From Gallionella sp. (GTDB lineage: Bacteria; Pseudomonadota; Gammaproteobacteria; Burkholderiales; Gallionellaceae), in NCBI GenBank assembly GCA_023259035.1, contig JAHFRA010000001.1, forward strand, positions 1 through 64,000: a stretch of 64,000 nucleotides of DNA, read 5' to 3'. A model generated the notes under the pieces. That model made no database searches. It saw only the letters and a program-made list of their open reading frames with translations, and was not told where the DNA came from. This document shows, piece after piece, positions 1-64,000 of this stretch; within the stretch, counting starts at the first letter, position 1; each line of letters begins with the position of its first letter. Position numbers and translations under genes: made by a program.

Positions 1-2877
1 GGCAACTTCACCGGGCAGATATACACCATCACTGCCACGCCGGCACTGGCCGAATACCGCATGGATGAGGCGAGCTGGAACGGCACTGCCGGCGAGGTGG
101 TGGATAGTTCAGGCAGCGGAAATCACGCCCAGGCATTCAATAGCGCGAATACGGCTGTTGTTACAGGGCAGGAGGCCAAGCCTGGTGATCCCGGTACCTG
201 CCGCTATGGCGTGTTCGACAATGGAGCCACGATCACGCAAGGCTATGTGCAAACGCCGTTGCCCAACCTGATCACCGATTTCACCGTCACCGCCTGGATC
301 AGGACGACCAACAACACGGTTGGCTCGCAGCGGATTCTGATTGACGACCAAGGTACCGCTCCGGCAACCGGTTATGGCATCAGCCTGGGCGATGGCGGAG
401 CCGGCATATTGCGTTTCTATTCGCGCGGCATCACGCCTGTCAGCCTCGATTCCACCTACACCGTCGCCAACAACACTTGGTATTTTGTGGCCGCCGTGGC
501 GGATATCACCAACAAGAAGCGCACCATTTATGTGTTCAACACCGCCGGAACCTTACTGAACAGCACCACTGAAGCGGCGTGGACAGGCGGCGCATGGGGA
601 ACGGACGGTGGCCCGGTATCGATCGGTGCGGAAACCAATGCATCGGCCGAAACCCCGGCGTCAAACCATTTCAAAGGCAATCTCGATGAGGTGCGGGTGT
701 ACCAGAAAGTGTTGAGCCAGTCCGCGCTGGCCGCGATTGCGACGCAAGCCCATGCCTGTCCCATTAACATACCGGATCATCTTGAGATTCAGTCCAGCGG
801 CAGCGGGCTTACCTGTGCTGCCAGCACCCTGACCATCAAGGCCTGCACGGATTCAGCCGTTCCATGTGCGGTACCCTACACACTCGGAGTCAGCGGCACA
901 TTGAGCGCGGCGGGTGCGCCTACGGTGAACTGGGACGGCACGACAGGTGGCGCGACCGGTGCCGGATTCGTGATTCCGAATGGCAGCAGCACGGCGACCA
1001 AAAATGTGCAGGTCGTCACGGCGGGCAGCGTGGTGTTTGGCATTACCTCCCCTGCGCCCGTTCCGACCAATGCTACCGCTTGTAATTTTGGGGCACCTGC
1101 TTGCACGTTCACGGCGAATACGGCCGGTTTCATTTTTTCCAATACCACCACCGGCAACAGCTATACCATCCCGGCGCAGGTCTCCGGCATTGCCACATCC
1201 ACGCTCTATCTGCGCGCCGTGCAGGCCTCGACCACCAACGCGGCGGTCTGCACGCCGACGATTGTCGGCCAGACCACTGCGGTTAATATGGGTTACGTCT
1301 GCAACGACCCGGCAGTGTGCCAGGCGGGCAGTCTCGCCACCATCAATGCGACAGCCGTCGCTTCTGGCGGTACGGCGGTCACGCTCACCTTCGATGCAAA
1401 CGGCTCGGCGCCTATCACCGCGCGCTACGATGACGCGGGTCAGATCACACTCAATGCCAACAAGATCGTGACTCCATTCGGCGGCGGCACGGCAATCACG
1501 CTCAACGGCAACAGCAACGCATTTGTAGTCAAGCCGGATCATTTCGATCTTTCCGGCATCCAGCAAACCGCTGCGCCCAACCAGGTGAATCCGGCAGCTA
1601 CGGATGCGACAGGAAATAGATTTGTGGCGGCAGGCGAACAGTTTTCCGTCACGGTGACGGCGAAGAACGCGCTCGGTGGTACCACGAAGAATTATGGACA
1701 GGAGACGACAGCGGAAAACGTCAAGCTGACTTCCGCACTGGTTGGCGGTTTGGGGCTGACCAATAATCCGGCGATCAGCGGCACATTCGGCGCATTTAGC
1801 AACGGTGTGGCAACCGGTACGGCATTCACCTGGAGCGAGGCTGGCATCATCACACTGACGCCGAGTGTGGCGGATGCGGACTATCTCGGCGCTGGTAACA
1901 TCACCGGCACGACCAGTGGCAACGTCGGGCGTTTTTATGCGGCGAAATTCTCGCTGTCGGGAGGAGTAATTGCTAACCGCACCGACATGGCGGCTTGTCC
2001 GGCTCCAGCGGGTTGCGGTTCGTTCACCTATATGGGCGAACAGATGAGTGCGATATTTAACCTTACTGCCAAAGCTGTGGACGGAACGACCACGCTTCAA
2101 AATTACAACTACTCCGCCACGGCGGCAAATAATTTCGCCAAACTCAACCCAACTGCGGCGGGTAATCCGCTGGTATTGGGTGCGGTGGATACCGGTACGC
2201 CGCGTACAGTGGCGGTTCTGGATACCACCACTTATGGCGTTGCAAGCGGCAATTTTGTAAGTGGCGTTGCTTCTGTCACTGCGCCGTTTGCAGTGGTGCG
2301 CGGCGGCTCAGCATCGGGCCCGTTCGATGCGCTGGATGCAGGTGTTAATCCGGCGGATAGCGACGGCGCGACACTGGCGACTTTGAATCTGGCAGTGAAT
2401 GCCGGAGGGGCGCCGAATACTCATGGCATGGTCGGATCTACCAAGGCACGCTACGGGCGTATCAAGGTTGGCAATGCCTACGGTTCGGAATTGATCCCGT
2501 TAACGATGACGGCAACGGTGCAATATTGTAATGTGGTCAGCGGTACGAGCTGTTCGGATTGGAAAACCAGTGGGGGCGATAGCCTCACCAGTATCAGCCT
2601 GGCAACGCCGTTTACCACGTATGTTCGCAAAACGGGAGCAGGCTGGATTACCACACCGACACCGCTGCTGATGTCGGGCGAGTCCAGCCCGGCAACGTGG
2701 ACGGTGCAAAGCGGCGTAAGGGACTTTTCCCTGTCCGCCCCCGGTGTTGGCAATACCGGCAACGTGACGGTGCCGACCAATGCGGTAGGCATCTACTTGC
2801 CGATTGCTTCCGGTCAAGCCACCTTCGGCGTCTATCAAGGCCGCAGGGAGTTTATTTATATGCGTGAAAACCACTAA
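1..2877 (+). CDS. mshQ: MshQ-like surface protein with LamG and DUF6701-type regions, 5' truncated by window edge
   Basis: The reading frame is open from base 1, so the gene starts before the window; 958 residues are visible. The first ~250 residues look like a LamG/concanavalin A-like domain (EYRMDEASWNG, WIRTTNN, GNLDEVRVYQ). The remainder matches the pattern of the C-terminal region of MSHA biogenesis protein MshQ (DUF6701): Gly/Thr/Ala-rich beta-type sequence with paired cysteines, then GRIKVGNAYGSE and LTMTATVQYC near the end. MshQ is associated with mannose-sensitive haemagglutinin-type pilus loci and is expected outside the cytoplasm. Other msh genes would be expected upstream. The family call is from sequence pattern only; the ligand is unknown. 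Confidence 0.75.
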   Translation, partial: GNFTGQIYTITATPALAEYRMDEASWNGTAGEVVDSSGSGNHAQAFNSANTAVVTGQEAKPGDPGTCRYGVFDNGATITQGYVQTPLPNLITDFTVTAWIRTTNNTVGSQRILIDDQGTAPATGYGISLGDGGAGILRFYSRGITPVSLDSTYTVANNTWYFVAAVADITNKKRTIYVFNTAGTLLNSTTEAAWTGGAWGTDGGPVSIGAETNASAETPASNHFKGNLDEVRVYQKVLSQSALAAIATQAHACPINIPDHLEIQSSGSGLTCAASTLTIKACTDSAVPCAVPYTLGVSGTLSAAGAPTVNWDGTTGGATGAGFVIPNGSSTATKNVQVVTAGSVVFGITSPAPVPTNATACNFGAPACTFTANTAGFIFSNTTTGNSYTIPAQVSGIATSTLYLRAVQASTTNAAVCTPTIVGQTTAVNMGYVCNDPAVCQAGSLATINATAVASGGTAVTLTFDANGSAPITARYDDAGQITLNANKIVTPFGGGTAITLNGNSNAFVVKPDHFDLSGIQQTAAPNQVNPAATDATGNRFVAAGEQFSVTVTAKNALGGTTKNYGQETTAENVKLTSALVGGLGLTNNPAISGTFGAFSNGVATGTAFTWSEAGIITLTPSVADADYLGAGNITGTTSGNVGRFYAAKFSLSGGVIANRTDMAACPAPAGCGSFTYMGEQMSAIFNLTAKAVDGTTTLQNYNYSATAANNFAKLNPTAAGNPLVLGAVDTGTPRTVAVLDTTTYGVASGNFVSGVASVTAPFAVVRGGSASGPFDALDAGVNPADSDGATLATLNLAVNAGGAPNTHGMVGSTKARYGRIKVGNAYGSELIPLTMTATVQYCNVVSGTSCSDWKTSGGDSLTSISLATPFTTYVRKTGAGWITTPTPLLMSGESSPATWTVQSGVRDFSLSAPGVGNTGNVTVPTNAVGIYLPIASGQATFGVYQGRREFIYMRENH

Positions 2878-2899
2878 AACGGTGTAACCGTTTTAGTGG
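2871..2899. terminator. Perfect stem-loop overlapping the mshQ stop codon
   Basis: Two exact 12-base arms, CCACTAAAACGG at 2871-2882 and its complement at 2888-2899, flank a 5-base loop. The stop codon of the MshQ-like gene lies in the left arm. There is no T-run after the stem, so this is either a weak or atypical intrinsic terminator or an mRNA 3'-end stabiliser. Confidence 0.5.
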
Positions 2900-3065
2900 T
2901 AACGGTGAAGGTTCTGCATGTTCACCACAAAGACCGTAATCGCGATAACAGCGGATGGCGGCGTTTTTGCCAAGAAATCCTGAACAAAACCAAAGCGAGT
3001 AGATCGGGATCGTTTGCAACCGGCAGCCGAAAAAGGTGCAGTTAGGCTTCCAGTTTCCCCACTGC

Positions 3066-3315
3066 TTAACCCGGATATTTCGCCGGATCGCGTGATGATG
3101 GCGAGGCGATTTGCGAGCAGATTTGCGCATCCCGCGCCAAGCCGATAGCCGCGCCTATTGGCGCGAAGCGGGGGCGCGAAGATGCCGCAAAGCGACCGCC
3201 AGCACCCGCGAAGGCCTGCGCTACAAACCGGATTTCACTCTTGTGGGCCTGCACCCCTGTATTCATGCCGCTTTCCATTGATTTGAGGGCCGGGCCGGTG
3301 AAATATCCGGGTTAA
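3066..3315. mobile_element. Candidate miniature inverted-repeat element flanked by TTAA
   Basis: The ends are 21-base inverted repeats agreeing at 20 positions (TTAACCCGGATATTTCGCC... at 3066-3086 and the complement at 3295-3315). Each end carries TTAA, which would fit duplication of a TTAA target. The interior is GC-rich and has no transposase gene. TTAA targeting and ends beginning CC are reminiscent of the IS1380/piggyBac group, so it may be a non-autonomous derivative of such an element. That affiliation is inference. Confidence 0.55.
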
Positions 3316-3475
3316 CCCGCCTGGGCACATTTCTTTCTACCGATGCTTGCAGCGTTTTTCAATAATCTGCAATACAACAAGGCCGCACTGCACAGTTTCG
3401 GGCCATCGTGTCATCATCGCCAATAACTCCATTTCCAGATCAATCACCTAGTGCAATCTCGTGGGGCGGGCTATG

Positions 3476-3497
3476 CCTGTCCTGAGCCTGTCGAAGC
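3476..3497. repeat. Dispersed repeat family 1, intergenic copy
   Basis: The core CCTGAGCCTGTCGAAGC is a variant of CCTGAGCTTGTCGAAGG, which recurs at 41385-41466, 49842-49863, 51835-51858 and 57031-57055. This copy is upstream of the chemoreceptor gene and codes for nothing. Confidence 0.7.
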
Positions 3498-3692
3498 GGT
3501 TCGCCGGATTTAGGTTGTCGGGCACAGCCCAGCCTGGAGAATATTTTTTACTTTTTAAATGAAAATGGAATAAGGGGGTAAAAGGGGGTGTAATAGGCGG
3601 ATTGATCGGCTGTGCATGGGGTTTAGAATTGGGTATAGCTTGGATCCGGTCGTCCATTGTCTGGAGCCGGCCACAAAGAAAGGGGAGTCGAT

Positions 3693-5324
3693 ATGCTGGA
3701 AAAGATTATGTCCTTGAGCATTCGTTGGAAGCTGCAATTGAGTTTTTTTCTGGTGACTATGGTAACCACGATTTTTAATCGGTTGCTGGCTTCGCACGAA
3801 CTCGACAAGATGATTGAGATCACTCGCGCCAACGGCGTGGCGAAGCAGGTCGTCGATCAATTATCCGCCAACCATTCGGCCTATATTTTCAATTCATTCT
3901 GGGAATCCGGCATCGAGTTCGCCATTCAGTTTGCGATTATCGGAGTGCTTGCCAACAACTTTGTGCGCCCGATCCTGTCGCTGTGCAAATCCTTGAAAGC
4001 GGTCGAGGAGGGAGACCTGACCAAGGGCGTGGAGAACAAGTCCCGCGACGAAATCGGTGTTCTGGAAAAGAGTTTTAACGATGTGCTGGCCAACTTGAAC
4101 AAAATAATGCGGGAGGTCGACGACAGCGGCAGACACATGGGGCAATCTGCCTATCAGATAGCCACGATTTCTCACGACATCGCCGAGGTGAACAAGAAAG
4201 AGCAAAGTCGCTCCAAGGCAGTGGCCGATGCGACGGACGAGCTGCACAAGATTTCCAGCAAGGTGCAGGAGTCGGCGCGATCAGCTACCGAGCGCGCCAT
4301 GCAAACGGAGGAACGTGCCAACGAAGGAATCCGGACCGTTCAGAAAAATATTGAGGAAATGGAGCAGACAGCGCATGAGGTCAATCGCGCTGCGACGGAA
4401 ATTTCCGAACTGGTGCAGGTGGCCGACCAAATTCATAATATTCTCGGCACCATCAAAACCATTGCCGGACAAACCAACTTGTTGGCGCTCAACGCTGCTA
4501 TCGAGGCGGCGCGCGCGGGCGATGCGGGGCGGGGTTTTGCGGTGGTGGCCGATGAGGTGCGCAAGCTGGCCGAGAAAACCAACAGTTCGGCAGTGGAAGT
4601 ATCCCAAATCATTGCGCAACTTACCGGCAAAGTCATGCAGGTTTCCGACTCGATGAATGTCGTGGTGGAAAAAGTCCACGCCAACCAACAGGTTGCCGGC
4701 GAGACAGCCAGCGTGATTCAGGCTATGGTGGGGCAGGTGTCGGAATCAGCCGAAGCCAGTCGCGGCATCACAGAAGCCAGCAAGCAGCAGATCGACAATC
4801 TGGCAATGCTGGGCGGTACGCTGGACAATCTGTTCGTCACCTTGCGCGAAAGTTCTGCCAAGATGGAAACGACGGCCACAATTGGCGACAACCTGTATGT
4901 TGTCACAAAGCGTCTGAATGACCTGATGACGGGCTTTACCTTTGAGCAAACATGGAATATAGAACCGTCGCAGCATGAGAAACGCCGCTACCCGCGAGCG
5001 CAGAATAATTTATTGGTGAAGGTCTGGCAGGGTGACAGTCATCTGGAAGGGGTGACCAAGGACTTTAGCATGACCGGAATGAGTCTCGCGCTGCCAAACT
5101 TGCTTGATAAGAATAAAAAGCTGAGTCTCGATATTTATTTACCTCGTGAAAATCTGCTGCAATATGAGAATCAGGCGCCGGTCAATCTTGTCGGACGGGT
5201 TGCCTGGCAGCGTGTGGAAGACGGGAATCATTTGTGCGGTGTCGAATTCGTCGACATGGATGACAGCAAGCGCAACTATCTGAAAACATGCTTCGATTTC
5301 TTCAATAAAAAAGCCGAGTTCTAA
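3693..5324 (+). CDS. Methyl-accepting chemotaxis protein with C-terminal PilZ domain
   Basis: The start at 3693 is chosen over an upstream in-frame ATG at 3657 because AAGGGGAG lies a few bases before it. The product (543 aa) has a hydrophobic segment near residues 17-30, a second near residues 75-92, and a HAMP-like stretch ([18 protein letters not shown]). A long helical region follows with the chemoreceptor signalling tip ([20 protein letters not shown]) that contacts CheA/CheW. The last ~110 residues form a PilZ domain with the c-di-GMP motifs RRYPR and DFSMTG. The fusion suggests a membrane receptor whose output is modulated by c-di-GMP. The periplasmic part is short, so the external ligand, if any, is unclear. 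The next gene is an HDOD protein on the same strand. Confidence 0.85.
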
Positions 5325-5539
5325 TTCCGATTCTGAATGGAAACGCCAGCAATCTAACCCGTTCTGCCTGTTTCAAAGATCAAATAACCCGGCTCTTGCC
5401 GTGCCTGGCGGCGAGGGCGATTCGTGAATGGCCTTTTTACAAATTACCCTTGCGATATCGATGTGGAATAGTTGTTCCACGCTATCGCGCTCTCGGTTTG
5501 ATGCGTTAATATTCGCGTTGTTGCGTCTAACGAAAAACC

Positions 5540-6388
5540 ATGATTATGCACATCGATGCCGAACAGGCCATGAAGGAACTTGTTACCAAGGGCATCAAGC
5601 TTCCACCACAACCAAAAGTGTTGATTGAGCTTCAGGCAAGACTTGCTTTATGCGATTACAACATGCGCGAGTTGGCACTCATTATTACGCACGACCCGGG
5701 CATCAGCGCCATGCTGTTCAAGGCGGTGCGCTCTCCAGTGTTCAGCTGCAACAAGAAACTGGATTCACTCGAACAAGTGCTGATGGTGATTGGTGTCAAG
5801 CAAACCTACAATCTGGTGCAGGCCATCGCTCTTTCCTCCAGCATTTCCGATGCCGCGCGCAAGTCTTTTGAAGTTTTCTGGACACGCTCACGAGAGGTGG
5901 CGCAAATAGCGGCAATGATTGCCAATGACCGCGTTTCTGTGTGCAACGTCTTTCCGGATCAGGCTTATATGGCGGGGATTTTCCATGAGTGTGGCGTGCC
6001 GGTATTGATGCAGCGCTTTCCGGACTACTGCGGCAAGTTGCACCTGAACAACGCCTGCTGCTGGCCCAATCTGACCGATGAGGATGCACTCTTCAATGTC
6101 GATCATTCCAGCATTGGTTATCTGGTGGCGCGCCACTGGAAGTTGCCGGACTTCATTTGTCAGGCAATCCTATACCACCACGAGATGCCGTGTGAAGAGT
6201 TCGGCGCGGTACGCACTCTGGTGGCGATATTGCAGCTGGCGATCCATTTCTACCATCGCATGACCCGCGTCGAAGATCCGATCTGGCCGAAGGTACGCGG
6301 GAACGTGCTCGCCGAAATTGGCATTCATTTGGATGGCGAGCAGGAATATTATGAAGACATAAGCGAGCGGTTCCAGGCAGGATACTAA
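5540..6388 (+). CDS. HDOD domain protein
   Basis: The 282-residue product is an HDOD domain from about residue 15 to 210 (KLPPQPKVLIELQARL near the start; SSIGYLVARHWKLPDFICQA towards the end). HDOD is a degenerate HD fold without reliable catalytic residues and usually serves as a signalling scaffold near c-di-GMP and chemotaxis proteins. The neighbouring PilZ chemoreceptor fits that. No clear ribosome binding site precedes the first ATG; a second ATG at 5546 is equally possible. The stop codon abuts a miniature element. Confidence 0.8.
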   Translation: MIMHIDAEQAMKELVTKGIKLPPQPKVLIELQARLALCDYNMRELALIITHDPGISAMLFKAVRSPVFSCNKKLDSLEQVLMVIGVKQTYNLVQAIALSSSISDAARKSFEVFWTRSREVAQIAAMIANDRVSVCNVFPDQAYMAGIFHECGVPVLMQRFPDYCGKLHLNNACCWPNLTDEDALFNVDHSSIGYLVARHWKLPDFICQAILYHHEMPCEEFGAVRTLVAILQLAIHFYHRMTRVEDPIWPKVRGNVLAEIGIHLDGEQEYYEDISERFQAGY

Positions 6389-6389
6389 T

Positions 6390-6490
6390 CTTACTGTGTC
6401 ACAAAGTGCTCATTTACTACATGTAAACTCCGCTTTTTCGCCCGATCTTGCCTTGCACTGCACCCCTTAATCGCTTTGTTACACAGTAAG
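6390..6490. mobile_element. 101-base miniature inverted-repeat element with flanking 6-base direct repeat
   Basis: 17-base ends (CTTACTGTGTCACAAAG at 6390-6406 and its complement with one mismatch at 6474-6490) enclose a non-coding interior. ACTAAT occurs immediately outside both ends (6384-6389 and 6491-6496), as expected of a target-site duplication. Part of the interior (a CTCATTTAC hairpin followed by TCCG and a T-run) resembles the repeat at 59896-60064. Confidence 0.65.
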
Positions 6491-6615
6491 ACTAATCATA
6501 CCCGTATGAAGCCGAAATATTTTATGGCGGCGTAATTTTTTGGGCGTATCATCTTGGCTAACGCTGGCTCTAAAAAAGAACTGCCAGTCTTCGTTTAAAT
6601 TTAGAAAGTGTTCTC

Positions 6616-8418
6616 ATGTCAACACTCACCGATTTGCATGACGACTATCTGGATTCGATTTTGGCCCGCTACGATCACAGTGCGAATAACCTGCTGCAAA
6701 TGCTGTGTGATGTCCAGGAGCGCTCCGGTTACATCCATACTGAAACTGTAAACTATCTCAGCATCAAGCTGCGCATTCCCCGTGTGAGGATTGAAGGGGT
6801 TGCGACGTTCTATTCATTCTTGCATTTACAGCCGCACGGCGAATACCGATTGCTGTTCTCGGACAATATCACCGACCGCATGCTGGGCAGCCAGGCACTG
6901 ATGGAAAAGATGTGCCAGCAGTTGTGGTTGCAACCGGGCAAGGTCTCCGAGGACGGGCTGGTCAGCATCAACACCACCTCCTGCACCGGCATGTGCGACC
7001 AAGGGCCGGCGATGCTGGTCAACGGTCGCGCCATCACGCGCCTGACCCATCAGCGCGTGCAGGAAATCGCTAGCCTGATCCGCAGCCGCACGCCGCTGGC
7101 GGGCTGGCCTGCAGACTTTTTTCATGTGGAAGACAACATCCGCCGCAGCGGGCCGCTGTTCGATAACACCAGCGCTCCCGGCGATATACTGCGCACCGCG
7201 TTGGCGCTTGGCGGCAAGGACATCGTTGAAGCGGTCAAGAATTCCGGCCTGCGCGGGCGGGGCGGCGCGGGCTTCCCCACCGGATTGAAGTGGGACGCGT
7301 GCCGCAACGCGCCGGGTGCGGCGCGCCATGTGGTGTGCAACGCCGACGAAGGCGAGCCCGGCACCTTCAAGGATCGCGTGCTGTTGAACTGCCAGGCCGA
7401 TCTGGTATTCGAAGGCATGACGCTGTGCGCGCTGGCTGTCGGCGCACGGCATGGTTATCTGTACCTGCGCGGCGAATACCGCTATTTGCTCGAACCGTTG
7501 CGCGCCATCCTGCAACGCCGCCGCGACAACAACATGTTGGGCAAAAACATCCTCGGCCAACCCGGCTTCGACTTCGATATCGCCATCCACACGGGCGCGG
7601 GCGCCTACATCTGCGGCGAGGAATCGGCGCTGATCGAATCGCTGGAAGGCAAGCGCGGCGTGCCGCGCAATCGCCCGCCGTTCCCGGTGACGCACGGCTA
7701 TATGCAACAACCGACCGCGCTGGATAACGTCGAGACCTTCTGCAGCGCCGCGCTGGCGATCCAGATGGGCGCGGAGAAATTCCGCGCCATCGGCACGGCA
7801 AAATCCTCCGGCAGCAAGCTGATCTCGGTATCCGGCGATTGTCCGCGCCCCGGCATTTATGAATATCCGTTCGGTATGTCGGTGCGCGAGGTGCTGCAAG
7901 ACTGTGGCGCGGTGAATACGCGCGCGGTGCAGGTCAGCGGCCCTTCCGGAGTATGCGTTGCGGAGAGCGAATTCGACCGCAAACTGGGCTTCGAAGACCT
8001 GCCCACTGCCGGCGCGTTCATGGTATTTGACGACAGCCGCGACCTGTTCGAAGTGGCGCGCAACTTCGTGCATTTCTTCGCGCACGAAAGCTGCGGCTTC
8101 TGCACGCCATGCCGCGTCGGCACCTCGATGCTGAAGACGACGATGGACAAGATCGCCGCCGGGCTCGGCTCGAAGTATGACTTGCGCGACATCGAGCGCC
8201 TCGACCAGGTATTGCAGACCAGTTCCCACTGCGGGCTGGGGCGTACCGCCTGCAATCCGGTGCTGCACACGCTCAAGCATTTTCGCCCCGCCTATGAGAA
8301 TCGCCTGAAATTTCTGGAATTCAAACCAGCCTTCGATCTCGACGGCGCACTGGCACGGGCGCGCCAGATGACCGGACGCGACGATGTTGGTGCGCATCTG
8401 AAGACGGAGGAAACATGA
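6616..8418 (+). CDS. hoxF: NAD+-reducing hydrogenase diaphorase subunit HoxF (NuoE-NuoF fusion)
   Basis: HoxF carries FMN and the NAD(H) site of the soluble bidirectional [NiFe]-hydrogenase. Residues 1-160 are a NuoE-like domain and ~190-590 a NuoF-like domain with GRGGAGFPTGLKW, CNADEGEPGTFKDR and GAGAYICGEESALIE (FMN/NADH binding). The 4Fe-4S site ESCGFCTPC with a distal CGLG is intact. The NuoE part keeps only the second cysteine pair of its 2Fe-2S site (Cys123, Cys127); the first pair, expected near residues 82-87, is absent, as I recall is also degenerate in the Ralstonia eutropha enzyme. No separate hoxE gene is present. It is the first gene of the hox operon. Confidence 0.95.
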   Translation: MSTLTDLHDDYLDSILARYDHSANNLLQMLCDVQERSGYIHTETVNYLSIKLRIPRVRIEGVATFYSFLHLQPHGEYRLLFSDNITDRMLGSQALMEKMCQQLWLQPGKVSEDGLVSINTTSCTGMCDQGPAMLVNGRAITRLTHQRVQEIASLIRSRTPLAGWPADFFHVEDNIRRSGPLFDNTSAPGDILRTALALGGKDIVEAVKNSGLRGRGGAGFPTGLKWDACRNAPGAARHVVCNADEGEPGTFKDRVLLNCQADLVFEGMTLCALAVGARHGYLYLRGEYRYLLEPLRAILQRRRDNNMLGKNILGQPGFDFDIAIHTGAGAYICGEESALIESLEGKRGVPRNRPPFPVTHGYMQQPTALDNVETFCSAALAIQMGAEKFRAIGTAKSSGSKLISVSGDCPRPGIYEYPFGMSVREVLQDCGAVNTRAVQVSGPSGVCVAESEFDRKLGFEDLPTAGAFMVFDDSRDLFEVARNFVHFFAHESCGFCTPCRVGTSMLKTTMDKIAAGLGSKYDLRDIERLDQVLQTSSHCGLGRTACNPVLHTLKHFRPAYENRLKFLEFKPAFDLDGALARARQMTGRDDVGAHLKTEET

Positions 8419-8421
8419 ATC

Positions 8422-8505
8422 GTAGCCTGGATGGAATGCAATGGAATCCGGGATTTTGTGGCGCTATGGATATTCCCGGATTCCGCTACGCTGCATCCGG
8501 GCTAC
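8422..8505. repeat. Long imperfect inverted repeat between hoxF and hoxU
   Basis: Two 32-base arms (8422-8453 and 8474-8505) begin GTAGCCTGGATGG and end CATCCGGGCTAC, matching at about 26 positions, with a 20-base loop. It fills most of the 129-base gap between hoxF and hoxU. The arm resembles a GTAGCCCGGATG...GGAATCCGGG repeat that I recall from many proteobacterial genomes. In RNA it would form a strong hairpin inside the hox transcript. Confidence 0.7.
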
Positions 8506-8547
8506 CTGTTTTCGCGGGAATGGCGCATTTAATGAGGATGGTGTGGA

Positions 8548-9300
8548 ATGAACGATACTTTCCAACTTGACGGCGCAGCCGTCCCGTTCGAGCCGGGTCA
8601 AACCGTGATGCAGGCCGCACTGGCCGCAGGGCATTACATCCCGCACCTGTGCTACCACCCGGAATTCAAACCGCACGGCAGTTGCAAGCTGTGCACGGTC
8701 AAGGTCAACGGCCGCACCGCCGCTTCCTGCACGATGCCTGCCGAGGCCGGGCTTGATGTGGAAAGCAACATCGAGGAAATGAACGGCCTGCGCCGCACGC
8801 TGGTGCAGATGCTGTTTGCCGAAGGCAACCATTTCTGCCCGTCGTGCGAGAAGAGCGGCAATTGCATGTTGCAGGCATTGGGTTACGACCTCGAAGTGCG
8901 CACCGCCGGTTTCCGCCACCTGTACCCGGATCGTCCGCTGGACGCCTCGCATCCGGACATCCTGCTCGACTTCAACCGCTGCATCCTGTGCGAACTGTGC
9001 GTGCGCGCCTCCAGCGAGGTGGACGGGAAAAACGTGTTCGGTCTGTCCGGGCGCGGCATCACCAAACAACTCATCGTCAACGCCGAATCGGGTTTGCTGA
9101 AAGACACCGATATCGCGCTGACCGACAAGGCGATGCATGTCTGTCCGGTGGGCGTGATCCTGCCCAAGCGTGTCGGCTTCAGCGTACCGATAGGCAAGCG
9201 CCGCTACGACCAGCGCCCGATCAGCACCCAGGCGCTCGACGACGCACCGCGCCTAGCCGATGCCGGCGGCAGCTGTGACGTCTGCGAGGGAACACCATGA
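8548..9300 (+). CDS. hoxU: NAD+-reducing hydrogenase diaphorase subunit HoxU
   Basis: HoxU relays electrons between the hydrogenase and HoxF through iron-sulfur clusters. The 250 residues show a 2Fe-2S ferredoxin site (C35, then SCKLC at 45-49 and a later Cys near 61), the His/Cys-ligated 4Fe-4S site HFCPSCEKSGNC, and a ferredoxin-type CILCELC followed by a distal CPVG. Its size matches the short HoxU/NuoG N-terminal family. Its last bases overlap the hoxY start (ATGA). Confidence 0.95.
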   Translation: MNDTFQLDGAAVPFEPGQTVMQAALAAGHYIPHLCYHPEFKPHGSCKLCTVKVNGRTAASCTMPAEAGLDVESNIEEMNGLRRTLVQMLFAEGNHFCPSCEKSGNCMLQALGYDLEVRTAGFRHLYPDRPLDASHPDILLDFNRCILCELCVRASSEVDGKNVFGLSGRGITKQLIVNAESGLLKDTDIALTDKAMHVCPVGVILPKRVGFSVPIGKRRYDQRPISTQALDDAPRLADAGGSCDVCEGTP

Positions 9301-9836
9301 GCAAGAAGCTGCGCGTCGCCACTACCTCGCTGGCCGGTTGTTTCGGCTGCCACATGTCCTTGCTCGACATCGACGAGCGGCTGTTTACGCTGCTCGAACT
9401 GGTGGAGCTCGACCGTTCGCCGCTTACCGACATCAAGCACTGCGGGCAGTGCGACATCGGCCTGATCGAGGGCGGCATCTGCAACGCGGAGAACGTGCAT
9501 GTGCTTTACGAATTCAGGAAAAATTGCAAAATCCTGATTGCCATCGGCTCGTGCGCGATCACCGGCGGCCTGCCCGCGCAACGCAACCACCTCGATCTGG
9601 GCAACTGCCTGACAGAGGTGTACCTCACCGAACCGGGGCTGGCGCACGGCCACATCCCGAACGACCCGGAACTGCCGCTGCCGCTGGACAAGGTGCATCC
9701 GCTGCACGAAGTGGTGAAGATCGATTACTTCATTCCCGGCTGTCCGCCGTCGGGCGATGCGATCTGGAAATTTCTCACCGACCTGCTTGCGGGCAAGACA
9801 CCCGAACTCGGACATGGGCTGATCGAATATGACTGA
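9297..9836 (+). CDS. hoxY: [NiFe]-hydrogenase small subunit HoxY
   Basis: HoxY (179 aa) carries the proximal iron-sulfur cluster next to the NiFe site. Cluster motifs CFGCH near residue 15, GSCAITGG in the middle and PGCPPSG near residue 150 are all present. There is no twin-arginine signal, consistent with a cytoplasmic group 3 enzyme. It overlaps hoxU by 4 bases and hoxH by 8, implying translational coupling and 1:1 synthesis. Confidence 0.95.
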   Translation: MSKKLRVATTSLAGCFGCHMSLLDIDERLFTLLELVELDRSPLTDIKHCGQCDIGLIEGGICNAENVHVLYEFRKNCKILIAIGSCAITGGLPAQRNHLDLGNCLTEVYLTEPGLAHGHIPNDPELPLPLDKVHPLHEVVKIDYFIPGCPPSGDAIWKFLTDLLAGKTPELGHGLIEYD

Positions 9837-11325
9837 CCAAATGGATAATCTGGAAACCGCCGCACACCCCGAGAAGCTGCGCCGCGTTGCGATCGATCCG
9901 GTGTCGCGCGTCGAGGGCCACGGCAAGGTCACGCTGCTGCTGGACGAGAATGACCGCGTGCATCAGGTACGGTTGCATATCGTCGAGTTTCGCGGCTTCG
10001 AAAAATTTATTCAGGGGCGACCTTTCTGGGAAGCGCCGGTGATGGTGCAACGGCTGTGCGGCATCTGCCCGGTGAGCCACCATATCGCAGCATCCAAGGC
10101 GATGGACATGATCGTCGGCGCGACAATCACGCCGACGGCGGAGAAGGCGCGGCGGCTGATGCATTACGGCCAAATATTTCAATCCCATGCGTTGCATTTC
10201 TTCCACCTGTGCTCGCCAGACCTGCTGTTCGGTTTCGATTCGGATGTCGCAAAACGCAACATCGTCGGCATCGCCGCCGCTTACCCGGAGATCGCCAAAC
10301 AGGGTGTGCTGTTGCGCAAGTACGGCCAGGAGGTAATTCGCATTACGGCGGGCAAGCGCATCCACGGCACCGGCTCGATACCCGGCGGGGTGAACAAGAA
10401 TGTCAGCGTGGAAGAGCGCGATTATTTGCTGAAGGATATCGGCCAGATGATCAAATGGAGCCGCGATGCGGTCGGCATCGCGCGGCAGTTGTTCGAGCAG
10501 AACCTCGACCTCTACAACAATTTCGGAACTTTCAAGACGCACACGCTCAACCTGGTGCGCGCCGACGGCGCGCTGGATCTGTATCACGGCGGGCTGCGCG
10601 CGCGCGACCTGAACGGCAAGACGCTGTTTGACCACTACGATTACGGGCATTACTGGGACGTGATCTTCGAGGACGTGAAGCCGTGGTCGTACATGAAGTT
10701 CCCGTTCCTGCGCAGCCTCGGACCGGAAACCGGCTGGTATCGCGTCGGCCCGTTGAGCCGCGTGACGCAATGCGACTTCATCCCCACACCCTTGGCGGAA
10801 GAACAGCGCAAGGCGTTCATGGCGTTCAACGGCGGCTCGGCGACGGTCGCGACGCTGGGCTTCCACTGGGCGCGCATGATCGAAATGCTGCATGCCGCCG
10901 AACTGATACAGGAACTGCTGCACGATCCCGACCTGCAAGGCAACGATTTGGTCAATATCGGCAAACGCCAGGCGCGCGGCGTCGGCGTGATCGAGGCGCC
11001 GCGCGGCACGCTGATCCACCATTACAAGGTGGACGAGCACGACCAGATCATCCGCTGCAACCTGATCGTATCAACCACGCACAACAATCAGGCGATGAAC
11101 GAAGCAATCCGCCAAGTGGCGCGGCAATATATCGACGGGCGCAAGCTCACCGAAGGCCTGCTCAACCACATCGAGGTCGCGATCCGCGCCTTCGACCCCT
11201 GCCTGTCCTGTGCCACTCATGCGCTGGGCAAGATGCCGCTGGAAGTGGAGTTGCTGGATGCGGAAACCAGCAGGGTTGATGTGCTGACACGCGCGTCGGA
11301 TGGAACGTTCAGTGCGCAGGGCTGA
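9829..11325 (+). CDS. hoxH: [NiFe]-hydrogenase large subunit HoxH
   Basis: This is the catalytic subunit (498 aa) that holds the NiFe(CN)2CO site. The four ligand cysteines are in RLCGIC (Cys77, Cys80) and DPCLSC (Cys458, Cys461). The motif is followed by ATH464 and a 34-residue tail beginning ALGKMPLE; cleavage after His464 by HoxW would mature the enzyme. With HoxF, U and Y it forms a group 3d NAD+-linked bidirectional hydrogenase. Its stop overlaps the hoxW start by one base. Confidence 0.95.
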   Translation: MTDQMDNLETAAHPEKLRRVAIDPVSRVEGHGKVTLLLDENDRVHQVRLHIVEFRGFEKFIQGRPFWEAPVMVQRLCGICPVSHHIAASKAMDMIVGATITPTAEKARRLMHYGQIFQSHALHFFHLCSPDLLFGFDSDVAKRNIVGIAAAYPEIAKQGVLLRKYGQEVIRITAGKRIHGTGSIPGGVNKNVSVEERDYLLKDIGQMIKWSRDAVGIARQLFEQNLDLYNNFGTFKTHTLNLVRADGALDLYHGGLRARDLNGKTLFDHYDYGHYWDVIFEDVKPWSYMKFPFLRSLGPETGWYRVGPLSRVTQCDFIPTPLAEEQRKAFMAFNGGSATVATLGFHWARMIEMLHAAELIQELLHDPDLQGNDLVNIGKRQARGVGVIEAPRGTLIHHYKVDEHDQIIRCNLIVSTTHNNQAMNEAIRQVARQYIDGRKLTEGLLNHIEVAIRAFDPCLSCATHALGKMPLEVELLDAETSRVDVLTRASDGTFSAQG

Positions 11326-11804
11326 TGACAGCACCCATTCTAGTCTTCGCCATCGGCAACGAATCGCGCGGCGACGATGCGCTTGCGCCGTTGCTGCTGC
11401 GCCAACTTCAAACTGAATGCATCGCGCAAATCGAGCTGATCGAGGATTACCAGTTGCAGGTCGAGCATGTCACCGACCTGATAGGACGCAGCGCAGTGTT
11501 GTTCGTCGATGCCGATGTGTCCTGCGTCGAGCCGTTCCATCTTTCCGAGATTGCCGCCGCAAAGGACAGCAGCTACACCAGCCATGTGATGACGCCGTTC
11601 GCGCTGCTGCATACTTACCGGCAGGTGTATGGAACAGATGCGCCTCCCGCTTTTCTGCTGCGTATTCGCGGTTACGATTTCGAGCTGGGCAACCCGTTGA
11701 GCGACAAGGCAGCGGACAATCTGGAAGTGGCAACGGAGCAGGTACGCGCATTGTGCGCGGATGGCAATCTGCAAAGCTGGCGGCAGCGCTTGGTAAATGT
11801 CTGA
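11325..11804 (+). CDS. hoxW: Hydrogenase maturation endopeptidase HoxW
   Basis: This 159-residue protein belongs to the HycI/HoxW protease family that removes the C-terminal tail of the large subunit after nickel insertion. It begins with the family signature GNESRGDDA and has the nickel-sensing acidic residues in the expected region (DADVS near residue 63). It follows hoxH with a one-base stop/start overlap, so HoxH is its expected substrate. Confidence 0.9.
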   Translation: MTAPILVFAIGNESRGDDALAPLLLRQLQTECIAQIELIEDYQLQVEHVTDLIGRSAVLFVDADVSCVEPFHLSEIAAAKDSSYTSHVMTPFALLHTYRQVYGTDAPPAFLLRIRGYDFELGNPLSDKAADNLEVATEQVRALCADGNLQSWRQRLVNV

Positions 11805-11861
11805 CGCCATGTATAGTAAGCTTCGCCTGAATCTCAATCCCGCAATGTCGAAGATATTTCC

Positions 11862-12812
11862 ATGAAGCAAGAGGGCTACGCAACAACCTTGGAGTGGCTG
11901 AAAACGAATCCCTCCCTTGATGAGCTGTGCGCCAAATACCCCTCAGAATGGGCGGCGGTGCAACAGGAAATTTCCGCCATTGTCGAGCGCGGTGTCGCGG
12001 AAGAATTGAAGGCCTACCTCGAGCGCCTCTCCGCACAGGCAGCGCCAAACAAGTCATCTTCCGGGAACCGGCAGAAAAACAGGGAAGCCGTCCTGTCGCA
12101 ATTTATCCGCAGCCGCATGGCGCACGAGTCCGTCAAGAAACTTTGCCTGTCCACGCTGGCCGCCGATGCGGGTGCAACGAAAGGCAAGCTGCGCTTCAAT
12201 CTGCTCAATGGCTATATTGCCCAGCAGCTGCTGTTTTCCAGGGGGCTGGAGCGCAAGCCGGTTTCGCTGTTCTGGTTCCGCCTGTTCTGGCCGCTGGTCT
12301 GGCAGAAGAAGCGGCTCATGCCATTGGTGCAACCCAGGGGGATTTATTGTTTCTATTCGCGCGAGTTGGTCGAGGCGCTGGCCGGGATGATCGCTTCCAG
12401 AAGCTGTCTGGAAATCGGCGCGGGGGACGGTACCCTGTCGTGCTTTCTGAAGGATCGGGGCGTGGCGCTTACCGCAACGGACAATCATGGCTGGAGCCAA
12501 GCAGTGGAGTATCCCGACTGGGTCATCAAGCTCAATGCCCGCGAGGCATTGGTTACTTATTCTCCAGAGGTGGTCATCTGTTCGTGGCCGCCAGCGCAGA
12601 ACGATTTCGAACGCCACGTGTTCACGACGCCCAGTGTGCGGCTCTATATCGTCATCGGTAGCCGTCACCAGTTTGCCTTTGGCAACTGGAAAGACTACCG
12701 GCAGCAATCCGCTTTCGAGCTTGAAGAGGACAAGAAGCTGGGTGCGCTGCTGTTGCCTCCCGAACTGGAGTCCGCTGTCTATGTGTTTCGGCGGAAAAAC
12801 GGCCATGCATGA
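11862..12812 (+). CDS. SAM-dependent methyltransferase-like protein inside the hox-hyp operon, function unknown
   Basis: The 316-residue product has a helical N-terminal ~90 residues and a conserved middle region (LNGYIAQQLL, FYSRELVEALAGMI). A class I methyltransferase nucleotide-binding motif follows near residue 183 (CLEIGAGDGTLSCFL), with an acidic strand end (TATD) after it. SWPPAQNDFE could occupy the position of the usual catalytic motif IV. It is not a standard hydrogenase maturation factor. It sits between hoxW and hypA, 57 bases after the former and overlapping the latter by 8 bases, so it is likely co-transcribed and coupled with hypA. Its substrate is unknown; it may be an accessory factor or an unrelated passenger. 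Confidence 0.7.
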   Translation: MKQEGYATTLEWLKTNPSLDELCAKYPSEWAAVQQEISAIVERGVAEELKAYLERLSAQAAPNKSSSGNRQKNREAVLSQFIRSRMAHESVKKLCLSTLAADAGATKGKLRFNLLNGYIAQQLLFSRGLERKPVSLFWFRLFWPLVWQKKRLMPLVQPRGIYCFYSRELVEALAGMIASRSCLEIGAGDGTLSCFLKDRGVALTATDNHGWSQAVEYPDWVIKLNAREALVTYSPEVVICSWPPAQNDFERHVFTTPSVRLYIVIGSRHQFAFGNWKDYRQQSAFELEEDKKLGALLLPPELESAVYVFRRKNGHA

Positions 12813-13146
12813 AATGTCGTTGGCTGAAAACGTACTGCAAATCATCGAAGATGCGGCGCAGCAGCAGGGGTTCGCGCGGGTCAGAACGGTGTGGCTGGAA
12901 ATCGGCCAACTGGCCTGCGTGGAGCAGGAATCGTTGCGTTTCGGCTTCGATGTGGTGACGCGCGGCAGCATTGCGGAACAGGCGCGACTGGAAATTATCG
13001 AGACAGCTGGGCAGGGCCGCTGTGAAAAATGCGCGCAAAATTTTCCATTGGCCGCGCTTTATGAGGCATGCCCGGAATGCGGGAGCTATGATGTCAAGGT
13101 GACCGGTGGTGACGGGATGCGCATCAAAGAGCTGGAAGTCGAATAA
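12805..13146 (+). CDS. hypA: Hydrogenase nickel incorporation protein HypA
   Basis: HypA (113 aa) delivers nickel to the hydrogenase large subunit with HypB. The start at 12805 gives the obligatory MHEMS N-terminus whose His2 binds nickel. The zinc site is formed by CEKC and CPEC. It overlaps the end of the methyltransferase-like gene by 8 bases; hypB follows after 9 bases. Confidence 0.93.
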   Translation: MHEMSLAENVLQIIEDAAQQQGFARVRTVWLEIGQLACVEQESLRFGFDVVTRGSIAEQARLEIIETAGQGRCEKCAQNFPLAALYEACPECGSYDVKVTGGDGMRIKELEVE

Positions 13147-13155
13147 GGAGCAGGT

Positions 13156-13968
13156 ATGTGTGTTACATGCGGATGTGGAATTGGACAGACGCTCATCGGC
13201 GGGTATGCGCTCCGGCAGCAACGCAAACCGGGCGAGCCGATGCGCTTTCGTTTGCATGAGAAGGATGCGCTGGTTTCGGACGTGAGCGCTTCCCGTATCG
13301 TGAAGCTTGAACAGGACCTCCTCGCCAAGAACAACGTCTACGCCGATACAAACCGCCGCTATTTGTCCGCGCACGGTATTTTTGCGCTCAACCTGGTATC
13401 CAGCCCCGGCTCCGGCAAGACCACGCTGCTGGTGAAGACCATCGCAGCGTTGAATGGAACGCCGCCGCTCGCGGTCATCGAGGGCGACCAGCAGACCGAA
13501 AACGATGCGGCGCGCATCCGTGCTGCCGGTGCACCGGCTATCCAGATCAACACCGGCAAGGGCTGCCATCTGGATGCGCGGATGGTCGGCCAAGCCGTGC
13601 AGCAGCTGAACTTGCAGGACGACAGCCTGTTGCTGATCGAGAACGTCGGCAATCTGGTCTGTCCTGCCAGCTTCGATCTGGGCGAGGCGCACAAGGTGGT
13701 GATCCTGTCGGTGACCGAGGGAGAAGACAAGCCGCTCAAGTATCCCGACATGTTCCGCGCGGCAGATATGATGCTGCTCAACAAATGCGACCTGCTGCCG
13801 CATCTGACCTTCGATGCCGATCTCGCTGTCGAATATGCGCACCGCATCAACCCCAAGCTGCAAGTGATCCATATCTCGGCAACCAGCGGCGATGGAATGC
13901 CGGAATGGCTGGCGTGGATCAGGGAAGGCTGCCGCAACGCGGCTGCCGCGAAAGCGTCGCTTGGATAA
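13156..13968 (+). CDS. hypB: Hydrogenase nickel incorporation GTPase HypB
   Basis: HypB (270 aa) is the GTPase for nickel insertion. The N-terminus carries the high-affinity metal motif (MCVTCGCG). The G-domain shows [10 protein letters not shown] (P-loop), [10 protein letters not shown] and NKCD. There is no histidine-rich stretch, so nickel storage is not expected. AAGGAG precedes the ATG. Confidence 0.95.
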
Positions 13969-15133
13969 AACCATTGCTTTGCCGTTTGCCGGCCCACCGA
14001 TTCTGGCCTGCGGCGCATGGCTGAAAAACACCGTCTGCGTCACGCGCGGCAACGAGGCGCATGTTTCGCAACTGATCGGCGATCTGGACAGCGCCGAGGC
14101 GCGGCTGATGCTCGACAGTACCGTGGCGCGCCTGTGCCACGAACTCGATGTGCAGCCGGAGATCGTCGCGCACGATCTGCACCCCGATTTTTACAGCACC
14201 CAGTTCGCGTATGCCTATGCCGCACGGCGCGGTCTGCCGATGGTCGCCGTGCAGCACCACCACGCGCACATCGCCGCGATCTGCGCCGAACATCACATCC
14301 ATGATGCAGTGCTCGGGTTGGCATTGGATGGCGTGGGGCTGGGCACCGATAACACGCCGTGGGGCGGCGAATTGTTGCTCGTGGAGGACGCGGGGTTCGA
14401 GCGCCCGGGGCACTTGGCGCCACTCCCCATGCCCGGCGGCGACCGCGCCGCGCGCGAACCGTGGCGCATGGCGGCAGCGGTGCTGTTTCAACTGGGCCGC
14501 GGCGACGAAATTGCGCAACGCTTTCCCGACCAGCCGGGAGCGCAGACGGTGGCGGCGATGCTGCAACGCAACTTGAACTGCCCGGCCACCTCCAGCACCG
14601 GGCGGCTGTTCGATGCCGCTGCAGGATTGCTCGGCGTGAACGAGATACAGGCCTTCGAGGCGCAGGCAGCGATCCGGTTGCAGGAACTGGCGCAGCGCCA
14701 CGGACAGGTCGCGCCGCTGGAAGGAGGCTGGCGGATTGATGAGAAAGGTGTGCTGGATTTCTCGCCGCTGCTCGCGGTGCTGGCCGATTGCCCAAAAGTA
14801 AACAATGGTGCGAACCATGGCGCGGCGCTGTTCCATGCCACGCTCGCCGCAGGTCTGTCCGAATGGGTGGAACGCGCCGCCTGTCGGCACAACATCGCCG
14901 TTGTCGCATTGGGCGGCGGCTGCTTCCACAATGAAATCCTGTTGCGCACCCTGTCTGACAGGCTTGCTGCGCAAGGGCTGCGGGTGCTGACGGCGCAGCG
15001 GATGCAGCCCAACGACAGCGCGATTTCACTCGGTCAGGCATGGGTTGCGATGCAACGTGTCAAGCAAAAAATTGCGTGTGTCACGCTATTACCAACGCCT
15101 TTGGTGGGGAGTTGCAGGAGAAATGAGAAATGA
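13961..15133 (+). CDS. hypF: Short HypF: only the C-terminal carbamoyltransferase (Kae1-like) domain
   Basis: HypF makes the thiocarbamate precursor of the active-site cyanide ligands. Full HypF is about 750 residues with acylphosphatase, zinc-finger, YrdC-like and Kae1-like domains. Here only the last is present (about 390 aa): [11 protein letters not shown] at the start, [13 protein letters not shown], the metal motif QHHHAHIAA and [10 protein letters not shown]. The proposed start is a TTG at 13961 overlapping hypB by 8 bases; an ATG at 13892 would overlap hypB by 77 bases and add unlike residues. A similarly short HypF1 is known in Ralstonia eutropha. No gene for the missing domains is in the window. 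The stop overlaps hypE. Confidence 0.85.
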
Positions 15134-16179
15134 GCACAACCAAGCATGGCTATGTACGTCCGGTCGATTTCAAGGAGGGCCGCGTGGATATGTCACATGG
15201 CTCCGGTGGCCGCACCATGGCGCAACTGATTTCGGAGCTGTTCTCTGCGGCTTTCAACAATGAATATCTGGCGCAAGGCAATGATGGCGCGTTGCTGCCG
15301 ATGGCTGAGGGGCGATTGGTAATGGCCGTTGATAGTCATGTTGTCTCGCCGCTGTTCTTTGCCGGCGGCGACATCGGCTGTCTGTCGGTGCATGGCACCG
15401 TCAACGATGTTGCGGTGATGGGGGCGAAGCCGCTGTATCTGGCCGCTTCTTTTATTCTTGAGGAAGGCTTTCCGCTGGCCGACCTGAAACGCATTGTCGA
15501 ATCCATGGCGCACGCTGCGCGTGAGGCGGGCGTACACATCGTTGCCGGCGATACCAAAGTGGTGGAACAAGGCAAAGGCGACGGCGTGTTCATTACCACC
15601 ACCGGCGTGGGCGTGATGCGGGAAGGCGTGACTCTTTCCGGCGATCAGGCTCGGGCTGGGGATAAAATCCTGCTGTCCGGCACGATAGGGGATCACGGCA
15701 TGGCGATTCTCTCGCAACGTGAAGGCATGACCTTCGATGCGCCCATCGTGTCGGACACGGCGGCATTGAACAGCCTGGTTGCGGATATGCTGGACAGTGG
15801 CGCCAGGCTGCGCGTGTTGCGCGACCCGACGCGCGGCGGGCTGGCCACCACGCTCAATGAAATCGCCAGGCAATCAGGCGTGGGCATGATGTTGCATGAA
15901 TCCGCCATCGCGGTGAATCAGCCCGTCGAAGCAGCCTGCGAGTTTCTCGGTTTTGATCCGCTGTATGTCGCCAACGAGGGCAAGCTGGTCGCCATTTGTG
16001 CGCCGGAAGACGCCGACCGATTGCTCGAAGTGATGCGCACCCATCCGCTTGGCCGAGAAGCATCGATCATCGGCGAGGTGGTGGAAGATGCCCATTGCTT
16101 CGTGCAGATGACGACCAAGCTGGGCGGCCGCCGCATCGTTGACTGGCTGACGGGCGAACAGTTGCCGCGGATTTGTTGA
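15130..16179 (+). CDS. hypE: Hydrogenase maturation protein HypE
   Basis: HypE (349 aa) receives the carbamoyl group on its C-terminal cysteine and dehydrates it to cyanide using ATP. The protein ends in the invariant PRIC. The AIR-synthase-like fold is seen in SHGSGGRTM near the start, VNDVAVMGAKP and RDPTRGGLATTLNE. It overlaps hypF by 4 bases. Confidence 0.95.
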   Translation: MSTTKHGYVRPVDFKEGRVDMSHGSGGRTMAQLISELFSAAFNNEYLAQGNDGALLPMAEGRLVMAVDSHVVSPLFFAGGDIGCLSVHGTVNDVAVMGAKPLYLAASFILEEGFPLADLKRIVESMAHAAREAGVHIVAGDTKVVEQGKGDGVFITTTGVGVMREGVTLSGDQARAGDKILLSGTIGDHGMAILSQREGMTFDAPIVSDTAALNSLVADMLDSGARLRVLRDPTRGGLATTLNEIARQSGVGMMLHESAIAVNQPVEAACEFLGFDPLYVANEGKLVAICAPEDADRLLEVMRTHPLGREASIIGEVVEDAHCFVQMTTKLGGRRIVDWLTGEQLPRIC

Positions 16180-16229
16180 TGAAAGAGCGCCGGATCAGGC
16201 GTGACGAATTAGATTAGAGAGGTGCCTGT

Positions 16230-16475
16230 ATGTGTCTTGCCATTCCGGCCTGCGTCGAACAACTCATTGCTGAAGACAGTGCCATCGTCAATCTGGGCGG
16301 GGTGCGCAAGGAAATATCGCTTGCGCTGCTGGACGATGTGGCGGTCGGCGATTATGTGATCGTGCATGTTGGCTACGCGCTGCAAAAGCTCGATCAGGCC
16401 GAGGCTGAACGCACGCTGGAGATGTTTGCCCAACTGAGTGCAATGAATGATTTGCCTGATGAATCGCCATCATGA
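16230..16475 (+). CDS. hypC: Hydrogenase assembly chaperone HypC
   Basis: HypC (81 aa) binds HypD and the immature large subunit and carries the Fe(CN)2CO unit. The N-terminus MCLAIP supplies the essential Cys2, and VHVGYAL is the conserved internal motif. GAGAGGTG precedes the ATG, and the gene overlaps hypD by 4 bases (ATGA). Confidence 0.95.
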
Positions 16476-17599
16476 AATACGTGGATGAATTTCGTGACGG
16501 CGCGCTGGCGAAAAATATTGCCGCCAACATCGCGCGCGAGGTAAATCCCAGCCGCCGCTATCACCTGATGGAATTCTGCGGCGGCCATACCCACGCGATT
16601 TCACGCTATGGCCTCGCCGACCTGCTGCCCGCCAATGTGCGCATGATCCACGGCCCCGGCTGTCCGGTGTGCGTGCTGCCGGCGGGGCGGGTGGAAAACG
16701 CGATCCAACTCGCGCAAACACCGGGGCTGATCCTGTGCTGTTACGGCGACATGCTGCGCGTGCCGGCCGCTGGCGGCATGAGCCTGCTGAAGGCCAAGGC
16801 GCGCGGTGCGGATGTGCGCATCGTGTATTCCAGCGCCGACGCGGTGAAGATCGCGCAGGAAAACCCGCAGCGGCAGGTGGTGTTTTTGGCGATCGGTTTT
16901 GAGACCACCACGCCACCGACGGCGCTGGTAATCCGGCAAGCGCAGGCGCTCGGCCTGACCAATTTCAGCGTGTTCTGCAACCATGTGCTGACCCCTTCTG
17001 CGATCTCGCACATCCTGCAGTCGCCGGAAATACGCCAGCTCGGCGTGCTGACGCTGGACGGCTTCATCGGTCCGGCGCATGTGTCGACGGTGATCGGCAG
17101 CCGCCCTTACGAATACTTCGCCGAGGAGTTTCAGAAGCCGGTGGTGATCGCCGGCTTCGAGCCGCTCGACGTGATGCAGGCGATATTGATGCTGGTGCGC
17201 CAGTTGAACGAGGGTCGCGCCGAAGTGGAAAACGAGTTCTCCCGCGCCGTGACGCGCGACGGCAACGTCAAGGCGCAATTGCTGGTCGCGGAGGTGTTCG
17301 AGTTGCGCCGTGTGTTCGAATGGCGCGGCCTCGGGCCGGTACCTTACAGTGCGCTGCGCATCAAGAAGCAATATGCAGATTCCGATGCCGAATTGCGCTT
17401 TAATATTCCGGTGATTTCGATCGCCGACAACAAGGCATGCGAATGCGGCGCGATCCTGCGCGGCGTGAAGAGCCCGCAGGACTGCAAATTGTTCGGCATG
17501 GTTTGCACACCGGATAATCCGATGGGTTCGTGCATGGTTTCAAGTGAAGGCGCATGTGCGGCGCATTACAGTTATGGAAGATTTCGGGAGGCCGCTTAA
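16472..17599 (+). CDS. hypD: Hydrogenase maturation iron-sulfur protein HypD
   Basis: HypD (375 aa) is the 4Fe-4S scaffold on which the Fe(CN)2CO group is assembled with HypC. Key motifs are [14 protein letters not shown] and the C-terminal cysteine set (CECGAILRG, then a [17 protein letters not shown] stretch). It is the last gene of the locus. No hypX or nickel permease gene follows. Confidence 0.95.
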
Positions 17600-17959
17600 C
17601 GCGTAGCGGGAAAACCACCGGCCTTTCCAGAGGTACATGCTCCTGATATTCCCCAGAAGGCTGCACTCGACGCGAAGCTATATCAGCCCGATGCAGTTCG
17701 GGCAAAACTGGTTTGCGGTACAGTTGAAGGATGCCGCATAATGAGCGCGTTAAAAAATACGGGCTACAGAGGCAAGGTTGGTATCGAAGCATAAGCGGGG
17801 TGGCAACTGCAGTTGTTGGGTTGATAGACGAAGAATGAGTGGCAATGGAGTTGCGGTGAAGGCTCATATCGGCGAAGCCGATGTGAAGCTGCGAAAGTAG
17901 TGGCCGGAACCAACACGCGACGCAGCGATACGCCAGATAAATGAATTTTAGAGGTTACA
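17600..17959. other. Non-coding gap after hypD
   Basis: These 360 bases lack a supported gene. An open frame of about 60 codons runs through 17605-17794 without a start signal, and the opposite strand has a shadow frame. The sequence may be a remnant of something larger but I cannot identify it. The only functional signal is the AGAGG before the maf TTG start. Confidence 0.5.
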
Positions 17960-18547
17960 TTGTTGAATTCTCAGTTGCTTGTTTTAGCCTCCACCTCCAT
18001 CTACCGCAGCGAACTCCTCAAACGATTGCAACTTCCGTTTGAGACCGCCGCGCCCGATGTGGATGAAACCGCCCTGCCGGACGAATCCGCGCGCGCCACC
18101 TCGTTGCGCCTCGCGCAGCAGAAAGCCCGTGCCGTGGCATCCAGATACCCGGATGCGCTGATTATCGGCTCCGACCAGGTCGCGCTGCTGGAAGGCAACC
18201 AGCTCGGCAAACCACTCACCCACGACAATGCGGTCAAGCAACTGCGCGCCATGCGCGGCAAGACCACCTGTTTCTATACTGCGCTGGCGCTGCTGAACAG
18301 CAAGACCGGCAATATGCAAGCCGAAGTGGCGGAAAACCATGTCACACTGCGCGATCTCAGCGATGCGGAAATCGAAGGCTATTTACTCAAGGAGCAGCCC
18401 TACCACTGTGCCGGCAGCGCAAAATCAGAGGGGCTGGGCATCGCGCTGATGAGCAAGATGACCGGCGACGACCCGAATGCGCTGGTCGGCCTGCCGCTGA
18501 TTCTGCTGATCGGAATGCTGCGCCGCGAAAACGTGCGGCTGTTTTAA
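17960..18547 (+). CDS. Maf-family nucleotide pyrophosphatase
   Basis: Maf/YceF-type enzymes hydrolyse non-canonical or modified nucleoside triphosphates (m7GTP for YceF). The product (195 aa) has the substrate-binding start [22 protein letters not shown], the catalytic [11 protein letters not shown] and [13 protein letters not shown]. No ATG fits; the start is one of two TTG codons at 17960/17963 preceded by AGAGG. It is followed closely by the methylase-family gene. Confidence 0.85.
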
Positions 18548-18552
18548 ATTCC

Positions 18553-19272
18553 ATGACCCACGGCACGCTCTACCTGATCCCCTGCACGCTGGGGGGCGAT
18601 ACGCCTGCCGGACAGGTGTTGCCGCAACATGTCATCGACATCGCGCGCAAGCTGCGGCATTTCGTGGTGGAGCAACCCAAGACCGCGCGGCAATTCCTCT
18701 CAGCGCTCAAACCCGAACAACCGATCCAGTCGCTGCATTTCGCCGCGCTCAACGAACACACCGCGCCTGAAGATTTGGCGGAACTGCTCGCCCCGCTGCT
18801 GGCCGGGCATGATGTCGGCATCATTTCCGAAGCGGGCTGCCCCGGTGTCGCCGACCCCGGCGCAGATTTGGTCAATCTGGCGCACCGCAACGGCATCCGC
18901 GTCGTGCCGCTGGTCGGCCCCTCCTCCATCTTGCTGGCATTGATGGCTTCCGGTTTGAATGGCCAATGCTTCGCCTTCCACGGCTATCTGCCCATCGAAG
19001 ACGAGGAAAGAAACAAGACGATTGCGGCGCTGGAAGCCGAATCGGCCAAGCGCAAGCAAACCCAGCTATTTATCGAAACGCCGTACCGCAACGAAAAGAT
19101 GTTCAAAGCCTTGCTCGCCCAATGCCGCCCGCAAACGCTGCTGTGCGTCGCCACCGACCTCACGTTGCCCGGCGAATCGATCCAGACACGCTCTATCGCC
19201 CAGTGGAAAGCCCAGCTCATGCCGCCACTGAATAAACGCCCGAGTCTGTTCCTGCTGCTCGCCGCCGGTTAG
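18553..19272 (+). CDS. Tetrapyrrole-methylase (RsmI-like) family protein
   Basis: The 239-residue protein has the SAM-binding fold of the corrin/porphyrin methylase family to which RsmI (2'-O-methylation of 16S rRNA C1402) belongs: [47 protein letters not shown] and [11 protein letters not shown]. The N-terminus differs from canonical RsmI (LYVVATPIGN), so it may be a divergent paralogue with another substrate. It lies 6 bases after maf. Confidence 0.75.
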
Positions 19273-19303
19273 CCGGATCCCCCCGCAAAAACCACTTATT
19301 TAT

Positions 19304-19332
19304 TTGCATGTACCGGCGCTTTCTGGTATTAA
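19304..19332 (+). promoter_or_regulatory. Predicted sigma-70 promoter of dksA
   Basis: TTGCAT at 19304-19309 and TATTAA at 19327-19332 are separated by 17 bases. Transcription would start near 19339, upstream of the ATG at 19367. This supports that start over an in-frame ATG at 19304. Confidence 0.5.
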
Positions 19333-19366
19333 AGCGAACTTTATTTTTTCCCGTTGGAGAAGTGCA

Positions 19367-19789
19367 ATGCCGGTACAGCCACAAAAACCCGTCGTCCCCT
19401 ATAAATCCAAGAAGGGCGAGGCCTACATGAATCCCAAACAACTCGACCATTTCCGCCAAATCATGAACGATATCAAGGCCGGACTGGGCGAAGATATTGA
19501 CCGCACGGTACATACCATGCAGGATGAAGCAACTGTGTTTGCCGATCCGAATGACCGTGCCACACAAGAATCCGACGTGGGCTTGGAACTGCGCAATCGT
19601 GACCGCGAACGTAAACTTATCAAGAAGATTAATGAAATGCTCGCCAAGATTGATGCCGGTGAATATGGCTACTGCGACAATTGCGGCATCGAGATTGGCT
19701 TGAACCGCCTTGAAGCAAGACCGACCGCCACTTTGTGCATCGACTGCAAGACTTTGGATGAGATCCGCGAAAGACAAATAGCCAAATAA
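19367..19789 (+). CDS. dksA: RNA polymerase-binding transcription factor DksA
   Basis: DksA binds in the RNA polymerase secondary channel and, with ppGpp, mediates the stringent response. The product (140 aa) shows the coiled-coil region with the acidic tip (ADPNDRA) and the C4 zinc finger CDNCG with a distal CIDC. The start at 19367 (MPVQPQKP) is preceded by GGAG and by a predicted promoter, so the upstream ATG at 19304 is rejected. A strong bidirectional terminator follows. Confidence 0.95.
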
Positions 19790-19818
19790 TTTCGGCGATT
19801 TGTTTTCGGTTGAACAGT

Positions 19819-19852
19819 AAAAAGCCCCGCCAAAACTGGCGGGGCTTTTTTC
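19819..19852. terminator. Bidirectional rho-independent terminator between dksA and pnp
   Basis: AAGCCCCGCC and GGCGGGGCTT form a 10-bp stem with an AAAACT-type loop. A T-run lies on the right and an A-run on the left, so it can serve dksA on the plus strand and pnp on the minus strand. Confidence 0.9.
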
Positions 19853-19865
19853 TGCTTGGAGACTG

Positions 19866-21983
19866 TTACTCGGTAACAGTCACTGGTTTGGCTTCTGGAG
19901 CCGGTAACAGCACTTTCATGCTCAGTTTCATGCGTCCCTTGTCGTCCACTTCCAGCACCTTCACGCGCACGATCTGGCCTTCCTTGAGATGGTCGGACAC
20001 GCTGTTGACACGCTCATGGGCAATTTGCGAAATATGCAGCAAGCCGTCCTTGCCCGGCAACACATTTATCAGCGCGCCGAAATCGAGCAGTTTGACTACC
20101 GGTCCTTCGTAAATCTTGCCGACTTCCACGTCTGCCACGATATCTTCGATGCGCTTCCTGGCTATTTCGCCCGCCTCGCCGCTCACGCAGGCGATAGTGA
20201 TATTGCCGGTATCGTCGATATCGATGGTCGTGCCGGTTTCTTCGGTCAGTGCGCGGATTACCGCCCCGCCCTTGCCGATCACATCGCGGATCTTTTCCGG
20301 GTTGATCTTCATCTTGATCATGCGCGGCGCAAATTCGGAAACTTCGGTGCGCGCCTGCGGTATGGCCTGCTTCATCAAGCCGAGAATATGCATGCGGCCT
20401 TCGCGGGCCTGGGTCAGCGCGGCCTGCATGATGTCGCGGGTGATGCCGTTGATCTTGATGTCCATTTGCAGGGCGGTGATGCCGGTTTCAGAGCCTGCCA
20501 CCTTGAAGTCCATATCACCCAGATGATCCTCGTCGCCGAGAATATCGGTCAGCACCGCGAAGCGGTTGCCTTCCTTGATCAGGCCCATCGCGATACCCGC
20601 CACATGCGCCTTGAGCGGCACACCGGCATCCAGCAGCGACAGGCAGCCGCCGCATACCGAAGCCATCGAACTGGAGCCGTTCGACTCGGTAATTTCAGAA
20701 ACCACGCGCATTGAGTAGCCGAATTCTTCTTCGCTGGGCAACACCGCCGCCAATGCGCGTTTGGCCAAACGGCCATGGCCGATTTCGCGGCGCTTGGGCG
20801 TGCCCACCCGGCCAGTCTCGCCGGTCGAATACGGGGGAAAATTGTAATGCAGCATGAAACGGTCGAGATATTCGCCTTGCAGCGCGTCTATTTTTTGTGC
20901 GTCGCGCATGCTGCCCAGGGTTGCCACCACGATGGCCTGCGTTTCACCGCGGGTGAACAGCGAGGAACCGTGGGTGCGCGGCAATATGCCGTTGCGGATG
21001 GTGATCTGGCGCACGGTGCGGGTGTCGCGGCCATCGATGCGCGGTTCGCCGCTCAGAATTTGTCCGCGCACAATTTTGGCTTCCAGCGCGCTAAACAAAT
21101 CATTGACATGGTTCTTTTGGCCTGGTGCCGAATCCGGCGTAATGACAGCGGCTATCACCTTGTCGTGAATCGCGGCCAGCGCATCGGTGCGTGCTTGCTT
21201 GGAGCGGATCGCGTAGGCTTGTTGCAATGGAGCTTCGGCCAGTTCGGCGATTTTGGCAATCAGCGCTTCGTCCTTGGCGGGTGCGGCCCAATCCCAGGCG
21301 GGTGCGCCGACCGCATCGGCCATCTCGTTGATCGCCTGGATCACCACTTGCATCTGCTCGTGGCCAAACATCACCGCGCCCAACATGATTTCTTCAGACA
21401 GCTGTTGCGCTTCGGATTCCACCATCTGCACGGCGCGCTCGGTGCCGGCCACCACCAGGTTCATTTGCGAAGTCAATAATTCCGTGGCGGTCGGGTTGAG
21501 CTGATACTGCCCGTTGGCATAACCCACGCGCGCCGCTCCGATCGGGCCGTCGAACGGGATGCCGGACAACGCCAGCGCGGCGGACGCGCCGATCATCGCG
21601 GGAATATCGGAATCGATCTCGCTATCCGAAGACATCACCGTCGCGACAATTTGCACTTCGTTGTAAAAACTTTCCGGGAACAGCGGGCGCAACGGGCGAT
21701 CGATCAGGCGCGAAGTCAGGATTTCCTTTTCGCTCGGGCGGCCTTCACGCTTGAAAAAACTGCCGGGGATCTTGCCTGCGGCGTAGGTTTTTTCCATATA
21801 GTCCACGGTGAGCGGGAAAAAATCCTGGTCGGGCTTGGCATCTTTCCTGCCGACCACAGCGACCAGCACCACGGTGTCATCCAGACTGACCATTACAGCA
21901 CCGCTGGCCTGGCGGGCAATTTCGCCTGTTTCCAATGTGAGCTGGTGATTGCCGAACGCAATTGTTTTTTTATAGTGACTCAA
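19866..21983 (-). CDS. pnp: Polyribonucleotide nucleotidyltransferase (PNPase)
   Basis: PNPase is a 3'-5' phosphorolytic exoribonuclease and degradosome partner. The frame opens further upstream, but the best start is a TTG at 21983 (residues [15 protein letters not shown]) with GAGAGG just before it, giving 705 residues. Two RNase PH domains ([34 protein letters not shown]), a KH domain ([19 protein letters not shown]) and an S1 domain at the C-terminus ([20 protein letters not shown]) are visible. It follows rpsO as in most proteobacteria. Confidence 0.95.
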
Positions 21984-22049
21984 GATAGACCTCTCTTTGG
22001 GATGACATGGCACGCAACCGCGCCACACAAAATTGACGATATAAAACTA

Positions 22050-22069
22050 CACGGGCCGCTTATGCGACC
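22050..22069 (-). promoter_or_regulatory. Stem-loop between rpsO and pnp
   Basis: On the minus strand GGGTCGC and GCGGCCC can pair (one G-U) around ATAA, followed by a T-containing stretch. In E. coli the rpsO-pnp gap holds an intrinsic terminator and RNase III site; this hairpin may have a comparable attenuating or processing role. Confidence 0.4.
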
Positions 22070-22088
22070 CGCTGAATACAACAATTAT

Positions 22089-22358
22089 TTACTTGCGAAT
22101 CTCCAGGCGCTGAATCAGCGCACGGTAGCTCGCATCATCCTTGCTCTTGAGGTAATCAAGCAGTTTGCGGCGGCGGCTTACCAACCGCAGCAAACCGCGG
22201 CGGGAATGGTGATCTTTGACATTGGCCTTGAAATGATCCGTCAGATAAGAGATACGTGCAGTGATCAGGGCCACTTGCACTTCAGGTGAACCTGTGTCGC
22301 TCTTGGCGCGTTGGAAGTCGGTAACGATTTGCGCTTTTTGCGCGGCGGTAATTGCCAT
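22089..22358 (-). CDS. rpsO: 30S ribosomal protein S15
   Basis: S15 (89 aa) is a primary 16S rRNA-binding protein. The canonical sequence is intact ([36 protein letters not shown]). AGGAG precedes the ATG, and a plausible promoter lies upstream. It is co-directional with pnp. Confidence 0.97.
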
Positions 22359-22387
22359 TGGGTTTGCTCTCCTAAAAAAAGTGCAGC

Positions 22388-22417
22388 ATTCTACCCTTGA
22401 ATTGGGTTATTGCTCAA
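22388..22417 (-). promoter_or_regulatory. Predicted sigma-70 promoter of rpsO
   Basis: Read on the minus strand, TTGAGC (22417-22412) and TAGAAT (22393-22388) are spaced by 18 bases. They lie about 30 bases upstream of the rpsO start codon. Confidence 0.5.
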
Positions 22418-22504
22418 CCACAAAATTTCGGCGAATTAAGCTCTTGGCTAAAGATTGCCCGAGTTATGCCGATAAACGGCTGAGAGGATTTAGAGGGTAT
22501 TCTG

Positions 22505-23611
22505 ATGAAAATCGAAAGCTCGGCTATCGGCTTCACCAGCCAGCACGCCAGTTCAAGCAGGGTTACTGTCGAAGAGTCTTTGCGCGCTTGGGTCGGCTCT
22601 CAGCGTCCAGATTTTGAAGGCAGCCGCGCTAAAAACACCACCACTCTCGCCCAACAAACTGTGGCAACAATATCCGCTGCAGGCCAACAGGTTGCCGCCA
22701 ATGCGCAGGCTTCTGCTGACACCCAAGCCACCTCCGAAGTGGAGAATGCCGCAAACCAGGCCAGTAACGACCCAAAAATGCAGCTTCTCATCAGCTTGAT
22801 CGAGTCACTGACCGGACGGAAAGTTAAATTATTCAATCCGAAAGACATGAACTTGAGCGATGCTCAAGTTCAGTCCCAGAAAACCTCGCAACGAGCGGCT
22901 GAAGCTGCCAAATCCGGCCAGTCAGCCCAAAACCAGCGTCAGGGCTGGGGGGTAGAGTATGACCGGCACGAGACTGTCCGCGAGTCTGAGCAGACCACCT
23001 TTAACGCTCAGGGCATCATCAAAACATCCGACGGCAAGGAGATCCAGTTCAAACTCTCCGTCGATATGAAGCGAGAATTTTCCCAGGAAACCGATGTGTC
23101 TATACGCAAAGGCGATGGCGTAAAGAAAGATCCATTGGTCATCAACTTCGACGGCACTGCGACGCAATTGACCGACACAAAGTTCAGTTTTGACCTGAAC
23201 AGCAATGGAAAGGCTGAGCAAATATCCTTTGCTGGCGCCGGAAGCGGGTTTCTTGCGCTGGACAAGAATGGCAACGGCGTTATCGACAATGGCTCGGAGT
23301 TGTTCGGTACGCAAAGCGGCAATGGCTTTGCCGACCTGACCGCCTATGACGGCGACAAAAACAACTGGATAGATGAGAATGATGCCGTCTACTCGAAGCT
23401 GCGAATATGGAGCAAGGATGCCGCCGGCAAAGACACGCTGAGCACGCTGGCGCAACGCAATGTCGGCGCGCTCTATCTCGGCAACGTTGCCACCCCGTTC
23501 GATCTGAAAAACTCCGCAAATAACTTACAGGGGCAGGTGCGCAGCAGCGGTATCTACCTGCACGAGGACGGCAGCGCGGGAACGTTGCAGCAGGTCGACT
23601 TGGTGGCCTGA
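22505..23611 (+). CDS. Conserved hypothetical protein with EF-hand/VCBS-type calcium motif
   Basis: The 368-residue protein has a low-complexity Ala/Gln/Ser-rich first half. Its conserved C-terminal half contains DKNGNGVIDNGSELFG (a calcium-loop signature), AYDGDKNNWIDENDAVY (a second loop) and GALYLGNVATPF. I recall similar proteins as hypothetical in Vibrio and Shewanella. No signal peptide is evident, so location is unclear. It is divergent from rpsO, and AGAGGG lies upstream of the ATG. The function is not known. Confidence 0.6.
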   Translation: MKIESSAIGFTSQHASSSRVTVEESLRAWVGSQRPDFEGSRAKNTTTLAQQTVATISAAGQQVAANAQASADTQATSEVENAANQASNDPKMQLLISLIESLTGRKVKLFNPKDMNLSDAQVQSQKTSQRAAEAAKSGQSAQNQRQGWGVEYDRHETVRESEQTTFNAQGIIKTSDGKEIQFKLSVDMKREFSQETDVSIRKGDGVKKDPLVINFDGTATQLTDTKFSFDLNSNGKAEQISFAGAGSGFLALDKNGNGVIDNGSELFGTQSGNGFADLTAYDGDKNNWIDENDAVYSKLRIWSKDAAGKDTLSTLAQRNVGALYLGNVATPFDLKNSANNLQGQVRSSGIYLHEDGSAGTLQQVDLVA

Positions 23612-23645
23612 TAGCCTATTCAGCAGGCTCTGGTGCCGACCTCAG

Positions 23646-26237
23646 TCACCACTCGCGCAAGATTGCCAGCGGCGGCAGTACAGCCAGCCGCCGCGTACCC
23701 AGCCATCCTGCCAGCATCACCACCAGCATCCCTCCCAACCCGCCGACCGGCCAGATGATGGCGCTTGCCTGATAGGGGATTTCCAGCACAAAGCGCGCCA
23801 GCACCCAGCCGAGCAATACTGCGCCGGCTGAGGCGAACATACCGCTCAGCAATCCCAGCACGGCGAATTCCGAGAGATGCAGACGGCGCAGATAATGGCT
23901 GTCTGCGCCCAGCGTGCGCAAGATCGCCGCCTCGTTGGTGCGCTCGTCCTGCGTGGACAGCAACGCGGCATACAGCACCGCGAGACCGCTCAGCAAGGTA
24001 AACAGGAATATCACGCTGACGGCCTGCGCGATCTGCCCCATGATGCCGCGCACCTGCTCGATCATCGCGCCGGTGTCGATTACCAGCAGGTTGGGAAATT
24101 CCCGCGCCAGTTGGTCGCCCGCGTGCAGCTTGTCCGGCGGCAGGTAAAAACTGGTCAGATAACTCACCGGATAATCCCTGAGCAACTCCGGCGTGGTGAT
24201 AACGAAGAAATTCACCCGCATCGAATCCCATTGCACCTTGCGCAGGTTGGCCACACGCGCGGTGAAGCGGTTGCCCGCCACGTCATAGGCGAGTTCGTCG
24301 CCGAGGCGGATGCCGAGCCGGTCGGCAATGCCTTCTTCGACTGATAATTGCGCTAACCCCTCTCCAGCCCTCCCCTTTTCAGGTGAGGGCATCCACCATT
24401 GCCCCTGCACCAACTCGTTCCACTCCGGCATTTTCTCGGCATAGGAAAGATTGAATTCGCGCTCCACCAAGTCGCGCGCGCGCGGGTCGGCATAGCTGTC
24501 GCCATTGATGGAAGTAGTATTGATGGCGACCAATCGCCCGCGCACCATCGGCAGCAACTGCGGTTGCGGTATCGACTGGCGCACAAAGAAATCCAGCACC
24601 GCCTGTTGCTGATCCGGCTGAATGTTCACGATGAAACGATTCGGCGTATCCGGCGGCAACTTGCCCTGCCAGCTTTGCAACAGATCGCCGCGCACCAGCG
24701 TCAGCAGCAGCAACGCCATGCCGCCCAGGCCGAGCGCCACCACTTGCAGCGCCGAGTCGCGCCCGTGCCGCGCCAGATTGTTGAACGCGTGCCGCAACTG
24801 TGCGTGAAAGCGCAACGAATGGCGCGCCAGCCCGTGCAGAAGCAGCCAGGCCAGCAGGCCGAAGCACAGCAACCCGGCGAGCAACCCGCCCAGCATTGTG
24901 AATCCCAATTTGATTGAACCGGAATGCCACAGGAACAAAGCTGCCAGCACCAGCGCGGCGAGGCCATAGGCAAGAACAGTGTTCGCCTGCGGCGCGCCCA
25001 GTTCGCGGCGCAGCACGCGCAACGGCGACACCTTGCGCAGTTGCAGCAACGGCAGGAAAGCGAAACCGAACAGCAACGCAAAGCCGCTGGCCGCACTCTT
25101 GATCGCTGGCAACACAGAAGGCTGCGGCAGTTCAGAATCGCGCATCGACTCGATAAATCCGACCAGCAGCGCCTGCGAGATATAGCCCAGCGCGCAGCCG
25201 AACAGCACTGCGACCACGCCAAGCAACAGGAACTGGTAGAGGAACAGGCGCAACACCTGCCCCTGCTGTGCGCCGAGGCAGCGCAGCATCGCGCAGCCGT
25301 CGAGATGGCGCAGTACGAAACGCCGCGCCGCCAGCGCCATCGCCGCACCCGCAAGAATCGCCGTAGTCAGCGCGGCGAGGCCGAGGAAATGCTCGGCGCG
25401 TTCCAGCGCGCTGCGTATCTCCGGTCGCGCATCGTGCACGTCTTCCAGCTTTTCGCTGCCCGACAAGCCTTGCTTCAACTCGTCGCTCAATGCGGCAACC
25501 TGCTGCGCTTCGCCCGCGACCATCAGGCGATAGGTGATGCGGCTGCCTTCCTGCAGCAGACCCGTCGCGGCGAGGTCGTCGCCGTTCATCAGCACGCGCG
25601 GCGCGAAGCTGTAGAAACCGACCGCCCGGTCGATGTCGCGCACGATGCGCGCCGCCACCGTGAAGCGCTGCGTGCCGATGCCGACCTCGTCACCGACGCG
25701 CACATCCAATCGGCGCAACAGCCGCCCGTCCACCCACACCGTGCCGCGACTAACGACTCTCCCAATAGCATTCCCTCCCCCATGCAGGGGGATAACCAGC
25801 GACTTGCCTGCTTGCGGGCTTAGTCGAATGGCTAGTTGTTCCATCAGGGTTAGGGAGGGGGTAGAACCTGCACCATCGTCGATCTCGATCCTGCCGCGCA
25901 ACGGATAACCCGCCTCCACCGCCTGAATCTCGGAGAGCAAGGTCTGCTCACGATGCGCCACCATACTCAGAAACGCGCGGCTCTCCACCGTTCGCAGCCC
26001 ACGCACCTGTGCAGCAGCACGATAAGCAGGCGGCAGCGGGCGCGTCGAAACGATGCGCAAGTCTGCGCCGATCAGGCTGGTCGCTTCCTGCTGCAACGCC
26101 AGCCGCACGCGGTCGGCGAACAACCCGACGGTCGCGAGACTGCCCACCGCCAGCACCAGCGCCACCAGCAGCACACGCCATTCCCCGGCACGCCAATCGC
26201 GGCGCATGAGGTTGAGGGAGAGACGGAAAAGGTTCAT
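23646..26237 (-). CDS. ybbP: FtsX-type ABC transporter permease YbbP
   Basis: The 863-residue protein has the YbbP layout: an N-terminal membrane helix, an extracytoplasmic domain, a membrane block at ~290-480 including two FtsX-type units, a second periplasmic domain and C-terminal helices (VSVIFLFTLLSGLAVLYAAL). Its ATPase partner is YbbA at 27769-28437; in E. coli ybbA and ybbP are adjacent, but here 1.5 kb intervenes. Two segments look foreign: ~132-150, coded by a dispersed repeat, and PSPEKGRAGEG near residue 620. The substrate is unknown; export or lipid/effector handling is usually proposed for the family. Confidence 0.85.
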   Translation of the reverse strand: MNLFRLSLNLMRRDWRAGEWRVLLVALVLAVGSLATVGLFADRVRLALQQEATSLIGADLRIVSTRPLPPAYRAAAQVRGLRTVESRAFLSMVAHREQTLLSEIQAVEAGYPLRGRIEIDDGAGSTPSLTLMEQLAIRLSPQAGKSLVIPLHGGGNAIGRVVSRGTVWVDGRLLRRLDVRVGDEVGIGTQRFTVAARIVRDIDRAVGFYSFAPRVLMNGDDLAATGLLQEGSRITYRLMVAGEAQQVAALSDELKQGLSGSEKLEDVHDARPEIRSALERAEHFLGLAALTTAILAGAAMALAARRFVLRHLDGCAMLRCLGAQQGQVLRLFLYQFLLLGVVAVLFGCALGYISQALLVGFIESMRDSELPQPSVLPAIKSAASGFALLFGFAFLPLLQLRKVSPLRVLRRELGAPQANTVLAYGLAALVLAALFLWHSGSIKLGFTMLGGLLAGLLCFGLLAWLLLHGLARHSLRFHAQLRHAFNNLARHGRDSALQVVALGLGGMALLLLTLVRGDLLQSWQGKLPPDTPNRFIVNIQPDQQQAVLDFFVRQSIPQPQLLPMVRGRLVAINTTSINGDSYADPRARDLVEREFNLSYAEKMPEWNELVQGQWWMPSPEKGRAGEGLAQLSVEEGIADRLGIRLGDELAYDVAGNRFTARVANLRKVQWDSMRVNFFVITTPELLRDYPVSYLTSFYLPPDKLHAGDQLAREFPNLLVIDTGAMIEQVRGIMGQIAQAVSVIFLFTLLSGLAVLYAALLSTQDERTNEAAILRTLGADSHYLRRLHLSEFAVLGLLSGMFASAGAVLLGWVLARFVLEIPYQASAIIWPVGGLGGMLVVMLAGWLGTRRLAVLPPLAILREW
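25792..25842 (-). repeat. Dispersed repeat family 2, copy in ybbP
   Basis: On the minus strand the copy reads GGAACAACTAGCCATTCGAC, then a small hairpin, ending AAGTCGCTGGTTAT. It is in frame and codes for EQLAIRLSPQAGKSLVI. Other copies are at 28494-28549, 28549-28597, 29323-29378, 48612-48668 and 51824-51917. Confidence 0.75.
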
Positions 26238-26331
26238 TTTCTATTCCCCGAGAAATCGTGGTACCTCATTATTCTCTTTAGTTGCTTGCTGGTGTAGCAT
26301 TACTTCTCGTGAAAACCATTCGGAGCATCCC

Positions 26332-26574
26332 ATGAGTGCTACTACCCTTGAAATCCGGCCAGAATTGAAAATGCAGCTCGACCATCTGGCGGAAGAAATC
26401 CACCGCAGCGAAAGCGAGCTGGCAAACGAGGCGGTGACGCTGTACCTGGCGCAACAGCACCGCATCATTGGGCGCATTCAGGAAGGGCTGGCGCAGGCGC
26501 AACGCGGCGAGTTTGTGACTGACGAGGAGATGGAGGCGTTCTTCGCGCGCTACACTGACCCCCAAGCAAACTGA
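26332..26574 (+). CDS. Ribbon-helix-helix (CopG/ParD-type) antitoxin
   Basis: The 80-residue protein starts MSATTLEIRPELKMQLDHLA, a ribbon-helix-helix DNA-binding N-terminus, followed by an acidic C-terminal tail (VTDEEMEAFFARY) that would wrap the toxin. The ATG at 26332 is preceded by GGAG. It is 9 bases upstream of a RelE/ParE-type toxin and would bind and autoregulate the pair. Confidence 0.85.
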   Translation: MSATTLEIRPELKMQLDHLAEEIHRSESELANEAVTLYLAQQHRIIGRIQEGLAQAQRGEFVTDEEMEAFFARYTDPQAN

Positions 26575-26583
26575 TACACGCAC

Positions 26584-26868
26584 ATGAAACTGCGTTACAC
26601 GCCGCGAGCTAAACTGGACCTTGCGGAGATTCACGATTACATTGCACAAGAAAATCCACAGGCAGCAAGACGCGTCATCCTGCTCATCCGCAAAGCGGCT
26701 GAAACGCTAACGCAAAACCCTCAAATCGGCAGGCTGGGTCGAATCGCAGGAACCCGCGAACTAACCGTTGGCCGCTTCCCGTTCATGCTTGCTTATCGCA
26801 TCGAACCGGAAGAGATACAGGTTTTGGCGGTAGTGCATACAGCCAGATTGTGGCCGGAAAATTTATGA
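26584..26868 (+). CDS. RelE/ParE-family toxin
   Basis: The 94-residue product has the family pattern: YTPRAKLDLAEIHDYIAQ at the start, IGRLGRIAGTRELTVGRFPF in the middle and a C-terminal strand (IQVLAVVHTARLWP). Family members either cleave ribosome-bound mRNA or inhibit gyrase; the sequence alone does not decide which. It is paired with the antitoxin immediately upstream, in opposite orientation to ybbA and ybbP. Confidence 0.85.
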   Translation: MKLRYTPRAKLDLAEIHDYIAQENPQAARRVILLIRKAAETLTQNPQIGRLGRIAGTRELTVGRFPFMLAYRIEPEEIQVLAVVHTARLWPENL

Positions 26869-26918
26869 TTCTCAATTGCTCCCAAAATCAATTGGGTTCC
26901 GTCCCTGATGCCTCTGAG

Positions 26919-27578
26919 TTAGAGCGCGTTTTGAAGTTCATCTTGCAGAGATGAGAAGAGAACCGTTTCTCCACGAAATCTGACGTGCAAGTGAGATACA
27001 TAGCATTGAAACCTGTCTGCCTGCTCAAACAGAAGCAGCGTTTTCCAGATAGTGCAGAAGACTTTCAGCAAGTCGGTTCGATCTACTCGTGAAGGGAAGA
27101 CAGAAAGGCGGAGCGCCTTTGTACGGTGAGTCTTCAAGTTGACTCGCTGCGCAAATTTTTTGTCACCATAGGCAGGGTGCAAGGCCGCACTCTTCAGAGC
27201 CATCGGAGTTGACCCTCCCCATTCGTACTCGATCTCCCAGAGGTGGCTGTGCGTAAGCGTATCTCTTAGTATGTAAATATCTTCCAGTGACTTGCGATGG
27301 CGCAAACGTGGGTAAAGAAACTTAACGACCGCTAACGCATGACGATGATCGTTCGGAACGCTGGAGCCGTTGGCGAAACGAACACGTGAAACATATGACT
27401 CAAACATGGCGACCAACAGCAAAACACATGCGGCGGTGTAGCCGCATTCGTTTGATGACGATTTCACGCGATTTGGACGCTGTCGTTCGGTAGACGTGAG
27501 CCTATCAATGAGGTCAGCGATGGGCTGGAAATGCGCGGAACCAAGAACGGTGACCATTTTCTCGCGGTTGCTTATCAT
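26919..27578 (-). CDS. Hypothetical protein, possible HEPN-like RNase
   Basis: I do not recognise this 219-residue protein. It has a helical character with a hydrophobic segment at ~49-61 (AACVLLLVAMFESYV). The hexad RDTLTH at residues 105-110 fits the Rx4H motif of HEPN ribonucleases, a common domain of anti-phage and toxin proteins. The gene is visibly more AT-rich than its neighbours and sits beside a toxin-antitoxin pair in a segment that splits ybbA from ybbP. These signs suggest acquired DNA. The HEPN assignment is speculative. Confidence 0.5.
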   Translation of the reverse strand: MISNREKMVTVLGSAHFQPIADLIDRLTSTERQRPNRVKSSSNECGYTAACVLLLVAMFESYVSRVRFANGSSVPNDHRHALAVVKFLYPRLRHRKSLEDIYILRDTLTHSHLWEIEYEWGGSTPMALKSAALHPAYGDKKFAQRVNLKTHRTKALRLSVFPSRVDRTDLLKVFCTIWKTLLLFEQADRFQCYVSHLHVRFRGETVLFSSLQDELQNAL

Positions 27579-27768
27579 GAATCGACTCTCACATAGGTGT
27601 TTGGATTAACACTGCAACGACTGGGGTTTGAAATACACCTCGTAATCTCGTGCTAAATAATGCCTCACTTAACCCGCCAAACTAAGCCGGGTAATTCTTC
27701 CACTCTTGCCTCGAAGAGGAAACGCACGCTCTAATTTAGCCTTTTTACGCCGCAGGATTTCTCAAACA

Positions 27769-28437
27769 TCAATCCACCACCCGCCCCGCCGCCAGTCGCA
27801 ATTGCCTGCCGCAACGCCGCGCCAGCGCTTCGTCGTGGGTGACCAGGATCAGCGTCGTGCCTTGCGCACGGTTGAGTTCCAGCATCAGTTCGATGACCTG
27901 CGCGCCAGTGGCGGCGTCGAGGTTGCCGGTGGGTTCGTCGGCGAACAATATCTTGGGCTGCGTGACAAAGGCGCGCGCCAGCGCGACACGCTGCTGTTCG
28001 CCGCCGGAGAGGTGTTTGGGCAGGTGGTGCGCGCGTTCGCTCAAACTCACTTGCCGCAGCGATTCCCCGGCACGTTCGCGCGCGTCATTCGCACCGCGCA
28101 GTTCCAGCGGCAGCATGACGTTTTCCAGCGCGTTCAGCGCGGGCAGCAACTGGAACGACTGGAACACGAAGCCTGCTGCCGCGCCGCGCAGCCGGGCGCG
28201 ACCGTCTTCATCCAGCGCGAACAGGTCATTGCCGTCGAGCAGCACGCTGCCGCTGCTCGGCACGTCCAGCCCGGCGAGCAAGCCAAGCAAAGTGGATTTG
28301 CCGGAACCTGACGCGCCGAGAATCGCCAGGCTCTCGCCCGCCTCGACCGTAAAACTTACTTCATGCAAGATGGTCAGCGGTTGATCTCCGCTTAACACTT
28401 GCTTGGTTAGTTCAACTGCCTGCACAATCGCTGCCAT
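27769..28437 (-). CDS. ybbA: ABC transporter ATP-binding protein YbbA
   Basis: This 222-residue ATPase is of the LolD/MacB type and partners the permease YbbP. It has Walker A (GASGSGKSTL), Q-loop (VFQSFQLLP), signature (LSGGEQQRVALARA), Walker B (ILFADEPTGNLD) and the switch His (LVTHD). The start MAAIVQAVELTKQ at 28437 is preferred; the frame upstream (to 28542) runs through repeat DNA. It is divergent from tesA, as in E. coli. Confidence 0.9.
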   Translation of the reverse strand: MAAIVQAVELTKQVLSGDQPLTILHEVSFTVEAGESLAILGASGSGKSTLLGLLAGLDVPSSGSVLLDGNDLFALDEDGRARLRGAAAGFVFQSFQLLPALNALENVMLPLELRGANDARERAGESLRQVSLSERAHHLPKHLSGGEQQRVALARAFVTQPKILFADEPTGNLDAATGAQVIELMLELNRAQGTTLILVTHDEALARRCGRQLRLAAGRVVD

Positions 28438-28493
28438 GAATATTATTGATACCTCAAAAAGTTTCAGTTTCGTCATTGGTGAAACAACTGATA

Positions 28494-28597
28494 GAACTAC
28501 TAGCCATCTGACTAACCCAGCAAAGAACGCTGGGCAAGTCATTGGTTATAGCCATTCCACTAGGTTGCCCAAAAACAGCAACCAAGTGGCTGGTTAT
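28494..28597 (+). repeat. Dispersed repeat family 2, tandem double copy upstream of tesA
   Basis: Two copies (28494-28549 and 28549-28597) run head to tail. Each starts with a TAGCCAT...ACTA block and ends with AAGT...GGTTAT. Each centre is a different short hairpin (CCAGC/GCTGG; GTTGC/GCAAC) around an A-rich loop. They lie in the divergent ybbA-tesA region. Confidence 0.75.
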
Positions 28598-28618
28598 CCC
28601 GTGAAGACGGGAAAACGA

Positions 28619-28697
28619 GCCGTTCCTGGCAAGTTTCGAGGAACGGCCATCCAGTTTAATCAAAATACTGGATTCCGGGTCAAGCCCGGAATGACGG
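28619..28697. repeat. Two further hairpins upstream of tesA
   Basis: GCCGTTCCT at 28619-28627 pairs with AGGAACGGC at 28639-28647. ATTCCGGG and CCCGGAAT (28672-28692) form a second perfect stem; its surrounding sequence resembles a repeat I recall from many proteobacterial genomes. The first candidate tesA ATG (28691) lies in the right arm of this hairpin. Confidence 0.6.
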
Positions 28698-28702
28698 CTT
28701 TG

Positions 28703-29296
28703 ATGTTCATCCTGCTATTCATTGTGCTGTGTCTGCCACATTCTGCGCATGCCGAAAAAAACATATTGGTGTTCGGCGACAGTTTATCAGCCGGCTATGG
28801 CATTGCAGTAGAAGAAAGTTGGCCGAGCCTGCTACAGCAGGAATTGGCGCGCAGCCACTCGAAATATCTCGTGGTGAACGCCAGCATCAGCGGCGAGACC
28901 GCGCTGGGCGGACGGCAGCGCATCGCCAAGGCTTTGCAGCAGCACCAACCGGCGATTGTTATTCTGGAACTTGGCGTAAATGACGGGCTGCGTGGTTTCA
29001 GCACGGCGGATATCGAAACCAACCTCGGTGAAATTATTGGGCGGGCAATCCATTCCGGCGCAAAAGTGCTGTTGGTCGGCATGAAGCTGCCACCGAATTA
29101 CGGCGAGCCTTACATCACCCAATTTCAGAATGTGTATCAAAGACTGGCGGAAAAATTTCACGTCAGGCTGTTGCCGTTCTTTCTTGCAGATCTTGCACCC
29201 GAACAATTTCAGGCCGATAACCTGCATCCCACCAGGGAAGCACAACCGCAGATTATGCGGAAAGTGTTGAAAGAACTTAAGCCGCTGCTGCGCTAG
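28703..29296 (+). CDS. tesA: GDSL-family acyl-CoA thioesterase/arylesterase TesA
   Basis: TesA is a periplasmic SGNH-hydrolase. The product has a signal peptide (MFILLFIVLCLPHSAHA), the block I serine motif VFGDSLSAGYG, the GVND motif and the catalytic Asp-His pair (DNLHPT). The ATG at 28703 puts the signal peptide at the N-terminus; ATG 28691 adds four residues. The frame is open from 28403, but that upstream part is made of dispersed repeats and is not expected to be translated. It is divergent from ybbA. Confidence 0.88.
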   Translation: MFILLFIVLCLPHSAHAEKNILVFGDSLSAGYGIAVEESWPSLLQQELARSHSKYLVVNASISGETALGGRQRIAKALQQHQPAIVILELGVNDGLRGFSTADIETNLGEIIGRAIHSGAKVLLVGMKLPPNYGEPYITQFQNVYQRLAEKFHVRLLPFFLADLAPEQFQADNLHPTREAQPQIMRKVLKELKPLLR

Positions 29297-29322
29297 GAAA
29301 CCCTCTCCTCAATCCTCTGAAT

Positions 29323-29378
29323 GAAACAACTAGCCATTCGACCAGGCCGCAAAAGACCGCAGCCAAGTCGCCGGTTAT
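29323..29378 (+). repeat. Dispersed repeat family 2, copy downstream of tesA
   Basis: The copy starts GAAACAACTAGCCATTCGAC, has the central hairpin CCGC/GC around an A-rich loop and ends AAGTCGCCGGTTAT. It lies in the 226-base gap between tesA and nnrS, in which no gene is seen. Confidence 0.75.
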
Positions 29379-29522
29379 CCCGCTAGCAAAAGCTGGAACA
29401 AAAAACGTTGCAACTCGTGTTTGTTATAGCTGCGTAATGGTTGTGCAATCCGGTTCCAGAGCCGCTTTTGGGAGATAATACGAACAGCCCCTTCGCTAAC
29501 ACTCCATCAGCCCAGCCAGAAC

Positions 29523-30743
29523 ATGAACAATAGTGATGACGACACTCGGCAGACGCCAACAACACAACAAAAATTCAAGATAAATCTACCAATACATCCG
29601 CTCTGGTTGGTGGGCTTTCGTCCGTTTTTTGGATTGGCGTGCATATCCGGATTGAGTCTGCCGGTTTTGTGGGTTTTGTTTTTTTCGGGTGTCATTGCAG
29701 CGCCAGTGAGCTCGTTTTCCATGGTTCAGTGGCACGCCCACGAGATGTTCTTCGGTTTCGGTTGGGCTGTTCTCGGCGGATTCCTGCTGACCTCAACCAA
29801 GAACTGGGTGAAGATCCGCGGCTATCATGGTTATCCGCTAATGCTTCTGGTTGCTGCCTGGCTTGTGGAACGGTTTGGCATGTGGTTTGAAGGTGTTTGG
29901 CCGCCACTGTTGTTTCGGATTTCAAACAACCTGTTCCTGGGCACTATCGTTGTGATGCTGTTGCGGACATTAATTCGAAACCGCAAGGATGACACCTACC
30001 GCAACGACAACTATTTTTTCCTCCTGATACTTCCGGTTTTTTTGGTGGCGAAGAATCTGATGCTAAGCCAGGATTACTTTTACATTGGTGTGAGCATGGC
30101 GGTGGGACTGTTCCGGATGGCGTTTCTGGTGATGCTTGAGCGAACGCTGGCCCAGTTCATGAAGAGTGTGTTCAATGTTTCAATCCTGAGCAACCCCGTG
30201 TTGAACAAGACGATCAAGATTCTCGGGCTGTTGCTGGTATTTGAAAGTCTGATGCCGCCGCAGCTATCGGGCTGGATCGCGCTGTTGCTCGCGTTTCTGC
30301 TGTTTGGCAGACTTGTTTTCTGGAAGCCACAAATTGCCATGCAACGGCTCGATATCGGGATCATGTATCTGGGTTGTCTCGCGATCATCGTGCAACTACT
30401 GATTGAATTTCTCAGGCATGTTGTTCATCCCGAATGGGCATTATCAGTATCCGTCCACGTCTTCACCTTCGGCGTGATAGGGCTGATCGTTCCCGGCATG
30501 CTGATCAGAATATCGAAGGGACACACGGGCAGAAAAGTAGTCTTCGATGCGGCCGACAAATTCGTACTGTGGATAATGATCTTGGCCTTTGTGTTCCGCG
30601 TCATTGCACCGCAGGTCTTCCCTTCCAGTTACGTGAGCTGGATTTACCTTGCGGCATCGTGCTGGTTTGTCTGCTTTACGATACTCGCGTGGCGGTATAT
30701 TCCCTTCCTCATGCAGCCACGGGTTGATGGCAAGGAGCATTGA
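29523..30743 (+). CDS. nnrS: NnrS family membrane haem/copper protein
   Basis: NnrS is a polytopic haem- and copper-containing membrane protein linked to nitric oxide stress and denitrification. The 406-residue protein has about 12 hydrophobic segments and the conserved motifs HPLWLVGFRPFF, WHAHEMFFGF, HVFTFGVIGLIVPGMLIRIS and SKGHTGR, whose histidines are likely metal ligands. No denitrification gene is adjacent, and no FNR- or NsrR-type site was seen upstream. Confidence 0.9.
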   Translation: MNNSDDDTRQTPTTQQKFKINLPIHPLWLVGFRPFFGLACISGLSLPVLWVLFFSGVIAAPVSSFSMVQWHAHEMFFGFGWAVLGGFLLTSTKNWVKIRGYHGYPLMLLVAAWLVERFGMWFEGVWPPLLFRISNNLFLGTIVVMLLRTLIRNRKDDTYRNDNYFFLLILPVFLVAKNLMLSQDYFYIGVSMAVGLFRMAFLVMLERTLAQFMKSVFNVSILSNPVLNKTIKILGLLLVFESLMPPQLSGWIALLLAFLLFGRLVFWKPQIAMQRLDIGIMYLGCLAIIVQLLIEFLRHVVHPEWALSVSVHVFTFGVIGLIVPGMLIRISKGHTGRKVVFDAADKFVLWIMILAFVFRVIAPQVFPSSYVSWIYLAASCWFVCFTILAWRYIPFLMQPRVDGKEH

Positions 30744-30771
30744 GCTGTGAACAGCAGAATCTGCCCCCCAT

Positions 30772-31602
30772 TTACTTTTGACATTTTGCACAATAAAAAC
30801 TGGATCGCTGCCCTTGCCTGAGTTGCTTGATGAGTGAGCCACAACGACGGCATGGCTCGCTGCCGCGTCCGTATACCCAGTGGTGCTGCTGGAAGTGGCC
30901 GTGCTGCCCTGATGCGCTTACGAAATCGCGCAGGCTGCTGCCGCCATGCTGGATGGCCTCGTTGAGCGTGTCACGGATTGCCGTAACCAGTTTGGCGCAA
31001 CGCGGCAGGCTGAGTTTTCCGGCGGCGAGTTGTGGCCTGATTCCGGCGCGGAACAGAGCCTCGTTGGCGTAGATATTCCCCACGCCGACTACGACGTGGC
31101 TATCCATGATGAACTGCTTGATGGCGATGTTGCGCCCGCGCGAGGCTTGATAGAGATACCGCGCATCAAAGCCATTTCCTCCAGATTGATCTGGCAGCGG
31201 TTCGGGGCCCAGTGTGGCAAGCAGCGGGTGAGTGTGCACATCACCGCCATGCCACAACACCGCACCGAAGCGGCGCGGGTCGCACAAGCGCATCAACGTG
31301 CCATTGTTTAACACCAAATCGAAGTGGTCGTGCTTTTCTGGCGGTGTGCTCTCAGGCAGGATGCGCAAGCTACCGGACATGCCAAGGTGCAGGATCAGCG
31401 TGCCATGATCGAATTCAGCCAGCAGATATTTGCCACGCCGCTTGAACGAGCGGATGGCCTGTCCGCGCAACAACTTCGGCAGACTCCTCGGAATCGGCCA
31501 GCGCAGCCTGGCGTTGCGGATGACGGCATCCGCGATGGTCAGTCCGGTGAGACGAGCGGCCAAGCCGCGCCGCGTGATTTCTACTTCGGGTAGTTCAGGC
31601 AT
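30772..31602 (-). CDS. mutM: Formamidopyrimidine-DNA glycosylase (Fpg/MutM)
   Basis: This base-excision repair enzyme removes 8-oxoguanine and formamidopyrimidines. The N-terminus MPELPEVE supplies the catalytic proline and glutamate. The helix-two-turn-helix (GVGNIYANEALFRAGI) and C-terminal zinc finger (CRRCG with a distal YCAKC) are intact. The length (276 aa) is normal. Confidence 0.96.
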   Translation of the reverse strand: MPELPEVEITRRGLAARLTGLTIADAVIRNARLRWPIPRSLPKLLRGQAIRSFKRRGKYLLAEFDHGTLILHLGMSGSLRILPESTPPEKHDHFDLVLNNGTLMRLCDPRRFGAVLWHGGDVHTHPLLATLGPEPLPDQSGGNGFDARYLYQASRGRNIAIKQFIMDSHVVVGVGNIYANEALFRAGIRPQLAAGKLSLPRCAKLVTAIRDTLNEAIQHGGSSLRDFVSASGQHGHFQQHHWVYGRGSEPCRRCGSLIKQLRQGQRSSFYCAKCQK

Positions 31603-31737
31603 AGGGGTTTTCTCTGTTGATTGTCATTCTGCAAACCCATCGCTTTCCTAGCAACCACACGATTTTGAAGCGTATCGGCTCACACCACACCACTCGACTG
31701 CCGCAGGTCTCGCAGTGTTTCCCGTGCTGCTTCAAAG

Positions 31738-32313
31738 TCAAACCGGATAATCTGCCTGGCGAATTCTTCGTAGCGCTAACCATAAGCTGCACTCAGTAGA
31801 GCGGTGCGGGCCTGGAATAGCACGATAGCTAGTGACAACACTTTTTTTATTTTCAACTTCAAGACTGTTGATTTCGATTTCTTCGAGATTATTGATAAAC
31901 GCCAATTTGAGGCGATCTACCCAGCCCACTCCAAGACCGGCTCCGATCAATGCCAATTTGTCCACAATCTGTTCGGCAGTCGCTTGTATGAGGTCATACT
32001 GGATTTCGATTTTGTCTCCCTCAATGCAAACCTCATGTATTCCCATCATTTCGAGTAGTGCATGTTTTACTTGCTCAGCCTGTAACGCATCAAGCGGTGC
32101 CGATAGCAAAAGGCGGCGGCGCTTGATGACTTGTTTCCCCTCCTGAGCAGGTGCTTTGCGCCCGGGAAATCCAATATATAAATGCGGGTTCGTCAGAAAC
32201 CGCTCCTTGCTCTGGGCCGAACAAAATGCGTAATGGCCGCCCGCGTATTCTGTGGCAAACGAGGTAGATGGGACTTGCATTTGGCAAACGTAGTCTTTGA
32301 CTGTTTCGTTCAT
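31738..32313 (-). CDS. YHS (TRASH-like) and degenerate HMA domain protein
   Basis: Residues ~8-48 form a YHS metal-binding domain (VCQMQV, YAFCSAQSKERFLTNPHLYI). Residues ~67-125 have the beta-alpha-beta spacing of a heavy-metal-associated domain but lack the CxxC pair (SAPLDALQAEQVKHALLEM). It is the last gene of the minus-strand copper island and may be a metal chaperone or sensor. The final ~35 residues look unlike the rest. Confidence 0.6.
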   Translation of the reverse strand: MNETVKDYVCQMQVPSTSFATEYAGGHYAFCSAQSKERFLTNPHLYIGFPGRKAPAQEGKQVIKRRRLLLSAPLDALQAEQVKHALLEMMGIHEVCIEGDKIEIQYDLIQATAEQIVDKLALIGAGLGVGWVDRLKLAFINNLEEIEINSLEVENKKSVVTSYRAIPGPHRSTECSLWLALRRIRQADYPV

Positions 32314-32356
32314 GATGACTCTCCTTTAATGTAATTCAACACGCTGCAAATTCCAA

Positions 32357-32560
32357 TCAGCCACCTTGCTGGATAGACGGGCAAGGAGTTGTGCCATAAG
32401 AACAGAAAACACAACAATCCCCTTTCTTTGGCTTGAGCAACACACCGCACGCACTGCATTTGTAGAACCACAGGCAAGTGTCTGTTGGCATGGTTTCCGC
32501 TTGTTTATGCCCGCACTCCGGGCATGTGATTGTTGATTCGAGAATAATTTTCTCACTCAT
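32357..32560 (-). CDS. Small cysteine-rich GDCCVFCSYG protein
   Basis: The 67-residue product contains CPECG, CSACG, GDCCVFCSYG and a final CP, enough for one or two zinc- or copper-binding knuckles. I recall small proteins with this motif from metal-resistance loci, without known function. It is preceded by the isoprenylcysteine-methyltransferase-like gene on the same strand. Confidence 0.7.
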   Translation of the reverse strand: MSEKIILESTITCPECGHKQAETMPTDTCLWFYKCSACGVLLKPKKGDCCVFCSYGTTPCPSIQQGG

Positions 32561-32577
32561 GAAACACCTCGGACGAG

Positions 32578-33201
32578 CTACGGAATAAATCTCGGGATAC
32601 GAGCAGCATACTCGCGCCAGCGTTCACCGAACTCCGCCTCGGAATCCCGCTCCTCGGCGCATGCCAGCCGCACGTACATCCAGACCAATACCGGAAACAT
32701 CAGCAGCGTCAAAATGGTCGGCCACTGCAACAGGAAGCCGAACATGATGAGTACGAAAGCATCGTACTGGGGATGGCGCACTTTGGCGTAAGGCCCGGTG
32801 GTTGCCAGGCCATGCCTGCGTTGCGCCTGGTAGAGCACTTTCCATGCGGATGAAAGCAGGATGAACCCGCCGCCGATGAATACGAAACTCAGCAGGTGCA
32901 ATGGGTCAACATGCGGGTCGCTTTTCCAGCCGAACAGGGTATGCCACAGGTGTCCGGCGTCGTGGGAAAAAACATCCACTCCCGCATAACGGCTTTGCAG
33001 CCAGCCGGATAGCAGGTAAATCGTCAGCGGGAAACCATACATCTCGGCGAACAGTGCCACGATGAAAGCGGAAAACGCGCTGAACGAGCGCCAGTCGCGG
33101 GGCGATTTCGGCTTGGTGAAGCTGAACGCAAAAATGATAAACACCGCAGAGTTGATAATGACCAAAGGCCACAAGCCATAAGCAGGAGCATCCGTATTCA
33201 T
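32578..33201 (-). CDS. Isoprenylcysteine carboxyl methyltransferase-like membrane protein
   Basis: The 207-residue protein has about five membrane helices and the SAM-binding C-terminal pattern of the ICMT/PEMT family: GLATTGPYAKVRHPQY and CAEERDSEAEFGERWREYAARIPRFIP. Bacterial members often accompany copper/silver efflux genes with unknown substrates. It overlaps the upstream small membrane gene by 4 bases. Confidence 0.8.
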   Translation of the reverse strand: MNTDAPAYGLWPLVIINSAVFIIFAFSFTKPKSPRDWRSFSAFSAFIVALFAEMYGFPLTIYLLSGWLQSRYAGVDVFSHDAGHLWHTLFGWKSDPHVDPLHLLSFVFIGGGFILLSSAWKVLYQAQRRHGLATTGPYAKVRHPQYDAFVLIMFGFLLQWPTILTLLMFPVLVWMYVRLACAEERDSEAEFGERWREYAARIPRFIP

Positions 33202-33431
33202 TTCTGCTCTCCTTCGGACGAGCCATGATGATGCGCATGCTGTCCGTCGTCACCATGGCCGTGGTGCATGAACAGATGCATCAACGGGCAGGCCAGCAAA
33301 AACAGGTAAGGCAATATTCCCAGCACATGAGCACGGTGCTCGGTAAAAAGCAGGAACACGGCTATTGCGAGAAAACCGTAGAACACCCAGCGCCCTCTGG
33401 AAAGATGCTGTATTTCGTGTGGATCAGACAT
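33198..33431 (-). CDS. Small His-rich membrane protein (DUF2933-like)
   Basis: The 77-residue protein has two hydrophobic segments (WVFYGFLAIAVFLLF; LGILPYLFLLACPLMHLFM) and a His-rich tail (HHGHGDDGQHAHHHG). This fits the DUF2933 group of small inner-membrane proteins found with copper genes. The tail could bind copper. Confidence 0.7.
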   Translation of the reverse strand: MSDPHEIQHLSRGRWVFYGFLAIAVFLLFTEHRAHVLGILPYLFLLACPLMHLFMHHGHGDDGQHAHHHGSSEGEQK

Positions 33432-33472
33432 AGCTACCTCCTTGAAGTTTGGTGTGGCACGGCTATGACGTA

Positions 33473-33712
33473 TTAGCCTCCCAAGTCGCGCTTCTTCTGC
33501 TCAAATTCCTCGCGCCCGATCTCGCCCCGTGCGTAGCGCTCTTTCAGTATGTCGAGCGCGGACTTCTCACGCTCGCGCTTCCCGCAAGCGCCGGAACCCC
33601 AGAAGCATTTCACCAGCATCACGATGCCCGCAATCAGCAGCCCCCAGAACAGCAGCATACCCAACCCCATGCCGCCCCAACCCCAGCCGTAGCCATCCAT
33701 ATGTCCCCACAT
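33473..33712 (-). CDS. SHOCT domain small membrane protein
   Basis: The 79-residue protein has a Gly/Trp/Met-rich N-terminus, one transmembrane helix (MLLFWGLLIAGIVMLVKCF) and a C-terminal SHOCT motif (ALDILKERYARGEIGREEFEQ). Such proteins commonly follow copper ATPase genes, as here. The function is unknown. Confidence 0.8.
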   Translation of the reverse strand: MWGHMDGYGWGWGGMGLGMLLFWGLLIAGIVMLVKCFWGSGACGKREREKSALDILKERYARGEIGREEFEQKKRDLGG

Positions 33713-33749
33713 TTCGCTCTCCTTTATATGCCCGATTGATAAAGCGCGA

Positions 33750-36140
33750 CTAAAGCCGTACGCGGTTAAGCCGCAGTGCGTTGGAAATTACCGACACCGA
33801 ACTGAAGCTCATCGCCGCCGCCGCGATGATGGGAGAAAGCAGCAAGCCGAAGAACGGGTACAGCACACCCGCCGCAATCGGGATGCCCAGCACGTTGTAG
33901 ATGAAGGCGAAGAACAGGTTCTGCCGGATGTTGCGCATCGTGGCGCGACTCAGGCGCAGCGCGCGCACGATGCCGCGCAGATCGCCCTTGACCAAAGTGA
34001 CACCCGCGCTTTCCATCGCCACGTCGGTGCCGGTGCCCATCGCGATGCCGACTTGCGCCTGCGCCAATGCAGGGGCGTCGTTGATGCCGTCGCCCGCCAT
34101 CGCCACGATGCGCCCTTGCGCTTGCAGTTGTTTGACGATGCTGGCCTTCTGTTCCGGCAGCACTTCCGCCTCGACACGGTCTATACCCAGCTTGCTCGCC
34201 ACCGCCACCGCCGTGATGCGGTTATCGCCGGTAAGCATGATGACCTGCACGCCTTCTTCGTGCAAAGCGCGGATGGCTTCCGCCGTAGACTCTTTGACCG
34301 GGTCGGCCACGCCGATCAGCCCGGCAGCCCTGCCGTCGATTGCCAGCAGCATCACCGTCTGGCCATCGCTACGCAACGTTTCGGCACATGCCGGCAAGTC
34401 GCCTGCATCGAGGTGCAATTCTTCAAACAGTTTGAAGTTGCCCAGCGCGACCACTCGACCTTCGACGGTTCCCGTCACGCCCTTGCCGGTGAACGAATGG
34501 AAATCGTTGACTGCCGCGAGCGTCAACTTTTTTTCCTGCGCGCCGTTCACGATCGCCGCTGCCAGCGGATGCTCGCTGGCGCGTTCGAGGCTCGCGCCCA
34601 GCCGCAGCACCTCGCCTTCGTCGAATCCGGCGAGTGGAATAACCGAGGTCAGTTTCGGTTTGCCTTCAGTCAATGTGCCGGTCTTGTCCACCACCAGCGT
34701 ATTGACCTTCTCCATGATCTCCAGCGCCTCGGCATTCTTGATCAGCACACCGGCCAATGCGCCGCGCCCGGTGCCCACCATGATCGACATCGGCGTGGCC
34801 AGACCCAGCGCGCAAGGGCAGGCGATGATCAGCACTGCCACGGCATTGACCACAGCGTGCGTCAGACGCGGCTCAGGCCCCCAGATGCCCCAGATCGCCA
34901 GTGTAGCGAGTGCAACTCCTATCACCACTGGAACAAAATAACCTGCTGTGACATCCGCCAGCCGCTGGATCGGCGCGCGCGAACGCTGCGCCTCGCTCAC
35001 CATGTGCACGATCTGCGCGAGCAGCGTGTCGGCACCGACACGCTCCGCGCGCATCAACAAACTGCCCGTGCCATTCACCGTCGCGCCGATCAACCGCGCG
35101 CCAGCGGTTTTTTCCACCGGGATGGATTCGCCGGTAACCATGGATTCATCCAATGAACTCGCGCCCTCCAGCACCACGCCGTCCACCGGCACCTTCTCGC
35201 CGGGCCGCACGCGCAGCACATCATTCGGCTGCACCTGCTCCAACGGAATATCTTCTTCGTTACCATTGGCGCGCACGATGCGTGCGCTCTTGGGCGCAAG
35301 ACCCAGCAACAGCTTGATCGCCGCGCTGGTCTGGCTGCGCGCGCGCAGCTCCATCACCTGCCCGAGCAGCACCAGCGCAATGATCACCGCAGCAGCCTCA
35401 AAATAAACCGGCACCGTCCCCATCATGCTGCGCATCGCGGGCGGAAATATTCCGGGCAACAGCATCGCCACCACGCTGTAACTCCACGCCACGCCAACAC
35501 CTAGAGAAATCAGCGTAAACATATTCAGATGCCGATTAACCAGCGAAGCCCAGCCACGCTGAAAGATCGGCCAGCCGCCCCACAGCACCGCCGGGGTAGC
35601 CAGCGCGAATTCAAGCCATTGCAGCGCCGTCATCGAAATGGATTCCGGCATCGCTTGCGGCAATAGATCAGTGCCCATCGCCATCACGAACACCGGCAAG
35701 GCCAGCGCCGCGCTCACCCAGAAGCGCCGCGTCATATCGCGCAATTCCGCATCGTCTTCCACCGGGGCGTTGCGCGGTTCCAATGCCATGCCGCAGATCG
35801 GACAACTGCCCGGCTCGCTGCGCACCACTTCGGGATGCATCGGGCACGTATATTCGACTGCTCCCTGAGCCGGCGGAGATTCCGGCTCCAGCGCCATGCC
35901 GCACTTCGGACAGCTTCCCGGCGCAGGCTGGCGGATTTCCGGGTGCATCGGGCAGGTGTACATCACACCGCTGCGTGCAGCAGCAGGCTGCGCCAGAAGC
36001 CGGTTGATGTAATCCGCAGGAGAAGCCCGAAACTTGGCCAGGCACTTGGCGCTGCAGAAACGATACTCGACGTCGCGATATTCGCAGCGGTGCGGAGATT
36101 CCGATTTCACCGTCATGCCACACACTGGATCAGTTGCCAT
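33750..36140 (-). CDS. copA: Copper/silver-exporting P1B-type ATPase with YHS and two heavy-metal-binding domains
   Basis: The 796-residue pump moves Cu+ or Ag+ out of the cytoplasm. Instead of classic HMA domains, the N-terminus has a YHS domain (DPVCGMTV) and two YTCPMHPE...CGMALEP modules at ~60-86 and ~94-120. The core has the transport motif CPC (~residue 440), DKTGT (~484), TGDN and [10 protein letters not shown] (~680). It belongs to the copper island and stands about 50 bases after the frameshifted exported-protein gene. The symbol is by function; silver preference is possible. Confidence 0.92.
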
Positions 36141-36192
36141 TTCGTGCTCCTTTCAGGTGGTAGAAAAAATTATGCCGCGTAATCTCAGCTAC

Positions 36193-36632
36193 TCACTTCA
36201 GCAACCATTTGAAACTTCTTGGAGATGGGTCGCCCGCCAGGCGTATTTGCAGTTCCATTGCCATCGGCTGCGGGGCAATCACCTTGAAGCGCAATTTGCC
36301 CTTGCGGTGATGCCCCCCGGTGGCGCACCTTCCCAGCCCAAGGGCAGGTATTGCTTGCCATCCGCAATCAGTACCGAAGATTTGGCCAGATCATCGTTCA
36401 AAGTCTTGGTATGGGTTTCCAGTACCACCTCAAAATCCCATGTTCTCGCTTCGTTCTGAATTTTTTGCAATGTGGCCGTAACTTTTATTTCCCGCTCATT
36501 GCTTACTTGCGGCGCATACCCGGACTCCGCCGCGTCGCTCACCGCAATGATCCTGACAACTCCGAGACCATCGGCGCAGGAAAAAGCGGCCAGTGCCGCA
36601 ACAGCCAAACCGATCAAGAATTGTTTACGCAT
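36193..36632 (-). pseudogene. Exported protein of the copper island, frameshifted at a C6/G6 tract
   Basis: The first frame (36632 to 36279) codes for a signal peptide (MRKQFLIGLAVAALAAFSCA) and a domain ending LPLGWEGAPPGG, then reads nonsense to a stop. One extra G in the six-base G tract (36313-36318) would continue as HHRKGKLRFKVIAPQPMA and end at a stop at 36193-36195, giving a product with a natural C-terminus. So this is a one-base deletion, a sequencing error, or a slippage-prone switch. The function is unknown; it overlaps the upstream YHS gene by 19 bases. Confidence 0.7.
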
Positions 36633-37348
36633 TTTTTATGCTCCCTGGTAGCTTGAAGAACCTTCGACGCGACATACAGGATGCCGGCAGCGTTAAAAAC
36701 CAGACCGATCCAGAACAACTCGACCTGGTATTCCGCAACTACGGCGAGAATGCCGGTGACGCCCAGAATGGGCAAAATATTGGCCAGGTAATGGGCGCAG
36801 CAGGAAACCATCGCAGCAGTGGAAGTCGTGCCGGATACCGCAACCACTTTGCCGGACGCGCCATGTTGCCCGACGAGATTTTTGAGGTAAGTATAGAGCC
36901 CGACCTGAATGCCGAAGCCCAACGCAAGGGGCAAGATGAAATACCAGAATGTTGCGAATTGCTCGAGCGCAAAACTCATCCCGGAAATCAGACTCACAAC
37001 ACCAAAATAAATGGCCAGTAATAACACGAATGCTCCGATTCCAAACTGGAGCGGTCTGACGATTCCCGTTGCCGCTGCGACCGGCGATCCTTCCTCAAGA
37101 GCCATGCCGCATTTGGGGCACGAACCGGGAGTGGCCTGACGCACCTCCGGATGCATCGGGCAGGTGTAAATTCCAGTCACCCGAACATCTGCCGCCACGA
37201 CCGGCTTCAGGTACCCAGCGGGGTTTGCCTGAAAATTTTTCAGGCAATGCAGCGAGCAAAAGTAATAGCGCTCGCCCGCATGCTCCACACTATGCCGCGA
37301 CTCGCTGCCAACCTCCATTCCGCATACCGGGTCTGTGGTAATGCTCAT
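36614..37348 (-). CDS. YHS and heavy-metal-binding domain membrane protein
   Basis: The N-terminus repeats the modules of the copper ATPase: YHS (DPVCGMEV, YYFCSLHCLKNF) and YTCPMHPEV...CPKCGMALE. About five membrane helices follow, one containing MVSCCAHYLANILPILG, whose Cys-Cys-His could bind metal. It probably handles Cu/Ag at the membrane. It overlaps the HD-GYP gene by 4 bases (ATGA), so the two are coupled. Confidence 0.75.
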   Translation of the reverse strand: MSITTDPVCGMEVGSESRHSVEHAGERYYFCSLHCLKNFQANPAGYLKPVVAADVRVTGIYTCPMHPEVRQATPGSCPKCGMALEEGSPVAAATGIVRPLQFGIGAFVLLLAIYFGVVSLISGMSFALEQFATFWYFILPLALGFGIQVGLYTYLKNLVGQHGASGKVVAVSGTTSTAAMVSCCAHYLANILPILGVTGILAVVAEYQVELFWIGLVFNAAGILYVASKVLQATREHKKCVNNS

Positions 37349-38025
37349 GGCTTGCTCCTTTCAGGTGCATGAACCGGAAGTTTTGCTTTACCGAAAATAT
37401 TGTAATCATGCGGCTGCATACATTTCGCTGCCACCATTTCGCGCAGTGTAGTCTCTTCGGCCAAAAATGCCTGCACCGCCATCGGATCAAATTGCGTGCC
37501 GCTCATTTTGACGATTTCCGTACGGGCCTGATCGAACGACAGCGCCTTGCGATAAGAACGATCGGAAGTCATCGCATCCAGCGTATCGATTACTGCAAAG
37601 AGTCGCGCTCCCAGAGAAATTTGCTCGCCCTTGAGCCCGCGCGGATAACCGGCTCCATCGAAACGCTCTTCGTGGCTGAGCACGATTTCGGCGGCTTCTT
37701 CCATGCCCGGAATTTGCTCCACAATACGGCGCCCCTTTTCGGGGTGCGTCCTCATTTCTAGCCACTCATCTTCATCGAGCGCGCCCTGCTTCAACAAAAT
37801 TGCATCCGGTATCCCGATCTTGCCTATGTCGTGCAGCAAGGAACCCCAATAAATCTGCCGCAACCGGCCAGTATCAACGGTAAAGCGGCGCGCCAGCACC
37901 ATGGTATGGCAGGCCACGCGTTTGGAGTGGTCGCCGGTTTCATGCTCACGGATATCCAGAGCCTCGGCCAACGCCTCGACGAAGGCCGTATTTGATCGCT
38001 CGAAAATGTCTGCTTCAACATTCAT
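37345..38025 (-). CDS. HD-GYP domain protein, probable c-di-GMP phosphodiesterase
   Basis: The 226-residue protein is essentially one HD-GYP domain: GDHSKRVACH, the HD pair in LLHDIGKIGIPD, HPEKG, and SHEERFDGAGYPRGLKG with the GYP signature. The typical double histidine before the E is S-H here. There is no receiver or sensor domain. Its position within a copper operon, translationally coupled to a metal-binding membrane protein, is unusual. Confidence 0.85.
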   Translation of the reverse strand: MNVEADIFERSNTAFVEALAEALDIREHETGDHSKRVACHTMVLARRFTVDTGRLRQIYWGSLLHDIGKIGIPDAILLKQGALDEDEWLEMRTHPEKGRRIVEQIPGMEEAAEIVLSHEERFDGAGYPRGLKGEQISLGARLFAVIDTLDAMTSDRSYRKALSFDQARTEIVKMSGTQFDPMAVQAFLAEETTLREMVAAKCMQPHDYNIFGKAKLPVHAPERSKP

Positions 38026-38046
38026 GGCGCCATCTCACCCACGCTG

Positions 38047-38331
38047 TTAACTGCAGTTTGGGCATTTGCCCACTAGGTTGTAACAGATGGCAAACACTGC
38101 GCCGCTCAAAAATCCAGTTGCAGTTGCACCAAATAGCCCATAGGCGAATTCACCCAAAGTCCACGGTTTATTGCTCTTGATCAGGGTCATATCCAATCCG
38201 TGAAACCATGCATTCACGAAACTGATCATTCCGTCCTGGAACAGGAAAACGGCCAGCGCGCAAAGCAGGCTGACGGTGCCCGCCGTTAAGGCCAGCGCAC
38301 TGCCCGTGTGCCAAGGATTCAATTTGTTCAT
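38047..38331 (-). CDS. Small membrane protein (DUF5676-like)
   Basis: The 94-residue protein has two hydrophobic segments (ALALTAGTVSLLCALAVFLF; FGATATGFLSGAVFAICYNL), a conserved HGLDMTLI and a C-terminal CPNC. This matches the DUF5676 pattern found in copper/mercury resistance loci. The function is unknown. Confidence 0.7.
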   Translation of the reverse strand: MNKLNPWHTGSALALTAGTVSLLCALAVFLFQDGMISFVNAWFHGLDMTLIKSNKPWTLGEFAYGLFGATATGFLSGAVFAICYNLVGKCPNCS

Positions 38332-38353
38332 GACACCCCTCCTTAATCGTTGA

Positions 38354-38695
38354 TTACTTGCGTTCGATTTTGACGATCACCCATACCAATTCATCCGGTT
38401 TGGTTTTTCCCAGTTCAAACCGCACTGCATCACCCTCCTTGAGGCCATCCAGCAGCGAGACTTTCACTACACTGAAATCCATCATCATGGCCGACCAGCC
38501 GAGCGATTTGATCGGCTCGTGCGCCAGCTTGATGCGCGATTTTGCACGATCCACTGACACCACCTTGCCCGTGCCTTGATGTCTGGCCTGTTCGGTTTCT
38601 TTCTGCGCCTCCATACCCGCCATCGGCTGAGCAGCCAGCGGCAGTGACGCCACGCCAGCCAACAACAGGGCGATTATTCCAATTCGTTTTTTCAT
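38354..38695 (-). CDS. cusF: Periplasmic copper-binding protein CusF
   Basis: CusF shuttles Cu+/Ag+ to the CusCBA pump in the periplasm. The product (113 aa) has a signal peptide, then the OB-fold with the ligand set of the family: His in IKLAHEPI, and Trp plus two Met in GWSAMMMDF. GGAGAG directly upstream of adjacent ATG codons supports a start at 38695 or 38698 rather than 38707. Confidence 0.85.
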   Translation of the reverse strand: MKKRIGIIALLLAGVASLPLAAQPMAGMEAQKETEQARHQGTGKVVSVDRAKSRIKLAHEPIKSLGWSAMMMDFSVVKVSLLDGLKEGDAVRFELGKTKPDELVWVIVKIERK

Positions 38696-38801
38696 CATGC
38701 TCTCCATTCATTACTTTGCCGGACATTTCCAATGACGCTTCGACTGCTGCCCGTTTACAGTCAAAACTTGTTACGGCCTGAACACCCCCGCTTTCATCGC
38801 G

Positions 38802-39486
38802 CTAATCCTGGTGCGGCGTGGTTCCCGGCGCATGGGTATGTCCGGCCTTCTTGTGCGCTGCGCCCGAGCCGTCCATAGCGGGAGTTTTGCCGCCGGGTTC
38901 CACATCATGTGGGGGTTCGCCGTTCGCAGTGGCATCAAGGCTATGGGTATGCCCATCTTCATGCAACGTGCCTTCATTTTGCGCGGGTATTTCGCCATGG
39001 TTATGGCCTGCGCCGTGTTCATGGGTATGGCCCGGCCCCTCCGGTTTTGGCAGAGACATCACGCCCAGGCCATACCGATAAACCAGTTCGCCGCCATGCC
39101 ATGCGGTGGACAGCAACAAGACCGCCGCGACAACCAGCAACGCGGTGAACAGCCAGCCCTTGCCTTTACCCCGGCGCGACAGGTAATACTCCCAGCCCGA
39201 GATACCGAGCAACAGCGCGAACGTGACCATCGCCCAGTTGCGGTGTTCGGTCATGGCGATATGCGAGGGCGCGTCATGAACGACCGTGTTATAGGCATAC
39301 CAGCCCGCCGCGACGGTAAGCAGGGTGAACCCCACACAGGTTCCAGCGCGCGACTATCGTCAATTGATTGGCCAGCTCACCATTTGGCAAGAAGTGGGAC
39401 AGCAAATGGATTGCTGCGGCGATGATCAACAGGGCCACCGTGAAGTGGACGAAGACCGGATGCCAATTGGGAATCATTTCAATCAT
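38802..39486 (-). pseudogene. DUF2231-type membrane protein with His-rich tail, frameshifted
   Basis: The first frame (from 39486) reads MIEMIPNWHPVFVHFTVALL...VARWNL and then leaves the family pattern. The continuation, LLTVAAGWYAYNTVVHD, lies in another frame that stays open to 38802. The shift lies near 39325-39338. Together they give four or five membrane helices and a His-rich tail (HTHEHGAGHNHG, HEDGHTHS). Either the gene is damaged or an indel error exists. It overlaps the cusA stop by 8 bases. Confidence 0.75.
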
Positions 39487-42400
39487 TTTTTACCTTCTCT
39501 CCAGAAGATGAATGTTTAACTTCTCGCGCCTTGAACAAGGCATACAGCGCGGGGATCACGATCAGCGTCAGTATTGTCGAAGAAACCATGCCACCCACCA
39601 TCGGTGCGGCGATGCGGCGCATTACCTCGGAGCCGGTGCCGGTTCCCCACATGATGGGCAACAGGCCAGCCATGATTGCGACTACCGTCATCATCTTCGG
39701 CCGTACCCGCTCCACCGCGCCTTCCATGACCGCTGCGTAGAGATCGTCAACGTTCGGATATTGCCCTTCAGCCTTGCGTTTCGCCTTGATCTGTTCCCAA
39801 GCGTGTTCCAGATAGATCAGCATCACCACGCCGGTTTCCGCAGCGACGCCGGCCAGCGCGATGAAGCCCACCGCAACGGCAACGGACAGGTTGTAGCCGA
39901 GCAGCCACAGCAGCCACACGCCGCCGACCAGCGCGAACGGCACCGAGAGCATCACGATCAACGATTCCGTCACGCGCCTGAAGTTGAGATAGAGCAACAG
40001 GAAGATGATCAGCAGCGTAATCGGTATGACGATTTTCATCTTGGCGGCGGCACGCTCCATGTATTCGAACTGCCCGCTCCATGTCGCGTAGTAGCCGGGC
40101 GGGAATTTCACGCTCGAAGCCACCGCTTTGCGGGCATCCGCCACATACGAGCCGATGTCGCGGTCGCGGATGTCCACGTAGATATAAGCCGACAGCAACG
40201 CGTTCTCGGTGCGGATGGCGGGCGCTCCCTTGACCACTTCCACCTTGGCGAGTTGACCGAGCGGGATCATCGCGCCGTCCCCATTGCCTTGCATCGGTGT
40301 CGGCACCAGCACTTCGCGCGAAATCTGCTCCGGGCTGCTGCGCAACTCGCGCGGATAGCGCACGATGACACCGAAGCGTTCGCGTCCCTCCACAGTGGTG
40401 GTCACCATCTCGCCACCGAGCGCGGTAGAGATAACATCCAGCAAATCGCCCACGGCCAACCCGTAGCGCGCAAGCGCTTCCCGGTCCGGCTCAATATCGA
40501 GGTAAAAGCCGCCGGTAATACGCTCGGCAAAGGCGCTGGTGGTACCCGGAACATTCTTGACCACGGCTTCGATGTCCTTGGCCAGGCGTTCCATTTCATC
40601 AAGGTTTTTACCGAACACCTTGATACCGATCGGCGTGCGAATACCGGTGGCCAACATATCAAGCCGGTTCTTGATCGGCATGGTCCAGGCGTTGGCCACA
40701 CCCGGAAATTGCAATGCCTTGTCCATCTCGGCAATCAGTTTGTCCATGGTCATGCCGGATCGCCATTCTTCCTCCGGCTTGAGGTTGATCACCGTCTCAA
40801 ACATCTCCGTCGGGGCCGGATCGGTGGCCGTCTGCGCGCGCCCCGCTTTGCCGTACACCGACGTGACTTCGGGAAAACTCTTGATGATCTTGTCCTGCGT
40901 CTGCAACAGTTCCGCCGCCTTGGTGATCGACATGGCAGGCAGCGATGACGGCATATAGAGCAGCGTGCCCTCATTGAGGGTCGGCATGAACTCGGAACCC
41001 AGCTTCGTTGCCGGATAGATGGAAACCCCCAGCACCACCAGTGCAACGACAATGGTTATTTTTTTCCAGCGCATTACTGCCGCGATGATCGGCCGATAAA
41101 TCCAGATCAAAAAGCGGTTCAGCGGGTTCTTCGCCTCCGGCATGATTTTGCCGCGAATGAACAGCATCATCAGCACCGGCACCAGCGTGATGGACAGCAA
41201 CGCGGCACCTGCCATGGAGAAAGTCTTGGTAAAAGCCAGCGGCGAGAACATCCGCCCTTCCTGCGACTCCAGCGTGAACACCGGCAGGAATGAGACGGTG
41301 ATGATCAGCAGCGAGAAGAACAGGGCCGGGCCGACTTCCTTGCACGCGGCGAGGATGGCGTTGGCGCGTGCATTGAATCCTAAGCCGTTCGGGCTGAGCT
41401 TGTCGAAGCCTGTCCTGAGCTCGTCGAAGCGGCCTGAATGCCCTTCGACAAGCTCAGGGCGAACGGCTAATTTTTCCAGATGTTTGTGCGCGTTCTCGAT
41501 CATCACGATCGCGGCATCCACCATCGCGCCGATGGCAATCGCAATGCCGCCCAGGCTCATGATGTTGGAATTCAGGCCCAGAGCGCGCATCGCGATGATG
41601 GCAATCAGCACGCCGACGGGCAGCATCACGACAGCCACCAGCGCGCTGCGCACATGCATCAGAAACACGATGCACACCAGCGCGACGATGATGCTTTCCT
41701 CAAGCAACGTGCGCTTCAAAGTTTCGATGGCGCGGTTGATCAGGTCGGAACGGTCATAGACTGATTGAATAGTTACGCCATCGGGCAAGCCGGCAGACAC
41801 TTCGGCAATTTTTCTTTTGACGTTCTCGATCACCTCCAGCGCGTTCTGTCCATAGCGCGCCATGACGATACCGGACACCACTTCACCTTCACCGTTCAGT
41901 TCGGTAAGGCCGCGCCGTTCGTCCGGGCCGAGTTCGACACGCGCGATGTCACGGATCAGCACCGGCGTGCCCCGTTCCGATTTCACCACCAGCTTCTCGA
42001 TGTCGCCCGCGCCGCGCAGGTAGCCCTTGCCGCGCACCATGTACTCGGTCTCGGCCATTTCCACCGCGCGCCCGCCGACATCGCGATTGGACTCGCGGAT
42101 CACCTGCACCACCTTCATCAGGGGGACACCATAGGCGCGCAGCTTCACCGGATCCACCGTCACCTGATACTGCTGCACGAAGCCGCCGACGGACGCCACT
42201 TCCGCTACCCCGTGCGCCTTGGTAAGCTGGTAGCGCAGATACCAATCCTGGATCGTGCGCAGTTCGGCCAGCGTCTTGTTCACGCCGATCACCGCGTACT
42301 GGTACACCCAGCCGACCCCGGTCGCATCCGGGCCGATCTGCGGCGTGACACCCTTGGGCAGTTTGCCGGAAGCGAAGTTGAGGTACTCCAGCACCCGTGA

Positions 42401-42721
42401 GCGTGCCCAATACAGGTCGGTGCCGTCCTCGAAAATGACGTACACAAACGATGCGCCGAACACCGAGAAGCCGCGCACCACTTTGGATTTCGGCACCGAA
42501 ATCATCGAGGTGGTCAGCGGGTAGGTGACCTGATCTTCCACCACTTGCGGCGCCTGGCCGGGATATTCGGTAAACACGATCACCTGCACGTCCGATAAAT
42601 CCGGCAGTGCATCCAGCGGGGTTTTGACCGCCGCATAAATACCCGCCAGCGTGATGAACAATGTGGCGAGAATCACCAGGAAGCGGTTGCGCGCCGACCA
42701 GTCGATGATGGCATTTAACAT
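39479..42721 (-). CDS. cusA: CusA, heavy-metal RND efflux pump
   Basis: CusA (1080 aa) is the proton-driven inner-membrane component of the Cu+/Ag+ tripartite pump. It has the RND layout with two large periplasmic loops, DALPDLSDVQVIVFTEYPGQ near the start, IAIGAMVDAAIVMIENAHKH in a membrane helix and the methionine-containing metal loop (MPSSLPAMSITKAAELL). About 28 residues (~419-446, VRPELVEGHSGRFDELRTGF onward) are coded by an inverted dispersed repeat placed in the cytoplasmic loop after HLEKL. The frame is kept, and the loop is variable in homologues. cusB ends 1 base upstream. Confidence 0.95.
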   Translation of the reverse strand: MLNAIIDWSARNRFLVILATLFITLAGIYAAVKTPLDALPDLSDVQVIVFTEYPGQAPQVVEDQVTYPLTTSMISVPKSKVVRGFSVFGASFVYVIFEDGTDLYWARSRVLEYLNFASGKLPKGVTPQIGPDATGVGWVYQYAVIGVNKTLAELRTIQDWYLRYQLTKAHGVAEVASVGGFVQQYQVTVDPVKLRAYGVPLMKVVQVIRESNRDVGGRAVEMAETEYMVRGKGYLRGAGDIEKLVVKSERGTPVLIRDIARVELGPDERRGLTELNGEGEVVSGIVMARYGQNALEVIENVKRKIAEVSAGLPDGVTIQSVYDRSDLINRAIETLKRTLLEESIIVALVCIVFLMHVRSALVAVVMLPVGVLIAIIAMRALGLNSNIMSLGGIAIAIGAMVDAAIVMIENAHKHLEKLAVRPELVEGHSGRFDELRTGFDKLSPNGLGFNARANAILAACKEVGPALFFSLLIITVSFLPVFTLESQEGRMFSPLAFTKTFSMAGAALLSITLVPVLMMLFIRGKIMPEAKNPLNRFLIWIYRPIIAAVMRWKKITIVVALVVLGVSIYPATKLGSEFMPTLNEGTLLYMPSSLPAMSITKAAELLQTQDKIIKSFPEVTSVYGKAGRAQTATDPAPTEMFETVINLKPEEEWRSGMTMDKLIAEMDKALQFPGVANAWTMPIKNRLDMLATGIRTPIGIKVFGKNLDEMERLAKDIEAVVKNVPGTTSAFAERITGGFYLDIEPDREALARYGLAVGDLLDVISTALGGEMVTTTVEGRERFGVIVRYPRELRSSPEQISREVLVPTPMQGNGDGAMIPLGQLAKVEVVKGAPAIRTENALLSAYIYVDIRDRDIGSYVADARKAVASSVKFPPGYYATWSGQFEYMERAAAKMKIVIPITLLIIFLLLYLNFRRVTESLIVMLSVPFALVGGVWLLWLLGYNLSVAVAVGFIALAGVAAETGVVMLIYLEHAWEQIKAKRKAEGQYPNVDDLYAAVMEGAVERVRPKMMTVVAIMAGLLPIMWGTGTGSEVMRRIAAPMVGGMVSSTILTLIVIPALYALFKAREVKHSSSGEKVKND
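41385..41466. repeat. Dispersed repeat family 1, inverted multi-copy unit inside cusA
   Basis: CCGTTCG and GAACGG at the ends and the core GAGCTTGTCGAAG with its complement form a large inverted repeat (outer arms match at 22 of 24 positions); a third core copy lies within. It is in frame in cusA. Confidence 0.8.
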
Positions 42722-42722
42722 G

Positions 42723-44369
42723 TCAGTACCCCGCGTGTGGGTTGCCGGAAGCTGCAGCCGGTTTGGCTTGCAGCTTGGTAATCACCCATTCGCCGGGCTT
42801 GCGTTCGACGATTTCAAAAGTGATGACCGTGCCGGGTTGAATGCCTGTTACCAGGGATGGATTAGCCAGTGCGAGATCCATGGTCATCCCCGGCCAGCCC
42901 AGCATCTTGATCTGGCTGTGCGTGACGTTGACCGTGCCATCTGCATTGAGGGCATTCAGTGTGCCTTCTGTCTGGTACCCTACCGCAACTGGCTTCGACT
43001 CTTCTGCCGCACCATGCCCGGCATGCTCCACGGCTGGTTGGGCGGTTCCTTTCGTATCCAGCGTCCCACCGGGGTGAGCGTGCCCAATCCCGCCGAGTGC
43101 CGCCTTGAGGTTGCTCTCCGCATCGATCAAAAAGTTGGCCGCCACGACCACTCGCTCTCCTCCGGCAACCCCATTCAACACTTCAACATAATTGTCGCTG
43201 CGGCTACCCAAACTGATTTCACGCGGCTCAAAGCGCCCTTCCGCCAATTGCACCAGCACAATCTGGCGCGTGCCGCTGTCAATCACCGCAGAAGCCGGGA
43301 CGGTTAACACCTTACCCTCGCCAACCACCGAAATTTCCACCTGTGCAAACATGGCAGGCTTGAGCAATCCATGCGGATTGGCGATCTCCAGCCGCACCGG
43401 AACAGTACGGGTCGCCGGATTCAGGGTCGGGTAAACGTAGGTGATGACACCCTCAAACACCTTGTCAGGGTAGGCATTGATTTTCACCTTTGCCTTGACT
43501 CCAGTCCTTACCAAAGCGATGTCCCGTTCAAAGACATCGGCGATTACCCACACCGAGGAAAGATCGGCAATCTGATACAACATTTCACCGGGCATGAAAC
43601 GCATACCCTGCAATGCTTTCTTCTCCAGCACGATGCCATTTACCGGTGTATAAAAAGTCAGGCTATGCTTGGTCGCCCCGGATTTGGCCAGATCTTTCAC
43701 CTGTTGCTCGGAAATATCCCAGTTCTTGAGGCGCTGCAGGCTGGCCTCGGCGAGCTGTTGCATGCTCTTTCTGGTATCGCCGTCCGCGTCTTTCAATGTC
43801 GCGACGCCCTGCATGGCAATCGTGTATTCGCGCTGCGCCGATACCAATTCCGGGCTGTACACATCAAACAACGCCTGTCCTTTTTTGACCGGCTCTCCAG
43901 TGGTCTTCACGTGGAGCTTTTCTATCCAGCCCTCAAACTTGGGAGTAATGTTGTGGATGTTCCGCTCATTAACCTCCACTCTGCCAACGGTGCGCATCGT
44001 TTTATCAAGCATGCGTATCGTTGCCGGTTCGGTTCTTATTCCCAGCTTTTGCACCTTTTCGACGCTGATGCTTACCTGTCCTGCGCCTCCTGAGGTAGCG
44101 AAGGGCGAAGGGGCGCTATCCGGTCCCTCTCTTTCTTCGTACACCGCGACGTAGTCCATGCCCATCGAGTCTTTCTTCGGCGCCAGCGAGGTGTCCGCCA
44201 AGCCCATTGGATTGCGGTAATACAGTATCTTGCGTTCTGCCTTGGCAGACTTAACAGTAACCGGCGCGGTCGGCGACTGGGTAACCGTGCGTGTGCCGAA
44301 CCAATATCCGCTTGCGCCTACACCCAGCAGTGCCAGAGCGCCAATAATTATTATGCTGATCGGTTTCAT
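42723..44369 (-). CDS. cusB: CusB periplasmic adaptor with fused CusF-like domain
   Basis: The 548-residue membrane-fusion protein joins CusA to CusC. After a membrane anchor there is a metal-binding module (YYRNPMGLADTSLAPKKDSM), barrel-sandwich and hairpin domains (VNERNIHNITPKFEGWIEKL, FDVYSPELVSAQREY) and a beta-barrel (ANPHGLLKPAMFAQV). A His-rich linker (HAHPGGT) leads to a C-terminal CusF-like domain (THSQIKMLGWPGMTMD). The gene thus supplies its own tethered metallochaperone in addition to the separate CusF. Confidence 0.93.
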   Translation of the reverse strand: MKPISIIIIGALALLGVGASGYWFGTRTVTQSPTAPVTVKSAKAERKILYYRNPMGLADTSLAPKKDSMGMDYVAVYEEREGPDSAPSPFATSGGAGQVSISVEKVQKLGIRTEPATIRMLDKTMRTVGRVEVNERNIHNITPKFEGWIEKLHVKTTGEPVKKGQALFDVYSPELVSAQREYTIAMQGVATLKDADGDTRKSMQQLAEASLQRLKNWDISEQQVKDLAKSGATKHSLTFYTPVNGIVLEKKALQGMRFMPGEMLYQIADLSSVWVIADVFERDIALVRTGVKAKVKINAYPDKVFEGVITYVYPTLNPATRTVPVRLEIANPHGLLKPAMFAQVEISVVGEGKVLTVPASAVIDSGTRQIVLVQLAEGRFEPREISLGSRSDNYVEVLNGVAGGERVVVAANFLIDAESNLKAALGGIGHAHPGGTLDTKGTAQPAVEHAGHGAAEESKPVAVGYQTEGTLNALNADGTVNVTHSQIKMLGWPGMTMDLALANPSLVTGIQPGTVITFEIVERKPGEWVITKLQAKPAAASGNPHAGY

Positions 44370-45661
44370 AGATCTTCTCCCAACAATCGTTCGATTTCGG
44401 CCAAACGCATCTGCGCGTCAGCCTGGGCTTTCAATACTTCCAGTTTGGCCTTCAGGATTTGCCGCGCCGCATCCAGCAGCGTCGCAAAATCCACCCTGCC
44501 GGTCTGGTAGCCGGATAATGCGGATTCAAAAGTGACCTTCGCTTGCGGCAACAGCCCGCTGGAACTCAGCGACTCGGTGCGCTGCGCCGCGTCAAGGCCG
44601 GACAGGTTTTCGGACAACATCGACAGGATGCGATTGGCGGTCGCATCCCTGCGTGCCTTTGCTGCCGCCAGCATCGCCTCGGATTCGCGCTCCTGCGAAC
44701 GACGTGATTCGCGCTGCAACGGAATATTGAGTTCGGCCATCACACCCCACTCGCGCACCGCCGTGCCGAACTGGGTCGGGGAAATACCCAGCGTAAAATC
44801 CGGATAACGGTTTTTGTAAGCCAACTCGCGATTTTTTTCAGCCGCATTGATACCTGCTTCCTCCACAAATAAATCCGGATTGTGTTCGCGAATGCGGTTT
44901 TCCAGAGCCGTATAGTTTTCCAAACTGGCCGTTGCGGGAATGCCGCGCAAGCCTTGCGGAGTGGCAAGCGGCATGTTTGCCGGGCGCGCCAACAAGGCAT
45001 TCAGCCGTGCCTCAACTTGCCGCTTGGTATTGTCCAGCATGACCAGCTCGGTTTTCATGACTGTTTGTTCGACTTGCGCGCGCACCGCGTCCTGCTGCGC
45101 AGCGAGGCCGTTGGCATAACGAACCTGCGCAACATTTTCCATCTGCACCACCAGATCGAGCAGGTCGCGGGTGACTTTTTGACCTCCTGCAACGTAGTAA
45201 TACTGCGCGTAGGCAGACTTGATTTGCGCCGACAAATCCGCCCAGGTAGCGGCGGTTCGTCCCTGTGCCTGTCCTGCCATAGCACCGGCTGCTTCCCTCT
45301 TCAAATCGCGCTTGCCAAACCACGGCACACTTTGCATTAACGTGTAGCGCGTACTGCCCACCTGCGAAGGAAGCAGACTGGCGCTCTTGTCCATGCCGCG
45401 GTTGGTGATGTCCATCAACTCGGCGCGGAATACCGGATCGGGCAAGGCGGCAGCAGGCTGCACACGCTGAACTGCGGCATCCGCCTCGTAACGCATCGCC
45501 GCGAACTCGGGATTGTGCTCGCGCGCGTAGTCCAGCAGTCCGGCGAGATCGGTGCCCAAGCCATCAGCTGCATGAACCGGCGGCAGCCATGCCGCAAGCA
45601 GCATGGCTAAAACATAGCTTAACCTGCCATCTGATGTAAATTCCAGAAAAGACTTCATCAT
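44366..45661 (-). CDS. cusC: CusC-type outer membrane efflux protein
   Basis: This TolC-family outer-membrane channel (431 aa from the chosen start) completes the CusCBA pump. The start MMKSFLEF at 45661 is selected because AGAGGG lies 8 bases upstream; the frame extends to 45715 without signals. A signal peptide (LAMLLAAWLPPVHA) and two OEP repeats (LLDYAREHNPEFAAMRYEAD; ALENRIREHNPDLFVEEAGI) are visible. It overlaps cusB by 4 bases. Confidence 0.88.
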   Translation of the reverse strand: MMKSFLEFTSDGRLSYVLAMLLAAWLPPVHAADGLGTDLAGLLDYAREHNPEFAAMRYEADAAVQRVQPAAALPDPVFRAELMDITNRGMDKSASLLPSQVGSTRYTLMQSVPWFGKRDLKREAAGAMAGQAQGRTAATWADLSAQIKSAYAQYYYVAGGQKVTRDLLDLVVQMENVAQVRYANGLAAQQDAVRAQVEQTVMKTELVMLDNTKRQVEARLNALLARPANMPLATPQGLRGIPATASLENYTALENRIREHNPDLFVEEAGINAAEKNRELAYKNRYPDFTLGISPTQFGTAVREWGVMAELNIPLQRESRRSQERESEAMLAAAKARRDATANRILSMLSENLSGLDAAQRTESLSSSGLLPQAKVTFESALSGYQTGRVDFATLLDAARQILKAKLEVLKAQADAQMRLAEIERLLGEDL

Positions 45662-45733
45662 CCGAACCCTCTGTTGATTTGCAAACAAGCAGACGCAATG
45701 CGGCTGCCAAAACAATTCAGGGCGAGTTTTTAT

Positions 45734-45748
45734 GCTGAAAAATTCAGC
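45734..45748. promoter_or_regulatory. Palindrome upstream of cusC, candidate operator
   Basis: GCTGAA and TTCAGC flank AAA in the short gap before the cus genes. A metal-responsive two-component regulator or repressor could bind here, but no regulator gene is in the window. Confidence 0.25.
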
Positions 45749-45784
45749 GTGATTGCGATGAAAACCAAAGACACTCGTCCCGCG

Positions 45785-46174
45785 TTAGACGCAGGCGAGA
45801 GGGGGAGGATCAAGAGGAGCGACAGACTGCGATTGAAACAATGCCAAGTATGGCGTTGCGTGCAATGACGGCACAGACAATTCAACATTGACCTGCCCAG
45901 TCGCAACAGCTAACTGACACGCGGCGGGATGTTTGCAGCCCGTATCAGAATGGGTATGACTGTTTGCCGATTCATCTTGCGTGGCGCAATGATCCATAGC
46001 GACAGCTTGGTGATGATGGGAACTTGCGTGCGCCAAATCAGGTTTTACGATGGGGGTATGATTAGCCTCGCCGCTATTCGGCATAGATACGGTCATCGCC
46101 AGCATATTGCCACTGAATAACGGCAACCAAATGGCTAAAAGTACCGCAATAAATTTTTTGAAGAGACGCGACAT
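45785..46174 (-). CDS. Exported His/Cys-rich protein (DUF2946-like) heading the copper island
   Basis: The 129-residue protein begins with a clear signal peptide (FIAVLLAIWLPLFSGNMLA). The mature part has HASSHHHQAVAMDHC, HTHSDTGCKHPAAC and a hydrophobic tail. Such DUF2946-type proteins often precede cus/cop genes and may bind metal in the periplasm. cusC follows on the same strand. Confidence 0.65.
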   Translation of the reverse strand: MSRLFKKFIAVLLAIWLPLFSGNMLAMTVSMPNSGEANHTPIVKPDLAHASSHHHQAVAMDHCATQDESANSHTHSDTGCKHPAACQLAVATGQVNVELSVPSLHATPYLALFQSQSVAPLDPPPLACV

Positions 46175-46241
46175 TCGGGCAGCTTGGCAAAATTCAGCCC
46201 CGTTGTCAAACTAAAAAAGTTTCGCCCCCAACTCCCAATAT

Positions 46242-47012
46242 CTAATGTAACGGGGTCTTTGCAGCCGATACTGCCCGCCTTTGCGCCACCGAACGTGCTG
46301 AAACTCGATCCAGTAATTCGCGCATATTGCCCAGTGATGCCAAGTGCAGATAGACCAAGCCCAGCGCACCATTACGGAAAAGTTGCGGCAGTTTGTCATC
46401 GGCGATTTGTCCGAACTTCACTTCGTCAATCAGGTAAAAATCGTTTAGCTGGAAGGTCTCTCCGGCGACCGTATCAAAGCGCGCGCCTTGCTGCACGAAC
46501 AAACCGAGTTCATGAAGTTGTTTGGTAATTAATTCGGTACGCGCGAATTCCTGTTGAAAATTTCGCAGGAACTGCATCACTTCGTTCATACGCGGTTCCA
46601 GCTTGCCTCCAGCATTAATCAACAGCTCGCCATGATCAACATTCAGCGCGGGGCAGCGTTCGTCTACACAGACCACCAACTGGCCAGGAGCACCGCCTTC
46701 GGCCATCACAAACGGGTAGCGGCGCACGAAGGCCGGGATATAGCGTGCGTCCCACTTGCCCTGTTCATCCACAAACAGATTCTCCCCGTTGCGCACACCG
46801 AGCAACGCGACAGGGCGCATCTGTTGATCTTGACCGCGAATAAACACGATGGGGTATTCTCGCGCTGCCTCGGCAAACTCCACTCCCGCCATCAACACCG
46901 CGGTGGTGTCTCGCGCAAAAGAAAAGTTGACGTCATTAACTGCAAATCTCAGATTGCGATGTTCTTCAGTATTCAGTGCCACTACTTTGCGATAAAAAGC
47001 GAATTCGGTCAT
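46242..47012 (-). CDS. SapC family protein
   Basis: The 256-residue protein matches the SapC (S-layer-associated) family found widely in proteobacteria: NDVNFSFARDTTAVLMAGVEF, YPIVFIRG, and YIPAFVRRYPFVMAE with later FQLNDFYLIDEVKF. The start at 47012 (MTEFAFYRKVVALN) is chosen because homologues begin there; eight extra residues are possible. There is no signal peptide. The role is unclear. Confidence 0.75.
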   Translation of the reverse strand: MTEFAFYRKVVALNTEEHRNLRFAVNDVNFSFARDTTAVLMAGVEFAEAAREYPIVFIRGQDQQMRPVALLGVRNGENLFVDEQGKWDARYIPAFVRRYPFVMAEGGAPGQLVVCVDERCPALNVDHGELLINAGGKLEPRMNEVMQFLRNFQQEFARTELITKQLHELGLFVQQGARFDTVAGETFQLNDFYLIDEVKFGQIADDKLPQLFRNGALGLVYLHLASLGNMRELLDRVSARSVAQRRAVSAAKTPLH

Positions 47013-47048
47013 ATTATTTGCCTGCCCCCATACCAACTCGAAAAGAAT

Positions 47049-48452
47049 TTACCCATACAACTTGCGCCCGCGTATTCGCGCGCGATGTGCCTTGCGCTGC
47101 TCAGCCTCGGTGAGCGGCTTGGGCTTCTTGCCCTCAAACGGATTCTTGCTGGAGTTGAACTGAATTTTGAGCGGCGTGCCTTTGAGCTTGAATATCTCGC
47201 AGAAAGTGCGCTCCAGATAGCGCATATAGCTAGCCGGCACGTCGTCCAGACCGCTGCCGTGGATTACGATCAGCGGCGGGTTGCTGCCGCCCTGATGAGC
47301 GTAGCGCATCTTGGGAGTAAAGCGCCCGCTCTTGGGCGGCGATTGCTTTTCTAGTGCTCCTATCAGCGCACGGGTAAGTTTCGGCGTGGAAAGTTTTGCC
47401 ATTGCGGCCGCGTAGGCTTCGTTGACCGATTTCAACACGTCCGCAATGCCGTTGCCATTCAGCGCCGAGATGTAATGGCGTTTGGCAAAGCTCAAAAAGT
47501 GCAGCTTGCGCTCGATATCGCTCTTCACCATGTCGCGATGATGCTCGTCCAGCCCGTCCCATTTGTTGACCGCCAGCACCAAAGCGCACCCCGCCTGCAA
47601 TACAAAATCGGCTACGTGCGCGTCCTGTTCGGTGATCTGGTCGCGTGCATCCACCACCAGCACTACCACGTTGGCATCTTCGATCGCCTGCATGGTTTTG
47701 ATCACGGAGAACTTCTCCACCGCTTCTTCGACCTTGCCGCGACGGCGGACTCCGGCGGTGTCGATGATGGTATATTGCTTGCCGTCGCGCTCGAAGTCGA
47801 TGTAGATGCTGTCGCGCGTGGTGCCCGGCTGGTCGAACGCGATCACGCGCTGCTCGCCGAGAATCGCATTGACCAGCGTGGATTTGCCGACATTGGGTCG
47901 TCCGACGATAGCCAATTTCGGCGGATGTTCGTGACCGACTTCCTCTTCATCTGCCTCAAGCGGAAAATTCTCCAGCGCGATCTCGACCACTTCGCTCACG
48001 TTGTCGCCATGCGCCGAGGAAATCGGCAGCGGTTCGCCCAAGCCCAGCTCGAAGAAATCGGCAGCCACCTTGGCGCGCTGCATTCCCTCTGCCTTGTTGA
48101 CCAACAGCAGAACCGGCTTGCCGGTCTTGCGCAATTGCCCGGCGATAATCGCATCCTGCGGCGTGCAACCCGCGCGGCCATCGACCAGAAACAGCACCAT
48201 GTCGGCCTCGTCCACTGCCTGGCGACTTTGCTTGGCCATTTCGAACATGATACCGTCCTTGGCGACCGGCTCCAGCCCGCCGGTATCCACCACCAGATAA
48301 GGCCTGTCCCCTACCCTGCCGCGCCCGTAATGGCGGTCGCGGGTCAGTCCCGGCAAATCGGCGACCAGCGCGTCGCGGCTGCGCGTGAGACGGTTGAACA
48401 GAGTGGACTTGCCCACGTTCGGACGACCAACTAAAACCAGTGTGGGCAACAT
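47049..48452 (-). CDS. der: Ribosome biogenesis GTPase Der (EngA)
   Basis: Der is an essential tandem-GTPase for 50S maturation. It has two G domains with [12 protein letters not shown] (residue 8 on) and [19 protein letters not shown] and [14 protein letters not shown] and NKWDG, then the KH-like C-terminal domain. The length, 467 aa, is normal. It is the last gene of the conserved ndk-der cluster. Confidence 0.96.
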
Positions 48453-48611
48453 TTTGATAACCTTTAAATGTGAATATTCATGTAGGTTGAATTAGCGGCT
48501 TTATGATTAGAATCTCGCCACCGGCGGACGTAACCCAGCAAACTCATCTTTAACACCAATGGATGGGCTGCACACATCAACGCAGGTTTTTGTTGGTTAC
48601 GCGCGCCTGAA

Positions 48612-48668
48612 GAAACAACTAACCATTCGGCTAGATTGGCAAAAGACGCCAACCAAATCGCTGGTTAT
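48612..48668 (+). repeat. Dispersed repeat family 2, copy between bamB and der
   Basis: The copy reads GAAACAACTAACCATTCGGC, then the hairpin TTGGC/GCCAA around AAAAGAC, ending AAATCGCTGGTTAT. It lies in a 248-base gap with no gene, upstream of der. Confidence 0.75.
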
Positions 48669-48700
48669 AACCCAACCTGCACGTCTGGCCTCTAGTCCCG

Positions 48701-49891
48701 TTAACGTATGGACAACGAATACAACCCGCCAGCGCGCGTCTGCACCAGCAAGCCATCATCCAGCCCAACCGGCGCGGCTTGAATTCCGCTACCGTCCAGT
48801 TTGATGCGAGCGGCAAAGCTGCCATCATCGCTGTTTAATCCGTGCAGATAACCTTCGTAATCTCCCACCACCACAAAATTGCCCAAAGCGTAAGGGGATG
48901 TGGTGTCGCGCATGAACATCTGTTCGTTTCTCCACACCGTGCTTCCGCTGGTCTTATCCAGCGCGATGACCAATCCGTTCGCATCGCTGAGATAGAGATA
49001 TTTGCGCAACAACATCATACCTTTGTCACCGGAAATGTCGCGGTTCCACAACGGGTTGCCTTGCGCTGTGTCATAACACGCCACACGCCCCTGGAACGCG
49101 ATGGCGCAAACCTGCCCATCATCCACGACAGGATTGCTGGTAATGTCGCTGATGCGCTCCAATTCGGTATTGCCGCGCGGCTGCGATACCGATGCTTCCC
49201 ATAATATCGAGCCATCCTTGATCACCAGCGCGGCCAACTTTCCACCCGCAAATCCGGCGAACGCGATACCACGCTGCAGCGTTACCCCCGCATGACTGCG
49301 TACCACTAATGCCGGGGTACTACGCTCATACAGCCACACACGTTTCCCGTCTTTAGTGTTCAATCCGGCAATACGGCCATCGCCACTACGCACAATTACC
49401 GTGCTTTCAGCGACTTGCGACACGCTTAACACTTCGCTGGACACTTTGCTTTTCCAGAGCAGTTTGCCATCTTCGCCGTATGCCAGCACATCGCCCTTAT
49501 TGCTGCCGATCAGCAACATGCCCTCACCGCTGCCAACTCCTCCGCTAACTGCAATACCCGTTTCAATACGCCATACCTGCTTGCCAGTGGCTCTCTCCAC
49601 GCGGCTCAGCGTACCCTTGGCTGAAACCGCATAAATGGCCTCCTTGCTAATCGCGGGTTGCAGCAGGCTGCTCCCCGAATCGCCGACCTCGCTATGCCAG
49701 CGCACATCAAATTTGGCTCTCTCGCCAAATTTCACCAGCTTGGCCGGTTCCACGCCATCCTTCTTGCCGAACCACCCTTGCACCGTCGAACAACCACCCA
49801 GCGCAAACAACACAAACAACAAAGCAAATCCTGAGCCTCGGCCCGTCCTGAGCTTGTCGAAGGATCGAAGGGTCAGGTGCGCCAGTTTCAT
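48701..49891 (-). CDS. bamB: Outer membrane assembly lipoprotein BamB
   Basis: BamB is the beta-propeller lipoprotein of the BAM complex. The lipobox is LGGC with the lipid-anchored cysteine near residue 34, and repeated propeller blades carry Trp-docking motifs (GKQVWRIETG, GKLLWKSKV, GKRVWLYERS, GSILWEASV). The n-region of the signal peptide is unusually long and basic because a dispersed repeat codes RSFDKLRTG between the start and the hydrophobic core. It overlaps the yfgM stop by 4 bases. Confidence 0.92.
   Translation of the reverse strand: MKLAHLTLRSFDKLRTGRGSGFALLFVLFALGGCSTVQGWFGKKDGVEPAKLVKFGERAKFDVRWHSEVGDSGSSLLQPAISKEAIYAVSAKGTLSRVERATGKQVWRIETGIAVSGGVGSGEGMLLIGSNKGDVLAYGEDGKLLWKSKVSSEVLSVSQVAESTVIVRSGDGRIAGLNTKDGKRVWLYERSTPALVVRSHAGVTLQRGIAFAGFAGGKLAALVIKDGSILWEASVSQPRGNTELERISDITSNPVVDDGQVCAIAFQGRVACYDTAQGNPLWNRDISGDKGMMLLRKYLYLSDANGLVIALDKTSGSTVWRNEQMFMRDTTSPYALGNFVVVGDYEGYLHGLNSDDGSFAARIKLDGSGIQAAPVGLDDGLLVQTRAGGLYSLSIR
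49842..49863. repeat. Dispersed repeat family 1, copy in the bamB signal sequence
   Basis: The core CCTGAGCTTGTCGAAGG is read on the minus strand as SFDKLRTG. The frame and the signal peptide are preserved. Confidence 0.8.
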
Positions 49892-50526
49892 TTTGTTTCC
49901 CCGAGCGCATCCATCTTTACCTGGATCAGGTCGCGGTACGTGCTCTTGGCGTCAGTCTTTTCGTAGGCCAACTTGTAGGCGGACTTAGCCTCCTCCTTTT
50001 TACCTTGGGCGCTCAATACATCGCCACGCAAATCTGCATACAAACCATCAAACGAGGCAGGGTGATTTGCCTCCAGCAAATTCATCGCATGCTCATAATC
50101 TTTCTCGTCCAGCAGTACCGCAGCCAAACGCAGTCGAGCCACGTCTTTCATGCTTGCTTCTTCAGCATGATTAATAACCCACTGCAATTGCGTCTTGGCG
50201 CGCGCCACATCCTTTACCAGCTCATTCATCTGCGCAGCCAGCAATGCGGCACGAGTGGCGTAGGCGGTGTTCGCGTATTTATCCATCACCGCAGCGGCGG
50301 CATCGTTGATGCGCTTGGGATCATTGCTCTCCAGTTGCCGGGTAAACCCCGCATACAGGGTTGCCGCTTCGCTGGCCTGCTGGCTCTGGTAATACTGCCA
50401 ACCGCGCCAGCCGCCCATCGCAACCACAACGACCAACAATGCACCCAGCAAAAAATTTCCATTGTCATTCCACCACGCCTTGAGCGTGTCAAGCTGCTCC
50501 TGTTCCTGCAAGTCCAATGCTGCCAT
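49888..50526 (-). CDS. yfgM: YfgM family protein (tetratricopeptide, inner membrane)
   Basis: The 212-residue protein has the family start (DLQEQEQLDTLKAWWNDNGN), one membrane helix (LLGALLVVVVAMGGWRGW) and TPR-like helices outside. YfgM is an ancillary factor of the Sec translocon with PpiD in E. coli. It lies between hisS and bamB as in other proteobacteria. Confidence 0.9.
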   Translation of the reverse strand: MAALDLQEQEQLDTLKAWWNDNGNFLLGALLVVVVAMGGWRGWQYYQSQQASEAATLYAGFTRQLESNDPKRINDAAAAVMDKYANTAYATRAALLAAQMNELVKDVARAKTQLQWVINHAEEASMKDVARLRLAAVLLDEKDYEHAMNLLEANHPASFDGLYADLRGDVLSAQGKKEEAKSAYKLAYEKTDAKSTYRDLIQVKMDALGETK

Positions 50527-50540
50527 GATTTACCTCGTTT

Positions 50541-51809
50541 CTATTTGATAATTTGATTGACTGTTACAGCAAGGTTCTGCACTTTCACCCGCACCTGTTC
50601 GCCGCCTTGCATCGGCTTCACGCTGACTTCGTTCGCCTGCGCTTCATCGTCGCCGATCACCACCGCCACAGCCGCGCCGCTGGCATCGGCTTTTTTCATT
50701 TGCGATTTGAAACTGCCGCCGCCGCAATGCAACAGCACGCGCAGATTGCCGTTGCGCAATTGTTCCGCCACCACGCTGGCCAACCGGCTGGCCAATTCGC
50801 CCTGATGCACCACATACACATCCACAACCGATTTGGGCAATGCCATGCCGTCTTCCTGCAACAGCGCCAGCAGCCGCTCCACACCCATTGCAAAACCGGT
50901 TGCGGGGGTCGGTTTGCCGCCTACTTGCTCGACCAAGCCGTCATAACGGCCACCGGCGCAAATCGTGCCCTGCGCACCGAGGCGCGTGGTCACCCACTCG
51001 AACACGGTGCGGTTGTAATAATCCAGCCCGCGCACCAGATGCGGGTTGATTTCGAACGCCACATCGTGGCGTTTCAATATCGCCTGCACTTCGTCAAAAT
51101 GCGCGAGCGCATCGTCTTCCAGCTCATCCGCCAGCCTCGGCGCGGCAGCGATCAACTCCTGCATCACCGGGTTCTTGCTGTCCAGGATGCGCAACGGATT
51201 GATGTACAGGCGGCGCGTCGCATCGGCGTCCAGCATATCGCGGTGCTGCTCGAAATATGCGATCAGCTTGATGCGATGCCGGTGCCGCGAGGCAGCATCG
51301 CCCAGCGTATTCAGTTGCAGTTCGACATCGCGCAAGCCCAGTTTATGCCACAGCCGCGCGCACATCAGAATCTGTTCGGCATCGATATCCGGTCCGGCGA
51401 AACCCAATGCTTCCACGCCGAACTGATGAAACTGACGGTAACGCCCCTTCTGCGGGCGCTCATGGCGGAACATCTGCCCGCTGTAATACAGCCGCTGCGG
51501 CGCGTTATACAGCAAATTGTGTTGCAGCACGGCGCGCACGCAGGAAGCCGTGCCTTCCGGGCGCAACGTCAACTGGTCGCCGTTCAGCGCGTCCGCAAAA
51601 CTGTACATCTCCTTCTCGACGATGTCGGTCACCTCACCGATGGCGCGTTTGAACAATGCGGTCGGCTCGACCAGCGGCATGCGGATGTTGCGGTAGCCGT
51701 AACTGTGCAGCCAGTCGCGCACCACATCCTCGAACCACAGCCAAAGTTCCGCCTCGTCCGGCAGGATGTCGTTCATGCCGCGCACGGCTTGTAAAGTAGC
51801 CTCACTCAT
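50541..51809 (-). CDS. hisS: Histidyl-tRNA synthetase
   Basis: This class II synthetase (422 aa) has motif 2 (a [10 protein letters not shown] region with the arginine near residue 120), the histidine-specific [15 protein letters not shown] and [13 protein letters not shown], and a C-terminal anticodon-binding domain. The start [17 protein letters not shown] is canonical. Confidence 0.96.
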
Positions 51810-51823
51810 TCTGGTACCCGGCC

Positions 51824-51917
51824 ATAACCAGCGACCCTTCGACTGCGCTCGGGACAGGCTTGGCGAGCGTTGTTTGCTCGCTTAGTCGAATGGCTATAAC
51901 CAATGGCTGGTTGTTCC
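51824..51917 (-). repeat. Nested repeat: family 2 copy containing a family 1 copy
   Basis: On the minus strand the family 2 start (TAGCCATTCGACTAAGCGAG) and central hairpin (GCGAGC/GCTCGC) are followed by a family 1 core (51835-51858). The family 2 end, TCGCTGGTTAT, follows directly. Thus a family 1 unit appears inserted in a family 2 unit. It lies just upstream of hisS. No confident gene is seen in 51918-52211. Confidence 0.75.
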
Positions 51918-52138
51918 ACCAGTAGTTCCATCAAAAGTTTTTCGGCTGTTTGTATCACGAATTGTAGAGCGCGATCTTTGCCTGCTTCGCGCGCCTCTAC
52001 CCTGAAGAATTTATTGAGGTTGCGATGTTAGCAGGAAAGCGGTTATTTCAAAAATCTTTACGGTAGCTCGGCCAAATCTCTTTGCCCATTGTCGCCAACG
52101 CAATATACCTACTCCGCAATCACATGGAGGTAGACAAC

Positions 52139-52294
52139 ATGGAAGCCGAACTGGCAAGAATCGGTAACTCAAAAGACATACGTCCGCCCAAACCCATACT
52201 TGCATGGACAGTCAATTGTCGACCAGCACCTGCGAATGATAATTTGTCAGGCGCTCCTCCAGATAGGCGCGGTCTGATGCCCGCTCAAACTTAA
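52139..52294 (+). CDS. Possible small protein, 51 aa
   Basis: An ATG with GGAGG 8 bases upstream opens a 51-codon frame (MEAELARIGNSKDIRPPKPI). It runs convergently into the end of the PilZ gene by 83 bases. No family is recognised. The good ribosome site is the only support. Confidence 0.25.
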   Translation: MEAELARIGNSKDIRPPKPILAWTVNCRPAPANDNLSGAPPDRRGLMPAQT

Positions 52295-52661
52295 CAAAAG
52301 CAATACCCACCCTGAAACGTAGCTTATCCACATCATGAACGGTGTAAGACACCTTGCCATGAATCACCAGAATCCTCGGTGCGCCGGGGCCGGTCAATGG
52401 GGGTATATAAATATGAAGCTTCACAATGGTGCCGGGCTTAAGGTTAAGCCCATTCAGAATGGACATCCCGTGCAGGGAAATATCCTTGATCCTCCCCTCA
52501 TACAAGTCACGGCCTTCAACTTCGATGGCAATTTCCCACGATGCCTTATAACGAGTTTCCTTGCGGGTCTCCTTGGTGCCTTTCGGTGGCGACGATTTAA
52601 TCTGCGATACACCCCCAAAAGCGTCTGACGCGTCGAACATAGCGCAATCTGCATTGATCAT
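52212..52661 (-). CDS. PilZ domain protein
   Basis: The 149-residue protein is a single PilZ c-di-GMP receptor domain, with RKETR (arginine switch) near residue 33 and DISLHGM. It has no other domain. AAGGTG lies before the ATG. It starts 11 bases after a small gene with which it probably forms an operon; the pair interrupts the usual ispG-hisS adjacency. Confidence 0.8.
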   Translation of the reverse strand: MINADCAMFDASDAFGGVSQIKSSPPKGTKETRKETRYKASWEIAIEVEGRDLYEGRIKDISLHGMSILNGLNLKPGTIVKLHIYIPPLTGPGAPRILVIHGKVSYTVHDVDKLRFRVGIAFVKFERASDRAYLEERLTNYHSQVLVDN

Positions 52662-52672
52662 TTTGACACACC

Positions 52673-52858
52673 TTAGCCAACATTAGACGGCTTCAAATCG
52701 CTCTCTGTTGCATGAGAAGCAATATACCTGGATCGCAACTCATGAATTTTTGGAGATATTGGGGATGAAAATGAACCGACAGGCAATCTGCACATTGGGC
52801 TGCTCTCAGTGGAGCGATTAACAGGCAGAGCCTCTGGTATTGGCTTGGCATCTGACAT
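52673..52858 (-). CDS. Small protein of 61 aa upstream of the PilZ gene
   Basis: The start at 52858 (MSDAKPIPEALPVNRSTESS) has a strong AAGGAGAG with 4-5 base spacing. The product is Ser/Pro-rich without membrane segments or known motifs. Position and spacing suggest translation together with the PilZ protein. I do not recognise it. Confidence 0.5.
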   Translation of the reverse strand: MSDAKPIPEALPVNRSTESSPMCRLPVGSFSSPISPKIHELRSRYIASHATESDLKPSNVG

Positions 52859-53444
52859 GACACTCTCCTTATTGACAAACAGAGGAGCGGCCGGAAGCAA
52901 ACCTTCTTGGCGGCCCCGCTATCATAGGTTTTACCCCTTAGATCGGAAACTTTGCGTCCCTGTTTTTCAACAGGTTTGCCTTTATCAAACGAACCAGAAA
53001 AAACCATCGGCTCGCAGACGAACGGTAAGACAATTAGTTCTATCTGGATAGTAATAACAGACGAAAGGGCGATTGCGAGTTATGAACGGAAATTTCCAAA
53101 CAAAATGTACTTCTGGCAGGATGCGGAAATTCTCACCTCGATATTGAACCCCGCAAAGCCATTGGCGCTTCAGCTTTCAGATCGTCGCATACGTCGCCGC
53201 AAAGCTGCCGTTCACCATGTTCATTATTTTGTCCGACAGATGCAAAGCAAGCTGGCAACTTTGCTCAAACCTCTACGACTGCTTCTTGTCTTAATCACAG
53301 CCAGTCAAAGCCACTGGGCTGGATTGCATCATTTCGAGTGGCGGATTCGAAGAACTATCGGCGATGAATTTCGGGCATAATTACGGGTTCATCGGCCAAT
53401 ATTTAGTTCAAGTAATTTCCCGCGTAGGCTTGTATGGAGTTGAC
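52859..53444. other. Gap without a supported gene
   Basis: About 590 bases hold only weak open frames (the longest, plus strand 52952-53380, lacks a ribosome site and protein-like composition). The promoter for the small protein and PilZ gene probably lies in its left part. Confidence 0.5.
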
Positions 53445-54683
<1,239 letters not shown>

Positions 54684-54695
54684 ATTCCAGCACTC

Positions 54696-55604
54696 TTATT
54701 CCAACGTCAGCCGTGCCACGTCGCTTGAAGAGCTGATATAGGGCGTCAAGTCCACCTGTTTACCTCTGTTATACAAGTGTACAAATTCGGCATGGCCGAT
54801 CACCAAAGAAAATGGCGCATGACCATCCAGTCGTAACTCGCTGCCGCGCGGATTGACCTGCGACGATAGCATCTTGTCATCCTTATCCCTGATTTCCACC
54901 CAGGATTCTTCATCAAACGTCAGGCGCAACGTGGGTGCTTGCAGCGAAGCAGCGGGCTGAACAGCCGGTTTCGTTGATTGAACTTGTGGCAAAACAGGTA
55001 TCTTCGCTGCCGGAACCGGAGCTTGCTCAACCCCTGATGACGTCCGTACCGCCGGTACAACAGACGACGCAATTGCGCTCACTTCAAGAACCGGCGATAC
55101 CACGATATGCTGTGCTTCATCCTTTATGGAAAGCGGGGGTTCGACCTGCTTTGTTTTGGCTTTAGTCTCTGGCGTTATGTAATGCCACACCAAAAACGCA
55201 CCACACGACGCCACCAACAACAACGCGGCTCCCAGCCAGATCAGGTTTTGCCGCTGCGATAAATGCGTATTGGGCAATAGAACATCAACTGAAACCGGTG
55301 TCAGTTGCGCCAAAACTTCTTTTGCTTGCGGCAGAGTAGCCAACAATGGCTGCGCATCCAGATTCAAAATCTTGGCATAACTGCGCACGAAACCGCGCAC
55401 AAACGTCATCTCGGGCAAAAGCTTATAGTCATCCGCTTCGAGCGCATCAATCTGGCGCGGCGCGAATTTGATCTGGCCGGACACATCTGCCACGCTCAAA
55501 CCTGAACGCTCGCGTGCCTCGCGTAAAATCATTCCCAGCGAGACCGCTGGTGTTGCAGCAGAGTTATCGGCCTGCTCAGCGTTGTTTTCGTGGAGCCGTT
55601 CCAT
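54696..55604 (-). CDS. rodZ: RodZ-like cell-shape protein (HTH and C-terminal DUF4115)
   Basis: RodZ links MreB to the elongasome. The 302-residue protein has an Xre-type HTH (LGMILREARERSGLSVADVS), a conserved MTFVRGFVRSYAKIL, a membrane helix at ~120-142 (LIWLGAALLLVASCGAFLVW) and a C-terminal beta domain (LRLTFDEESWVEIRDKDDKM). It follows pilW with a one-base stop/start overlap. Confidence 0.9.
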   Translation of the reverse strand: MERLHENNAEQADNSAATPAVSLGMILREARERSGLSVADVSGQIKFAPRQIDALEADDYKLLPEMTFVRGFVRSYAKILNLDAQPLLATLPQAKEVLAQLTPVSVDVLLPNTHLSQRQNLIWLGAALLLVASCGAFLVWHYITPETKAKTKQVEPPLSIKDEAQHIVVSPVLEVSAIASSVVPAVRTSSGVEQAPVPAAKIPVLPQVQSTKPAVQPAASLQAPTLRLTFDEESWVEIRDKDDKMLSSQVNPRGSELRLDGHAPFSLVIGHAEFVHLYNRGKQVDLTPYISSSSDVARLTLE

Positions 55605-56371
55605 TATTCACCATACATGAACAATTTTGTTTCGCGCGCGTCAGGGAAACGCTTGCGCAACTGCAAACCATAGCTGGCCTCAGAATTATGATCACCCACC
55701 TTGCGCTCGATACGCACTGCCAACCAGAGCTGCTCCGCTGTCAGACTGTCTGTTTTTTCAGAAAAACTTGTGAAGTATTTTTTTGCGGCGGAGTGATCGC
55801 CGTTGGCAAAGCTCAGTTCCGCCATTGCCAGTAATGCCTGCGGCAAACCGGGTTGAAGCAAAAGTGCATGTTGCAGAAATTCTTCGGCATCCTTGCTGTT
55901 GCCGGCTTTTTTGGCGCACAGTCCGGCATTCAAATAAGCGCGCTCTGGTGTCCCATACAAGGGGTTCTTCAATGCAGCCATGAAATGTGCAATAGATTCC
56001 TTCTCCTTGCCGCGTTGACATAGAAACCAACCGAAGTTGTTATGCGCCTCCGAGTCGCTCTTGTCCAAACGTAAACTTTGCTGAAAATCATCTTCAGCTT
56101 CCTTGTCTTCGCGCAGAGCCATGTGTATCAAGCCTCGCACACTATAAGCCGGTGCATAATTCGGATTGGCCTGCAAAGCCGTATCTATCTCACTTAGCGC
56201 GATACCCATCTGTGCGCGCTCGTAGTACATTCCGGCCAATTCGGTATGCACTTTGGCGCTGGCGTTGGCGCGGGAATTAGGCTGATCAGGGGCGTTCCGC
56301 CCCCCGCCGGACGGCGTACCGCAACCCGCCAGCATGATCGATGAAAACAACAAGACAATTAGTTTTCTCAT
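55604..56371 (-). CDS. pilW: Type IV pilus stability lipoprotein PilW/PilF
   Basis: PilW is the TPR lipoprotein needed for PilQ secretin assembly and pilus stability. The 255-residue product has a lipoprotein signal (LFSSIMLAGC) and about six TPR motifs (AHNNFGWFLCQRGKEKESIA; AYLNAGLCAKKAGNSKDAEE). It lies between rlmN and rodZ as in other proteobacteria. Confidence 0.9.
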   Translation of the reverse strand: MRKLIVLLFSSIMLAGCGTPSGGGRNAPDQPNSRANASAKVHTELAGMYYERAQMGIALSEIDTALQANPNYAPAYSVRGLIHMALREDKEAEDDFQQSLRLDKSDSEAHNNFGWFLCQRGKEKESIAHFMAALKNPLYGTPERAYLNAGLCAKKAGNSKDAEEFLQHALLLQPGLPQALLAMAELSFANGDHSAAKKYFTSFSEKTDSLTAEQLWLAVRIERKVGDHNSEASYGLQLRKRFPDARETKLFMYGE

Positions 56372-56389
56372 CAGCTCGCCTCGGCTAAT

Positions 56390-57502
56390 TTATCCATGCA
56401 GCACTACCGGGCATTGCATAGTCCGTTTGGTTTTATCCTGCACCAGCCCGGCCAATTGCCCGCATGCGGCAGCAATGTCGTTGCCGCGAGTCCTGCGCGT
56501 GGTGGTCACAATATCTGCCCCCATTAACACATCGCGGAAGCGGCGGATCGCCTCCGGCTTTGAGCATCGAAAATGCGTCTGCGGAAACGGGTTGAACGGA
56601 ATCAGGTTGAACTTGCACGGCACGTCACGCACCAGCCGCACCAGTTCCTGCGCCTGCTGCACGCTGTCATTCACCCCATCCAGCAGCACATATTCAAAAG
56701 TGATGAAATCGCGCGGCGCTTTTTCCAGATAACGCTTGCATGCCCCCAATAACTCCTTGAGCGGATACTTCTGGTTAATCGGCACCAGCGCGTCGCGCAA
56801 CTTATCGTTCGGCGCGTGCAGCGATACCGCCAACGCTACCGGGCATTCCTCGCGCAACCGGTCCATCGCCGGTACGATGCCGGAAGTGGATACCGTCACG
56901 CGGCGGCGCGACAGCCCGTAAGCGTGATCGTCCAGCATCAGTCGCAACGCGCTCACGGTATTGTCAAAATTCAGCAACGGCTCGCCCATGCCCATCAGCA
57001 CCACGTTGCTGATTTTCCAATTGCCTTGAGCCTGTCCTGAGCTTGTCGAAGTGGGGGCGTCCTTGCCGAGTTGGTGGTTCGCCCACCACAACTGGCCGAT
57101 AATTTCCGCCACGCCGAGATTGCGGTTGAAGCCCTGCTTGCCGGTCGAACAGAACGCGCAGTCCAGCGCGCAGCCCGCCTGTGTGGAAACGCATAGCGTA
57201 CCGCGCGTCTCTTCGGGAATGTACACCGCTTCTACCGCGTTGCCCGTCCCTACATCCAAGAGCCACTTGCGCGTGCCATCATCGGATAACTCTTCGCGCA
57301 TGACGTTCGGCGCAGCGATACAAGCGCATTGCGTGAGTTTGTCACGCAATGCTGCTGCGATGTCGGTCATCGCTGAGAAATTGGACTCCCCTTCCTTGTA
57401 AATCCAGCGCATCAACTGCCGCGCACGAAACGGCTTCTCGCCCATTTCCGTAAAATAGCCGGTCAGTGCTTGCGCATCAAAGTCGAGGAGGTTCTGTTGC
57501 AT
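56390..57502 (-). CDS. rlmN: Dual-specificity RNA methyltransferase RlmN
   Basis: This radical-SAM enzyme makes m2A in 23S rRNA and some tRNAs. The cluster motif is CALDCAFC (Cys111, 115, 118), and the methyl-carrying cysteine is in the C-terminal [10 protein letters not shown]. Residues ~150-159 ([10 protein letters not shown]) are coded by a dispersed repeat inserted in a loop before [11 protein letters not shown]. The reading frame is intact. Confidence 0.94.
57031..57055. repeat. Dispersed repeat family 1, copy in rlmN
   Basis: CCTGTCCTGAGCTTGTCGAA lies in frame and is read on the minus strand as TSTSSGQAQ. Confidence 0.8.
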
Positions 57503-57556
57503 CAGCTTTTTCAGATATTAGCGCGAATAAAACCCAGACAATCCTTTAAGCCCAAT

Positions 57557-57586
57557 GTTTCTTCCCCCATAGCGTGAGGAAGAAAC
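57557..57586. other. Stem-loop between ndk and rlmN
   Basis: GTTTCTTCC and GGAAGAAAC form a perfect 9-bp stem with a 12-base loop in the 96-base gap. There is no T-run, so it may be an RNA processing or stability element rather than a terminator. Confidence 0.4.
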
Positions 57587-57598
57587 GGTTCAAATGGT

Positions 57599-58024
57599 CT
57601 ATCTGGAATAAACATTCATCGCAGGAAAGAAATACGCAATTTCCAGCGCCGCCGTTTCAGCCGCATCGGAACCATGCACCGCATTCGCATCGATGCTGGC
57701 GGCGAAATCAGCGCGAATCGTACCTTTGTCAGCCTTCTTCGGGTCAGTTGCTCCCATCAGGTCACGGTTTTTCAGAATTGCGCCTTCGCCTTCCAGTGCC
57801 TGAATCATCACCGGACCGGAGATCATAAAACTGACCAGATCGTTGAAAAACGGGCGGGCGCGGTGCACGGCATAAAATCCTTCCGCTTCGGCGCGTGACA
57901 ATTGCGTCATGCGTGCGGCCACAATCTTCAGTCCGGCGCTTTCAAAACGGGCGTAAATCTGACCGATGACATTCTTGGCAACTGCATCAGGTTTAATAAT
58001 AGACAGGGTACGTTCAACAGCCAT
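57599..58024 (-). CDS. ndk: Nucleoside diphosphate kinase
   Basis: Ndk (141 aa) balances nucleoside triphosphates. The start [15 protein letters not shown] at 58024 is canonical and has GGAG upstream; six extra residues of the open frame are rejected. The active-site histidine is in [12 protein letters not shown]. It is the first gene of the ndk-der cluster. Confidence 0.96.
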
Positions 58025-58171
58025 GCTTTTTTCTCCAAACAATTAAAGTTGATCAAAAATTCCGAAGGCGTGATTCTAGCAGGCTTTGCCCGCGCTGTAC
58101 TTGCCCGAACAGCCTACCCCCGCCACATATGCGCCGATTATTAAGCGGTGATCTCGAAATGCCTTGCAGTC

Positions 58172-58618
58172 TCATTTTGCATTGGGCAAGGTTGTTGAAA
58201 CATTGACTCTCGCTCGCCCCTTCACCTCTTCCGGCAATTCAACCCGCTTCACCGCACCTCCTTCCAATAGCAGGACATAACGCGGATGCACTTCCTTGAC
58301 CTTTACGCCGGGTATCACTTCCGAATTGGTTTTGACCGCTTGTGCCGGCTTGCCGCCAGTTGCCAGAATCGCAACACTCTCTGCCGCATTGCTGGCTACC
58401 ACCACGCCTTTCAACTGAAAATTGCTGATGGCGGCAATAGCCGAACGACCACCAAACAAGACCGCAGCCGCATCCAAACGGGGGGCGGATTGCACCGCCT
58501 TGGGCGGTGCTGCGACCGGTCGCAGCAGGGGCTTGAACAATTGCATTGCCCAATATGCAACAGATATGCACACCGCAATGAACAGTATGAAAGTTGCGAC
58601 AAGAGGCCAGCGTTTCAT
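58172..58618 (-). CDS. gspC: Type II secretion protein GspC (short, no PDZ domain)
   Basis: The 148-residue protein has one membrane helix (LVATFILFIAVCISVAYWAM) and the homology region of GspC (LKGVVVASNAAESVAILATG; VIPGVKVKEVHPRYVLLLEG). The C-terminal PDZ or coiled-coil part of longer GspC proteins is absent. It would bridge the inner-membrane platform and the GspD secretin. It is the last gene of the gsp group here. Confidence 0.8.
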   Translation of the reverse strand: MKRWPLVATFILFIAVCISVAYWAMQLFKPLLRPVAAPPKAVQSAPRLDAAAVLFGGRSAIAAISNFQLKGVVVASNAAESVAILATGGKPAQAVKTNSEVIPGVKVKEVHPRYVLLLEGGAVKRVELPEEVKGRARVNVSTTLPNAK

Positions 58619-58653
58619 TTCATGCCTTTTGATCGGTATACACCATGCATATC

Positions 58654-59874
58654 CTACCGCACTAACTGATTGATTTCGATAATCGGCATCAGCACCGCCA
58701 ACACAATCAGCAGCACCACTACCCCCATCGCCAGGATCAGCGCCGGTTCCAGCAGTCCGGCCATTGTCATCGCGCGCCGTTCCAGATCCTGCTCCTGCGC
58801 GTTGGCGGCGCGCTCCAGCATCGCCGGCAATTCACCGGTGAGCTCTCCGGCACGGATCATGTGGATCAGCATCGGAGGGAAATGTTTATGCGCCGACAAC
58901 GCGCGTGCGATGCCGACGCCTTCGCGCACGCTGGCTGTGGCCGCTTCGACCTGTGCGCGCATGGCGGCATTGGTCAAGGTGTCGCGGCTGGTTTGCAGCG
59001 CGCGCAAGATCGGCACACCGGAACCGGTGGTGATCGCCAATGTGCTGGCGAAACGCGCCGTGTTGAGGCTGCGCTCGAATTTCCCATACAACGGCGCGGT
59101 CAACAGCCAGGTATGCCAGCGCAGCTTGATCGCAGGGTCTTTCAGCGCGCGGCGCCAGGCAAAAGCCAACCCGGTAACCGCCAGCAATACCATCCAGCCG
59201 TAATGCCGCACAAAATCTGAAACGCCCAACATTGCCATTGTCAAGAACGGCAGCTTCTGTTTGGTGTTGGCGAATACCGACACGATTTGCGGCACCACGT
59301 AGGTCAGCAGAAAGATCACAATCGCAAACGCCACCACGGTGACAATCGCCGGATAAGTAAACGCGAGTTTTATTTTTTGCACCAGCGCATTGCGTCGCTC
59401 GATATAGCCGGCAAGCCGCGACAGCACCCGCGACAATTGGCCGATTTGTTCACCGGACGAGACCAGCGCGCGATAGATATCGGCAAAATCGCGCGGATGC
59501 CGCGACAGCGCATCGGACAGCGATGCGCCGCCCATCACTTCCGAGCGGATCGAACCGATTAAATCACGCACATAAGTGCGCTCGGCTTGTTCCAGCAACG
59601 CGGAAAACGCCTGTTCAAGCGGCAGGCTCGCTTCCAGCAGGCTGGCCAGTTGGCGCGTAAACAGCGCCAACTCAATGGTTGACAGATGATCGCCGAATAC
59701 GCGGCTTCTGGTTTGTCCAGATTCATCAAGTTGAGTTGCAATCGCATCGACGACAATCGGCACCAAGCCTCGGGCGCGCAGATCGGCACGCGCGGCACGG
59801 GCACTGTCGGCATTGACCACGCCTTTTTTGGCAGTGCCAATCGCATCGACAGCTTCATAACTGAATGCCGGCAT
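58654..59874 (-). CDS. gspF: Type II secretion inner-membrane protein GspF
   Basis: The 406-residue platform protein has the N-terminal motif FSYEAVDAIGTAKKGVV, two T2SSF domains (LALFTRQLASLLEASLPLEQ; ARFASTLAITTGSGVPILRA) and three membrane segments. It is separated from gspE by a repeat element. Confidence 0.94.
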   Translation of the reverse strand: MPAFSYEAVDAIGTAKKGVVNADSARAARADLRARGLVPIVVDAIATQLDESGQTRSRVFGDHLSTIELALFTRQLASLLEASLPLEQAFSALLEQAERTYVRDLIGSIRSEVMGGASLSDALSRHPRDFADIYRALVSSGEQIGQLSRVLSRLAGYIERRNALVQKIKLAFTYPAIVTVVAFAIVIFLLTYVVPQIVSVFANTKQKLPFLTMAMLGVSDFVRHYGWMVLLAVTGLAFAWRRALKDPAIKLRWHTWLLTAPLYGKFERSLNTARFASTLAITTGSGVPILRALQTSRDTLTNAAMRAQVEAATASVREGVGIARALSAHKHFPPMLIHMIRAGELTGELPAMLERAANAQEQDLERRAMTMAGLLEPALILAMGVVVLLIVLAVLMPIIEINQLVR

Positions 59875-59895
59875 GTCGCGTCCTTAAACAGTGTG

Positions 59896-60064
59896 TTGAG
59901 AAACGTAACGAGCGCAGCCAAGACAAGGCAAAAATGGGCGCAACGGGTTTGGCAGGGATGGGCGGCTTGCCGATCAACTCGCAAAAACCGGAATGTACGT
60001 GGCTGTACATGAGGACTTCGAGTCCGTTTTTAACGCAGTATTGACAAGCGCAGTAGTTTTTCAA
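59896..60064. repeat. Intergenic repeat element between gspE and gspF
   Basis: The element fills nearly all of the 197-base gap. It has partial inverted ends (TTGAGAAACGTA against TTGAAAAACTAC) and a small internal hairpin (ATGTAC at 59993-59998 and GTACAT at 60005-60010). Its core resembles part of the miniature element at 6390-6490. I recall similar sequence as a dispersed repeat in other proteobacteria. Confidence 0.55.
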
Positions 60065-60071
60065 CATCCTG

Positions 60072-61523
60072 TTATTCCTTGGTAACGCGCAATAACTCCA
60101 CCTGCGTCGTCGTGCCATCGATCAACCAGCGTTCGCCATCTTCGCGCATGGTGCGCATCCCATTTTTCAGTGCGGCAGCACGGATATCGGCTTCCGATGC
60201 GCGGTTATGGATTTGCGCGCGAATCTGGTCGGTGGTCAGCAATAATTCATAGATGCCGACCCGCCCCTGATATCCGGTGTGGCCGCATTTGTCGCAGCCG
60301 ACCGCATGCCATAAATGGCCATCATGCCGCTTGCAGTGAGCGCACAATTTGCGCACCAGGCGCTGCGCGACCACGCCGAGCAGCGACGATGACAACAGGA
60401 AAGGCTCGATGCCCATGTCGAGCAAGCGCGTGACCGCCGCAGCCGAATCATTGGTATGCAAGGTCGCCAGTACCAGATGGCCGGTCAACGATGCCTGCAC
60501 CGCGATTTGCGCGGTTTCCAGATCGCGGATTTCGCCGATCATGATGATGTCCGGATCCTGCCGCAGAATCGCGCGCAACGCCTTGGCGAACGTCATGTCG
60601 ATGCGCGGATTGACCTGGGTCTGCCCGACACCGTTCAATTCGTATTCGATCGGGTCTTCGACCGTCAGGATATTGGTAGTAGCAGCATTCAACCGCGTTA
60701 GCGCGGCGTACAGTGTGGTGGTCTTGCCGGAACCGGTCGGCCCGGTCACCAGCACGATGCCATGCGGTTGCGCGATCAGCTTGTCGAATTGCGGCAACAT
60801 CGCCGCGCTCATGCCCAGATGCTGCAAGTCGAGCCTGCCGACCTCCTTGTCGAGCAGGCGCAACACCGCGCGTTCGCCATGTCCGGTTGGCAGCGTGGAA
60901 ACCCGCACATCGACCGGTTTACCGCCCACGCGCAATGTGATGCGGCCATCCTGCGGCAGGCGTTTTTCAGCGATGTCGAGCTGCGCCATGATCTTGATGC
61001 GCGAAATCAGCGATGCGTGAATCGCCTTCTTCGGTCGCACCACATCGCGCAACGCGCCGTCGATGCGAAAGCGCACCACCGAAATCTGCTCGAACGGTTC
61101 GATATGGATATCCGACGCACCTTCACGCAATGCCTGCGTCAGCAGCGCGTTGATCATGCGGATCACCGGCGCGTCGTCGGTCGATGCCAGCAAGTCCTCG
61201 ACCGCAGGTATATCGAGCATCAACTTTGCAAGGTCGAGATCGGACTCGTATTCATCGACGACCTGCGCCGCATCGCCGCCCGAACTGGCATAGGCTTTGG
61301 CAATTTCCGCTTCAAGCGCTTCGCGCGACATGGATTTCAGCTTGACGCGCCCAAAACAGCGGCTCACTTCAGCAATCGCCCTCGGCGGTGTTGCGGCCGA
61401 TATCCAGACTTCGACCGGGCTACCTACGGCACCGTCGCGCTGCGCCAACAAGGCGAAGTCGCGCGCAAATGCGTAGGGGAGAAGACGAGTGTCAGTCATG
61501 ACTGAAGCATCTCTGGCAATCAT
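60072..61523 (-). CDS. gspE: Type II secretion ATPase GspE
   Basis: The 483-residue ATPase powers pseudopilus assembly. It has an N-terminal GspE domain, Walker A ([15 protein letters not shown]), the Asp box ([12 protein letters not shown]), Walker B ([14 protein letters not shown]), the His box (LATLHTND) and the zinc tetracysteine motif (CAHCKR, CDKCG). The first ATG follows the gspD stop directly; MTDTRLL at 61499 is an alternative start. Confidence 0.95.
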
Positions 61524-63710
61524 TTATTCGTTCGATGGCGCTGCAACCGATTCATGAGGAACAGGATTTAGCGGAAGCGCCGGTTGTATATTTACCGACG
61601 TGGACGGGGCGGTCTTGCTGAATAGTGGGCCGTGGTCCATCCGGTTGAACAAGATGCCGCCCTCCATCTGGCCATCCTGCAACGGAGGCAACAGCGGCGC
61701 CTTCATGTCCGGCAGCACCAGCGACTGCGCAGGCTGCGCGCCGATTTCCATATTGCGGATATAATTATAACGATCATCGGCCAGATTCGCGCTCTGCTCG
61801 TTGCTGCGTATTACGGTTGGCCGCAAGAACACCATCAAGTTGGTTTTGACGCGGCTGCGCTTTTGATATTTGAATAAATTGCCTACGACCGGAAGATCGC
61901 CGAGACCCGGCACTTTCTCGGCGCCATCCTGCAGATTCTCATCGATCAATCCGCCCAGCACGATAATCTGCCCATCATCCACCAGCACATTGGTGTCGAT
62001 CGAGCGCTTGTTGGTGATGATGCCCGCGGCGGCTGTCAAATCCTGCACGCTCGATATTTCCTGATAGATTGCCATTTTGACCGAACCGCCTTCGGAAATT
62101 TGTGGTCGCACACGCAGTGACAGCCCGATATCCTTGCGCTCAATCGTCTGGAACGGATTCACGCCTGCCGCCCCACCCGATGCCGTCGTCGTGTATTGGC
62201 CGGTGAGAAATGGCACATTCTGGCCGACGATGATTTTCGCTTCTTCATTGTCGAGCGTAACCATGTTGGGCATCGACAGAATGTTGGCATTGCCATCCGA
62301 CTCAAGCATCTGAGCTAAAGCGCCCAGACCGATCTTGCCGGCGGCCTGCCTGAAAATGCCGATATTCAATCCGTTGCTTGGCGGCAAAAATTTTCCCGTG
62401 GCTGTCTTTGCGACCACCTGTCCGACCAGATTATCGCCTCCCGTACCAAATCCGGTCATTACTCCGGCTCGATAGTTGCTGTCTGGCCCTCCAGACAGTG
62501 TGGCCCATTGAACGCCGAATGCAGCCGCTTGCGTGGCGGTTACTTCGACAATCAGCGTTTCGATATAAACCTGGGCGCGGCGCGCATCGAGCTGGTCGAT
62601 GATCGCGCGCAAATTGCGGTAGACCGCCTCGCTGGCAGTGATGATGAGGGTGTTGGTCGATGGATCGGCCTGAATGAATCCGGCGTGACCAGCGCCCGGC
62701 TGCGATGCCAGTGCAGTTGACGACGATGGTGTGGCGTTCGATGAAAGCAATGCCGAGGCTGGAGCGGAAGTATCCGCCGACACGACGGCGCGCAAAGTTT
62801 GCGCGAGCTTGGCCGCTTCCGCATTTTTCAAATACACGACATGCACATTGCCCGGTTGTGCGGTCGGCTGATCGAGCTTTGCGATCAGCGATTTCGCCAG
62901 ATTGGCGCGTGCTTCAGACGGTGCGCGCACAATGACCATATTGGTTCGCGAATCCGCCAGCAAACTGATGCGTCCGGCATCACTTCCAGGCACAGCACCT
63001 CCCGCCTCCAGCAGCCGACTGGCCATCGCCGCAATATCGCTGGCAATCGCGTAACGGATAGGCACGACGTCCAGCTCGCTGCTCGCCGGGCCATCCAGTG
63101 CAGTAATTATTTTGCCCAACCGCAGCAGGTTATCGGCGTAATCGGTGATAACCAGCGTGTTGTTGCCCGGGCTGGCGTTGATGGTGTTGTTGGGCGAAAT
63201 CAGAGGACGCAATACCGTCACCAGATTGGCCGCAGATTCGTAATTCAATCGAAAAACCTGTGTCGCGATCTGGTCGCCGCGCACTGCGCCAGCCTGGATC
63301 GGGCCAGCCTGCAATTTGGCATCCGCTTCCGGTAGCACTTTGGTATAGCCATTGCTGATCACCACCGTGTAACCATGCAAGCGCAATACCGAAGTCAAAA
63401 GCTGGAATGCCTGAGCCTTGGTGAGCGGTTTTTCCGACACCAGGTTGACCTTGCCTTTGACGCGCGGATCGATGATGAATGTCGTATTGGTGTAATCGCC
63501 GATTGCCGCGATCACCGCTTCGATATCGGCATCGGCGAAATTGAGCGTGCCCTTGGTGGGGCCCGCGGATTCATTCGTGGCTTGGTTTGCGCCAGGGTTC
63601 GCATTTGCGTTCGGATCCTGCGCCCGTGCTGGTTGTACGCCCACCATCGCGCACAGCAATATGAACGCAGCACTCCAGCATCGCCATTCCGCCAATCTGT
63701 TTCTAGTCAT
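61524..63710 (-). CDS. gspD: Type II secretion secretin GspD
   Basis: The 728-residue outer-membrane secretin has a signal peptide, the N0 domain (LNFADADIEAVIAAIGDYTN), N1-N3 repeats (VFRLNYESAANLVTVLRPLI; VVPIRYAIASDIAAMASRLL) and the secretin core (LSMPNMVTLDNEEAKIIVGQ; VDDGQIIVLGGLIDE). A Gly/Ser/Ala-rich loop is in N3. It overlaps gspN by 4 bases. Confidence 0.95.
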   Translation of the reverse strand: MTRNRLAEWRCWSAAFILLCAMVGVQPARAQDPNANANPGANQATNESAGPTKGTLNFADADIEAVIAAIGDYTNTTFIIDPRVKGKVNLVSEKPLTKAQAFQLLTSVLRLHGYTVVISNGYTKVLPEADAKLQAGPIQAGAVRGDQIATQVFRLNYESAANLVTVLRPLISPNNTINASPGNNTLVITDYADNLLRLGKIITALDGPASSELDVVPIRYAIASDIAAMASRLLEAGGAVPGSDAGRISLLADSRTNMVIVRAPSEARANLAKSLIAKLDQPTAQPGNVHVVYLKNAEAAKLAQTLRAVVSADTSAPASALLSSNATPSSSTALASQPGAGHAGFIQADPSTNTLIITASEAVYRNLRAIIDQLDARRAQVYIETLIVEVTATQAAAFGVQWATLSGGPDSNYRAGVMTGFGTGGDNLVGQVVAKTATGKFLPPSNGLNIGIFRQAAGKIGLGALAQMLESDGNANILSMPNMVTLDNEEAKIIVGQNVPFLTGQYTTTASGGAAGVNPFQTIERKDIGLSLRVRPQISEGGSVKMAIYQEISSVQDLTAAAGIITNKRSIDTNVLVDDGQIIVLGGLIDENLQDGAEKVPGLGDLPVVGNLFKYQKRSRVKTNLMVFLRPTVIRSNEQSANLADDRYNYIRNMEIGAQPAQSLVLPDMKAPLLPPLQDGQMEGGILFNRMDHGPLFSKTAPSTSVNIQPALPLNPVPHESVAAPSNE

Positions 63711-64000
63711 TTGAACTCTAGCGCAATAATGTCTTTGTCGCCTTCTCTGCGACGTTGTCCCAGCAAACTCAGTAAATTCGCCAGCCTCTCTTCTTGCCCT
63801 GCTTCGATTTCCGCCTTGCCGGAAAATTGCAAATGTCCGCCGGCAAACGTCCCGGAACCACTTAACAACATTGGCCCTTTGACCGTCTTAAGCGTCGCAG
63901 ATGCTTGTTGTCCCCGCCAATCGAGTGCCAGATTATATGCCCCCAACGGCATGATCGGCGACAGCCGCGACGCAAAGTCATTTATCTCCAGATTCATTGA
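63707..64000 (-). CDS. gspN: Type II secretion protein GspN, partial (3' end only)
   Basis: The frame runs off the right edge of the window; 97 residues are visible. The segment (PLGAYNLALDWRGQQASATL; LQFSGKAEIEAGQEERLANL) matches the C-terminal region of GspN, with the typical ending in a short strand. The Met at 63997 is not the true start. It is translationally coupled to gspD. Confidence 0.75.
   Translation of the reverse strand, partial: SMNLEINDFASRLSPIMPLGAYNLALDWRGQQASATLKTVKGPMLLSGSGTFAGGHLQFSGKAEIEAGQEERLANLLSLLGQRRREGDKDIIALEFK

Follow-up and report, generated by a model that had tools for sequence, protein, structure and literature searches.

A class I methyltransferase gene between hoxW and hypA in Gallionella sp.: probable passenger from a horizontally spread family

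Open reading frames (ORFs) that accompany hydrogenase maturation (hyp) genes have been described in cyanobacteria. In Nostoc PCC 7120, five ORFs of an extended hyp operon are reported to be co-transcribed with the hyp genes, and these ORFs hold their position across several N2-fixing cyanobacteria (PMC2408588). The term "methyltransferase" is absent from that article (PMC2408588). A literature search at the level of titles and abstract openings returned no article on the family described below or on any class I methyltransferase that takes part in maturing hydrogenases, although such articles may exist.

The DNA analysed here, a stretch of 64,000 nucleotides from Gallionella sp., one of a group of iron-oxidising bacteria (contig JAHFRA010000001.1, "the window"), contains a methyltransferase-like gene among its hydrogenase genes (Table 1). 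A first-pass annotation of the window had placed it between hoxW and hypA, with an 8-base overlap with hypA, and the ORF coordinates bear out this placement; a gap of 57 nt separates the end of hoxW (11804) from the ATG. The ORF is a real, intact gene: there are 29 long homologues among 150 genomes of the taxonomic family (Gallionellaceae), the gene is single copy in its own genome (genome search), and the protein is under purifying selection, since dN/dS against 11 relatives is 0.10-0.15. Around it, hypA, hypB, and hypD score over the cut-offs of their NCBIfam models, and hoxW over that of the maturation-protease superfamily model. The hypF ORF (13892-15133, 413 aa), the start of which lies within hypB, corresponds to the C-terminal part of HypF alone (model positions 382-740) and scores below the cut-off. 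Outside the window, the same genome has a second hoxH (G000:C51:141-1625), 89% identical to the hoxH of the window. This copy is at a contig end; therefore, the genome may have a second hox cluster or be partly contaminated (listed contamination 4.94%).

Table 1. Features of the methyltransferase locus, in positions of the window.
Feature	Position	Strand	Basis or remark
hoxW, hydrogenase maturation protease, upstream neighbour	11325-11804	+	TIGR00072 over cut-off
sigma-70-like site, TTGGTA-16-TATAGT	11790-11817	+	at hoxW end; candidate, maybe chance
leader immediately before ATG	11840-11861	+	pieces (ATGTC, TTTTC-type ending) recur before unlinked clade homologues
class I SAM-dependent methyltransferase-like gene	11862-12812	+	ATG start, 316 aa + stop
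N-terminal all-helical region, residues 1-125	11862-12236	+	AF2 model
motif I, CLEIGAGDGTL, residues 182-192	12405-12437	+	invariant residues, 58-row alignment
SWPP, residues 241-244, end of strand 4 (motif IV position)	12582-12593	+	58-row alignment, model
overlap of methyltransferase end and hypA start, ATGCATGA, 8 bases	12805-12812	+	coordinates, locus comparison
hypA, downstream neighbour	12805-13146	+	TIGR00100 over cut-off

The AF2 model of the protein contains a Rossmann-like methyltransferase domain, and the matches listed by Foldseek and VIA are enzymes that share the methyltransferase fold. The N-terminal region, when modelled alone, gives a poor result (pLDDT 66). Across 58 aligned homologues, one of which (L131) contains a few unread residues (X), seven residues of motif I (E184, A187, G188, D189, G190, T191, and L192) are invariant, as is D207, the acidic residue after strand 2. 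A strand at 237-241 precedes SWPP in the AF2 model; in the alignment P244 is invariant and S241, W242, and P243 are nearly so. Fold, structural matches, and motifs together support the initial naming of the product as a methyltransferase, and a degenerate SAM site, which the annotation had listed among the findings that would count against its proposal, is not seen in any of the 58 rows. The fold and the invariant SAM motifs thus support the assignment to the class I SAM-dependent methyltransferases, with a predicted activity. Members share a layout of about 315 aa, in which a helical N-terminal region is followed by the Rossmann domain, and a signature, E-[IV]-[GA]-A-G-D-G-T-L, nearly always with C-S-W-P-P. 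The window protein has no Pfam or NCBIfam family match at E 0.01, and the Pfam family Methyltransf_23 (PF13489) matches 17 of the 58 members weakly. The PADLOC model mad2 gives weak matches to 28 of the 58 (best E 2.4e-5), which probably reflect general methyltransferase similarity.

Among named enzymes, TehB tellurite methyltransferase can be set aside, as the score against NF008405 is 13.8 bits and the cut-off is 218. The protein might also be an Erm/KsgA-like nucleobase N-methyltransferase acting on rRNA or DNA, a reading that we consider very improbable. In KsgA and Erm proteins the motif after strand 4 is N-[LI]-P-[YF], whereas the window protein has S-W-P-P. A profile comparison with 12 KsgA proteins yields no similarity (probability 0.04%), and what the fold match could offer such an enzyme is generic, because the first Foldseek row is a sugar C-methyltransferase. 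Together with the lack of an NCBIfam match at E 0.01, these results led us to reject a KsgA/Erm identity.

The gene has a scattered distribution. Matches are present in 34 of the 150 genomes of the taxonomic family: the 29 long copies, of which one is truncated by a contig end, three weak matches that apparently represent another methyltransferase, and two remnants. It is found in 19 of 76 genomes of the genus, in 15 of 349 genomes of an order sample, and in one of 398 genomes of a phylum sample, namely the window's own. Carriers of the protein family include Gallionellaceae, Methylobacter, Geobacteraceae, Chitinibacteraceae, Actinomycetota, and plasmids. One locus titled as a Bifidobacterium breve MAG (L137) groups with environmental Actinomycetota homologues, and its label may be wrong. 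A phage-borne gene was also considered and rejected: there is no match in phage records and none was confirmed in viral contigs.

Most homologues are found away from hydrogenase loci, an outcome that the first-pass annotation had named as contrary to a maturation role. This holds overall, as 10 of the 80 loci examined from a named collection (the best 80 of 135 relatives) and 10 of the 29 long copies in the taxonomic family (L087 included) lie in or near hydrogenase loci, but it does not hold within the genus, where 11 of the 19 carriers are linked and 8 are unlinked (one genome, G861, being equated with locus L084 by its coordinates). All ten linked loci among the best 80 belong to a single, 37-row Gallionellaceae-like clade. 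Several of the 80 are short contigs, so linkage can go unnoticed, and the neighbour map has no called gene for L119, L145, L148, and L155. At L127, hypA is about 2 kb off, on the opposite strand, with another gene between.

The genes upstream of the methyltransferase at unlinked loci are diverse and include response regulators, HupE/UreJ, GGDEF, LytTR, M48, and CDF proteins (20 upstream neighbours were scanned, 3 of which have no Pfam match at 1e-5). Further upstream genes encode RND or outer-membrane efflux proteins, GMP synthase, an aminotransferase, MetE, terminase, and subtilase. In four related loci (L091, L092, L097, and L098), about 40 bases separate the upstream HupE/UreJ nickel-permease-like gene from the methyltransferase. 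In three Geobacteraceae-like loci (L123, L124, and L147), the start of the gene and the end of an RND efflux gene share about 1 base. On our reading, the genes near the methyltransferase in these three loci would include metX-like and TtcA-like genes, and the pump looks like a drug-efflux type by its N-terminal sequence; the pump of L123 was scored against Pfam, and that of L116 alone against NCBIfam.

Some of these neighbourhoods would fit an enzyme that makes or modifies a metal-handling molecule, acting for nickel at hydrogenase and HupE loci and for other metals on plasmids. Homologues on plasmids are represented by five records (at least 80% of the protein covered, 40-47% identity), and the three of these whose surroundings were inspected (L031, L032, and L033) sit in neighbourhoods of metal transport or resistance that contain CDF, P-type ATPase, RcnA, or copper genes; the other two records are the Serratia match and the second Azospirillum match. 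A HupE/UreJ-like gene directly upstream in the four loci above, a CDF gene near the methyltransferase in L129 and L130, a pump of the CusA/CzcA type by NCBIfam score in L116, and nicotianamine synthase within the first ten Foldseek rows point the same way. We nevertheless hold a metal-linked enzyme to be improbable. A metal-resistance gene as such, which the plasmid loci suggest, was rejected, since metal genes appear thin elsewhere.

Among 12 carriers of the order outside the taxonomic family, 8 are without hypD, each with a listed completeness of 100%, and 4 have it. Because this matches the frequency of hypD across the order sample (113 of 349 genomes), no hydrogenase association is seen at the order level. 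Within the taxonomic family an association does appear, in p values that are not corrected for descent: hoxH is present in 27 of 29 carriers vs 78 of 121 other genomes (Fisher p 0.0016) and in 17 of 19 unlinked carriers (p 0.034), and hypD in 25 of 29 vs 74 of 121 (p 0.015). Viewed from the hydrogenase, a long methyltransferase copy is found in 27 of the 105 family genomes that have hoxH, and so it does not occur wherever the hydrogenase does; in 6 of the 105 the gene is directly beside hoxW. The best 30 hoxH loci contain hoxW in 29 cases and the methyltransferase gene in 4. In one genome (G090, locus L044), a remnant of about 40 methyltransferase residues directly follows an open hoxW frame, and the rest of that genome yielded no long copy. 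Thus, the gene can be lost while hox stays. The locus contexts and the carriers without hypD led us to reject a hydrogenase-specific gene. A maturation role, which had been suggested on the basis of the tight coupling with hypA, is not supported by the low linkage among the best 80 loci, the 8 carriers without hypD, or the 4 occurrences in 30 hoxH loci.

The overlap itself has a simple explanation. HypA starts with Met-His-Glu, encoded by ATGCATGA, which contains a TGA in another frame; any upstream gene joined in that frame must stop at this TGA and consequently overlaps hypA. The methyltransferase genes of six loci (the window, L084, L085, L086, L105, and L113) end inside the hypA start, and their final residues are hypA-derived; those of L083, L088, and L109 have no such ending. 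Judged from these sequences, the 8-base overlap most plausibly records the way in which the two genes came together. The methyltransferase and hypA may be translationally coupled. Pieces of the window's leader are found again in front of other homologues. Within 30 bases upstream, ATGTC is present in 6 of 25 unlinked clade homologues (0.7 expected in shuffles); TTTTC is likewise present in 6 of the 25 leaders (1.3 expected), and TTTCC, the window leader's own ending, in 1 of 25 (0.7 expected). Since the 25 leaders come from related homologues, two of which are near-copies, this suggests, and does no more than suggest, that a short 5' segment moves along with the gene. The sigma-70-like site at the end of hoxW is the one found in a scan of 11300-13200, where shuffles give an expected 0.8, and it is therefore no better than chance.

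The best evidence for a hydrogenase role is the variety of linked arrangements. Five different ones touch hydrogenase genes: the methyltransferase is located between hoxW and hypA, between a Rep helicase gene and hypA (L105), between a gene for a GltD-like NAD(P)-binding protein and hypA (L113), between hoxW and uvrD (L138), or between a TrpB-like gene and another [NiFe] hydrogenase (L087), the small and large subunits of which follow it. The region directly downstream of the methyltransferase in the latter locus (L087:7212-12247) encodes the [NiFe] hydrogenase subunits and a protease, then a CheA/PAS-like kinase, and this hydrogenase is possibly a sensory one. By parsimony, the label "hydrogenase-linked" requires 3 changes on an 89-row tree, which leaves out the partial genes of L148, L155, and L161. 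On a 39-row tree it requires 4, and each of 200 bootstrap trees needs more than one change, in a bootstrap that had not settled. L087 is inside the window's clade of 8 on the larger tree and outside the clade of 7 on the smaller one. However, a single linked clade survives an AU test (p 0.14), and a single entry followed by reshuffling of one island explains the arrangements as well.

Because arrangements and trees vary in this way, a hydrogenase role is kept as a minor possibility. In the Gallionella/Ferrigenium clade the enzyme may have been recruited as an accessory of [NiFe] hydrogenase assembly that modifies HoxH, a Hyp protein, or a small ligand. The linked majority of genus carriers, the five arrangements (one of them at a different hydrogenase), the join to hypA in six loci, and the co-occurrence with hoxH in the taxonomic family all speak for such recruitment. 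It is made unlikely by the unlinked genus carriers, the scarcity of the gene at the best hoxH loci, the remnant beside hoxW in G090, and a single origin of linkage that the AU test leaves standing. In a more specific form, slightly less likely, a roaming methyltransferase was captured by Gallionella/Ferrigenium hydrogenase islands, perhaps repeatedly, and is now a lineage-specific assembly accessory that methylates HoxH, a Hyp protein, or a nickel ligand. We know of no earlier class I methyltransferase in [NiFe] hydrogenase assembly; if true, the captured accessory would be the first.

Since most homologous loci have unrelated neighbours and some carriers are without [NiFe] maturation genes, the gene is probably a stand-alone member of a horizontally spread family of class I SAM methyltransferases, and a passenger in the hydrogenase island here. 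The first-pass annotation had mentioned a passenger as its second option, and it is this option that the evidence favours. In such an enzyme motif I would bind SAM, D207 would hold the ribose of SAM, and the methyl acceptor would be positioned beneath the helical part, in contact with the SWPP loop and the region of N247/E250. The substrate would be no part of the hydrogenase but something common to many bacteria. Our guess, at about an even chance, is a small molecule; a nucleobase is a weaker guess, and a protein is unlikely. A tempting candidate for hydrogenase maturation now ranks lower, and the locus illustrates that an overlap within an operon can mislead on function. At the same time, the analysis marks out a well-conserved methyltransferase family that is without its own Pfam or NCBIfam model in the libraries searched.

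With the class I SAM-dependent methyltransferases represented by Methyltransf_23 (PF13489), the window protein shares the Rossmann fold, motif I, and the acidic residue after strand 2; unlike them, it has its own helical N-terminal region and the SWPP loop. The five Nostoc PCC 7120 ORFs (PMC2408588) and the window gene are alike in being unexplained and co-located with hyp genes. However, the Nostoc ORFs stay in place (PMC2408588), whereas the methyltransferase gene of the window wanders.
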